Positions 1 through 37,585 of a stretch of 37,585 bases of DNA are shown here, one piece after another; within the stretch, counting starts at the first letter, position 1; every line of letters begins with the position of its first letter. The DNA lies in IMG/VR virus record IMGVR_UViG_3300032285_000369, positions 1 through 37,585 of that record; one strand, 5' to 3'. The notes under the pieces are model-generated. The model was not told where the DNA came from and searched no databases. It was given only the letters and a program-made list of their open reading frames with translations. Position numbers and translations under genes: made by a program. This DNA comes from a virus.

Positions 1-14
1 GTAATTCCATTCCA

Positions 15-482
15 ATGCTATTTGGTCCAGGCTTTAAGGACTTCGACAAATTCTTTGTCGGTTTCGAAGACACTGCAAAACAACTACAAACTTTGCACGC
101 TGATCTAACGAAAAACATTCCCAACTATCCACCATACAACATTCGTAAGAATGACGAGAATTCATACACAATTGAAATCGCAGTTGCTGGTTTCGGTGAG
201 TCTGAGATCGATATTGAGATTGATGGCGGTAAGTTGATTGTTAAAGGTAATGTTGATGCAGCTACTGATGCACTAGAAGATAACTTCTTGTTCAAAGGTA
301 TTGCTACTCGTGCCTTTACTCGCGCATTTGCTATCGATGATCATATCGAAGTAAAGAACGCAGAAATGTTCAATGGTATGCTTAAGATTGCTTTGGAGCG
401 TTTAGTTCCAGAAGAACAAAAGCCAAAGAAAGTTAAGATTAAAACTGCTGGTAAGCCACAAGTTCTTAACGAAGGAGAATAA
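15..482 (+). CDS. Small heat shock protein Hsp20 (IbpA-like)
   Basis: Alpha-crystallin-type small chaperone of about 155 residues that would hold unfolding proteins in the host cytoplasm. The sequence follows the bacterial IbpA pattern: a PPYNI segment near residue 40, then YTIEIAVAGF and SEIDIEI strands of the alpha-crystallin domain, a conserved G(I/M)LKIALER strand near residue 125, and a PEEQKPKKVKI tail. Small heat shock proteins are common in T4-like aquatic phages. The ATG at 15 is the first visible start, but the frame stays open to the window edge (codons for N, S, I and P precede it), so the true start may lie outside. It leads a tight operon with two tiny genes and rubrerythrin. 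Confidence 0.9.
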   Translation: MLFGPGFKDFDKFFVGFEDTAKQLQTLHADLTKNIPNYPPYNIRKNDENSYTIEIAVAGFGESEIDIEIDGGKLIVKGNVDAATDALEDNFLFKGIATRAFTRAFAIDDHIEVKNAEMFNGMLKIALERLVPEEQKPKKVKIKTAGKPQVLNEGE

Positions 483-483
483 T

Positions 484-591
484 ATGGCATTGTTAAAATC
501 TTTAAAAAGATTTGCTATGTCAATGTTTGAATCTATCGCTGAAGCACGTAAAGCCAGAGCAGAAGCAATCACAAGGGGGATCGGAAGATGA
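484..591 (+). CDS. Tiny hypothetical protein (35 aa)
   Basis: A 35-residue reading frame starting MALLKSLKRF and ending ARAEAITRGIGR, placed 1 base after the Hsp20 stop and overlapping the next frame by ATGA. The upstream GAAGGAGAATA in the end of hsp20 is a good ribosome binding site. It is basic, probably one amphipathic helix. It loosely recalls short basic bacterial proteins of the DUF1127 kind, but it is too short for me to assign. Tight coupling on both sides is the main reason for calling it a gene. Confidence 0.55.
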   Translation: MALLKSLKRFAMSMFESIAEARKARAEAITRGIGR

Positions 592-740
592 ATTTTCTAG
601 ATCTAATAAAGAGTTTCTTTACCCTTCCAAGAGAGCAATCTGCGCTTGAACAATTCATTAATAGCAAACGTCCAACAAGTGCTTCTGATGTAGAACATTG
701 GACTCGTTACTTTTATGATAACAGAACGAGGTTTCTATGA
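588..740 (+). CDS. Tiny hypothetical protein (50 aa)
   Basis: A 50-residue frame (MNFLDLIKSF start) joined to its neighbours by ATGA at both ends: its ATG overlaps the stop of the 35-residue gene and its TGA overlaps the rubrerythrin start. AAGGGGGATCGG lies before the ATG as a ribosome binding site. The C-terminal half has an acidic-aromatic pattern (SDVEHWTRYFYD) resembling very short phage and proteobacterial proteins in which a 'DVE-W-R-F' helix recurs (DUF3563-like by eye). The function is unknown. Its place between a chaperone and an iron enzyme suggests a stress-linked role, which is inference. Confidence 0.55.
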   Translation: MNFLDLIKSFFTLPREQSALEQFINSKRPTSASDVEHWTRYFYDNRTRFL

Positions 741-1189
741 TGTCCGCAACATTAAAGAATCTTGAAAGTGCGCTTGCTGGTGAGTCAATGGCTCATATCA
801 AGTATCGTTATTTTGCTAAGATCGCTCGCGAAGAAGGATTCGAAGATGTTGCAAAACACTTTGAACATACTGCTGATCAAGAGATTAAACATGCATGGGG
901 TCATCTAGAATTGCTAATCGGTAAGCCATCCACTAAGGAATGTTTACAGAAAGCAATTGATGGTGAGACTTATGAGTATACAGAAATGTATCCACAGTTT
1001 CAAGCGATTGCAGTTTCAGAGGGAGACCTACACGCAGAAAAAGAAATGCGTGGACAGATCCAAGAATCCTTTGAACATGCGCAAGAGTTCAAGGCTGTTT
1101 TAGCAAAAGCTGAAAAGCGTTTCAATGCTTTAAAGAAAGTTGAAGAACGTCATGCTAATGCTTATAAAAAAGTCTTGGAGGATTTATGA
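737..1189 (+). CDS. Rubrerythrin-like diiron protein
   Basis: Ferritin-like four-helix diiron protein of 150 residues. Rubrerythrins reduce hydrogen peroxide using electrons from rubredoxin. Visible ligands include E16 in ESMAHIKYRYFAK, the E49-x-x-H52 pair in DQEIKHA, acidic residues near 77-83, E114/H115 and E136/E137/H139 near the C-terminus. Classical rubrerythrin ends with a rubredoxin domain. This one stops after the diiron domain (erythrin-like), and the missing electron-transfer module is encoded by the next gene, which starts inside its stop codon. Two adjacent ATG codons (737 and 740) are possible starts. Confidence 0.85.
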   Translation: MMSATLKNLESALAGESMAHIKYRYFAKIAREEGFEDVAKHFEHTADQEIKHAWGHLELLIGKPSTKECLQKAIDGETYEYTEMYPQFQAIAVSEGDLHAEKEMRGQIQESFEHAQEFKAVLAKAEKRFNALKKVEERHANAYKKVLEDL

Positions 1190-1323
1190 TAGAAATAGTA
1201 CGTATGTGTATAGTCTGTGGTCACGTTCATGATGAAGACTTAGAAGGTAAATGGGATGAACTTCCTGCTGACTTTGAATGTCCTGAGTGTGGTGTTGGCA
1301 AAGACGAATACGAAACTTTGTAA
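1186..1323 (+). CDS. Rubredoxin (45 aa)
   Basis: A 45-residue protein with both rubredoxin metal knuckles: C8-x-x-C11-G-H near the N-terminus and CPECGVGKDEYE at the C-terminus (C32 and C35), the latter matching the canonical CPxCGxxKxxF pattern. It should bind one iron through four cysteines and carry single electrons in the cytoplasm. The ATG overlaps the rubrerythrin TGA (ATGA), and a GGAGG at 1178-1182 provides a ribosome binding site, so the two proteins should be made together. The obvious partner is the rubrerythrin. The spacer between the knuckles is shorter than in typical 52-54-residue rubredoxins. Confidence 0.88.
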   Translation: MIEIVRMCIVCGHVHDEDLEGKWDELPADFECPECGVGKDEYETL

Positions 1324-1338
1324 GTAATCGTAGCAAGT

Positions 1339-1360
1339 AGGGGGACTTTCGAGTTCCCCT
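1339..1360 (+). terminator. UUCG-tetraloop hairpin, terminator or mRNA end
   Basis: A nine-pair stem (AGGGGGACT with AGTTCCCCT, one G-U wobble) closes on a TTCG tetraloop at 1348-1351, directly after the rubredoxin gene. UUCG-capped hairpins are typical of T4-group terminators and stabilised mRNA ends. There is no run of T after the stem, so it may be a processing or stability element rather than a strong intrinsic terminator. A late-promoter-like CTAAATA begins at its last pair (1359-1365). Confidence 0.65.
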
Positions 1361-1371
1361 AAATACTTGTT

Positions 1372-1575
1372 ATGATGAAAGCAAAACTATCACCAAACCT
1401 AATCTCTTTCTTTCTGGTTCGCAGAGGGAATTGGATGCTCAAGGTTTCTGTTTATAAAAATAAACAGATCTTAGTTTTTATGCAACACGTATATGATATG
1501 GATAAAATTGTTATGCAGTATTTCCATGATCAAAACCAAGCAGCAGATTTTATTGAATACATGATAGAGGAATAA
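1372..1575 (+). CDS. Conserved-looking phage hypothetical (67 aa)
   Basis: A 67-residue basic protein I do not recognise. It has a strand-rich middle (LKVSVYKNKQILVFMQHVYD) and ends in a helical DQNQAADFIEYMIEE segment. Adjacent ATGs at 1372 and 1375 lack a clear ribosome binding site. The ATG at 1432 is preceded by AGAGGGA and would give a 47-residue product, so the start is uncertain. It sits after the UUCG hairpin and 1 base before the Sm-like gene. Confidence 0.55.
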   Translation: MMKAKLSPNLISFFLVRRGNWMLKVSVYKNKQILVFMQHVYDMDKIVMQYFHDQNQAADFIEYMIEE

Positions 1576-1576
1576 T

Positions 1577-1879
1577 ATGATTAAAGTTTTTAAACTATTG
1601 AATGGTGAAGAGATTATCGCCAAGACTGAATTAACTGAACTTGGTTATACATTAAGCGATCCCGCTGCAATCGTAATTCAACAAACAGAAAAAGGTGTTG
1701 GTGTTGGACTTGCTCCATACATGCCTTACGCTGAAAGCGACATTATCCTTTACGCTACCGCAATCGCTACTGAAGGTATTCCAGCCCCAAACATGGCGAA
1801 CGAATATAACCGAATCTTTGGCTCGGGTATCGAGGTCGTTTCCGCCAGTGCCCTGAGTGGTCTAAAGATCGTCTCTTAG
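1577..1879 (+). CDS. Sm-like (LSM-fold) phage protein
   Basis: A 100-residue protein that looks like the small Sm-like proteins found in marine T4-like phages. It opens with IKVFKLLNGEEIIAK, has a second strand LSDPAAIVI and a GVGVGLAPYMPY segment, and ends with a YNRIFGSGIEV motif recurrent in that phage family. Sm/Lsm rings usually bind RNA; an RNA-binding role here is an inference. The stop of the 67-residue gene lies just upstream. From about 1720 the codons turn C-ending compared with neighbouring genes. A structured non-coding stretch and a terminator follow. Confidence 0.55.
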   Translation: MIKVFKLLNGEEIIAKTELTELGYTLSDPAAIVIQQTEKGVGVGLAPYMPYAESDIILYATAIATEGIPAPNMANEYNRIFGSGIEVVSASALSGLKIVS

Positions 1880-2004
1880 GACGTGCCAAAACGATCGTAG
1901 GGAAGTTTTACGGCTCCAAACAGGCGATAACCCACCCCTACCTGCCTAGAGGCTCTCTCGGGCTGTAAAAAGTAATAAAAAAGGTTTACTTTTCAAGAAC
2001 TTAC
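1880..2004 (+). other. Non-coding stretch with alternative pairings
   Basis: The gap between the Sm-like gene and the next start is over 200 bases and holds no convincing gene. GATCGT at 1867-1872 can pair with ACGATC at 1891-1896. GTAGGG at 1897-1902 can pair with CCCTAC at 1936-1941. The same two hexamers recur in the terminator stem (CCCTAC at 2009, GTAGGG at 2020), so competing folds are possible. This may be a 3' untranslated regulatory region or a small RNA; no known RNA family was recognised. Confidence 0.4.
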
Positions 2005-2030
2005 AAAACCCTACTTTCAGTAGGGTTTTT
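2005..2030 (+). terminator. Intrinsic (rho-independent) terminator
   Basis: Stem AAAACCCTACT / AGTAGGGTTTT with a TTC loop, followed by T residues to 2030. The seven-pair core CCCTACT/AGTAGGG is extended by A-T pairs. It ends the first transcription block just before the promoter at 2042. Confidence 0.88.
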
Positions 2031-2041
2031 CAACATTTCGC

Positions 2042-2070
2042 TTTACTTTAATGCAACCTTGGAGTATAAT
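2042..2070 (+). promoter_or_regulatory. Sigma70-like early promoter 1
   Basis: -35 box TTTACT (2042-2047), 17-base spacer, and a perfect -10 TATAAT (2065-2070) preceded by GGAG. It follows a terminator and precedes the gene at 2101. The upstream ATTTCGCTTTACTTT is shared with the promoter at 17236, which supports a common early class read by host RNA polymerase. Confidence 0.82.
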
Positions 2071-2100
2071 AGTTGTATAAATGATGAAAAGGAAATGAAT

Positions 2101-2295
2101 ATGTATAAGTCTAAGTCTGAGTTGCGTGCTGAGACTGAAAAAGCACTGAAGAAGTTTTTGAAACAAGGTGGTTCTATTGAGGTTGTAAAATCCCGTAAAG
2201 CACCTAAGATGTTGATGCGTGGAAAAACAACTCGAGTTGCTTCCACTGGAACATCGGGTTTCGCTGTTGGTTTTCCACGTAAGTCTTTCGTTTAA
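2101..2295 (+). CDS. Small basic hypothetical protein
   Basis: A 64-residue basic protein from the ATG at 2101 (AAAAGG lies eight bases upstream). An ATG at 2095 is also possible, but a TTG at 2059 would lie inside the promoter and is rejected. Visible parts are a charged helix (SELRAETEKALKKFLKQGG), a lysine/arginine-rich segment (VKSRKAPKMLMRGKTTR) and a glycine-rich tail ending RKSF. The composition would suit nucleic-acid binding or modulation of a host protein, which is inference only. It is the first gene behind early promoter 1. Confidence 0.7.
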   Translation: MYKSKSELRAETEKALKKFLKQGGSIEVVKSRKAPKMLMRGKTTRVASTGTSGFAVGFPRKSFV

Positions 2296-2309
2296 TCTAG
2301 GAGATCGCT

Positions 2310-2672
2310 ATGCTATCATGGAATGAAATGTCACCTCTTGAACAAGCCCAATGCACTTATTGGGATATGTATAAAGATGCTTACGGCACTCGACCACGTG
2401 GCATCGACACTAGCGAATGGACGTTGGAAGACTTTGAGAAAGAATTCGAAGTCCTCGCCACTGCTATTGAGCACGAGGAATTGTGTCGTAAGATCGATGA
2501 GGCAGAAGCGATCCTCAAGTTTGAAGACAAGGTTACAAACCTTATGCACACTGGTACTAATCGTGCTCGTGTTATCGCTTGGCTCATGGATTCCGTTGAC
2601 GCAGGTGGTGATGCTGAGTATGCTTGCTACTTGTTTGGTTTGCCTTATGGTTATCTCAAGGAAGTAGCATGA
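2310..2672 (+). CDS. Conserved phage hypothetical (120 aa)
   Basis: An acidic, largely helical 120-residue protein, preceded by CTAGGAGATCGCT as a clear ribosome binding site. It contains a WDMYKDAYGTRPRGID segment near residue 18, a pattern seen in many small phage and prophage proteins, then a charged helical middle and a C-terminal YLFGLPYGYLKEVA. I cannot assign a function. It overlaps the next gene by ATGA. Confidence 0.75.
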   Translation: MLSWNEMSPLEQAQCTYWDMYKDAYGTRPRGIDTSEWTLEDFEKEFEVLATAIEHEELCRKIDEAEAILKFEDKVTNLMHTGTNRARVIAWLMDSVDAGGDAEYACYLFGLPYGYLKEVA

Positions 2673-2857
2673 GGGTTTTCCAAGAGATAACTTCAGATTG
2701 GGTTGGTAACGTAACCAACCATATCTATTACTTGACTGATGATAAGTCAAAGATGGTTGCCTTCTATAATGTGAACACTGGCGAGGTAAAGAAATTTATC
2801 AATCCAATTCGTTTTGATATGAGATATAGAAAATTCAAGGAGTTGAAACACAAATGA
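2669..2857 (+). CDS. Small hypothetical protein (62 aa)
   Basis: A 62-residue protein starting MRVFQEITSDW, whose ATG overlaps the previous stop codon. That start is preferred over an upstream TTG buried in the preceding gene. The middle looks like beta strands (HIYYLTDDKSKMVAFYNVNTGEV) and the C-terminus is basic. The family was not recognised. It overlaps the ligase start by ATGA. Confidence 0.65.
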   Translation: MRVFQEITSDWVGNVTNHIYYLTDDKSKMVAFYNVNTGEVKKFINPIRFDMRYRKFKELKHK

Positions 2858-4158
2858 ATGTAAATAATTTTTTAGATAGTCTTGCTGCGAATGCTTCTCG
2901 TAATTTTAAAATTGAGCAACTAGAAGCAAACAAAAATAATAATCTTCTCCGAGAAGTTATCCGTCTTGCCCTAGATCCATTCACTCAATTTTACATTCGT
3001 AAGATTCCAAAGTATGAACCAAATCCCAATGATGGGATTGCTCTCCGCTTTGCGCTTGACTCACTCTACGATCTATCTTCACGTCAGGTAACTGGTAATG
3101 CAGGTATTTCTCATCTTAAGGGTATGCTCGAAGCATTGAATCAAGATGATGCTAGAGTTATTGAACGAATTATTCAAAAGGATTTAAAATGTGGGGTTCA
3201 AGTATCAACCGCAAACGCAGTGTGGACTGGTTTGGTGAGCGAATATCCAGTAATGTTGTGCAGCCCATTCGAGCAGAAACTCGTAGACAAGATAAACTTC
3301 CCAGCGTACGCACAAATGAAAATGGACGGCATGCGCTTCAACGCAATCGTCAGAGATGGTAAATGTGAATTTAGGAGTAGAAATGGAAAAGAAATTTTAT
3401 TACTTGGCAATTTGGAGCAAGAGTTTATTTCTCTTGCTGGTTCTATTGATTGCGTTTTCGATGGTGAACTTCTTGTTATGCTTCCTGGTGATTATCAGTT
3501 TGCTGATCGGCAGACTGGTAATGGAATACTCAATAAAGCAAACAAAGGAACTATCTCAGTAGAAGAAGCAGCAATGGTTCATGCTTCTGTTTGGGATCTA
3601 ATCCCTTACGCATATTTTGCTGATGGCAAGTGCCCCACTCCATACTCAAAACGATTCTCAACCCTTGAAGCGATTGTATCAAAACAAAAGTCAAAGAATA
3701 AAAAGATTTGGACTGTTACATCAACTATTGTTGAAACTCTAGAACAAGCCCAAGAGATTTTTCAAGATTATCTTGCGAAAGGTTATGAAGGGATTATCCT
3801 TAAAGATGGCAATGGTGTCTGGGAAGATAAACGTGCAAAGCATCAGATTAAATTCAAAGGTGAACTAGAATGCGATCTTAAGATTGTTGCAATCGAAGAA
3901 GGTACTGGTAAGTATGCAGGAATGCTTGGCTCTTTGATTTGTGAATCATCAGATGGAATAGTTAAGGTAAGCGTAGGTTCTGGATTGACTGATGCTCAAC
4001 GCAAGAGTTATGGTCAAGAAATAGTTGACAAAATTGTGGCAATCAAGTATAATAGTCGAATAAAGAATAAGTTGGGAGAGGAAAGTTTGTTTCTTCCAAT
4101 CTTTGTTGAAATTCGTGATGATAAAGATATCGCAGATAATTCAAAGGATATAAAATGA
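2854..4158 (+). CDS. ATP-dependent DNA ligase (gp30-like)
   Basis: Seals nicks during replication and recombination by an adenylyl-lysine mechanism. Motif I is AQMKMDGMRFNA with the nucleophile K156 and the KxDG pattern. Motif III lies in FDGELLV, motif IV in YEGIILKDG, and motif V in the HQIKFKGELECDLKIV region. The N-terminal 130 residues form the helical DNA-binding part, with LKCGVQVSTAN as in T4-type ligases. At 434 residues it is somewhat shorter than T4 gp30 (about 487). It overlaps neighbours by ATGA on both sides. A patch around 3230-3350 uses unusually C-ending codons. Confidence 0.93.
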   Translation: MNVNNFLDSLAANASRNFKIEQLEANKNNNLLREVIRLALDPFTQFYIRKIPKYEPNPNDGIALRFALDSLYDLSSRQVTGNAGISHLKGMLEALNQDDARVIERIIQKDLKCGVQVSTANAVWTGLVSEYPVMLCSPFEQKLVDKINFPAYAQMKMDGMRFNAIVRDGKCEFRSRNGKEILLLGNLEQEFISLAGSIDCVFDGELLVMLPGDYQFADRQTGNGILNKANKGTISVEEAAMVHASVWDLIPYAYFADGKCPTPYSKRFSTLEAIVSKQKSKNKKIWTVTSTIVETLEQAQEIFQDYLAKGYEGIILKDGNGVWEDKRAKHQIKFKGELECDLKIVAIEEGTGKYAGMLGSLICESSDGIVKVSVGSGLTDAQRKSYGQEIVDKIVAIKYNSRIKNKLGEESLFLPIFVEIRDDKDIADNSKDIK

Positions 4159-4514
4159 AAGTAGCAATCAATCGTTGTTTTGGTGGGTTTGGTATTTCAA
4201 ATGAAGCATTTGAGAAACTACTTGATCGTAAGGGTATTGCTTTTGACAAAGTAGAGAATGAATCTAAATTATTAGGATCTTCTTATTTTGAAGCAGGTCA
4301 TTCTGGCGACGATGATCATTATCTAAGCGACTATGACTTCTGTAACAATAGATCTGATCCAGATTTAATCGCAGTTATTGAAGAGATGGGTACTGCAGCA
4401 AATAGTTGGGCTGCCGATATTACTATTGTAGAAATTCCTGACGATGTTGAATGGCATATTCATGACTATGATGGAATGGAACACGTAGCAGAAAACCATA
4501 GGACTTGGGGTTAA
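4155..4514 (+). CDS. Conserved phage hypothetical (INRCFGGFG family)
   Basis: A 119-residue protein of a family widespread in tailed phages, recognised by its N-terminal INRCFGGFGISNEAFEKL, a central RSDPDLIAVIEEMG followed by a helix, and a C-terminal VEIPDDVEWHIHDYDG with a final RTWG. It is acidic and probably globular. No biochemical function is known to me. It lies between ligase and the radical SAM gene, with an ATGA overlap upstream and a shared TAATG downstream. Confidence 0.75.
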   Translation: MKVAINRCFGGFGISNEAFEKLLDRKGIAFDKVENESKLLGSSYFEAGHSGDDDHYLSDYDFCNNRSDPDLIAVIEEMGTAANSWAADITIVEIPDDVEWHIHDYDGMEHVAENHRTWG

Positions 4515-6013
4515 TGGCAGATGTAATTATTCTTAGTGGCTCAAAGTTTAATGAAGAGGATACTCCTCGGATTCAGAGATCCTTGGGACCATATAGAATT
4601 GCTTCTGAATTAAAGAAACATGGATATACTGCAGTTGTTATAGATTATACTCAGTATATGACAGTGGAAGAAATTAATTCTGCGGTAAATAAACATCTCA
4701 CAAGAGAAACTCTTTGGGTAGGTTATTCTTCTACTTTCTTTTACCTGATAAAGAATAGTATGCATACTGCATATGAAAAGATGTATCAGACTAATACTGA
4801 AGATAGAATGAATGCTATTTACAGTAACATTAAAGAAAATAGTAATGCCAAGTTAGTTTTCGCTGGAGCATATGCGCTTCTTTCACATTCTGATAAGAAT
4901 ATTGATTATTACCTTGCTGGTTATGGTGACGTATCAACTATTGACTTGACTGATTTTCTTGCTGGAAAGAAAGATAAACTAGAAAATTATACAGAAAAGA
5001 AATTTGAAGATAAGGTTTCTTTTGTTATTGATTCAGGCAAATATCCTGAACCAAAGATGACTGAGTTACAAACATTCTATCACGATAAAGATTTTTGTTT
5101 ACTTCCAGGTGAAGGTATTCCTTTAGAGTTTGCTCGTGGTTGTATTTTTAAATGTAAGTTTTGTTCATACCCATTATTGGGTAAAAAGAAAGGGACATAC
5201 ATTAGAGATATGGAAGAGGTTCGTGATGAACTTCTTCAATTGTGGGAAGCAAATGGTACTGAATCTTTTTATGTAACTGATGATACCTTTAATGATGATA
5301 ATGATAAGATGGAAGCATTCCATAAGTTGTTTACATCATTGCCATTCAAACCTAAGTTTAGTTGTTTCCTACGTTTAGATTTAATTGATAGATTCCCCCA
5401 TCAAGCCGATTTACTTTTAGAAGCAGGGTTAGTTGGTAACTTCTTTGGTATTGAATCTTTTAATCATAAAAGTGCAAGAGCAATTGGTAAAGGATTACAT
5501 CCTGATCGTGTAAAAGAAAGACTGAAGTGGGTCAGAGATAAGTGGAAGGGTAAAGTTAATACTGGAGTTGGATTAATTATTGGATTACCATATGATGATG
5601 AAAAATACTTTCAAGAACTATATGATTTTGTTCACTCAGAAGACTATCCCGTTCAACACACATCATTCAATGCGTTACACATAACTGATACAAAGAATGG
5701 TGTTAACTTATATGGGTCAGAATTTGCTATGAATCCAGAAGTATATGGATATGCTTTTAATGACCAAGGTTGGTACCATAAAGAACAAGGTATTGATTTT
5801 CAAACTTGTAAAAATATTGCCAGTTATTTTGAAAAATCTTTTATGGGTGAGCACTTGGTTCCAGACTTTCAAGTAATCACATATTTGAATATGGGTATTC
5901 CTCTTGAAGATATTCTAACAATACCTGAACAACAATTACAAAAGAAATATAATATAGCAAAAATGAATCACGAAAAGATTATCATGTATAAAAAAATGAT
6001 TGGAGCAGTATGA
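4514..6013 (+). CDS. B12-binding-type radical SAM protein
   Basis: A 499-residue radical SAM enzyme. The 4Fe-4S motif is ARGCIFKCKFCSYP, with C210-x3-C214-x2-C217, followed by an elongator/MiaB/NifB-like barrel (FYVTDDTFNDD, FFGIESFNHKSARAIGKG, GVGLIIGLPYDDE). The N-terminal ~200 residues (DVIILSGSKFN, YSSTFFYLIKN, YLAGYGDV) resemble a Rossmann-type B12-binding domain, although no DxHxxG cobalamin motif was found. The true start is the ATG at 4514, not the TTG at 4505. The substrate is unknown. Radical SAM enzymes work in some phage thymine-hypermodification pathways, so a link with the 13.8-20.6 kb locus is possible but unproven. Confidence 0.85.
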   Translation: MADVIILSGSKFNEEDTPRIQRSLGPYRIASELKKHGYTAVVIDYTQYMTVEEINSAVNKHLTRETLWVGYSSTFFYLIKNSMHTAYEKMYQTNTEDRMNAIYSNIKENSNAKLVFAGAYALLSHSDKNIDYYLAGYGDVSTIDLTDFLAGKKDKLENYTEKKFEDKVSFVIDSGKYPEPKMTELQTFYHDKDFCLLPGEGIPLEFARGCIFKCKFCSYPLLGKKKGTYIRDMEEVRDELLQLWEANGTESFYVTDDTFNDDNDKMEAFHKLFTSLPFKPKFSCFLRLDLIDRFPHQADLLLEAGLVGNFFGIESFNHKSARAIGKGLHPDRVKERLKWVRDKWKGKVNTGVGLIIGLPYDDEKYFQELYDFVHSEDYPVQHTSFNALHITDTKNGVNLYGSEFAMNPEVYGYAFNDQGWYHKEQGIDFQTCKNIASYFEKSFMGEHLVPDFQVITYLNMGIPLEDILTIPEQQLQKKYNIAKMNHEKIIMYKKMIGAV

Positions 6014-6546
6014 GAAAAGAACTTGATGAAGCACTCTGTGCAAAATATCCGCTGATCTTTAAAGATCGAAATGAGAATATGCAACACACAGCCATGTGCT
6101 GGGGTTTCTCACATGGTGATGGTTGGTATAATATCCTTGATGTTCTTTGTGGGATGTTGTATGGTGATTATCGCCAAGCGAAGAGTCGTTATGATTATCT
6201 TGTTGATGTTGGTGTTGGTGGTGTTCTCTATGGCACTAAACTCGTAACACAAGAAGCAATCGATGAAGCCAAAGCAAAACTGGATGAAGAAACTGTTAAG
6301 GTTCCAGTAGCATCTCAAGTCAAAGAGAAGTTCGGTGGACTTCGTTTTTATGTTAATGGAGCAACCGACAAACACTGGAATTATATTTCAGTTGCTGAGA
6401 ATTTTAGTTATCGCACTTGTGAAGAATGCGGTAGTCCAGGTAAAACTTATACTGATGGTTGGCATCGTACTCTTTGCGATATCCATGCAGCAATGGCTGG
6501 TCGTGAAGAAGTATATGCATCTGATGAAGATGAGGGGGACGAATAA
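6010..6546 (+). CDS. Conserved phage hypothetical with zinc-ribbon-like tail
   Basis: A 178-residue member of a family common in tailed phages. It has an N-terminal RKELDEALCAKYPLIFKDR segment, a CWGFSHGDGWYNILD motif, a central SQVKEKFGGLRFYV strand and a C-terminal cysteine cluster (TCEECGSPGKT then RTLCDIHAA) that could bind one zinc through C-x2-C and C-x2-H. The function is unknown. It ends in a very acidic tail. The start overlaps the radical SAM stop by ATGA. Confidence 0.8.
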   Translation: MRKELDEALCAKYPLIFKDRNENMQHTAMCWGFSHGDGWYNILDVLCGMLYGDYRQAKSRYDYLVDVGVGGVLYGTKLVTQEAIDEAKAKLDEETVKVPVASQVKEKFGGLRFYVNGATDKHWNYISVAENFSYRTCEECGSPGKTYTDGWHRTLCDIHAAMAGREEVYASDEDEGDE

Positions 6547-6914
6547 TGTTTTATGGTAAAGAAAATATGGAAAAGAACTTTGATGTTCTTTTACAGAAAC
6601 TACAACAACAAGAATTGTTTTTGTTTGAACCAATGCCAAGTTTTAAATTGAATGAAAGATGGACTGACGAATTTCGTATTCGTGATGGTCATACTAAACT
6701 AGCAGATGGTACTTGGGTAACAATTCATAAAGTAAATGATTGGGTTGAGAAACTTAAGAAAGATACCACAGAGTTGTATGAAGATAATCAAGAAACTCGT
6801 AATAAGTTGACTCTTGCTAGACGAAAGAATCGTGAGATGGAATATGGATTGCGAGTTGCTGAGAAAGCATTGAAGAATTCGCTTGCGCTAACTAAGGAGA
6901 TGATTGATGAGTGA
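6546..6914 (+). CDS. Hypothetical coiled-coil protein (122 aa)
   Basis: A 122-residue protein whose ATG at 6546 shares a base with the preceding TAA; GAGGGGGAC upstream serves as ribosome binding site. The first 60 residues contain short strands (WTDEFRIRDGHTKLADGTWVTIHK). The rest is one long charged helix with heptad-like spacing (LKKDTTELYEDNQETRNKLTLARRK and onward), probably a coiled coil. The family was not recognised. A later ATG at 6570 is possible but has a weaker binding site. Confidence 0.68.
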   Translation: MFYGKENMEKNFDVLLQKLQQQELFLFEPMPSFKLNERWTDEFRIRDGHTKLADGTWVTIHKVNDWVEKLKKDTTELYEDNQETRNKLTLARRKNREMEYGLRVAEKALKNSLALTKEMIDE

Positions 6915-7197
6915 TAAAGTATGGGTAATGGTTGAGACGATTGGAATGTTCCGCCAACGATATATGGTTGAGGTTGATCAAGCGCATCCAGAATATGCAT
7001 TAGATGATGTAACAATGGAGCGTCCAAAAGAATTCTCTCAGAAATATCTTGGTGAAACAATCACAAGTCATCGAGTAGTTTCAGAACTAGAAGCACTTGA
7101 TATTTGTGATGTAGATAATGATTATTGTCAGGGGTGGACTGATGATCAAAAGATCAAAGCATTCTTTACTAAAGATGGCGAAACGAGGGACTTTTAA
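6907..7197 (+). CDS. Conserved phage hypothetical (96 aa)
   Basis: A 96-residue acidic protein. The ATG at 6907 is chosen because AAGGAG lies six bases upstream; the TTG immediately before it is unlikely. It begins with a strand-rich VWVMVETIGMFRQRYMVEV, then a segment typical of small phage proteins (PEYALDDVTM...EFSQKYLGETI) and ends KDGETRDF. No catalytic motif is visible. It overlaps the coiled-coil gene by eight bases and shares a base with the exonuclease start. Confidence 0.7.
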   Translation: MSDKVWVMVETIGMFRQRYMVEVDQAHPEYALDDVTMERPKEFSQKYLGETITSHRVVSELEALDICDVDNDYCQGWTDDQKIKAFFTKDGETRDF

Positions 7198-7766
7198 TGT
7201 TTATTTTTGACGTAGAAACTTTGGGTGTTGAATCAAACGCAGTTATCCTATCAGCAGCATTGATTCACTTTGATCCAGAGAAACGTCCAACTTATCAAGA
7301 CTTGTTAGATAGTGCTTGCTTTGTTAAGTTAAATGCAAAGGATCAAGCGAAACGTCTTGGTAGAACTGTGGATGTTGGAACACTAGAATGGTGGGCGAAC
7401 CAGCATGAATATGTTCGCAGCGTATCGTTTGATGCAAACTCAGTAGATATGTTTGCAGAAGATGCACTTAAAGGTTTGCATAACTATATGAACAAGTTTG
7501 TTAATGCAAATGGTCAGACTATGTGGGCAAGAGGTTCTCTTGATCAGATGGCCATTGATTCTCTCGCTAAAAAACTTGACATGCAACCTATTACTGGGTA
7601 TAATATGTGGAGAGACGTTAGAACTGCTGTTGATTTAATGAGTGGCGGAACTAATGGTTATTGTGAAGTAAATCATCCTCTATTTGAACGAGCCCAAGTT
7701 ATTAAACACCATCCTGTTCATGACTGTGCTCTTGATGCTATGATGTTAATGTATGGAAAGTCTTAA
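7197..7766 (+). CDS. DEDDh 3'-5' exonuclease (DexA-like)
   Basis: A 189-residue RNase H-fold exonuclease like T4 DexA and the Rv2179c-type family. Motif I is FIFDVETLG with D5 and E7. Motif II lies in the WARGSLDQMAIDSLA region, and motif III in HHPVHDCALDAMML with H175 and D180. Such enzymes degrade single-stranded DNA or RNA from the 3' end with two metal ions. It sits directly before DNA polymerase with a TAATG junction, consistent with a role in nucleic-acid turnover during early infection. Confidence 0.85.
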   Translation: MFIFDVETLGVESNAVILSAALIHFDPEKRPTYQDLLDSACFVKLNAKDQAKRLGRTVDVGTLEWWANQHEYVRSVSFDANSVDMFAEDALKGLHNYMNKFVNANGQTMWARGSLDQMAIDSLAKKLDMQPITGYNMWRDVRTAVDLMSGGTNGYCEVNHPLFERAQVIKHHPVHDCALDAMMLMYGKS

Positions 7767-10252
7767 TGGAATTTTATACTTCGGTGCACCCGATTGGAGA
7801 TCGAATCTTCATTCGTGGTGTGGAGAATGGTAAACGCTACCAACGTAAACTAGACTTCAGTCCTACCCTTTACGTAACTTCAAAGAAACCCTCCAAGTGG
7901 AAGACACTGGAGGGAACATTCGTTGATGAAGTTAATCCTGGATCTATTAAAGATACTCGAGAGTTTATCAAACGATATGAGGGTGTTCAAGGGTTTGATG
8001 TTTATGGAAACTCAAACTACGCATATCAATACATCAGCGATAACTATTCGCATGATGTTAACTGGGATATGGAGCAGATTAAAGTATTCACCATTGATAT
8101 TGAGACTTCAACTGAGAATGGTTTCCCTGATATTAAATCTGCCAATGAAGAGATCCTACTAATCACTGTTAAAGAACTTTCTACAAAACGAATTATTACT
8201 TTCGGCAGCAAAGCATATGTCAACCCACGTGAAGATGTAATTTATGTTAATTGTAAAGATGAACATAATCTTCTTACTCAGTTTCTAGAGTTTTGGACTA
8301 AGAGTCATCCCGATGTTATCACTGGTTGGAATACTGACTTCTTTGACATGCCGTATCTTATTCGTAGGATTGAACGTGAACTTGGGGATGGTGAATCCAA
8401 CAAACTAAGTCCATGGGGATATGTTAATGAGCGTAAAACTTTCATTAAAGGTAATGAAGAGATTCACTATGACATTATCGGTATTGCTCAGTTAGATTAT
8501 CTTGAACTGTATAAGAAATATACATATTCTAAACAGGAAAGTTATCGTTTGGATTATATCGCTGGTGAAGAACTTGGTGACAAGAAGAAAGTAAATCCAG
8601 GCGATTCATTCAAAGATTTTTATACTAATCACTGGCAGCAGTTCGTTGACTATAATATTCATGACGTAGAGTTGGTTGACAAACTAGAAGACAAAATGCG
8701 TCTAATCGAACTGCATTTGACGATGGCTTATAATGCTAAGATTAATTTCGAAGATGTGTATTCGCAGGTTCGTATGTGGGATACGATTATCTATAACCAC
8801 CTACGTAAAAAGGGTATTGTTGTTCCTGCTAAATCCCATTCAGGTAAAGATGCGCAGTTCGAAGGTGCTTATGTTAAAGATCCAATCGTTGGTCTTCATA
8901 AATGGATGGCATCGTTTGACTTGAACTCATTGTATCCGCATTTGATTATGCAGTATAATATTAGTCCTGAGACTTTGACATCTGAAAAGATTAGTGTAAC
9001 TGTTGATAAACTTTTGAATCAAGAGATTGATACTACATATGTTAAACAACGAGATCTTGCGCTAACTGCAAATGGTTGGACATATACTAAAGAGTTCAAA
9101 GGTTTCATGCCTGAGTTGATGGAAAAGATGTATACTGACCGAAGCAAGTTTAAGAAGCAGATGCTAAAGGTTCAACAGGAATACGAGAAAGATAAGTCTC
9201 AGAAACATTTACTCAAAGATATTTCTCGTTTGAATAACCTTCAAATGGCTATGAAGATTGCGCTGAACTCTGCTTATGGTGCTATGGGTAATCAGTATTT
9301 CCGATACTTTGATATCCGTATGGCTGAAGGTATTACTACGTCAGGTCAGTTGTCTATTCGTTGGATGGCTAATAAGTTAAACGCATTCATGAATAAAACC
9401 CTTAAGACTGAGGGTAAAGATTATGTAGTTGCCATTGATACTGATTCAATCTATCTTACACTTGAAACATTAGTTGAGACAATGTGTGAAGGCAAGACTG
9501 ATGAGCAGAAAATTAAGTTCATGGACAAAGTTTGTGAAGATGTTTTCCAACCATTCATTGATTCAGGTTATCAAGAATTAGCAGATTATATGAATGCGTA
9601 TAGTCAGAAGATGCAAATGAAACGAGAGGTTCTGGCTGATAAAGGTATCTGGACTGCTAAGAAAAGATATATCCTTAATGTTCACAACTCAGAGGGTGTT
9701 CAATATGCGAAACCTAAAATTAAAGTTATGGGTCTTGAAATGGTCAAGTCCTCTACTCCTGCGGTTATTCGTGATAAATTGCGAGATTCAATTGAGGTTA
9801 TCCTTAAAGGAAATCAAGCAGATCTTCAGAACTACATTATGTCGTTTCGTAAAGAGTTCGATAAACTTCCAGTTGAAGAGATTGCGTTTCCACGTGGTGT
9901 GAATGGCATGAAACAGTACGCAGGTTCGCCTATCTATTCTAAGGGAACTCCGATCCATGTTCGAGGTGCTTTGCTATTCAATCACTATACTAAGAAGATG
10001 GGTCTTGATAAAAAATATCAACCGATTCGTGATGGCGATAAGATTCGTTTTGTTTATGTTCGTAAACCAAACCCATTTCAAGAAGATGTTATTGCGTTTA
10101 GTCAAGAGTTGCCATCAGAGTTTGATTTATTATCCTACATAGATTATGATAAGATGTTTGAAAAGGTATTTACTGATGCTCTTCAAATTGTTATTCAACC
10201 ATTAGGATGGTCTACTTCTGAACAAAGTTCACTAGAGGATTTCTTTGGTTAA
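7766..10252 (+). CDS. Family B DNA polymerase (gp43)
   Basis: Phage replicative polymerase with proofreading, 828 residues (T4 gp43 is about 898). Exonuclease motifs: FTIDIETS with D111 and E113, NTDFFDMPYL (Exo II) and YNIHDVELV (Exo III). Polymerase motifs: FDLNSLYPHLIMQYN (A), KIALNSAYGAMGNQ (B), VAIDTDSIYLTLE (C) and AKKRYIL (thumb side). The C-terminus, SSLEDFFG, matches the expected clamp-binding tail, as in T4/RB69 where the last residues of gp43 bind the sliding clamp. The start shares a base with the exonuclease stop, and the 3' end overlaps the next gene by eight bases. Confidence 0.97.
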   Translation: MEFYTSVHPIGDRIFIRGVENGKRYQRKLDFSPTLYVTSKKPSKWKTLEGTFVDEVNPGSIKDTREFIKRYEGVQGFDVYGNSNYAYQYISDNYSHDVNWDMEQIKVFTIDIETSTENGFPDIKSANEEILLITVKELSTKRIITFGSKAYVNPREDVIYVNCKDEHNLLTQFLEFWTKSHPDVITGWNTDFFDMPYLIRRIERELGDGESNKLSPWGYVNERKTFIKGNEEIHYDIIGIAQLDYLELYKKYTYSKQESYRLDYIAGEELGDKKKVNPGDSFKDFYTNHWQQFVDYNIHDVELVDKLEDKMRLIELHLTMAYNAKINFEDVYSQVRMWDTIIYNHLRKKGIVVPAKSHSGKDAQFEGAYVKDPIVGLHKWMASFDLNSLYPHLIMQYNISPETLTSEKISVTVDKLLNQEIDTTYVKQRDLALTANGWTYTKEFKGFMPELMEKMYTDRSKFKKQMLKVQQEYEKDKSQKHLLKDISRLNNLQMAMKIALNSAYGAMGNQYFRYFDIRMAEGITTSGQLSIRWMANKLNAFMNKTLKTEGKDYVVAIDTDSIYLTLETLVETMCEGKTDEQKIKFMDKVCEDVFQPFIDSGYQELADYMNAYSQKMQMKREVLADKGIWTAKKRYILNVHNSEGVQYAKPKIKVMGLEMVKSSTPAVIRDKLRDSIEVILKGNQADLQNYIMSFRKEFDKLPVEEIAFPRGVNGMKQYAGSPIYSKGTPIHVRGALLFNHYTKKMGLDKKYQPIRDGDKIRFVYVRKPNPFQEDVIAFSQELPSEFDLLSYIDYDKMFEKVFTDALQIVIQPLGWSTSEQSSLEDFFG

Positions 10253-10793
10253 TATACGTATTATTAAAACTGGAATTAATGTTTCTAAAATATTGAAACA
10301 GTTAAAAGAACACCCAGAAGATTGGATGTCTCAGAGAAACATTGATGGTGCACAATCTCTACTTGATAGAGGTTATGATGATATCCCAGTTGGAAATCTT
10401 CAGCTGGTTATGGGTGGTATAAATCATCCTGAAGAATTTGTTGGAGATAGTGAGATGTGTATCCCAACTCCAGCAATAAAGAATCATACAGAGATTGTAG
10501 GATTTATGAAACGCAACTTTAAAAAATTTAGTCGTTGTGGTTTCTTATCATTACCAGTTGGTGGTATAGTTGGTCGCCATATTGATGAAGGGTCTTATTA
10601 TCTTACAAGAGATCGTTATCATTTATCCCTTCAGGGTAGATATAGATATTTTGTAGGCGATGAGTATTATGATGTTGAACCTGGAACATTACTGTGGTTC
10701 AATAATAAACTTATGCACGGAACTGAGAACATTGGAGACTGTACTAGAGTCACATTTGTATTTGATGTTCCGCATTCTAAAAACAATCCATAG
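10245..10793 (+). CDS. Asp/Asn beta-hydroxylase-like 2OG-Fe(II) oxygenase
   Basis: A 182-residue cupin-fold oxygenase of the aspartyl/asparaginyl beta-hydroxylase type. Key residues: H112-x-D114 in GRHIDEG, R/H residues in RDRYHLSLQG, distal H158 in LMHGTEN and R168 in CTRVTFVF for 2-oxoglutarate. Substrates in phages are unknown; protein or small-molecule hydroxylation is likely. No ATG is available near the N-terminus. The TTG at 10245, inside the polymerase stop region and preceded by AGAGGA, is the best start, which implies translational coupling to the polymerase. Confidence 0.82.
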   Translation: MVNIRIIKTGINVSKILKQLKEHPEDWMSQRNIDGAQSLLDRGYDDIPVGNLQLVMGGINHPEEFVGDSEMCIPTPAIKNHTEIVGFMKRNFKKFSRCGFLSLPVGGIVGRHIDEGSYYLTRDRYHLSLQGRYRYFVGDEYYDVEPGTLLWFNNKLMHGTENIGDCTRVTFVFDVPHSKNNP

Positions 10794-10801
10794 GAGGATA
10801 T

Positions 10802-11053
10802 ATGAAGGTATTAAAATTTTATGCTGAGTGGTGTGGACCATGTAAAGCAATGACTCAAGTTATTAAAAATGCTAGCGATAAGATTACCATCCCTGTAGAA
10901 GAGATTGATATCGATGCTGAGATTATGACTTCAGTGGAGTATGGGGTTCGTTCTGTTCCAACAATGATTCTCGTTGATGAGAATGGCACTGAATTAAAAC
11001 GTCAAGTTGGCGCAATGAATGAAACACAATTGTTGGACTTTCTAAAGGTATAA
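10802..11053 (+). CDS. Thioredoxin
   Basis: An 83-residue small thioredoxin with the exact active site WCGPC (C11 and C14), followed by the cis-proline loop VRSVPTMIL and a GAMNETQLLDFL helix. It lacks the first beta strand and helix of full-length bacterial thioredoxin, as usual for phage versions. A strong AGGAGG lies just upstream. It probably reduces the phage ribonucleotide reductase or other redox partners. It lies 8 bases after the oxygenase gene and 1 base before uvsX. Confidence 0.9.
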   Translation: MKVLKFYAEWCGPCKAMTQVIKNASDKITIPVEEIDIDAEIMTSVEYGVRSVPTMILVDENGTELKRQVGAMNETQLLDFLKV

Positions 11054-11054
11054 T

Positions 11055-12122
11055 ATGAGCATTTTAGACAAAATCAAAAAGAATTCAACCATCAAAGACT
11101 CTGCGATTCTATCTGAATCAAAGTTCTTTAAGAAGAAGGATATGATTCCTACTTCTGTTCCTATTATCAACGTAGCCCTATCAGGTCGCCTTGATGGTGG
11201 ATTAACTCCAGGCATTACTATGTGGGCTGGTCCATCAAAACATTTTAAAACTGCTTTCAGCTTGCTGATGGCAAAATCTTACTTGGACAAATACCCAGAT
11301 GCTGCTTTACTTTTTTATGATAGTGAGTTCGGTACTCCTCAGTCTTACTTTGATACTTTCGGGATCGACACATCCAGAGTTGTTCATACTCCACTTACCG
11401 ATGTAGAACAATTGAAGTTTGACATTATGCAACAACTACAAAACGTAGAGCGTGGTGATCATTTAATTATTGTTATTGATTCTATTGGTAACCTTGCTTC
11501 TAAGAAAGAAGTTGATGACGCACTAGAAGGTAAGTCTACTGCAGATATGACTCGAGCAAAACAAATGAAGTCTTTGTTCCGTATGGTAACTCCACACTTA
11601 AACTTAAAAGATATTCCACTGGTTGTTGTCAACCATACATATATGGAGATCGGTTTATTTCCGAAAGCCATCGTTGGTGGTGGTACTGGTGCAATGTATT
11701 CAGCAGACAATGTCTATATCCTCGGACGTCAGCAAGAGAAAGAAGGTAGTGAGATTGTTGGTTATAACTTTATTATCAACGTGGAGAAAAGTCGTTATGT
11801 CAAAGAAAAATCCAAAATCCCTGTTAGTGTTACTTTTGATGGTGGTTTGTCTAAGTGGTCTGGTCTACTTGACGTTGCACTTGAGTCAGGACACGTGGTC
11901 AAGCCATCGAACGGCTGGTACAGTAAGGTGGATCAAGATGGGGTTGTAGAAGATAAAAAGTATCGTGTTAAAGATACTGACTCAAAAGATTTTTGGATGT
12001 CAATCCTTACAAGTAAAACATTCTATGATTTTATCAAGAACAAATATTCTATCGGGCAGGGTGAAGTAATGATGCGTGATGATCTTGATGAAGCACTTGA
12101 GGCTCTAGAATTTGATGAGTGA
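11055..12122 (+). CDS. uvsX: UvsX RecA-like recombinase
   Basis: A 355-residue strand-exchange protein. The Walker A is AGPSKHFKT (residues 58-66), very like T4 UvsX GPSKxFK. A DSEFG follows (YDSEFGTPQSYF), the Walker B is LIIVIDSIG, and the VVNHTY and GGGTGAMYSADN segments are diagnostic. The acidic C-terminus (ALEALEFDE) matches other UvsX proteins that use it to regulate DNA binding. It drives recombination-dependent replication with gp41, which lies two genes downstream. Confidence 0.95.
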   Translation: MSILDKIKKNSTIKDSAILSESKFFKKKDMIPTSVPIINVALSGRLDGGLTPGITMWAGPSKHFKTAFSLLMAKSYLDKYPDAALLFYDSEFGTPQSYFDTFGIDTSRVVHTPLTDVEQLKFDIMQQLQNVERGDHLIIVIDSIGNLASKKEVDDALEGKSTADMTRAKQMKSLFRMVTPHLNLKDIPLVVVNHTYMEIGLFPKAIVGGGTGAMYSADNVYILGRQQEKEGSEIVGYNFIINVEKSRYVKEKSKIPVSVTFDGGLSKWSGLLDVALESGHVVKPSNGWYSKVDQDGVVEDKKYRVKDTDSKDFWMSILTSKTFYDFIKNKYSIGQGEVMMRDDLDEALEALEFDE

Positions 12123-12408
12123 ACATCTTGCGAAACCTTATGTTCTAGTTGAGAATCGCAAAACAGGACATGATGCGATAAAGTTGACTTCTGGACCATT
12201 TGAAGGTATAATATATTCTTACGGTAAGGTTAAGTTTGACGAGCAATCTGATGATACTTGCAAACTTAACTTTGAGTATGAAGTCCATAATAATCAGATA
12301 GAGTACAACAAAGAAGAATTTGAATTCTATATTGGTGAACTTCTTCAGTTTATTATGGCAGAAGAACTACAAAGAAACAACATTACTTACACTGGCGGAA
12401 CTGAATGA
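12115..12408 (+). CDS. Conserved hypothetical between uvsX and gp41
   Basis: A 97-residue protein starting MSEHLAKPYVLVENRKTGHDAIKL. It overlaps the uvsX 3' end by eight bases and the gp41 start by ATGA. It is mostly short strands (GPFEGIIYSYGKVKF, FEYEV) followed by a helix and ends NITYTGGTE. The same kind of short gene sits between uvsX and the helicase gene in related marine T4-like phages, which suggests a replication or recombination accessory role. That role is inferred from position only. Confidence 0.72.
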   Translation: MSEHLAKPYVLVENRKTGHDAIKLTSGPFEGIIYSYGKVKFDEQSDDTCKLNFEYEVHNNQIEYNKEEFEFYIGELLQFIMAEELQRNNITYTGGTE

Positions 12409-13802
12409 GAATTGAAACAAAGATTTTAACTAATCTTGTATATGATGAAGAATATTGTCGTAAGGTAATCCCTTTTATCCGCACTGATTATTTCTCTGAA
12501 AGAAAAGAAGCAATCATTGCTAAGATCATTGTGGATTTCTTTACCAAATATAATAAGCCATTAACAAAAGAAATTCTTTCTATTGAAGTTGGTAATCGAA
12601 CTGACATTAATGACAAAGAACTTTCTGACATTAATACTTACGTAGAAACAATGACTCATGAGGAAGTTAATGAGTCTTGGATGATGGAACAAACTGAGAA
12701 ATTTTGTAAAGATAAGGCAGTTTATAATGCGATTCTACACTCTATTAAAATCATCGATGGAGGAGATAAAGTCCACACCAAGGACTCAATTCCTTCTATA
12801 CTCTCTGATGCTCTTGCCGTTTCTTTTGATAACCATGTTGGTCATGACTATATCGAAGATAGTGATGCTCGCTATGAATATTATCATAGGGTTGAAGAGA
12901 AGTTGCCTTTCGATTTGGATATGTTTAACAAGATCACTAAGGGTGGTCTATCGAAGAAAACCCTTAACATCGTATTGGCTGGCACTGGTGTTGGTAAATC
13001 TTTGTTTATGTGCCACGTGGCTGCTGGTGTTCTAGTCCAAGGTAAGAATGTTCTTTACATTACTATGGAAATGGCTGAAGAACGAATCGCTGAACGTATC
13101 GATGCGAACTTGTTGAACCTTACCATGGATGAGTTGAAAGTTATTGATAAAGATATCTTTGATAATCGTATTAAGAAAATCTCAAGTAAGACTCAAGGTA
13201 AATTAATCGTTAAAGAATATCCAACTGCAGGTGCGCATGCTGGTCACTTCAGAGCATTGCTTGAAGAGTTGAAGTTGAAGCGTGAGTTCTTACCTGATAT
13301 TATCTTTATTGACTATCTAAACATTTGCGCAAGTCAGCGTATGAAGCAAGGTGGAAGTATTAATTCTTATACATATATTAAGTCCATCGCTGAAGAGTTA
13401 CGTGGTTTGGCTGTTGAATATAATGTTCCGATTGTTTCAGCCACGCAAACTACTCGAAGTGGATTTACAAATAGCGATCCAGGTTTGGAAGATACTTCTG
13501 AATCGTTTGGATTACCTGCCACTGCTGACTTGATGTTTGCGTTAGTTTCAAATGAAGAACTTGAACAACTGAATCAGATTATTGTGAAACAATTAAAGAA
13601 TCGTTACAACGATCCTAGTTTCTACAAGAGGTTTGTTATTGGAGTTGATCGAGCGAAGATGAAGTTATATGATGTTGAAGCATCTGCTCAAGTAGGTTTA
13701 TCTGACTCTGGGCAGACAAAGGAAGTTGATGTTCCTATGTTTGATAAGAGTGAGTTTGGAAAGAGACAGAAAGCAGAAGGTTTCAGTGGGTTTAAGTTTT
13801 AG
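12405..13802 (+). CDS. Replicative DNA helicase (gp41, DnaB-like)
   Basis: A 465-residue hexameric helicase of the DnaB/gp41 superfamily. An N-terminal helical domain is followed by the RecA-like core: Walker A LAGTGVGKSLFM (about residues 191-202), ITMEMAEERIAERIDA, Walker B PDIIFIDYLNIC, and VSATQTTRSG with the DTSESFGLPATADL segment. It unwinds the parental duplex 5' to 3' and works with the gp61-like primase at 32954. It lies upstream of the TET/JBP-like gene, separated by nine bases that hold a GGAG. Confidence 0.95.
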   Translation: MRIETKILTNLVYDEEYCRKVIPFIRTDYFSERKEAIIAKIIVDFFTKYNKPLTKEILSIEVGNRTDINDKELSDINTYVETMTHEEVNESWMMEQTEKFCKDKAVYNAILHSIKIIDGGDKVHTKDSIPSILSDALAVSFDNHVGHDYIEDSDARYEYYHRVEEKLPFDLDMFNKITKGGLSKKTLNIVLAGTGVGKSLFMCHVAAGVLVQGKNVLYITMEMAEERIAERIDANLLNLTMDELKVIDKDIFDNRIKKISSKTQGKLIVKEYPTAGAHAGHFRALLEELKLKREFLPDIIFIDYLNICASQRMKQGGSINSYTYIKSIAEELRGLAVEYNVPIVSATQTTRSGFTNSDPGLEDTSESFGLPATADLMFALVSNEELEQLNQIIVKQLKNRYNDPSFYKRFVIGVDRAKMKLYDVEASAQVGLSDSGQTKEVDVPMFDKSEFGKRQKAEGFSGFKF

Positions 13803-13811
13803 GAGAAAGAT

Positions 13812-15125
13812 ATGGTTAAGATAATTGTAGCAGAACAGAAACATAATTGTGAACATCTTCTTGGTAAGTTTGTTGATGAATCACATTATGATCATCTTAT
13901 TGAAGAAGATACTGATGTTTATATGCCACCACAATTTGGTGAAGATCCAATCTCAGAGAAACGAATCGTATTGAAGTTTCGTAAAAATTATTTTAGTAAA
14001 GAGCAGCAAGATGCAGCATACGTCGGACTTAGAGAAGCAGCTATTCGCACAGAGAATCGAGGACTTGCTTCTGGTATCAAGGATGGCATTCTTGCCACAA
14101 CTGAAGGAAGAGAATGGGTAACAAATTATCAAGATGAGATGATGCGTGCCCTCATTAAGAATCGTAACTCTGCTCTTGATAATGAAGATGTCATCGATAC
14201 TGTTCGTGCCAAATATCCACGTGAAGTAGATAAGAAGATGGCTGGTGGTGATGGTAAAAATAATGTATGGGTTATCTCTCGTTTCCGTGGTAAATTTGAT
14301 TTTGAAGCATGGCTTGACTCAATTAAATCATTTACACGTGAAGAAAGAGCCAAAGCAACAGAAGAAGTTATGAAGATGGTTAGCACAACTACTTACGGTA
14401 GTGCTGTTAACTCTGGCATTGCTGGGTGGTTCGATCGTTATCCACGTATTCCTTATGGACGTGCTACTTCTTATACTCGCGATAACTTTGACAAATTTAA
14501 AATGTCATACCCATTCCTTCAAAATCTTGCTGAAGGTTTTAAGAATCTTTTACCAGAACGCTATGCTGCTCAAATGTCTGCAGCAAATAAACTAGACCCA
14601 AGGTTCTTAGTTCCAGGAACACCATTTACAACAGTAACTGTTAATAAAACATTTAGAACTGCTGCACATAGAGATGCTGGTGATTTAAATGAAGGTTTGT
14701 CTAATCTATTAACATTGTCTAACGATGGTAAATATACTGGAGGATATTTGATTGCACCTGAGTATCGTGTTGCGGTTAATGTTCGTCCAGGAGATTTGCT
14801 TCTTATTAATAATCACGAAGTTATGCACGGCAATACACCTATCGTTTGTGAAGAAGGCTCTGAGCGTGTATCATTGGTAGTTTATTTCCGTGAGAAAATG
14901 TTAGAACTTGGTTCGCATGAATACGAAGACTGTCGTTATAACTTTGTTGAATCTCGTAGACTAAACAAAGAACATCCATTATGGAAACCACTATGGAATG
15001 GCGTATCAGAATCTATGTGGGATAGTCAAGAATGGTATGACTATCTTGAATCTAAATTGGGTCAAGAAGAACTACACAAATATCATCCTGAGGCAAATTC
15101 TTCTTCATTAGAAAGTTTCTTCTGA
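13812..15125 (+). CDS. TET/JBP-like 2OG-Fe(II) DNA base dioxygenase
   Basis: A 437-residue protein whose C-terminal half matches the TET/JBP oxygenase pattern: FTTVTVNKTFRTAAHRDAGD with H286 and D288 as iron ligands, a glycine-rich GKYTGGYLIAPEYRVA, PGDLLLINNHEVMHGN with the distal histidine (H335 or H339), and R352 in ERVSLVVYFRE for 2-oxoglutarate. In this family the enzyme oxidises the methyl group of thymine (JBP) or 5-methylcytosine (TET) in DNA. The N-terminal ~200 residues are unassigned. The last residues, SSSLESFF, nearly repeat the polymerase tail and may bind the sliding clamp. TAGGAGAAAGAT precedes the start. Confidence 0.8.
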   Translation: MVKIIVAEQKHNCEHLLGKFVDESHYDHLIEEDTDVYMPPQFGEDPISEKRIVLKFRKNYFSKEQQDAAYVGLREAAIRTENRGLASGIKDGILATTEGREWVTNYQDEMMRALIKNRNSALDNEDVIDTVRAKYPREVDKKMAGGDGKNNVWVISRFRGKFDFEAWLDSIKSFTREERAKATEEVMKMVSTTTYGSAVNSGIAGWFDRYPRIPYGRATSYTRDNFDKFKMSYPFLQNLAEGFKNLLPERYAAQMSAANKLDPRFLVPGTPFTTVTVNKTFRTAAHRDAGDLNEGLSNLLTLSNDGKYTGGYLIAPEYRVAVNVRPGDLLLINNHEVMHGNTPIVCEEGSERVSLVVYFREKMLELGSHEYEDCRYNFVESRRLNKEHPLWKPLWNGVSESMWDSQEWYDYLESKLGQEELHKYHPEANSSSLESFF

Positions 15126-15829
15126 TGTGTAGCGTTATTGGTGCTCTGATTCAGAATCCTACTGCCAAAGATTTTGAATCTATCCGTAAGATATTCCTTG
15201 AGTCAAAGATTCGAGGAATGCACGCAACTGGATTATCTTACATTAAAGATAATAAGATTGTTACATTTAAAGAAGCAGTTCCTGCGGATAGATTTACTCA
15301 TTTAGATAATTTAGAGGAGATGGTTAATGATGATGGTAATCTTTACCTTATTGGTCATTGTAGATATAGCACTAGCGATCTATTGTATAACCAACCGATA
15401 GCAAGCGAAACCCATTCTATTGTTCACAATGGAGTTATCACCCAAGAACTTCCAGAAAACTGGGGTAAGATATTTCACTATCCTTGTGAAACAAAGAATG
15501 ATTCTGAATTGGTTTTACATTCTGATAATGCTCTTGGTGAATATCCAGATGCGTCTATGGCAGTTTGTGAGTTGTCACTAGAAAAAGAACTTACTGTTTT
15601 TAGAAATGGCAAGCGTCCATTATATTTGACTTCTTTAGTAAATGGAGTTATAATTACTTCAACTGCAGATATTCCTAAACGTGCAGGTATTAGAATGCCA
15701 GCAGTTGAAGTACCAATGAATACTTACTTGACATTTGATGAACGAATGACTATGAATGTTAATCTTGTTAAGACTAACAAACCTGATTTACAGAAAGTAG
15801 ATTATGAAACTGAAACCATATCCAACTGA
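15125..15829 (+). CDS. Class II glutamine amidotransferase
   Basis: A 234-residue Ntn-type amidotransferase domain standing alone. The start is MC, so Cys2 becomes the N-terminal nucleophile after methionine removal. R30-GMHATG, GHCRYST (residues 77-83) and VHNGVI (residues 100-105) form the glutamine site as in PurF and GlmS. It would release ammonia from glutamine for a partner. That partner is probably the amidoligase, whose gene begins 26 bases before this stop. Class II amidotransferases paired with Amidoligase_2 enzymes have been predicted in phages to make or modify peptide-like metabolites. The TGATG junction couples it to the TET/JBP-like gene. Confidence 0.87.
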   Translation: MCSVIGALIQNPTAKDFESIRKIFLESKIRGMHATGLSYIKDNKIVTFKEAVPADRFTHLDNLEEMVNDDGNLYLIGHCRYSTSDLLYNQPIASETHSIVHNGVITQELPENWGKIFHYPCETKNDSELVLHSDNALGEYPDASMAVCELSLEKELTVFRNGKRPLYLTSLVNGVIITSTADIPKRAGIRMPAVEVPMNTYLTFDERMTMNVNLVKTNKPDLQKVDYETETISN

Positions 15830-16688
15830 CAAATATACATACGGTATGGAAATAGAGTGGGGTGATGTTCCTCGCTCTTTTTCAATTCCAGAACATCTTG
15901 GTTCTTGGGAATATTCAGAACGAGATATTATTAACTTAAGAGAGCCATATCAATATGTCTGCGCTGACCCACTTGGTAAATCTCCTCCAGTCGGTGGGGA
16001 AATTAATACTAAACCGACTAAGACTTGGGAAGAACAAGTTGATCGATACTTTGAACTCAAACAGTTATTTGAGAAGGAAGGACACCCACCTACTGTTGGT
16101 GCTACTGCTCATACTCATATTCATTGCCGTGTACCGAATCTTCGAAATGATATCGATGCTCTAAAGCGTCTAACAAAATACATTAAAGAAAACCAGCACG
16201 AAACAGTTGAACACGTCTATGGTTACTTTGAGCACAATCAAATGAAAGGCGCAAAAGGCGCAAAGATGTATTTGAAGTTTGATGGTGGTCGAACTCTGCC
16301 TGACTATATGGCTGATAACATTATTAATCTAGCGACTGATTTTGATTCGTTCATTAAGATGCACGCTGCAGGTAAAGATGGTGTATCAATGGGTCGCCCA
16401 TTCCGCTACGCTATTAATATGTACGCACTAAAGCATATCGATACGGTAGAGTTTAGATTGTTCCGTGGTACAATGGATCGCACTGAACTTGAATCATGTT
16501 TCCGATTTGTTCAAGACTTTCTTGATGCTGCGTTGAATACTGGTGAACCAGTAGTACAATTACTTTCAAATAATAATTATAAATTCCCTCCAATGATTTG
16601 GGATCTTCATCAGTTTATTGGTTGGGAGAAAACAAAACATCCAGAAGATCGTGGAGAAAAAGTAAGAACATATGTTGAAGTTGTCTAA
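15804..16688 (+). CDS. Amidoligase_2 (glutamine synthetase-like COOH-NH2 ligase)
   Basis: A 294-residue ATP-dependent carboxylate-amine ligase. Family motifs are visible: YGMEIEWGD (E16, E18, metal binding), GGEINTKPT (E66), the histidine cluster HTHIHC (H103, H105, H107), and the C-terminal VEFRLFRGTMDRTELE strand-helix. These enzymes join an amine or ammonia to a carboxylate via an acyl phosphate. It overlaps the amidotransferase by 26 bases and the acetyltransferase by 17, so the three are probably translated together. Its place in the locus suggests it makes or extends an amino-acid-like base substituent; the substrate is unknown. Confidence 0.83.
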   Translation: MKLKPYPTDKYTYGMEIEWGDVPRSFSIPEHLGSWEYSERDIINLREPYQYVCADPLGKSPPVGGEINTKPTKTWEEQVDRYFELKQLFEKEGHPPTVGATAHTHIHCRVPNLRNDIDALKRLTKYIKENQHETVEHVYGYFEHNQMKGAKGAKMYLKFDGGRTLPDYMADNIINLATDFDSFIKMHAAGKDGVSMGRPFRYAINMYALKHIDTVEFRLFRGTMDRTELESCFRFVQDFLDAALNTGEPVVQLLSNNNYKFPPMIWDLHQFIGWEKTKHPEDRGEKVRTYVEVV

Positions 16689-17223
16689 GTGTTCACGTAC
16701 TGATTTTATAGCAGCAATTACTGAAGACAAAGAAGATAACTTTGCCAAGACATTTGTTGCCAAAGCAGATATGCAGGATCAATGGGAATGTTGTATTGGC
16801 GCATACGATGGTAATGAACTAACTGCCGCAATTATCACCACAATCTCAAAGACCAAACCTCACGTAGCCAACTTACAACTACTTCACACATTTGCAAAAC
16901 ATAGAGGTAAAGGTTCTGCAAGATTATTATGCGAAGATTCATTAAATCGTGCAAGATCTAATGGTGCGACTTACTTCAGGGTATCCTCCGAGAAGACGGC
17001 AGTCGGTTTCTACGAACGACTAGGTTTTAAGTTTTGGGGTGCTCAAAAGAGCGGATGTAGCCTTTCTATCTTCCGTATAGGGGGAGATACCTTCTTAGAG
17101 GGCGACTACGACTATTCCGACACGACTATCAATAAAGCTGTCAACCGAAAGGGTAAGGGGGGCTGTACGACTCTCTACGACCTTGCAAACACCCAAATAG
17201 GGGTAAAAATAGACGATTTTTGA
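16672..17223 (+). CDS. GNAT N-acetyltransferase
   Basis: A 183-residue acetyl-CoA-dependent acetyltransferase. Motif A is LHTFAKHRGKGSARLLCEDS with the R78-G-K-G81-x-A pyrophosphate loop, and motif B is VGFYERLGFKFWG near residue 111. The last 45 residues form an extension outside the GNAT fold, with unusual C- and G-ending codons compared with the rest. Known phage thymine-hypermodification pathways include acetylation of an aminoalkyl thymine, which makes a base-modifying role attractive but unproven. It overlaps the amidoligase by 17 bases and is the last gene before early promoter 2. Confidence 0.82.
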   Translation: MLKLSKCSRTDFIAAITEDKEDNFAKTFVAKADMQDQWECCIGAYDGNELTAAIITTISKTKPHVANLQLLHTFAKHRGKGSARLLCEDSLNRARSNGATYFRVSSEKTAVGFYERLGFKFWGAQKSGCSLSIFRIGGDTFLEGDYDYSDTTINKAVNRKGKGGCTTLYDLANTQIGVKIDDF

Positions 17224-17228
17224 GTCAA

Positions 17229-17254
17229 ATTTCGCTTTACTTTTATTGCGAAAT
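17229..17254 (+). repeat. Inverted repeat over the early promoter 2 -35 box
   Basis: ATTTCGC at 17229-17235 and its exact complement GCGAAAT at 17248-17254 flank the -35 box and most of the spacer. It could be an operator for a repressor or activator; no binding protein is identified. The left arm also occurs before promoter 1, where the right arm is missing. Confidence 0.45.
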
Positions 17255-17264
17255 AGGGTATAAT
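17236..17264 (+). promoter_or_regulatory. Sigma70-like early promoter 2
   Basis: -35 TTTACT (17236-17241), 17-base spacer, and -10 TATAAT (17259-17264) preceded by AGGG. It shares ATTTCGCTTTACTTT with promoter 1. It lies in the gap between the acetyltransferase and the ParB-like gene, so the second half of the modification locus can be transcribed on its own. Confidence 0.82.
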
Positions 17265-17297
17265 TATGGTTGTAACAATTGAAAATGGAACCATATC

Positions 17298-18584
17298 ATG
17301 AAACACACTACAAGATTTTATCTATACGCTTGGTTGAAACCACAACCATATACAGTTAATATGGGAAAAAAGGTTTCGCAAAAAACTTCTTACGTTTCAT
17401 CAGCATCATCACAAGAGTTCTGGAATGATTTTGGTAATGCCAAACTAGAACAGTATTGTATTTTTGAATCTGATGATGAAGCAGTTGTTAGTGCATCTGA
17501 GTGGTGGGGTCTTGATTATGGTATGAAAGTTTTAGGTAAAAATAAGTTCTACAACAAGGTGAACAATGCCCATCGTGGTGACCAATCGTTAGTAACAGAA
17601 GAAATCAAACAGAAGATAGTTGACTTCTATGAAGGTAAATTGAAGCCAGAAACAACTACTGATACATTCTCACTTGGTAGGAATATTATTGACAAGGTTG
17701 AGAATGGTTTTTACCCAGTCATCCAATATCCAGTATACAAACTGGTTGAATTACAACGTAACCAAGCACGTGCCATTGAACAGAATGTAACTACTGAAGA
17801 CCAGATTGTTCGAGCATATAATGACTCACCAGAACAAGTGTTGCGCGATATCACCCCAGCGACATTAGTGAAACGTCCAGATGGCAGTCTTGAAATTGTT
17901 AATGGCCATACTCGAATTGGTGCTGCTTCTAAATGTCGTGGATGGAATGAGATTCCTGTTTGTATAGTAGAAGAATCTGACTTTGGTGACACGGAAAAAG
18001 ATATCGCTACTAATATCTTGCTCGCTGGTAGTTATGCTAATCGCCGAAGTCCAGTCATTACTAAAGAAAACTCTGATGAAGACCTTATGTTCCAGATGGA
18101 AAATTATCTGGTAATTCAGGAGATGGATGCTTCTGTTGAAACTGCTCAAGAGTATATCAGAGAAGTTCTTACTGCTGAGTTTACAAAGAGCGCAGGTTCT
18201 AAGAGGGCAGCATCAGGTATTGTTACTAAGATTTTTAATAAGTACGAGAAACAGAAAAATGAAATGTCAATCACTAAGAACATGATTGTTTATAGTGATT
18301 CTGAACTGCGCGATTATTGTTATCAGAAATATGAGAAGCGTGGCATCGCTGCTGTTCACTCAACTATGAGTAGCATGGCTCACTTTGACCCACTTGGTTT
18401 TATCTTCCATCACGCAAGTCATATGAATACTCTCCCTAAGAAACTCGCTATTGTACTTCACTGTAGGACAAAAGACGAATATGTAAAAGGACAAGCTGCT
18501 GGTAAAGTTGCCGCAATGCAAAAGATTATCGATGGCTATAAACTACCTGTCGTGATTGATGTTTTACCTTCCTTTGAAGAATAA
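17298..18584 (+). CDS. ParB/Srx-fold protein
   Basis: A 428-residue protein with a central ParB/sulfiredoxin-like domain. VYKLVELQRNQARA begins the domain near residue 150, and GSLEIVNGHTRIGAASKCRG (around residue 195-215) carries the NGHTR version of the ParB nucleotide-binding box. The flanking N-terminal 130 and C-terminal 200 residues are unassigned. ParB-fold enzymes bind CTP, and some are serine or small-molecule kinases. ParB-like genes have been noted in predicted phage DNA-modification loci. It may place enzymes on DNA or act as a phosphotransferase; both are inference. It is the first gene behind early promoter 2 and joins the next gene by TAATG. Confidence 0.72.
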   Translation: MKHTTRFYLYAWLKPQPYTVNMGKKVSQKTSYVSSASSQEFWNDFGNAKLEQYCIFESDDEAVVSASEWWGLDYGMKVLGKNKFYNKVNNAHRGDQSLVTEEIKQKIVDFYEGKLKPETTTDTFSLGRNIIDKVENGFYPVIQYPVYKLVELQRNQARAIEQNVTTEDQIVRAYNDSPEQVLRDITPATLVKRPDGSLEIVNGHTRIGAASKCRGWNEIPVCIVEESDFGDTEKDIATNILLAGSYANRRSPVITKENSDEDLMFQMENYLVIQEMDASVETAQEYIREVLTAEFTKSAGSKRAASGIVTKIFNKYEKQKNEMSITKNMIVYSDSELRDYCYQKYEKRGIAAVHSTMSSMAHFDPLGFIFHHASHMNTLPKKLAIVLHCRTKDEYVKGQAAGKVAAMQKIIDGYKLPVVIDVLPSFEE

Positions 18585-19600
18585 TGGATTATAGACAACC
18601 ACAAAATAATAGAGAAGCGTTCATTCGCTGGTACGCATGGTCATTGAAGTATGATGACTGTGACCCAGCTGTTTGGTGCACGAACTATCTCAATAAGCGT
18701 TACGAGCATAATGATGAACAACGTCTTTGGCTTGCTTGGCTTTACGGTAACACTTATCAACTACCAACTGCTTGGGTGCTGATGAATGAGTTTCCTGATT
18801 ATGAATTAGCAACAGTTGATCGTATTACTCAGTGGAATACTACTAACTATAAACGATTACGCTATCAAACAGATACTAAGTGGAACAAGGGGCATCTGCC
18901 TGCTATGTTTGCTTCATATCAACAGTTTATTGGTGGCATATCTCAACGAGAAAGATTAGAAAGATTTTATGCAGACAATGAGGAAGCAAACTTTGATAAC
19001 CTGTGGGAAAGCGTTAAGTCTGGGCTGCATAAGTTTGGTCGTTATTCCACTTGGTTTTATCTTCAGCATCTTAAGCATACCGCTGGTATTCGCATCAGCC
19101 CTACTAGTCTCATGCTGGATGATTATGATGGCTCTCGCTCTCATCGTAATGGATTACTATGCGCCCTCGGCAGACACGACGATGTGGATAGAAAACTCAC
19201 TGCTGGCGAGTATGCGTCTCTTGAGTCAGAAGCCAGATATATTCTGCAGGAAACAAAAGATAGATTCCCAGATTTGGAAACGCAAGTAGACTTCTTTACA
19301 ATGGAAACTTGCCTATGTTCTTTCAAGAAAATCTTTAGAGAACATCATGGTCGTTATCTTGGTTACTACTTAGATCGTCAGGCAGAAGAGATTATCAAAG
19401 CAGAGAATGATGGTTGGTATGGTATTGATTGGGATGTTCTTTGGCAATCACGTGAAGAGACTATTGACTTTCGTCTTGATCACAAAAGAGGAATTGATAA
19501 AGAAAAGTTTTCTTCTTTCCTAAGTTCAGGTAAAATAGAAAACTTGGAGTGGATGTTTGATGATGAAGAACCTGTTTTAATTGGATTGGAGAATTTTTAA
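18584..19600 (+). CDS. Amino acid:DNA transferase / aGPT-Pplase clade 3-like
   Basis: A 338-residue protein resembling the predicted alpha-glutamyl/putrescinyl thymine pyrophosphorylase clade 3 and amino acid:DNA transferase family of hypermodifying phages. Features that led to this call are the RQPQNNREAFIRWYAW start, EQRLWLAWLYGNTYQ, KFGRYSTWFYLQHLK, the DDYDGSRSHRNGLLCALGRHDD block (residues ~180-200) and VDFFTMETCLCSFKK. In that family the enzyme replaces the activated hydroxyl of 5-hydroxymethyluracil in DNA with an amine such as glycine, glutamate or putrescine. It follows the ParB-like gene by TAATG and lies one gene before a P-loop kinase that could provide the activated base. Confidence 0.7.
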   Translation: MDYRQPQNNREAFIRWYAWSLKYDDCDPAVWCTNYLNKRYEHNDEQRLWLAWLYGNTYQLPTAWVLMNEFPDYELATVDRITQWNTTNYKRLRYQTDTKWNKGHLPAMFASYQQFIGGISQRERLERFYADNEEANFDNLWESVKSGLHKFGRYSTWFYLQHLKHTAGIRISPTSLMLDDYDGSRSHRNGLLCALGRHDDVDRKLTAGEYASLESEARYILQETKDRFPDLETQVDFFTMETCLCSFKKIFREHHGRYLGYYLDRQAEEIIKAENDGWYGIDWDVLWQSREETIDFRLDHKRGIDKEKFSSFLSSGKIENLEWMFDDEEPVLIGLENF

Positions 19601-20028
19601 TGGCTATTTCTAAAGGACAATTTGGTGGGCTTACCAATGCTATCTACGAAGATATGAATATGAGTGGAACAATTTCAATTTCGCCAACAGCCATGGGTAG
19701 CACAAGCACGATTACTACCAGTTCTAATATTACACCAATGCGTACTCCAACTGAAGTTATTTTAGATCGTTATTCACTAAATGAGTTGACTGTTGAGCAT
19801 CGTGTTCAAGAGTTTGAACTTATGAAACTACGTGAAAGTAATGTAGATTATGCTACTGAGATTAAACGTAATCTATCAAAGTATGCTTCAGAAGAAGTTA
19901 CTAACAAGATGACCTTCACAAAGAGAACTGATCAGAATACTGATACACATTCTTTCCGTGGACGTGTTTGGGTTTTTAGTAAAGAAGAACTGATTAAAAT
20001 GATTGAGGAAATTAGAAATGGCATTTAA
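19600..20028 (+). CDS. Hypothetical protein (142 aa)
   Basis: A 142-residue protein I do not recognise. The first 50 residues are low-complexity (serine, threonine and isoleucine rich: SPTAMGSTSTITTSSNITP). The remainder is a charged alpha/beta region with HRVQEFELMKLRESN, and it ends RGRVWVFSKEELIKMIEE. A TAATG junction joins it to the transferase, and it overlaps the kinase start by 11 bases, so it belongs to the modification operon by position. The function is unknown. Confidence 0.7.
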   Translation: MAISKGQFGGLTNAIYEDMNMSGTISISPTAMGSTSTITTSSNITPMRTPTEVILDRYSLNELTVEHRVQEFELMKLRESNVDYATEIKRNLSKYASEEVTNKMTFTKRTDQNTDTHSFRGRVWVFSKEELIKMIEEIRNGI

Positions 20029-20626
20029 TGAGAACGTAGGTGTAGTTGACACCATTAATTTAGAAAGGGTAACTAATCCTATGAAGACCAGAAAGATTAT
20101 CGCAGTTGGTGGTTCGCCTGGAACTGGTAAGACTACTTTGTTCCGTAAGTTTATGGAAGATAAAACTTGGCTGGAAGTTTCTCCTGCTAAATTGGTAAAT
20201 GCCTCTTATAATACCGAACGAGATCTATACATTCTAGGTAAATATGACGAGGGTGAAACCTTTGCTGGAACCGATCGACTTTCTATGGCTGTTCAACCAC
20301 CTCTTCAAGAATGGGTTGCTTCTCATAACTGTAATATCCTCTTTGAGGGCGATAGGGTTTTCAACCAATCATTCCTAGAGTTCTGTATGGGTCTACCGAA
20401 TACCCAACTAGAAGTTGTATTCCTAAAGGCTCCAAAGGATATTCTAGAACAAAGATATCGAGATCGTGGCTCTGATCAGTCCGAGCAATTCCTACGTGGA
20501 AGAGAAACTAAATATAGTAACTTGATGTCTAATTTTGACCTTATGCCATATATTACTGAGTTTGCAAATACTAACTTAGAGGAGCAGGGGAAGGTTCTTG
20601 CATTTTTGGAGAAGCAATTTAGTTAA
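20018..20626 (+). CDS. P-loop kinase, candidate 5-hydroxymethyl-base DNA kinase
   Basis: A 202-residue P-loop NTPase with Walker A GGSPGTGKTT (residues 31-40), a FEGDRVF Walker B-like segment and an arginine-rich lid (LEQRYRDRGSDQ, GRETKYSN). This is the layout of small nucleoside/nucleotide-type kinases. In thymine-hypermodifying phages a kinase of this class phosphorylates or pyrophosphorylates 5-hydroxymethyluracil in DNA before amine transfer. Position beside the transferase supports that role. A tRNA or polynucleotide kinase role cannot be excluded. The ATG at 20018 follows a GAGG; an upstream TTG is less likely and an ATG at 20081 would still keep the P-loop. Confidence 0.7.
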   Translation: MAFNENVGVVDTINLERVTNPMKTRKIIAVGGSPGTGKTTLFRKFMEDKTWLEVSPAKLVNASYNTERDLYILGKYDEGETFAGTDRLSMAVQPPLQEWVASHNCNILFEGDRVFNQSFLEFCMGLPNTQLEVVFLKAPKDILEQRYRDRGSDQSEQFLRGRETKYSNLMSNFDLMPYITEFANTNLEEQGKVLAFLEKQFS

Positions 20627-20646
20627 GCAAGTATCTTCTGGGAACC

Positions 20647-21342
20647 ATGAAATTCCTAGAGAACGCAACTTACGACTGGATGGACTTACTCAACTTCAAT
20701 GAGCGTCCATTTAGAGCAAAACTCATTCCAGCAAAAGTATGGGCAGATCTAGATAATTATAAAAACGATCAAGTCGGTCTTTCGAATTATGTCAGAAAAT
20801 GGCGTACCAAAATACAATGGTGTAAAGAAAAGTCCAAAGCAAAGTGGACTGAAGAATATATTGCAATTGGTGGAGAATACGATCCAGAAAATCGCCAATG
20901 TGCCATTCACATCTATACCGAAAAATTCAATACCTTTCACTTTACTAAGTCTAGTTGGGATAAATTTAAACTAAGATTTATTCAAACTCTAATGCATGAG
21001 ATGATTCACTTCATGCAGTTTGATAGACGTGGTGATGAATGGAGTACTTACGTTGTTCCATATAGAAAGGTAGGTATAGCAAAGAAAGATTCTCAGAGAG
21101 CGTACCTTTCTGAGTTTGATGAGATACAAGCATATGCGCATTGTGTGTATCTAGACTTTAAAATGCGCAGACCAAATGTGGATATCAACGTCCTGTTGAA
21201 TCGTTATAAAGTTAAACGAGATTCTCCCACACTTCACTATTTCTTAAAGTCATTCGACTATGATTTAAGAAACAACATCGCCACTCGTAAGATCATAGAC
21301 CAGATAGGTAAATGGGATCGCAAGTATAATAGACTGACCTAA
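20647..21342 (+). CDS. Zincin-type metalloprotease (HExxH)
   Basis: A 231-residue protein with the zinc-protease signature TLMHEMIHFMQ (H117, E118, H121). A possible third ligand is E156 or E159 in YLSEFDEIQAYAH, an arrangement seen in SprT-like and related zincins. The C-terminal part is basic. It may process a phage or host protein; no signal peptide is visible. GGGAACC before the ATG is a modest ribosome binding site. It is the last gene before the late-promoter-bearing region; its stop codon overlaps a late-promoter-like box. Confidence 0.75.
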   Translation: MKFLENATYDWMDLLNFNERPFRAKLIPAKVWADLDNYKNDQVGLSNYVRKWRTKIQWCKEKSKAKWTEEYIAIGGEYDPENRQCAIHIYTEKFNTFHFTKSSWDKFKLRFIQTLMHEMIHFMQFDRRGDEWSTYVVPYRKVGIAKKDSQRAYLSEFDEIQAYAHCVYLDFKMRRPNVDINVLLNRYKVKRDSPTLHYFLKSFDYDLRNNIATRKIIDQIGKWDRKYNRLT

Positions 21343-21345
21343 ATA
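21338..21345 (+). promoter_or_regulatory. T4 late-promoter-like box (CCTAAATA)
   Basis: The octamer CCTAAATA shares TAAATA with the T4 late consensus TATAAATA. It overlaps the metalloprotease stop codon and ends 27 bases before the next ATG, the same layout as the exact consensus site at 28800. Confidence 0.5.
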
Positions 21346-21372
21346 TCAAATTATAAGGTATACTAGGTTATT

Positions 21373-22422
21373 ATGACGATCAAGAAAAAACTACTTACGC
21401 CTTCAAAGTTTAATTTAAATACAATGAAGCCGATGACTTCTGCTCAAATAGAAGCAGTCGTGACAAAACAAATAAAGACATTAGATTTAACACCTGCTGC
21501 TAAAGAGGCATGTAATTATATTATTAAACAATCAGTAGCTGGTAATCAAACCTTTGTTGGAAAATTTGCTGGGTTAACACCTCAAGATATTGGCGTAATA
21601 ACTTCTGATTTTGGAGAAGTTGCTGGTGCTCTTTATATGTTAAATTCTGGACAAAAATATACTCATGCTAAGTTTCCAACAGATGAAAATGCACGTCTTG
21701 TAGATTATTATTTGGTAAGAGATGGAATTGATGAAAAAATCTCTGCCAAGGCTGGAGAAGGTGGCGCACCTGCCATTACTGCAGTTGAAAAAGCATTAGA
21801 TTCTATGGATCCAACCTCACTAACACCAAAACTTAAAAAGGCATTGGCTGTTCTTCAGTTAATTAGTAAGGGAACTGTTTATGGTGGAGTTTTAGAAGTA
21901 GCAAAATATTTAAAGATGCCAGGGTATGCAGAGTTGATAAAGTTACTTTCTAGAAAAGATTTAAAAACTGGATATACAGGAACAAAAATACCTGAACAAG
22001 ATTCTCTTATTAAAGCAGTTGATGCTATGGGTAGTTTTGACTCTGCTATGAAAATATGTAAACCACTATTTGCTGCTGCTAAATTTACACTAGGTGGCGC
22101 AGATAAGATGAAGTCTGTTTTTGCAGGAACTGCTAGTTCCAGATATAAAAAATGGGGTATGGTCCACTTTCCAATAACCAGTGAAGTTATGGGATGGTTG
22201 AACGATACAAAAAATGGAGCAACAGAAATCCTAACAATGGCTGCTAGAACATTAACCGTAAATCAAATTTACTTAGATTATAAGGGTGGTAATCTTATGT
22301 ATACGGTTCATACCTTCTCGGACGCAGACTTTAAATTCCATTCTCCATCTAGTACTCCAAATCCAGTTGGTAACAGGATTGGTATGAAGATGATTAAAAC
22401 TGCAACCAAAAGTAAAAAATAA
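21373..22422 (+). CDS. Uncharacterised 349-residue phage protein
   Basis: I do not recognise this protein. It is lysine- and alanine-rich, mixed alpha/beta, with no signal peptide. A segment around residues 70-135 (SDFGEVAGALYML, DYYLVRDGIDEKISAKAGEGGAPA) has an acidic residue followed by a lysine-containing strand, as in restriction-endonuclease-like folds, but this is a weak visual similarity. The C-terminus is basic (GNRIGMKMIKTATKSKK). A late-promoter-like box upstream and late genes downstream suggest a virion or assembly protein. Confidence 0.65.
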   Translation: MTIKKKLLTPSKFNLNTMKPMTSAQIEAVVTKQIKTLDLTPAAKEACNYIIKQSVAGNQTFVGKFAGLTPQDIGVITSDFGEVAGALYMLNSGQKYTHAKFPTDENARLVDYYLVRDGIDEKISAKAGEGGAPAITAVEKALDSMDPTSLTPKLKKALAVLQLISKGTVYGGVLEVAKYLKMPGYAELIKLLSRKDLKTGYTGTKIPEQDSLIKAVDAMGSFDSAMKICKPLFAAAKFTLGGADKMKSVFAGTASSRYKKWGMVHFPITSEVMGWLNDTKNGATEILTMAARTLTVNQIYLDYKGGNLMYTVHTFSDADFKFHSPSSTPNPVGNRIGMKMIKTATKSKK

Positions 22423-22429
22423 CTAAATA
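22422..22429 (+). promoter_or_regulatory. T4 late-promoter-like box (ACTAAATA)
   Basis: ACTAAATA begins at the last base of the upstream stop codon and ends 30 bases before the ATG at 22460. It shares the TAAATA core with the other two late-type sites. Confidence 0.48.
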
Positions 22430-22459
22430 ACATATAACACTATTAAATTGATGGATTAA

Positions 22460-23344
22460 ATGAAAGATTATAGACAATTAATTAGAGAACTACCGAGTAA
22501 AACGATAGTTCTAGCCTGTTCAAAGTTCAACCCTCCGACGATCGGACATGAACTCTTAATCAAGGCTGTCAAATCTGTAGCTGAGCAGAAGAATGCTAGT
22601 TACGCCATCTATGCGTCCGATATCAGCGACGCCAAAAAGAATCCTCTAATAGTAGAAAAGAAGTTACAGTATTTGAATCTGTTGTTTCCGAACACTACTT
22701 TCTCTACTTACTCAGATAACCTAAGTGAAGTAGTTTCTAAATTAAAAGAAACATACCGTAATGTTATAGTTGTAACAAGTGCAGATAAAGTTGTCTCATT
22801 AAAGAGATCTTTGAAAGAAGCCACTGTTATTTCAGCTTTTGCAAAAGATCCTGACAGCGAAGATACTACTCGTAGTTATGCTGTAAAGGGATTATACGAA
22901 GATTTTAAAAATAATTTACCATCATCAATTCGCGATATTGATTCTCGTAGACTGATGAATGATATCAGAATTGGTTCAGGACTTGAACCAATCAAAGAAG
23001 AAATTAAATTAGTTAAAGACGAACTACGCGAACAGTATTTCCGTGGTGAAATCTTTAATGTTGGTGAGCAAGTAGAATCCGATGGCGAACAATATGAAAT
23101 TGTTAAGCGTGGATCTAATCACCTATTATTAAAAGAATCTACTGGCAAGTTAGTTAGCAAGTGGCTTCAAAATGTAAAATTAGTAGAGAAGAAAGTAGAA
23201 AAGAAAAAATTGAAGTCTTTTAAATCTACTGTTAAGAACTATTGCCCTGTTTGTAATATGCAACATACTGGAGAATGTCCACAGGACTTTACTTCTAAGA
23301 CTTCTGACCCTATGTCAAACACTACAGTTACACCTGGAATATAA
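22460..23344 (+). CDS. Nucleotidyltransferase-fold protein with Cys-rich tail
   Basis: A 294-residue protein whose first ~170 residues look like a cytidylyltransferase/NMN adenylyltransferase Rossmann domain: VLACSKFNPPTIGHELLI carries the T-x-GH-like nucleotide motif, and YASDISDAKKNPL matches a DAKKNPL segment in the large protein at 25428. The usual ISSTxxR motif is not clearly kept (TTRSYAVKGLYED stands near it), so catalysis is uncertain. The central part is glutamate/lysine rich with a beta segment (GEQVESDGEQYEIV), and the tail YCPVCNMQHTGECP may bind zinc. It lies in the late region and is probably virion-associated. Confidence 0.7.
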   Translation: MKDYRQLIRELPSKTIVLACSKFNPPTIGHELLIKAVKSVAEQKNASYAIYASDISDAKKNPLIVEKKLQYLNLLFPNTTFSTYSDNLSEVVSKLKETYRNVIVVTSADKVVSLKRSLKEATVISAFAKDPDSEDTTRSYAVKGLYEDFKNNLPSSIRDIDSRRLMNDIRIGSGLEPIKEEIKLVKDELREQYFRGEIFNVGEQVESDGEQYEIVKRGSNHLLLKESTGKLVSKWLQNVKLVEKKVEKKKLKSFKSTVKNYCPVCNMQHTGECPQDFTSKTSDPMSNTTVTPGI

Positions 23345-23346
23345 TA

Positions 23347-23793
23347 ATGGATGAGTTAAAAACAGCAATTAAAGTATTACTGGCTAATGCAACAGTAATG
23401 TATTATAAGACACACCAGTTTCATTGGAACGTAGAAGGTATTGAATTTACTCAGTATCATACATTCTTTGAAGAAATATATACTGATGTTTATAACTCTG
23501 TAGATCCAACTGCTGAACTACTACGTAAGTTAGATGAGTATGCTCCAGTTAGTATTGATGAACTTTACAAATATAAAACATTAGAAGAAGAAACAACTAG
23601 AGTTATCCTTCTTTCTGATATTCTAGCAAGTCTGATTAAGGCAAACGACGAAGTCCTTGCCAGCCTAAATAAAGTGTTCACTATTGCAAATACGAATAAA
23701 CAACAAGGCATTTGCAATTTTATTGCTGATAGAATAGATACGCATCAGAAGCATGGTTGGTTCTTACGTGCTTCTGCTAAGAAAATAGGGTAA
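23347..23793 (+). CDS. Dps-like ferritin
   Basis: A 148-residue ferritin-family protein of the DNA-starvation (Dps) type. The ferroxidase signature is visible: KTHQFHWNVEG (H26-W-N), H38 in TQYHTFFEE, and D53-x3-E57 in VDPTAELLR. Dps forms 12-subunit shells that oxidise and store iron and may bind DNA, protecting it from peroxide. It lacks a lysine-rich DNA-binding N-terminus. It lies among late genes, 2 bases after the nucleotidyltransferase-fold gene and 2 bases before the RNA-ligase-like gene, so it could be made late or packaged. Confidence 0.85.
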   Translation: MDELKTAIKVLLANATVMYYKTHQFHWNVEGIEFTQYHTFFEEIYTDVYNSVDPTAELLRKLDEYAPVSIDELYKYKTLEEETTRVILLSDILASLIKANDEVLASLNKVFTIANTNKQQGICNFIADRIDTHQKHGWFLRASAKKIG

Positions 23794-23795
23794 GT

Positions 23796-25010
23796 ATGAA
23801 ATCGTTTCAAACATTTTTAAAAGAAGAAGCTGAAGGCGAAAAACTAAAGCATATTACTCATGCTGAAGATCGCCCATTAATGCATGGTCATGAAGGATTT
23901 GAGCATGCTCATGGCGCACTAATGCAAGCCCATCATCATACTGTTGCTGGTGCTAATAATAGCAAGTTAACAATGAAGTATGATGGTTCTCCTTCAGTTG
24001 TTTTTGGTCACCATCCTAAGAATGGTAAGTTCTTTGTTGGCACAAAAGGTGCTTTCAATAAAGATCCAAAGATTAATCACACAGAAGCCGACATTGATAA
24101 GAACCATGGCCACGCTCCTGGATTAGCAGTTAAATTAAAAGCAGCATTAAAACATCTACCAAAAGTAACCCCAAAGACTGGCGTTTACCAAGGCGACATT
24201 ATGCACTCGGAAGGTGATGTTAAGACTGATAAGAAATCAGGTTCTGCTAAGTTTACTCCAAATACAATCTCTTATACTGCTCATGGCGATGAAGCAAAGA
24301 AAGCATCTGGCTCAAAGATTGGTGTAGCTGTTCACCAAAAATATGAGCATGGTGAAGGTGCAGATCCTAAGTCTTTAGAATCAATGCATGTTACTCCGCA
24401 TCCAGATACTCATAACTTTGGTGAACATAAAGATGTTCACCTTAAGACTGCTAATCATGACACTTCTAAAGTAAATTATCCAAAAGAAGCCCAAGACGAA
24501 TTCCATAAGCATATGAATGCCGCAAAAGATATTCATGATACTCATGGTCATAAAATGTATGATGCAGTTCACCCAGCCCATAGTGGTGATACTGGTCATT
24601 TGGCTTCTTATATTAATCATACAGTTAAAACAGATACAGTTCCAACTGCAAAAGGTTTACAAGGACACGTTACTGCTCATTATGAAAAGAAAGCAGCTGG
24701 TGTTAAGTCTGATGCAGCAAAAGCAAAACATACAGGTGAAGGTGCTTCACAAGTAGCGCATATCGAAAAGAATAAGTCACATTACGATAATCTATTGAAC
24801 ATGCACAGTCATTTGGCTGCTGCCAAGAATGTTTTAGTGAAACATTTAAATACTCATACTGGTGGTCTTGAGCATCACATTGGCGATAACAAAACAGATC
24901 CAGAAGGATTTGTTGTTAATCATGAACACAATGGTAAAGAACAACCAACTAAATTAGTTAATCGTAAAGAGTTTAGTAAAGCAAACTTGTTAAAGGTTTA
25001 TAAAAAATGA
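23796..25010 (+). CDS. RNA-ligase-like nucleotidyltransferase-fold late protein
   Basis: A 404-residue, strikingly histidine-rich protein of a family common in marine T4-like phages (DUF6267-like by memory). It shows ligase-type motifs: K61-YDGSPSVVFG resembles motif I (KxDG), GKFFVGTKGAF follows as in RNA ligases, GVYQGDIMHSEG is near motif III, and DPEGFVVNHE (E370) with PTKLVNR (K386) resemble motifs IV and V. This suggests a covalent nucleotidyl-lysine enzyme or a derived structural fold. The N-terminus MKSFQTFLKEEA is like other late proteins here. It overlaps the next gene by ATGA. Confidence 0.7.
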   Translation: MKSFQTFLKEEAEGEKLKHITHAEDRPLMHGHEGFEHAHGALMQAHHHTVAGANNSKLTMKYDGSPSVVFGHHPKNGKFFVGTKGAFNKDPKINHTEADIDKNHGHAPGLAVKLKAALKHLPKVTPKTGVYQGDIMHSEGDVKTDKKSGSAKFTPNTISYTAHGDEAKKASGSKIGVAVHQKYEHGEGADPKSLESMHVTPHPDTHNFGEHKDVHLKTANHDTSKVNYPKEAQDEFHKHMNAAKDIHDTHGHKMYDAVHPAHSGDTGHLASYINHTVKTDTVPTAKGLQGHVTAHYEKKAAGVKSDAAKAKHTGEGASQVAHIEKNKSHYDNLLNMHSHLAAAKNVLVKHLNTHTGGLEHHIGDNKTDPEGFVVNHEHNGKEQPTKLVNRKEFSKANLLKVYKK

Positions 25011-25426
25011 TCTCATTTAAAGAATACCTCGAAGAAGGTAAACGTGGATTGTGGGATAACATTCACGCTAAACAAGAAAGAATCAAGAATGGTTCTGGTG
25101 AACACATGCGCAAACCAGGAAGCAAAGGTGCTCCAACTGCTGCTGCATTAAAGGCTTCTCAAACCAACGAAGCTGCAGTTGATGCCAAGGGTTACAAATC
25201 ATCTACTGGTGGTCTGACTCAAAAAGGACGCGATCATTATAATGCTCAGGGTGGTCATCTAAAAGCACCAGTAACAACTCCACCTTCAAAGTTAAAGGCT
25301 GGTAGCAAAGCAGCAAATCGTCGTAAGTCTTTCTGTGCACGTATGAGTGGTGTTGAAGGTCCAATGAAGAAACCTAATGGTGAACCAACTCGTAAAGCAC
25401 TTGCTCTAAGAAAATGGAATTGTTAA
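25007..25426 (+). CDS. Conserved late phage protein (RKSFCARMSG family)
   Basis: A 139-residue basic protein ending in a strongly conserved phage signature: STGGLTQKGRDHYN, then PPSKLKAGSKAANRRKSFCA, then PMKKPNGEPTRKALALRKW. This domain occurs alone or as part of larger head-region proteins in many myoviruses. Its biochemical role is not known. The N-terminus (MISFKEYLEEGKRG) resembles its neighbours. High arginine and lysine content fits an internal, nucleic-acid-contacting virion protein, which is inference. Confidence 0.75.
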   Translation: MISFKEYLEEGKRGLWDNIHAKQERIKNGSGEHMRKPGSKGAPTAAALKASQTNEAAVDAKGYKSSTGGLTQKGRDHYNAQGGHLKAPVTTPPSKLKAGSKAANRRKSFCARMSGVEGPMKKPNGEPTRKALALRKWNC

Positions 25427-25427
25427 T

Positions 25428-28400
25428 ATGTTAACATATAAAAAACTACAAGAAGAATTGGGTGGAAAAGAAAAAACAGATAAATCTGTTTCTCTTAAAT
25501 CCCATAAGGTAATGGCATTCGGTCGCATGAATCCAATTACTACTGGGCATGAAGCAGTAGTTAATAAAGTCCATGAAGTTGCTAAGAAACATAACGCTGA
25601 TCATGTAGTTATTGTTTCACATAGCCAAGATGCTAAGAAAAATCCATTATCAGCTGAGCAAAAAGTTAAACATGCAAAGAATGCATTTCCTGGAACTAAT
25701 GTTCAAGCTGCCAGTAAAGAGAATCCTACTATCCTTCATCATGCTGCTCAAGCACATTCTGCTGGAGCGCAACATCTCCATGTAATTGCTGGTTCTGATC
25801 GCCACCAAGCCATGCATGATTTACTTCATAAGTATAATGGTCAACATGCTGCTCATGGTCATTATAATTTTAAATCTATTACTGTTCATTCTTCTGGCTC
25901 TCGAGATCCAGATGCTGAAGGTACTACTGGTATCTCTGCCAGCAAAATGCGCGAACATGCTGCTTCTGGTAATAAAGAAGCATTCCATGCTAATGCACCA
26001 TCTAAAATGAAACCTGAACATAAGGACGCAATGTATAACGACGTGCGTAAAGGTATGAATCTAAAAGAACATATCGAAAAAGTAGCTGGTGGTTATGAAG
26101 TTGAGAGCGAACATGGTAATAAAAATCTAGGTAAATCACCAACTCTTGCTGGTGCAAAGAAACGTCTAAAACAAGTGGAGTACTTTAAGCACATGAAAGA
26201 AGAAACTAAAGAACAACAAGATGATCGCGCAGCCCAATTAAAGCGTTTCAAAGATCAAATGACTAAAGCAAATGGTCCAAAGAAAGATACTGAACTTGGT
26301 TTAGATAAAAAAGAAAAAGAAGCAATGGTACAAGTTCAAGAAGTTCTACGTCCAGATATGGGTGCAGGTGCTTACATTAATGATTTTATCAAGTCAACAA
26401 ATCCACGTTTTAATAATAAGTCTAAAGAAGAACGTCGCAAGATGGCTATTGGTGCATACATGGCTGCCAAAGCAAGCATGAAAGAAGAAGTTCAGATTGA
26501 TGAACTGTCAACTGATCTACTAGGCAAATATAAAACTGCTGCTCATGCTTCTGCCAAAGCAGCTGATGCTTCTGGTAACTATGCAAAAGGTGACAAGCGT
26601 TTTAAAGGTATCAACAAAGCAACTAATAAACAATTTGACAATGATTTAAAGAAACATGGTCAAATAAAAGAAGGTTCTGATCCATACGAAAGAGCTGAAG
26701 AAAGTATGCGTTCAGCTGATGCTGCCAAGAAACAAGGTAAAATGGTTGATCACCATCTACATATGGCTGACTATCATGACAATCGCGCAGAATGGCACCA
26801 TGATGGTGGACGTGTTAAAATGGCAGAAATTGATTATGAAAAAGCAAAACACCATCATAATACAGCACTTGGTTTAAAAGAAGGTACTATTCAAACAAAT
26901 GGTACTGATCAAATTGAAACATCAACATCTGCTCCATCAGCATCAACATCAAAAGATACTACTATGGGCAAAAAGATTAAAGGATTTAAATTCTTTAATG
27001 GCGAGAATGATAAGCAAATGAATATGAATCAACCAATTAAGGAACAATTAGATCTTTGCTTACAACCACTAGAAGAAGCAGCAAAAGCAATTGATAGTGG
27101 TGAGTATGACTATGAAGGTCAAATGGCTCGCACTCAATTGCAAACTATTCTACGCAACTCAAAGGATTTAATTGATATGTTATCTGATGAAGATAACATG
27201 CCTGAGTGGGTTCAATCTAAGATCACTTTAGCACAAGATTATATTACTTGCGTAAGAGATTATCTACAATCTAAAGAAGAACTTGGTGAAAGTTTCAGAA
27301 GTTACTCTGGCAGAAGCCATGGTCATGCTTATGGTGGTGGTGGATTTGGTAAGAGAGAAAGAGAAGATGATGAGTACCATGTACCTGATCCAATTCCAGT
27401 AGCACCAACTATTGCTCGTAAATATATCAAAGGCACACCAGAGAACAAAGCAGCAAAGGCTGCAAGTAAACCAATCAATGGTCACCCAACTAATAAGACT
27501 AACGAAGAAGTCGAAGCAATTGACGAGAAGTCCATTCAAGCACGTCGCAATAAGACTTACAAAAACTTAATGGCTGCTTCTAAAGGTGCACGTGTTAACA
27601 GAGAATTAGGCATGACACCTAAAGATACTGGACATAAAAACAATCAGCAAATGAACAAAGCAATTGGTCGTGCTGTTACTCGTGGTGAAGTATTTGAGGC
27701 ATCTACTGGCAATCCAGGTAAGGGTTATCATGGCGCATGCGGTACTGCTGATGAGAAGTATGAAGAAATGCATAAGCATGTTAAGAATTTAACTGATGGT
27801 GATGATAAGACAGTTAAACATTATCTAGATTCAGGTCATGGCGAAAAACTTGCTGGACGCGAAGAAGATCATGACCATATTAAGTCAGACTTTAAAAAGT
27901 TTATGAAATACTATCGTCCAGAAATGAATGATTCAAAACCAGCTGTTAAAGAAGAAACTGCTCCAGTTGGAAAACCACAAAAGATTGCGCTTAAAACTGC
28001 AGTAATTAAATTACATCCGAAAGGTGTTGCTTCTGACACTGAAGAGGGTTGGGCAAAACCAAAAATTAAAGAGGGAACTATGAAATCATATAAAGACTTT
28101 TTACAATCATTAGATGAAAAACTAATTGGAAAACAAAAGAAAATCGACAAGAACCATAATAATAAAATAGATGCTGAAGATTTCAAACTTCTACGTAAAG
28201 AAGAAGTTGAATTAGATGAGTCTATTTACTCATCTGCTGAGCAAGCAAAAAATGTTGCTGCTGCATTAAAACAAAAACATAATGATGGGAACTATTCTGT
28301 TGTTAAAACTAGAACTGGTCATAAAGTAGTCCACGCTTATGATAGCGACGCTAAAGTTAAATCTGCTATTAGATCAGTAAATGAAGAATCAACTGACCAT

Positions 28401-28808
28401 AAAGCTGAATACGAACATCATATGAATAAGCATATTGAGCATGCTGAATCAGGTGACTGGGATAAAGCTGAAGAGCATGCTGAGAAAGCAGAAGATGCTG
28501 CTACTAAACATTTTAAAGCAACTGGTAAGAAAATTTATGATCCAGGATACACTGGTGGTCATGAGCATATCACTAGCAGTCAGAATGAACAGAAAATTGA
28601 TGAAATCAAAATGGCTGATGTTCCTTCACGTATTATCAAAGGTAAATCTTATGGAGCTGATTACGAAGATCCAGAAGGCGCATTTGAGACTAAGAAAGAC
28701 ATGAAGAAACCAGAAAAAGCAGGTCGTAAGGCTGGTGCAGGTGCTGGCGTATACAAACCACGTGCAACTATGTCCAAGCTGAAGTCAGCTGGCGCAACTT
28801 ATAAATAA
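25428..28808 (+). CDS. Giant mosaic late protein with nucleotidyltransferase domain
   Basis: An 1126-residue mosaic. Residues ~25-210 form a cytidylyltransferase-like domain with FGRMNPITTGHEAV, SQDAKKNPL, VIAGSDRH and an intact ISASKMREH (ISSTxxR-type) motif. A long low-complexity lysine/glutamate/histidine-rich region follows, with recurring acidic linkers (KEEVQIDEL, NEEVEAIDE, KEEVELDES) that resemble late-protein termini. Near residue 905 an EF-hand/dockerin-like loop is visible (DKNHNNKIDAEDF). An in-frame ATG at 28080 after GAGGGA begins MKSYKDFLQ, like true starts of its neighbours. It is probably a virion or prohead-core protein; whether the enzyme domain is active is unknown. Confidence 0.75.
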   Translation: MLTYKKLQEELGGKEKTDKSVSLKSHKVMAFGRMNPITTGHEAVVNKVHEVAKKHNADHVVIVSHSQDAKKNPLSAEQKVKHAKNAFPGTNVQAASKENPTILHHAAQAHSAGAQHLHVIAGSDRHQAMHDLLHKYNGQHAAHGHYNFKSITVHSSGSRDPDAEGTTGISASKMREHAASGNKEAFHANAPSKMKPEHKDAMYNDVRKGMNLKEHIEKVAGGYEVESEHGNKNLGKSPTLAGAKKRLKQVEYFKHMKEETKEQQDDRAAQLKRFKDQMTKANGPKKDTELGLDKKEKEAMVQVQEVLRPDMGAGAYINDFIKSTNPRFNNKSKEERRKMAIGAYMAAKASMKEEVQIDELSTDLLGKYKTAAHASAKAADASGNYAKGDKRFKGINKATNKQFDNDLKKHGQIKEGSDPYERAEESMRSADAAKKQGKMVDHHLHMADYHDNRAEWHHDGGRVKMAEIDYEKAKHHHNTALGLKEGTIQTNGTDQIETSTSAPSASTSKDTTMGKKIKGFKFFNGENDKQMNMNQPIKEQLDLCLQPLEEAAKAIDSGEYDYEGQMARTQLQTILRNSKDLIDMLSDEDNMPEWVQSKITLAQDYITCVRDYLQSKEELGESFRSYSGRSHGHAYGGGGFGKREREDDEYHVPDPIPVAPTIARKYIKGTPENKAAKAASKPINGHPTNKTNEEVEAIDEKSIQARRNKTYKNLMAASKGARVNRELGMTPKDTGHKNNQQMNKAIGRAVTRGEVFEASTGNPGKGYHGACGTADEKYEEMHKHVKNLTDGDDKTVKHYLDSGHGEKLAGREEDHDHIKSDFKKFMKYYRPEMNDSKPAVKEETAPVGKPQKIALKTAVIKLHPKGVASDTEEGWAKPKIKEGTMKSYKDFLQSLDEKLIGKQKKIDKNHNNKIDAEDFKLLRKEEVELDESIYSSAEQAKNVAAALKQKHNDGNYSVVKTRTGHKVVHAYDSDAKVKSAIRSVNEESTDHKAEYEHHMNKHIEHAESGDWDKAEEHAEKAEDAATKHFKATGKKIYDPGYTGGHEHITSSQNEQKIDEIKMADVPSRIIKGKSYGADYEDPEGAFETKKDMKKPEKAGRKAGAGAGVYKPRATMSKLKSAGATYK
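28800..28807 (+). promoter_or_regulatory. T4 late promoter (TATAAATA)
   Basis: An exact match to the T4 late consensus TATAAATA, overlapping the stop codon of the giant gene and ending 28 bases before the ATG at 28836, which has its own AAGGAGAA binding site. It should be read by the phage late sigma factor with the sliding clamp. Confidence 0.75.
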
Positions 28809-28835
28809 ACAAGTCCAAATTCAAGGAGAATCAAA

Positions 28836-29645
28836 ATGGCACTATGGGGAAACAAAGACAGCAAATCTGCTACTGGTACAGTTAGCATCGATGCTGCAGG
28901 CGTAGTTACTGGTTCTAGCACTCTGTTCACTACAGAAGCTGCAATCGGTAATACTATCAAAGCAAATAGCGTAGAATATCAAATCGTATCTATTACTAGC
29001 AATACTGTTGCTAAAGTAATTATGGGTACTAATAACGGCAATGGTGCTGTTACTACTTGTTCTGCTCAATCATATACTTTATCTGAGAAGCCAACATATG
29101 TTGCTCACGGATCTACTGATAGCATCTCTATCATGGGTAACTCAAGCAAGATTTTCGGTGTTGACTCTACTGAAGAAGCGCAAACTGAAGCCAAAGCAAA
29201 AGGTATTGCTCATGCTGGTTGGGTTCGCTACCACAGCTATACTGATGCTCAAGGTAACGTACGTAACAAATCTGAAGTGTTAGTTGCTAACAATTCTATC
29301 ACTGGCGACCAAGCTGATGATACAACTCTACCAGATGGTACTATTACTATCGGTACTAACCCTGCAAGCGTTTCTGGTGCTGCCGCTACTTACACTGGTA
29401 CATTCACTGTTGCCGCAACTGCGTCTCCAACAGCGTCTCTATCTTACAACTGGCAAGTTTCTACTAATGGTGGATCTACTTGGGCTAACGCATCAGGTGG
29501 TGTCTACTCAGGTAACACAACTGCTACATTGACTCTAACTTCTGCTGCTAAAGCAACTTACAACAACTACCAATATCGTTGCCAAGTAAGTGCTACTGGA
29601 TACACAACTGTAACTTCTACAGCTGCGACTCTAGTTTACGCTTAA
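28836..29645 (+). CDS. Virion structural protein with Ig-like domain
   Basis: A 269-residue threonine/alanine/serine-rich beta protein. The N-terminus (MALWGNKDSKSATGTVSID, then GSSTLFTTEAAIGNTIK) follows a pattern recurring in virion proteins of marine T4-like phages. Residues ~120-155 contain GWVRYHSYTDAQGNVRNKSEVLV. The last ~90 residues look like an Ig-like domain (SLSYNWQVSTNGGSTWANA, then YRCQVSATGY), as in phage decoration or fibre proteins. A perfect late promoter and a strong AAGGAGAA site precede it and a terminator follows, so it is probably an abundant, independently expressed virion protein. Confidence 0.8.
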   Translation: MALWGNKDSKSATGTVSIDAAGVVTGSSTLFTTEAAIGNTIKANSVEYQIVSITSNTVAKVIMGTNNGNGAVTTCSAQSYTLSEKPTYVAHGSTDSISIMGNSSKIFGVDSTEEAQTEAKAKGIAHAGWVRYHSYTDAQGNVRNKSEVLVANNSITGDQADDTTLPDGTITIGTNPASVSGAAATYTGTFTVAATASPTASLSYNWQVSTNGGSTWANASGGVYSGNTTATLTLTSAAKATYNNYQYRCQVSATGYTTVTSTAATLVYA

Positions 29646-29661
29646 TAAGTAGTTATGTATG

Positions 29662-29687
29662 ATGGGGGAATAGTTCCCCCATTTCTT
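29662..29687 (+). terminator. Intrinsic terminator after the Ig-like virion gene
   Basis: A perfect nine-pair stem (ATGGGGGAA / TTCCCCCAT) with a TAG loop, followed by TTCTTTG, 17 bases after the stop codon. With the promoter at 28800 it makes the structural gene a single-gene transcription unit. Confidence 0.8.
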
Positions 29688-29705
29688 TGAGAGATATAAT
29701 GTGGT

Positions 29706-30083
29706 ATGAATGAAAAGTTAAGTGAAGCGAATTTTCTAATCTATGCAATGCATCATTATGATAACACTCAGTGTTATAGTTTATCAGAATTCGAAGATGA
29801 TTTAAAAAAGTTTTTATATCTTAAGAAATTAATCTCTAGGTATAAAAACAATGGCGATTTAAAAGAAAGACTAATACTCAATCATATAATCGTTCTTTAT
29901 AATCTGTTTGGTGATGCAACTACCAAGATGCTTTTTTATAAAGTAGATGAAGAATGTTGGGATATCCTTATAACATTTTTAGTATATCTTGATCGGATGC
30001 CAGAAGTCATAACAGATTATGGAATTATATTATCAGAAACAGTTTTAGATGAGAGAGTTATCTCCACACTAAGGAAAATTTAA
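29706..30083 (+). CDS. Conserved T4-like phage hypothetical (125 aa)
   Basis: A 125-residue helical protein of a family frequent in marine T4-like phages: IYAMHHYDNTQCYSLSEFED at the start, a FLYLKKLISRYKNNGDLKER helix, LILNHIIVLYNLFGDATTKML in the middle, and a C-terminal helix ending STLRKI. It is probably a late assembly or virion-associated protein, judged by position. The function is unknown. The ATG at 29706 lacks a strong binding site (GAGAG upstream). Confidence 0.72.
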   Translation: MNEKLSEANFLIYAMHHYDNTQCYSLSEFEDDLKKFLYLKKLISRYKNNGDLKERLILNHIIVLYNLFGDATTKMLFYKVDEECWDILITFLVYLDRMPEVITDYGIILSETVLDERVISTLRKI

Positions 30084-30622
30084 TGAGCCGTGTTATAGAC
30101 AACGTAATAGCATTTAAAGTTCTTAGAATGTTAGTTACTAACTTTACTGATACCGAGGCATTTAAACTTGGTATTATAGACCAGCATGGCAACGTATTAA
30201 GAAAGTCTAATCAATTTAGTACAGATGCGGAACGTAACGCATTTACTTATCTACATCGTTTAGTATTTAATCTTAAGAAACTAATTAATAGATTTGGTGG
30301 TGAGAATAAACTAAAGAGTATGGCTGCTGCTATTTGGTTAATCAGAGAAAACTATCAGAGTGGTTCGAAAACTACTTCTCAGTTAGAAGAAAGATTTAAA
30401 AAACTAATGGAAACAAATATCCATTTAGTTGAAGAAGAAATTATAGTTGGTCGTTTCTTACGAGAAGACGGCATGGGTGTTGGTGCAGTAGGTGGTGCTC
30501 CAACTAATAATACATCTGGTCCAGTTGCAACACAGGAGCCAAAGATTTATCCAAAGAGCAAGAACAAACCTATCTTTGGAATGGCAAGACGTAAACCACT
30601 GGCAGTTAAAGAGATTACATAA
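30083..30622 (+). CDS. Conserved T4-like late protein (179 aa)
   Basis: A 179-residue protein with a pattern common in marine T4-like late regions: an N-terminal helical part (VLRMLVTNFTDTEAFKLGII), YLHRLVFNLKKLINRFGG in the centre, AAAIWLIRENY, then a flexible proline/glycine-rich tail (EPKIYPKSKNKPIFGMARRK). Its start shares a base with the previous stop. The function is unknown; it is possibly a virion or neck-associated protein. A basic tail of this kind suits contact with nucleic acid or a scaffold. Confidence 0.72.
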   Translation: MSRVIDNVIAFKVLRMLVTNFTDTEAFKLGIIDQHGNVLRKSNQFSTDAERNAFTYLHRLVFNLKKLINRFGGENKLKSMAAAIWLIRENYQSGSKTTSQLEERFKKLMETNIHLVEEEIIVGRFLREDGMGVGAVGGAPTNNTSGPVATQEPKIYPKSKNKPIFGMARRKPLAVKEIT

Positions 30623-31212
30623 TGTGGATACTTGACTGGTTACCTTTTTGGATATTCCATCTAGTAGTTTTAGTTGGATTGTGTGGACTTGGTGCATCAT
30701 TGGTGTTAAAGTTCATTCCATTTATTTCAACATATAGATTACCAATTCAAGTAGTAGCAATTGCTATATTAGTATTTGGTGTTTATATGGAAGGTGGTAT
30801 TTCCAATCAAGAGAAATGGGAAGCCAAAGTTGCTGAAGTAAAATTAGAAATGGCAAAGAAAGATGCTGCATCTGCTGAAGCGTCTACGAAAGTAGTAACG
30901 AAGTACATAACTAAAGTTGAAGTTGTTAAGGAGAAGGGTGATGCAATCATCAAAGAAATACCAAAGTATATTAGCCAAGATGCTGATGCTAAGTGTCCTG
31001 TGCCTAATGGTTTCGTCGTGCTCCACGACAGTGCCAGTCGCAATGAAGTTCCCGACTCCACCAGAAGCGTTGATGCAGGAACCTCCGAAGTTAAACTCTC
31101 TGGCGTTGCCACAACAGTCACAGAAAACTACACAACCTACCACAAAGTAGCAGAACAATTAAAGTCTCTACAAGAGTGGATTAGGACTCAACAATCAATA
31201 TACAATAAGTAA
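30622..31212 (+). CDS. Inner-membrane spanin (Rz-like, i-spanin)
   Basis: A 196-residue lysis protein with two N-terminal membrane segments (WIFHLVVLVGLCGLGASLVL and IQVVAIAILVFGVYM), then a long charged periplasmic coiled coil (residues ~60-110), a cysteine, and a C-terminal helix KVAEQLKSLQEWIRTQQSIY. i-Spanins act with an outer-membrane lipoprotein partner to disrupt the outer membrane at lysis. A partner gene is nested in the +1 frame at 30941-31150, which strongly supports the call. Confidence 0.8.
   Translation: MWILDWLPFWIFHLVVLVGLCGLGASLVLKFIPFISTYRLPIQVVAIAILVFGVYMEGGISNQEKWEAKVAEVKLEMAKKDAASAEASTKVVTKYITKVEVVKEKGDAIIKEIPKYISQDADAKCPVPNGFVVLHDSASRNEVPDSTRSVDAGTSEVKLSGVATTVTENYTTYHKVAEQLKSLQEWIRTQQSIYNK
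30941..31150 (+). CDS. Outer-membrane spanin lipoprotein (Rz1-like, o-spanin), nested
   Basis: A 69-residue lipoprotein entirely inside the i-spanin gene in another frame. The signal peptide runs from MQSSKKY to a lipobox VSSC with the lipidated C27 (MLMLSVLCLMVSSC). The mature part is short and proline-rich (PTPPEALMQEPPK), as in Rz1. The start ATG at 30941 has an ideal AAGGAG seven bases upstream, so it is expressed and not a shadow. Overprinting explains the unusual codon use of the host gene over 30990-31140. Confidence 0.85.
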   Translation: MQSSKKYQSILAKMLMLSVLCLMVSSCSTTVPVAMKFPTPPEALMQEPPKLNSLALPQQSQKTTQPTTK

Positions 31213-31216
31213 TCGT

Positions 31217-31540
31217 ATGGAATTACCAGAGAGAATAGCCAAAATGGAAGCACAAGTAGAAGGCATCAAAGAAGATGTTGCTGCTGTAAAGCAGGACATC
31301 AAAGAGTTGCACTCTCGTGTGACAACAACCACTCGCGAGATTACTGATCATATTGATCGTAAGATTGATGACCTTGCTAGAAGCGATGAAGAACAGCATG
31401 TTGCAATGTCAAAGAAAATTGATGCAATTAAAGATCGTGTTGATCTTCTTGAACGCTGGAAATGGATGATTGTTGGTGGCGCAATTGCAGTTGGATATCT
31501 AATGTCGCACATAAACTTATTAGATAAGTTTTTTAAATAA
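31217..31540 (+). CDS. Single-TM coiled-coil protein (XhlA/holin-like)
   Basis: A 107-residue protein with a long N-terminal coiled coil (MEAQVEGIKEDVAAVKQDIKE, continuing to about residue 75), a WKWMIVGGAIAVGYLM membrane segment near residue 82-100 and a short charged tail. The layout matches XhlA-like or tail-anchored holin-associated proteins. It lies 4 bases after the i-spanin gene, so a lysis role is likely. No endolysin is visible in this window. Confidence 0.65.
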   Translation: MELPERIAKMEAQVEGIKEDVAAVKQDIKELHSRVTTTTREITDHIDRKIDDLARSDEEQHVAMSKKIDAIKDRVDLLERWKWMIVGGAIAVGYLMSHINLLDKFFK

Positions 31541-31543
31541 TGT

Positions 31544-32332
31544 ATGAATGATCTAAGTGAATTGTTTAATCTTTTAGCTGAAGAAAAACGCAAGAAGAAG
31601 GCAATTGAAGAAAAACTAAAAGCATCCATCAAAGAAGATTTGAATGGGTGCTTTGCGCAACTTGGGATGTCTCCATCTAAAGAAGAAATTCCAGTTATCG
31701 TTCAAGAGATAATTGAAGATATTTCTGCTGCTGAGATCCCTGCACTAATTAATCAAAAACCAGCACCAGAAGCACCTGATCCATTTAAAGATGTTAAAAA
31801 ATATCTTGGTAATGCAAAATCAACTCATATTGATCCACAGCCAGATCCAGTTGCTAAAGAATTTAAAGCAGTAACCGAAAAGATTCGTTTACTTGAACAA
31901 TCAATTACTAAAATTGTTAACACTGGTCCAGGATCTGGTGAAGTAAATCTCCGTTGGTTAGATGATGTAGATCGCGCAAGCATTTATGACATGCGCTACA
32001 TGCGCTATAACGCAACATCAAAGAAGTTTGAGTTTGCTGAAGTTAATCCACACGATATTGTTTACACAACACATTTAGTAACCACTTCTACCTACAATGT
32101 AGATTCAGATGATTACTATGTTGGAGTAAATTATGCTGGACCATGCACAATAACATTACCAACATCACCAAGTTCTGGTCGTATGTTAATTATTAAAGAT
32201 GAGTCTGGACAAGCAGAAACAAATCCAATCACTGTTGCAGGCACTGTCGATAACGATGCTGGTGGATTCATAATTCAAATTAACAACGGAGCCACTCAGT
32301 TAATATACAGAGATGGTTGGAGAATCATATGA
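31544..32332 (+). CDS. Late virion or fibre-associated protein (262 aa)
   Basis: A 262-residue protein with an N-terminal helical and proline-rich part (residues 1-125), a LRWLDDVDRASIYDMRYMRYNATSK linker that recurs in marine phage structural proteins, and a C-terminal beta domain (TLPTSPSSGRMLIIKDESG, ending GATQLIYRDGWRII) typical of fibre or tail-tip proteins. It is probably a virion component; its place is unknown. It overlaps the next gene by ATGA. Confidence 0.68.
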   Translation: MNDLSELFNLLAEEKRKKKAIEEKLKASIKEDLNGCFAQLGMSPSKEEIPVIVQEIIEDISAAEIPALINQKPAPEAPDPFKDVKKYLGNAKSTHIDPQPDPVAKEFKAVTEKIRLLEQSITKIVNTGPGSGEVNLRWLDDVDRASIYDMRYMRYNATSKKFEFAEVNPHDIVYTTHLVTTSTYNVDSDDYYVGVNYAGPCTITLPTSPSSGRMLIIKDESGQAETNPITVAGTVDNDAGGFIIQINNGATQLIYRDGWRII

Positions 32333-32910
32333 CATATTTGTTTACGAACAATCAAGAAATTAAAAATGATGTTGGAAATCCTATCCCTGTAACTGGAATA
32401 GTAGTAGTAAATGAACCAGCTGGTAGCCTATACTCATTTAATAATCATGCTACCAATGCTAGTCGTGGTTGGACAATGGACAATACTATGCGACCAGTTG
32501 TTAGTTTTCAAAATGGTAGTTCAAGTGCTACAGATTTTATTCAAATTCTAGAATACGAAATAGGCAACAACAATGCTAATCAAAGTACTATTGTTTATGA
32601 ATGGTACGAAGGTCCACTAACCATTTCTGGTGCAGCTATCCCTTCATGGACTACATTTGGTGTACACAGTCAGTATCGTGTTTATCAAGATCAATATTCA
32701 AGTAATCAAGGCAACACCTTTACTGTTCCTGCTGGAACATATATGAGACATAGTGGCATTATTATTGGCAAAAACACCAGTGGTGATGAAGGTCCAGCTA
32801 GTATGTATGGTGGAGGAAGTCGAAATATGCTTACTCTTTGTATGAAGCGTGTGGACAATGCTACCAAACTAGATGTTTGGTTTGCATTTACAATTAAAGA
32901 ATTAACATAA
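32329..32910 (+). CDS. Late virion protein (193 aa, beta-rich)
   Basis: A 193-residue beta-rich protein from the ATG that overlaps the previous stop; an upstream TTG is rejected. It has IPVTGIVVVNEPAGSLYSF near the N-terminus, glycine- and serine-rich turns (GGGSRNML) and no enzyme motif. Adjacent to the fibre-like gene and just before a promoter, it is probably a tail or capsid accessory protein. The family was not recognised. Confidence 0.62.
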   Translation: MTYLFTNNQEIKNDVGNPIPVTGIVVVNEPAGSLYSFNNHATNASRGWTMDNTMRPVVSFQNGSSSATDFIQILEYEIGNNNANQSTIVYEWYEGPLTISGAAIPSWTTFGVHSQYRVYQDQYSSNQGNTFTVPAGTYMRHSGIIIGKNTSGDEGPASMYGGGSRNMLTLCMKRVDNATKLDVWFAFTIKELT

Positions 32911-32916
32911 TTAAAC

Positions 32917-32945
32917 TTGCTTTGCAAGAGCATATGGGGTATAAT
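32917..32945 (+). promoter_or_regulatory. Sigma70-like early promoter 3
   Basis: -35 TTGCTT (32917-32922), 17-base spacer, and -10 TATAAT (32940-32945) preceded by GGGG, seven bases after the stop of the virion gene and eight bases before the primase ATG. The short transcript leader could make primase nearly leaderless. CTTGC/GCAAG around the -35 forms a small inverted repeat. Confidence 0.78.
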
Positions 32946-32953
32946 TACTCTAT

Positions 32954-33985
32954 ATGCTCTATATTGACAACAAATATGCAAAAATCCTTGGCACTCGTCT
33001 AAGGAACTTCAAAGAAAAAAAAGCCAATACGTGGAACTTCTCGTGTCCAGTTTGTGGAGATTCTTCGAAGAATAAATTGAAAGCACGTGGTTACATTTAT
33101 CCACGTGAACAAGATCTATTGGTCAAATGCCACAATTGTGGTTATGGTAGCAACATTGGTAATCTTATCAAGTATGTTGATCCAATGCTTTATGATGAAT
33201 ATGTTTTGGAACGCTATAAAGCAGGTGCTTCAAAATACACTGATCACAAAGACGTTAAACAAACAAGCGTCATCTTAGAAACTCCCACTGTAGAATTATT
33301 AGAGGATGATATCCTTTCAAGTTTATCTCGCATAGATAAACTACCATTGACGCATCCTGCTGTTGAATATGTTATCAAACGAAAGATTCCACGAGATAAA
33401 TGGCATCTATTATATTTTGCTCCAAAGTTTAAAGCATTTACAAATTCAGTAACTGCTAAATTCCAAGAGCCAATTAAAGATGAACACCCAAGAATGATAA
33501 TACCATTCTTTACACCAGCAGGCAAATGTTTTGCTTTTCAAGGCAGGGCATATGGCGCAGAAGAACCTAAGTATTATACCATTAAGGTTGACGAAACACA
33601 GGAGAAAATTTATGGGCTCGATAGAGTTGATTTTAATAAGCGAATACTTGTTGTGGAAGGACCGATTGACTCGTTATTCTTACCTAATGCTATCGCAGTT
33701 TCTGGAGCAAGTTTCGATACTCCTACTATTAGGCAGTTGCTGGCTAACGCAACAATTGTAATGGATAATGAACCAAGAAGCCGAGAGATAACTAAGTTTC
33801 TTGAAAAAAATATTAATGCTGGATATTCTGTTTGTATGTTCCCTGAGCATATACAACAGAAAGATATTAATGATATGATTTTACATGGTAATATGACGGT
33901 AGATGAGATTGTCGATACGATAAATACAAATACCTTCAAAGGAATTGAAGCAAAATTGAAATATAGTACTTGGAAGAAAATATGA
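32954..33985 (+). CDS. DNA primase (gp61-like)
   Basis: A 343-residue T4-type primase. The N-terminal zinc finger is SCPVCGDSS (C31, C34) with CHNCG (C59, C62). The TOPRIM core is ILVVEGPIDSLFL near residue 228 followed by AVSGASFDTPTIRQLLA and IVMDNEPRSREI. It makes RNA primers with the gp41 helicase encoded at 12405. It is the first gene behind early promoter 3 and overlaps thyX by ATGA. Confidence 0.93.
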   Translation: MLYIDNKYAKILGTRLRNFKEKKANTWNFSCPVCGDSSKNKLKARGYIYPREQDLLVKCHNCGYGSNIGNLIKYVDPMLYDEYVLERYKAGASKYTDHKDVKQTSVILETPTVELLEDDILSSLSRIDKLPLTHPAVEYVIKRKIPRDKWHLLYFAPKFKAFTNSVTAKFQEPIKDEHPRMIIPFFTPAGKCFAFQGRAYGAEEPKYYTIKVDETQEKIYGLDRVDFNKRILVVEGPIDSLFLPNAIAVSGASFDTPTIRQLLANATIVMDNEPRSREITKFLEKNINAGYSVCMFPEHIQQKDINDMILHGNMTVDEIVDTINTNTFKGIEAKLKYSTWKKI

Positions 33986-34650
33986 ATGTTAGAATGATTA
34001 GTTATAGTAAACCTGATGCTAAAATGTTTCAGGAAGGTTTAGTGGATGTACAGGAGTTAGTTGCGTTCTGTGCACGTGTGAGCAATCCCAGCAACCAGTT
34101 CAACACAGATACATCAGAGAAGTTAATTAAGTATTTAATTAAGCATCAACACTGGTCACCTCTAGAGATGGTTAGTGCTTGTTTAGAAATTGAAACTACT
34201 CGCGATATAGCAAGACAAATATTACGTCATCGTTCTTTTTCATTCCAGGAATTTAGCCAGCGATATGCTGATCCAACAAAAGACTTACACTTTGTTCTTA
34301 GAGAAGCCCGACTTCAAGATACAAAGAATCGTCAAAATAGTGTTGAGAATAATAATCTAGCATTGGCTGCTTGGTGGGAAGAAAGACAAAAGCGAGTTAT
34401 TAATGAAGCGAAAGAAGCATATCAGTGGGCAATCGAAAATGGAATTGCCAAAGAACAGGCAAGAGTAGTTCTGCCTGAAGGACTGACTGCTTCTCGTTTA
34501 TACATGAATGGTACATTGCGTAGCTGGATTCATTTTATTGAACTCCGTTCTGCAAATGGTACACAAAAAGAACATCAAGAAGTCGCACGTGAATGCGCAA
34601 AAGTTATTGCTGAGGTATTTCCTCTGGCAAATGAATTAGTAAAACTATAA
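33982..34650 (+). CDS. thyX: Flavin-dependent thymidylate synthase ThyX
   Basis: A 222-residue FAD enzyme that makes dTMP from dUMP with methylene-tetrahydrofolate and NADPH. The ThyX signature RHRX7S is present as R82-H-R-S-F-S-F-Q-E-F-S92. The ATG overlaps the primase stop; a longer TTG start at 33970 is not needed. Its presence means the phage boosts normal dTMP supply, which fits installing modifications on thymine after polymerisation. Confidence 0.95.
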   Translation: MNVRMISYSKPDAKMFQEGLVDVQELVAFCARVSNPSNQFNTDTSEKLIKYLIKHQHWSPLEMVSACLEIETTRDIARQILRHRSFSFQEFSQRYADPTKDLHFVLREARLQDTKNRQNSVENNNLALAAWWEERQKRVINEAKEAYQWAIENGIAKEQARVVLPEGLTASRLYMNGTLRSWIHFIELRSANGTQKEHQEVARECAKVIAEVFPLANELVKL

Positions 34651-34668
34651 TAAATTAGGGCATAAAGT

Positions 34669-36486
34669 ATGGCATATCTGCATGGTATAAAAGTAGATTT
34701 CGAACGAGATGAATTGTTCGATGAGTTAGGTAAGTTGAGATTAAAAGAAAGTTATATGAAGGATGATGAAGTAAGTCCACAAGAAAGATTTGCTTTTGTT
34801 TCAAGTACATTTGGGAGTAACCCTGAACATGCGCAACGATTATACGAATATAGCAGTAAACATTGGTTGTCTTATTCTACTCCCATTCTTTCTTTTGGTA
34901 GGTCTAAGCGTGGCATGCCTATATCATGTTTCCTTAATTATATTGAAGATACTGCAGAAGGATTGGTTGACAACCTTTCGGAAACTAATTGGCTCAGTAT
35001 GCTCGGGGGTGGGGTTGGTATTGGTTTTGGTATTCGTAGTGCCGACGATAAGTCTACTGGCGTTATGCCGCATCTTAAAATGTACGATGCGTCTTCTTTG
35101 GCGTATCGTCAGGGGCGCACTCGTCGTGGTAGTTATGCTGCCTATCTTTCTATTGATCACCCTGATATCATTTCGTTCTTAGAAATGCGCAAGCCAACAG
35201 GCGACCAGAATATGCGTTGCTTGAACATGCACCATGGTATTAATATCCCAGATGCATTTATGGAAATTATTGAGAAGTCAATGATTGATCCAAACTTTGA
35301 TGACTCATGGAATCTAGTTGATCCAGCATCAAATGAAGTTCGTGAAACTGTTTCAGCAAGGGAATTGTGGCAGCGTATCCTTGAAATGCGTATGATGACT
35401 GGTGAACCATACATTCACTTTATTGATGAATCAAATCGCAAACTACCACAACACTTGAAAGATCTTGGCTTAAAGATTCATCAGTCAAATTTATGCTCAG
35501 AAATTATTCTACCAACTAATGAGAAACGAACCGCAGTTTGTTGTTTATCTTCATTAAACTTGGAGTACTACGATGAATGGAAAAACGATCCTTTATTCCT
35601 TTCTGATACTGCAGAAATGCTTGATAATGTTCTTCAGTATTTTATTTCTAATGCGCCTTCCACCATTAAGCGTGCAAAATACTCAGCCATGCGTGAACGA
35701 AGCATCGGTATCGGTGCTCTTGGATGGCACGCCTATCTGCAAAAGAACAACTTACCATGGGAAAGCCCACAGGCTGTAGGACGTAACAAACAAATATTTG
35801 CTCACGTTAGAGGAAAACTAGATGAAGCGAACAAAAAGTTGGGATTGGAACGTGGTGAAGCACCTGATGCAGTGGGTACTGGGAATAGGTTTAGTCATCT
35901 TATGGCTATTGCTCCCAATGCTTCTTCTTCCATTCTCATGGGCAATACTAGTCCTTCTATTGAACCTTTTCGTGCCAATGCTTATCGCCAAGACACTTTA
36001 TCGGGTTCTCACTTAAATAAAAATAAACACCTTGATGTGGTTATTATGAAGCACCTGTCTCCCAGTGGTGCACCTTTGACACCGAAAGGCGAAGATGAAT
36101 ACCAACAAATTTGGAGTTCAATTATTGCGAATGATGGAAGCGTTCAGCACTTGGATTGGATGGATGACTGGACAAAAGATGTGTTCAAGACTTCTATGGA
36201 AATTGACCAGCGTTGGGTCGTCCAGCATGCCGCAGACAGGCAAGTATATGTAGACCAAGCGCAGTCGTTGAATGTTTTCTTTAGACCTGATAGTAATATT
36301 AAGTATATCCATGCTGTTCACTTCCAAGCATGGAAACAAGGTTTGAAGACTATGTACTACTGCCGTTCCGATAAGATTGCTAAGGCTGATAAAGTTTCTA
36401 AGCGTATCGAACGTGAAGTTATTAAAGAAATTAATCTACAAGCACTTACAGGAGATGCTGATACTTGTTTAGCGTGTGAGGGGTGA
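34669..36486 (+). CDS. nrdA: Ribonucleotide reductase large subunit (NrdA, class I)
   Basis: A 605-residue catalytic subunit that reduces ribonucleotides to deoxyribonucleotides. Active-site cysteine C87 in GMPISCFLN and the radical-site triad N274-C276-E278 in SNLCSEI are visible, with TAVCCLSSLNL after it. The C-terminal CLACEG pair would accept electrons from thioredoxin or glutaredoxin. At 605 residues against about 760 in E. coli, it appears to lack the N-terminal ATP-cone, so allosteric activity control may be missing. It is followed by a small oxygenase gene and then nrdB. Confidence 0.94.
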   Translation: MAYLHGIKVDFERDELFDELGKLRLKESYMKDDEVSPQERFAFVSSTFGSNPEHAQRLYEYSSKHWLSYSTPILSFGRSKRGMPISCFLNYIEDTAEGLVDNLSETNWLSMLGGGVGIGFGIRSADDKSTGVMPHLKMYDASSLAYRQGRTRRGSYAAYLSIDHPDIISFLEMRKPTGDQNMRCLNMHHGINIPDAFMEIIEKSMIDPNFDDSWNLVDPASNEVRETVSARELWQRILEMRMMTGEPYIHFIDESNRKLPQHLKDLGLKIHQSNLCSEIILPTNEKRTAVCCLSSLNLEYYDEWKNDPLFLSDTAEMLDNVLQYFISNAPSTIKRAKYSAMRERSIGIGALGWHAYLQKNNLPWESPQAVGRNKQIFAHVRGKLDEANKKLGLERGEAPDAVGTGNRFSHLMAIAPNASSSILMGNTSPSIEPFRANAYRQDTLSGSHLNKNKHLDVVIMKHLSPSGAPLTPKGEDEYQQIWSSIIANDGSVQHLDWMDDWTKDVFKTSMEIDQRWVVQHAADRQVYVDQAQSLNVFFRPDSNIKYIHAVHFQAWKQGLKTMYYCRSDKIAKADKVSKRIEREVIKEINLQALTGDADTCLACEG

Positions 36487-36487
36487 T

Positions 36488-37033
36488 ATGTTAAACAGTG
36501 GACAAGTTTATGAAATAGATTCATTTCTATCCATAGATGAATATAGAATTGTATATGATGAATTCCAAATATATCAATGGCACTTTAGAGCAGGGGAAAT
36601 GGATTCCAATTCTCCTGTTCCTATTAGAACCTTTTGGCAAAAACCATTAGAGTCTAGCGAATATATTGTAGAGTTATTTAAAAATAAAATACAAAATATT
36701 TTAAATGTTAAAATTGATATTGGTAGGGTTTATGGAAATGGCCAAGCCCATGGTCAATCAGCTTGGGTTCATACTGATGATTCTCAAAATGATGGAAACA
36801 TTTATGGTTCTTTAGTATATTATCTAACACCAAATTGGAAACCATATTATGGTGGTCATTTAATTTTTGTAGATAGTGTTGAGAATCCTATTGAGGTTTT
36901 AAAATCAGTATTTCCAAAATCAAATAGTGCCGTTATGTTCAATTCAACTATGCCTCATATGGCATTAGAACCAAGTGTATATTGTTTAGAACAAAGAGAA
37001 AGTATTGCAGTAAAATTTAAGGTAAATAAATGA
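36488..37033 (+). CDS. 2OG-Fe(II) oxygenase between nrdA and nrdB
   Basis: A 181-residue prolyl-4-hydroxylase-like oxygenase: WVHTDDS with H95-x-D97, GSLVYYLTPNWKPYYGGHLIF, distal H157 in TMPHMALEP and R170 in RESIAVKFK for 2-oxoglutarate. The ATG at 36488, one base after the nrdA stop, is preferred over a GTG at 36476. Small oxygenases of this kind occur next to phage nrd genes, but the substrate is unknown. The nrdB ATG overlaps its stop. Confidence 0.82.
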   Translation: MLNSGQVYEIDSFLSIDEYRIVYDEFQIYQWHFRAGEMDSNSPVPIRTFWQKPLESSEYIVELFKNKIQNILNVKIDIGRVYGNGQAHGQSAWVHTDDSQNDGNIYGSLVYYLTPNWKPYYGGHLIFVDSVENPIEVLKSVFPKSNSAVMFNSTMPHMALEPSVYCLEQRESIAVKFKVNK

Positions 37034-37585
37034 TAACTAAAACAAAAAACAATTTAACAGATCAACGTACATATTTTAAACCATTTAACTATCCATGGGC
37101 ATATGATGCTTGGTTAAAACATGAGCAAGCACATTGGCTTCACTCAGAAGTACCAATGGCTGAAGACGTTAAAGACTGGAAGAAAAAATTAACAAATGAA
37201 GAAAAACAATTTCTTACGAACATTTTCAGATTCTTTACACAGGGTGATATTGATGTTGCTGGTGGGTATGTTAACAACTATCTTCCTTATTTCCCTCAGC
37301 CTGAGATTCGTATGATGCTTATGGGTTTTGCTGCTCGTGAAGCCCTACATATTGCTGCTTACTCACATCTGATTGAAACTCTCGGTATGCCTGAGTCAAC
37401 TTATAATGAGTTTCTCGAATACCAAGAGATGAGGGATAAGCATGACTATGTACTTGATATTTCTAGCAGGAATGGTACTATCGCTAGCACTGCTGAGCAT
37501 ATTGCTGTTTTCAGTGCCTTTACTGAAGGGATGCAGTTGTTTAGTTCTTTTATCATGTTGCTTAATTTTCCTCGTCACGGCATAA
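37030..37585 (+). CDS. nrdB: Ribonucleotide reductase small subunit (NrdB), 3' truncated
   Basis: The first 185 residues of the radical-generating diiron subunit; the window ends inside the gene. Metal-ligand motifs are visible: EEKQFLTNIFRFFTQGD, MGFAAREALHIAAYSHLIE with the E-x-x-H pair, and FSAFTEGMQLFSSF. The partner is the NrdA at 34669. The start overlaps the oxygenase stop by ATGA. Confidence 0.92.
   Translation, partial: MITKTKNNLTDQRTYFKPFNYPWAYDAWLKHEQAHWLHSEVPMAEDVKDWKKKLTNEEKQFLTNIFRFFTQGDIDVAGGYVNNYLPYFPQPEIRMMLMGFAAREALHIAAYSHLIETLGMPESTYNEFLEYQEMRDKHDYVLDISSRNGTIASTAEHIAVFSAFTEGMQLFSSFIMLLNFPRHGI

Follow-up and report, generated by a model that had tools for sequence, protein, structure and literature searches.

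A recurrent pair of adjoining rubrerythrin and rubredoxin genes in uncultured T4-like phages, with a probable role in peroxide reduction

Why would a phage carry a rubrerythrin gene whose stop codon overlaps the start of a separate rubredoxin gene, did the phage itself split the two, and how regular is the arrangement among viruses? These questions are raised by a 37,585-base stretch of viral DNA from IMG/VR (IMGVR_UViG_3300032285_000369; "the window" below means this whole stretch). A first-pass annotation had described a diiron-type protein gene and a separate rubredoxin gene joined by ATGA, in a phage and within one transcription unit. Both points held: the two ORFs matched PF02915 and PF00301 and overlap at 1186–1189, the window encodes a T4-like gp43, and gp23 was found in 7 of 16 related phage records. 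The features of the locus are as follows.

15..482, + strand: Hsp20-family gene (PF00011, phrog_432); 5′ context, outside the pair
740..1189, + strand: rubrerythrin, long form, one domain, 149 aa (PF02915, alignment of relatives, tree, AF2 fold)
1177..1181, + strand: GGAGG, ribosome-binding-like site for rubredoxin, within the 3′ end of the rubrerythrin gene (read from the sequence)
1186..1189, + strand: ATGA overlap of rubrerythrin stop and rubredoxin start (read from the sequence)
1186..1323, + strand: rubredoxin, short form, 45 aa, four conserved Cys (PF00301, solved rubredoxins, Cys invariance)
1338..1361, + strand: stem-loop 3′ of the rubredoxin gene (hairpin kept among relatives)

The ORF at 737–1189 matched PF02915 (E = 4e-18, 66.4 bits; cut-off 22.8), and its best solved relatives were all rubrerythrins or sulerythrins; against the NCBIfam rubrerythrin equivalog it scored 74.9 bits, under the cut-off of 200. 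An ATG at 737 offers an alternative start (150 aa), but the ATG at 740 is the likely one, since relatives open with M-S-[AVLI]-T-L and the codon at 737 overlaps the stop of the preceding ORF. Classical (group 1) rubrerythrins, such as those of Desulfovibrio vulgaris and Pyrococcus furiosus, share the ferritin-like bundle, and their peroxide reduction is rubredoxin-linked, but their own chain includes a rubredoxin domain at the C terminus, whereas the phage protein ends without such a domain and has no CxxC pair there.

The second ORF (1186–1323) matched PF00301 (E = 1.7e-8, 34.8 bits; cut-off 23), with its cysteines spaced CxxC-20-CxxC. In length and in its shortened inter-CxxC stretch it resembles the short solved rubredoxins 6rxn (46 aa) and 6nw0 (45 aa); His follows its first CxxC, a position taken by Tyr or Phe in many rubredoxins, and the Trp ahead of the second is replaced by Phe. 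G-rich sites like the GGAGG at 1177–1181 were present at most rubrerythrin-rubredoxin junctions of relatives. The hairpin 3′ of the rubredoxin gene, found in 78 of 132 relatives compared with 11 in shuffles, probably marks the end of the transcription unit. It is of the TTCG type and runs straight into CTAAATA (window 1338–1366), as is often so in relatives; CTAAATA serves marine T4-like phages as a late-promoter motif, and the two elements together are possibly a terminator fused to a late promoter.

The phage background of the pair is that of an uncultured virus. The family-B DNA polymerase of the window (gp43, T4-like type) shares about 55% identity with polymerases of marine T4-like phages and cyanophages, and RecA/UvsX-like, DnaB-like and ligase ORFs were recognized by eye. 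A search with 24.9 kb retrieved no close cultured relative, giving just 1–4% coverage. The Hsp20 gene was the commonest neighbor of the pair (70 related loci), and further phage families recurred as well. Elsewhere in the window, a Dps/ferritin-family gene (PF00210) lies at 23347–23793, and genes like it occur in many records of related phages. We also noted by eye radical-SAM-like, several Fe(II)/2OG-oxygenase-like and ribonucleotide reductase large subunit ORFs (4505–6013, 10245–10793, 13812–15125 and 34669–37033), many iron enzymes thus occurring together in this phage fragment, and long His/Lys-rich ORFs at 23796–28808, one of them 1126 aa.

How regular the pair is among viruses could be judged from IMG/VR, where 567 stretches matched when the rubrerythrin was the sole query. 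In all of the 80 best loci among these a rubredoxin gene lay downstream, and in 79 of them the two genes overlapped or abutted. Three scans together yielded 133 distinct viral rubrerythrins, each followed by a rubredoxin gene (within 60 b in 129 loci and at 149–431 b in the other four); some members of this set were collected via the rubredoxin, and 80/80 is therefore the cleaner count. Adjacent pairs, for which a search of phage databases had been proposed as a check, are thus much commoner than chance would give. A reciprocal search from the rubredoxin, based on an alignment rather than a single short sequence, found rubrerythrin directly upstream in 69 of 75 uncut loci; of the remaining six, one had rubrerythrin about 0.4 kb off and five had none close by. 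The slot behind rubrerythrin is filled in 8 of these 133 loci by a rubredoxin of divergent sequence (CPVCDYVYENDPDR...CPACSVEK). Separately, a 364,247-base viral contig of jumbo-phage size (L224) encodes a phage-type rubredoxin with no rubrerythrin within 3 kb.

Both genes are under purifying selection, with a median dN/dS of 0.13 for rubrerythrin and 0.16 for rubredoxin. Across the 133 viral relatives the four rubredoxin cysteines were invariant, as were E16, H20, E49, H52, E77, E80, Q107, E110, S111, H114, E136, H139 and Y143 of rubrerythrin. Among uncultured T4-like phages the pair recurs as a module: like phage auxiliary metabolic genes in general, it has cellular kin, is kept under selection and resides in genuine phage genomes. 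For vibriophage R21Y (PMC10671443) and a silage vOTU (PMC10146946), lone rubredoxin or rubrerythrin genes have been described and a part in oxidative stress proposed for them; unlike these, which are single genes in single records with no pair described, the present module consists of two genes. The pair had been flagged at the outset as not known to be a standard phage module; in the open-access (PMC) literature we found no report of a paired phage module.

Is the split a phage invention? It had been assumed that rubrerythrin normally carries its own rubredoxin domain and has here been divided, an assumption that we had to abandon. Rubrerythrins lacking this domain are a known class, to which group 4 and some of group 5 belong (Cardenas et al., 2016; PMC5114695), and bacterial members of the subfamily already have a separate, adjacent rubredoxin gene. 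We found full-length cellular relatives in Gallionellaceae/Sideroxydans, gammaproteobacteria and Myxococcales (about 55–64% identity), plus one rubrerythrin in a Vampirovibrio MAG (77%); rubrerythrins on plasmids were all below 60%. The Gallionellaceae, gammaproteobacterial and Myxococcales proteins also have no rubredoxin domain, and in most bacterial relatives a gene for a rubredoxin of about 54 aa lies immediately 3′ of the rubrerythrin gene. Among cyanobacterial long forms, rubredoxin was fused at the C terminus in 25 of the 25 listed at full length.

A maximum-likelihood tree of 116 sequences, in which the bootstrap had not settled, joined phage, proteobacterial, myxobacterial and cyanobacterial sequences in a long-form clade (99/99), placed the phage rubrerythrins in one clade with the Vampirovibrio gene inside it (87/99), and made this clade sister to the one-domain proteins of Myxococcales with moderate support (86/92). 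The aerobic short type and the protein of Pelagibacter phage Mosig fell outside the long-form clade, and the position of the latter indicates that phages acquired rubrerythrins at least twice. From taxonomy and architecture, we infer that the long-form clade corresponds to the group 5 "cyanobacterial-type" rubrerythrins (PMC5114695). Since bacterial members of this clade already combine the one-domain state with a neighboring rubredoxin gene, the split was not made by the phage; descent from a classical rubrerythrin through loss of the domain in a phage was rejected on this tree position. The Vampirovibrio pair (L083, 3346–4456) is chromosomal, beside a thiol peroxidase and an enolase-like ORF, which argues that the gene was exchanged between phages and bacteria more than once.

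The surroundings of the bacterial genes resemble a stress operon. In 30 bacterial loci, we found a flavoprotein reductase in 17, OxyR directly upstream in 14 and Dps in 5; the reductase lies downstream of the pair, and the representative that we scanned was NorW-like with a C-terminal Rbx_binding domain. Clusters of OxyR, rubrerythrin, rubredoxin and rubredoxin reductase, some with Dps in addition, were seen in Gallionellaceae, gammaproteobacteria and Myxococcales (L084–L115), and our search of the open-access literature turned up no report of such an operon. The phage protein shares with the one-domain proteobacterial sub-cluster of group 5 (PMC5114695) the long form, an ES..H motif with a later ExxHA..Y and the absence of a rubredoxin domain, as well as the rubredoxin gene just 3′ that most bacterial loci have. 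Compared with this sub-cluster, the phage rubrerythrin lacks two residues after helix 2, the phage rubredoxin is nine residues shorter between its CxxC pairs and its gene overlaps that of rubrerythrin, and the pair is accompanied by neither OxyR nor a reductase gene. No reductase of the PF07992 (Pyr_redox_2) family was detected in 16 phage records, which include two of 165 and 171 kb and may be fragments. The phage pair thus looks like a trimmed take from a bacterial stress operon, in which phages retained the last two steps of the bacterial chain, with a shortened rubredoxin.

As to the host, photosystem genes (PF00124) gave no matches in 15 phage records and so there is no sign of a cyanobacterial one. 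Nothing points in particular to a host of low-oxygen water, as had been suggested. The class of Vampirovibrio was considered as host group and rejected, the phage-type gene being present in only 1 of 240 of its genomes.

We next consider whether the protein has the fold and the metal ligands of a rubrerythrin. An AF2 model built with a diverse alignment reached a pLDDT of 95.2 (a run with 36 near-identical rows gave 57 and was left out) and placed helices at 4–32, 36–61, 66–94 and 98–149, forming a ferritin-like four-helix bundle. Residues 1–128 of the model superposed on sulerythrin and on Burkholderia pseudomallei rubrerythrin with Z 14 and an rmsd of 1.6–1.9 over about 127 residues. These group 4 (aerobic type) proteins have the same one-domain fold at 35–39% identity, but a shorter helix 4, a canonical ExxH and a separate clade; the "putative rubrerythrin" of phage Mosig also belongs to group 4 and, unlike the phage pair, has no adjoining rubredoxin gene annotated.

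The first-pass annotation had proposed looking for loss of key diiron ligands in alignments, and here the outcome was divided. The predicted ligand positions E16, E49/H52, E77/E80 and H114 were invariant in the 133 viral sequences, and both profile and fold alignments matched H114 with the helix-4 ligand His. The canonical bridging Glu of helix 4 (E126 in sulerythrin and the Glu of EKIH in P. furiosus), on the other hand, aligned with S111, which is Ser in all 133, with the invariant E110 one residue before it. From the spacing we had considered an insertion before the helix-4 ligand, an idea rejected once both kinds of alignment, by fold and by profile, located the additional residues beyond the bundle. 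The S111/E110 arrangement is common to the whole long-form clade, of which the active Anabaena RbrA is presumably a member; within the tree set, ES..H occurred in nearly all long forms and in none of 16 other rubrerythrins. Past the bundle, the extended final helix repeats the motif at a lag of 25 residues with a canonical E136..H139. This self-similarity exceeded that of shuffles in the four sequences tested (p < 0.0002 to 0.006), although other lags scored higher in one of the four. It is conceivable, though in our judgment unlikely, that long-form rubrerythrins of phages, proteobacteria and cyanobacteria have a rebuilt helix-4 half-site, with the E136..H139 repeat as a second metal or rubredoxin-docking site and a catalytic center unlike those solved; if so, phages would be spreading the most compact, two-gene version of a rubrerythrin with a rebuilt site.

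What, then, would the pair do? Judged from gene content and homology, it is probably the final segment of a bacterial NAD(P)H-to-H2O2 chain, in which rubredoxin would pass electrons from a host reductase to a peroxide-reducing rubrerythrin. The overlapping genes would cause both proteins to be made together; a host flavin reductase (rubredoxin reductase or ferredoxin/flavodoxin-NADP reductase) would deliver single electrons to the phage rubredoxin, which would hand them to the diiron site of rubrerythrin, where H2O2 would be reduced to water. Entry of electrons from the host is suggested by the lack of a Pyr_redox_2 protein in the 16 phage records. With peroxide thus kept low during infection, phage DNA and iron enzymes would be shielded from damage, and the Dps-like protein, where present, may share in this protection; its occurrence in the window and in many relatives fits a joint iron and peroxide defense. 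A peroxide-reducing role, already proposed in the first-pass annotation, is made probable by analogy with the bacterial homologs beside OxyR, rubredoxin reductase and sometimes Dps, and the partnership of the two proteins is argued by the cyanobacterial fusion.

The closest characterized protein leaves room for another route of electrons. Cyanobacterial RbrA, the heterocyst peroxidase of Anabaena, has peroxidase activity and was reported to be reduced by FNR itself, with no use of the attached rubredoxin (PMC6616624); the immediate donor may therefore be something other than rubredoxin. RbrA (Alr1174), which from its class we presume to carry ES..H, likewise combines a long-form ferritin-like domain with rubredoxin as a unit, but as a single fused protein of about 230 aa, in contrast to the phage pair. 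Were the phage rubrerythrin of the same subfamily, as presumed, it might be fed directly by a host FNR-type reductase, with rubredoxin serving another host partner and traveling by linkage, and the four viral loci with genes 149–431 b apart and the five rubredoxin loci without rubrerythrin close by agree with this. We nevertheless regard it as improbable, given the adjacency in 133 of 133 loci, the fusion in 25 of 25 cyanobacterial proteins and the rubredoxin-binding domain of the bacterial operon reductase.

The ferritin-like fold, the ferritin-family gene at 23347–23793 and in many related phages, and Dps in five bacterial operons are also what one would expect if the main role were iron handling or O2 consumption, that is, Fe(II) oxidation or O2 reduction together with the Dps-like protein, for DNA protection or for managing the iron of phage enzymes. 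We consider this quite improbable, as the recurrent regulator beside the bacterial genes is the peroxide sensor OxyR, and rubredoxin with a reductase forms a reducing chain that iron storage would not need. That the diiron site no longer works, the protein being a scaffold or regulator and the changed helix-4 motif a mark of lost catalysis, would account for S111 in place of the bridging Glu in all 133 viral sequences; but E110 and the other ligand positions are invariant, dN/dS is low, and bacterial and cyanobacterial long forms carry the same helix-4 motif, making this explanation very improbable indeed.

The enzyme type itself is known; what is new is the trimmed form of the pair in phages, how regularly it occurs and the change in its motif. 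If rubredoxin-linked peroxide reduction is indeed its role, T4-like phages in natural waters possess a recurrent electron-transfer pair dedicated to reducing peroxide, and it would become testable whether phage yield is limited by H2O2 inside infected cells. It would also draw attention to a subfamily of rubrerythrins that has been little studied and whose metal motif is altered, and for which the bacterial operon of OxyR, rubrerythrin, rubredoxin and rubredoxin reductase would offer a route to working out function.
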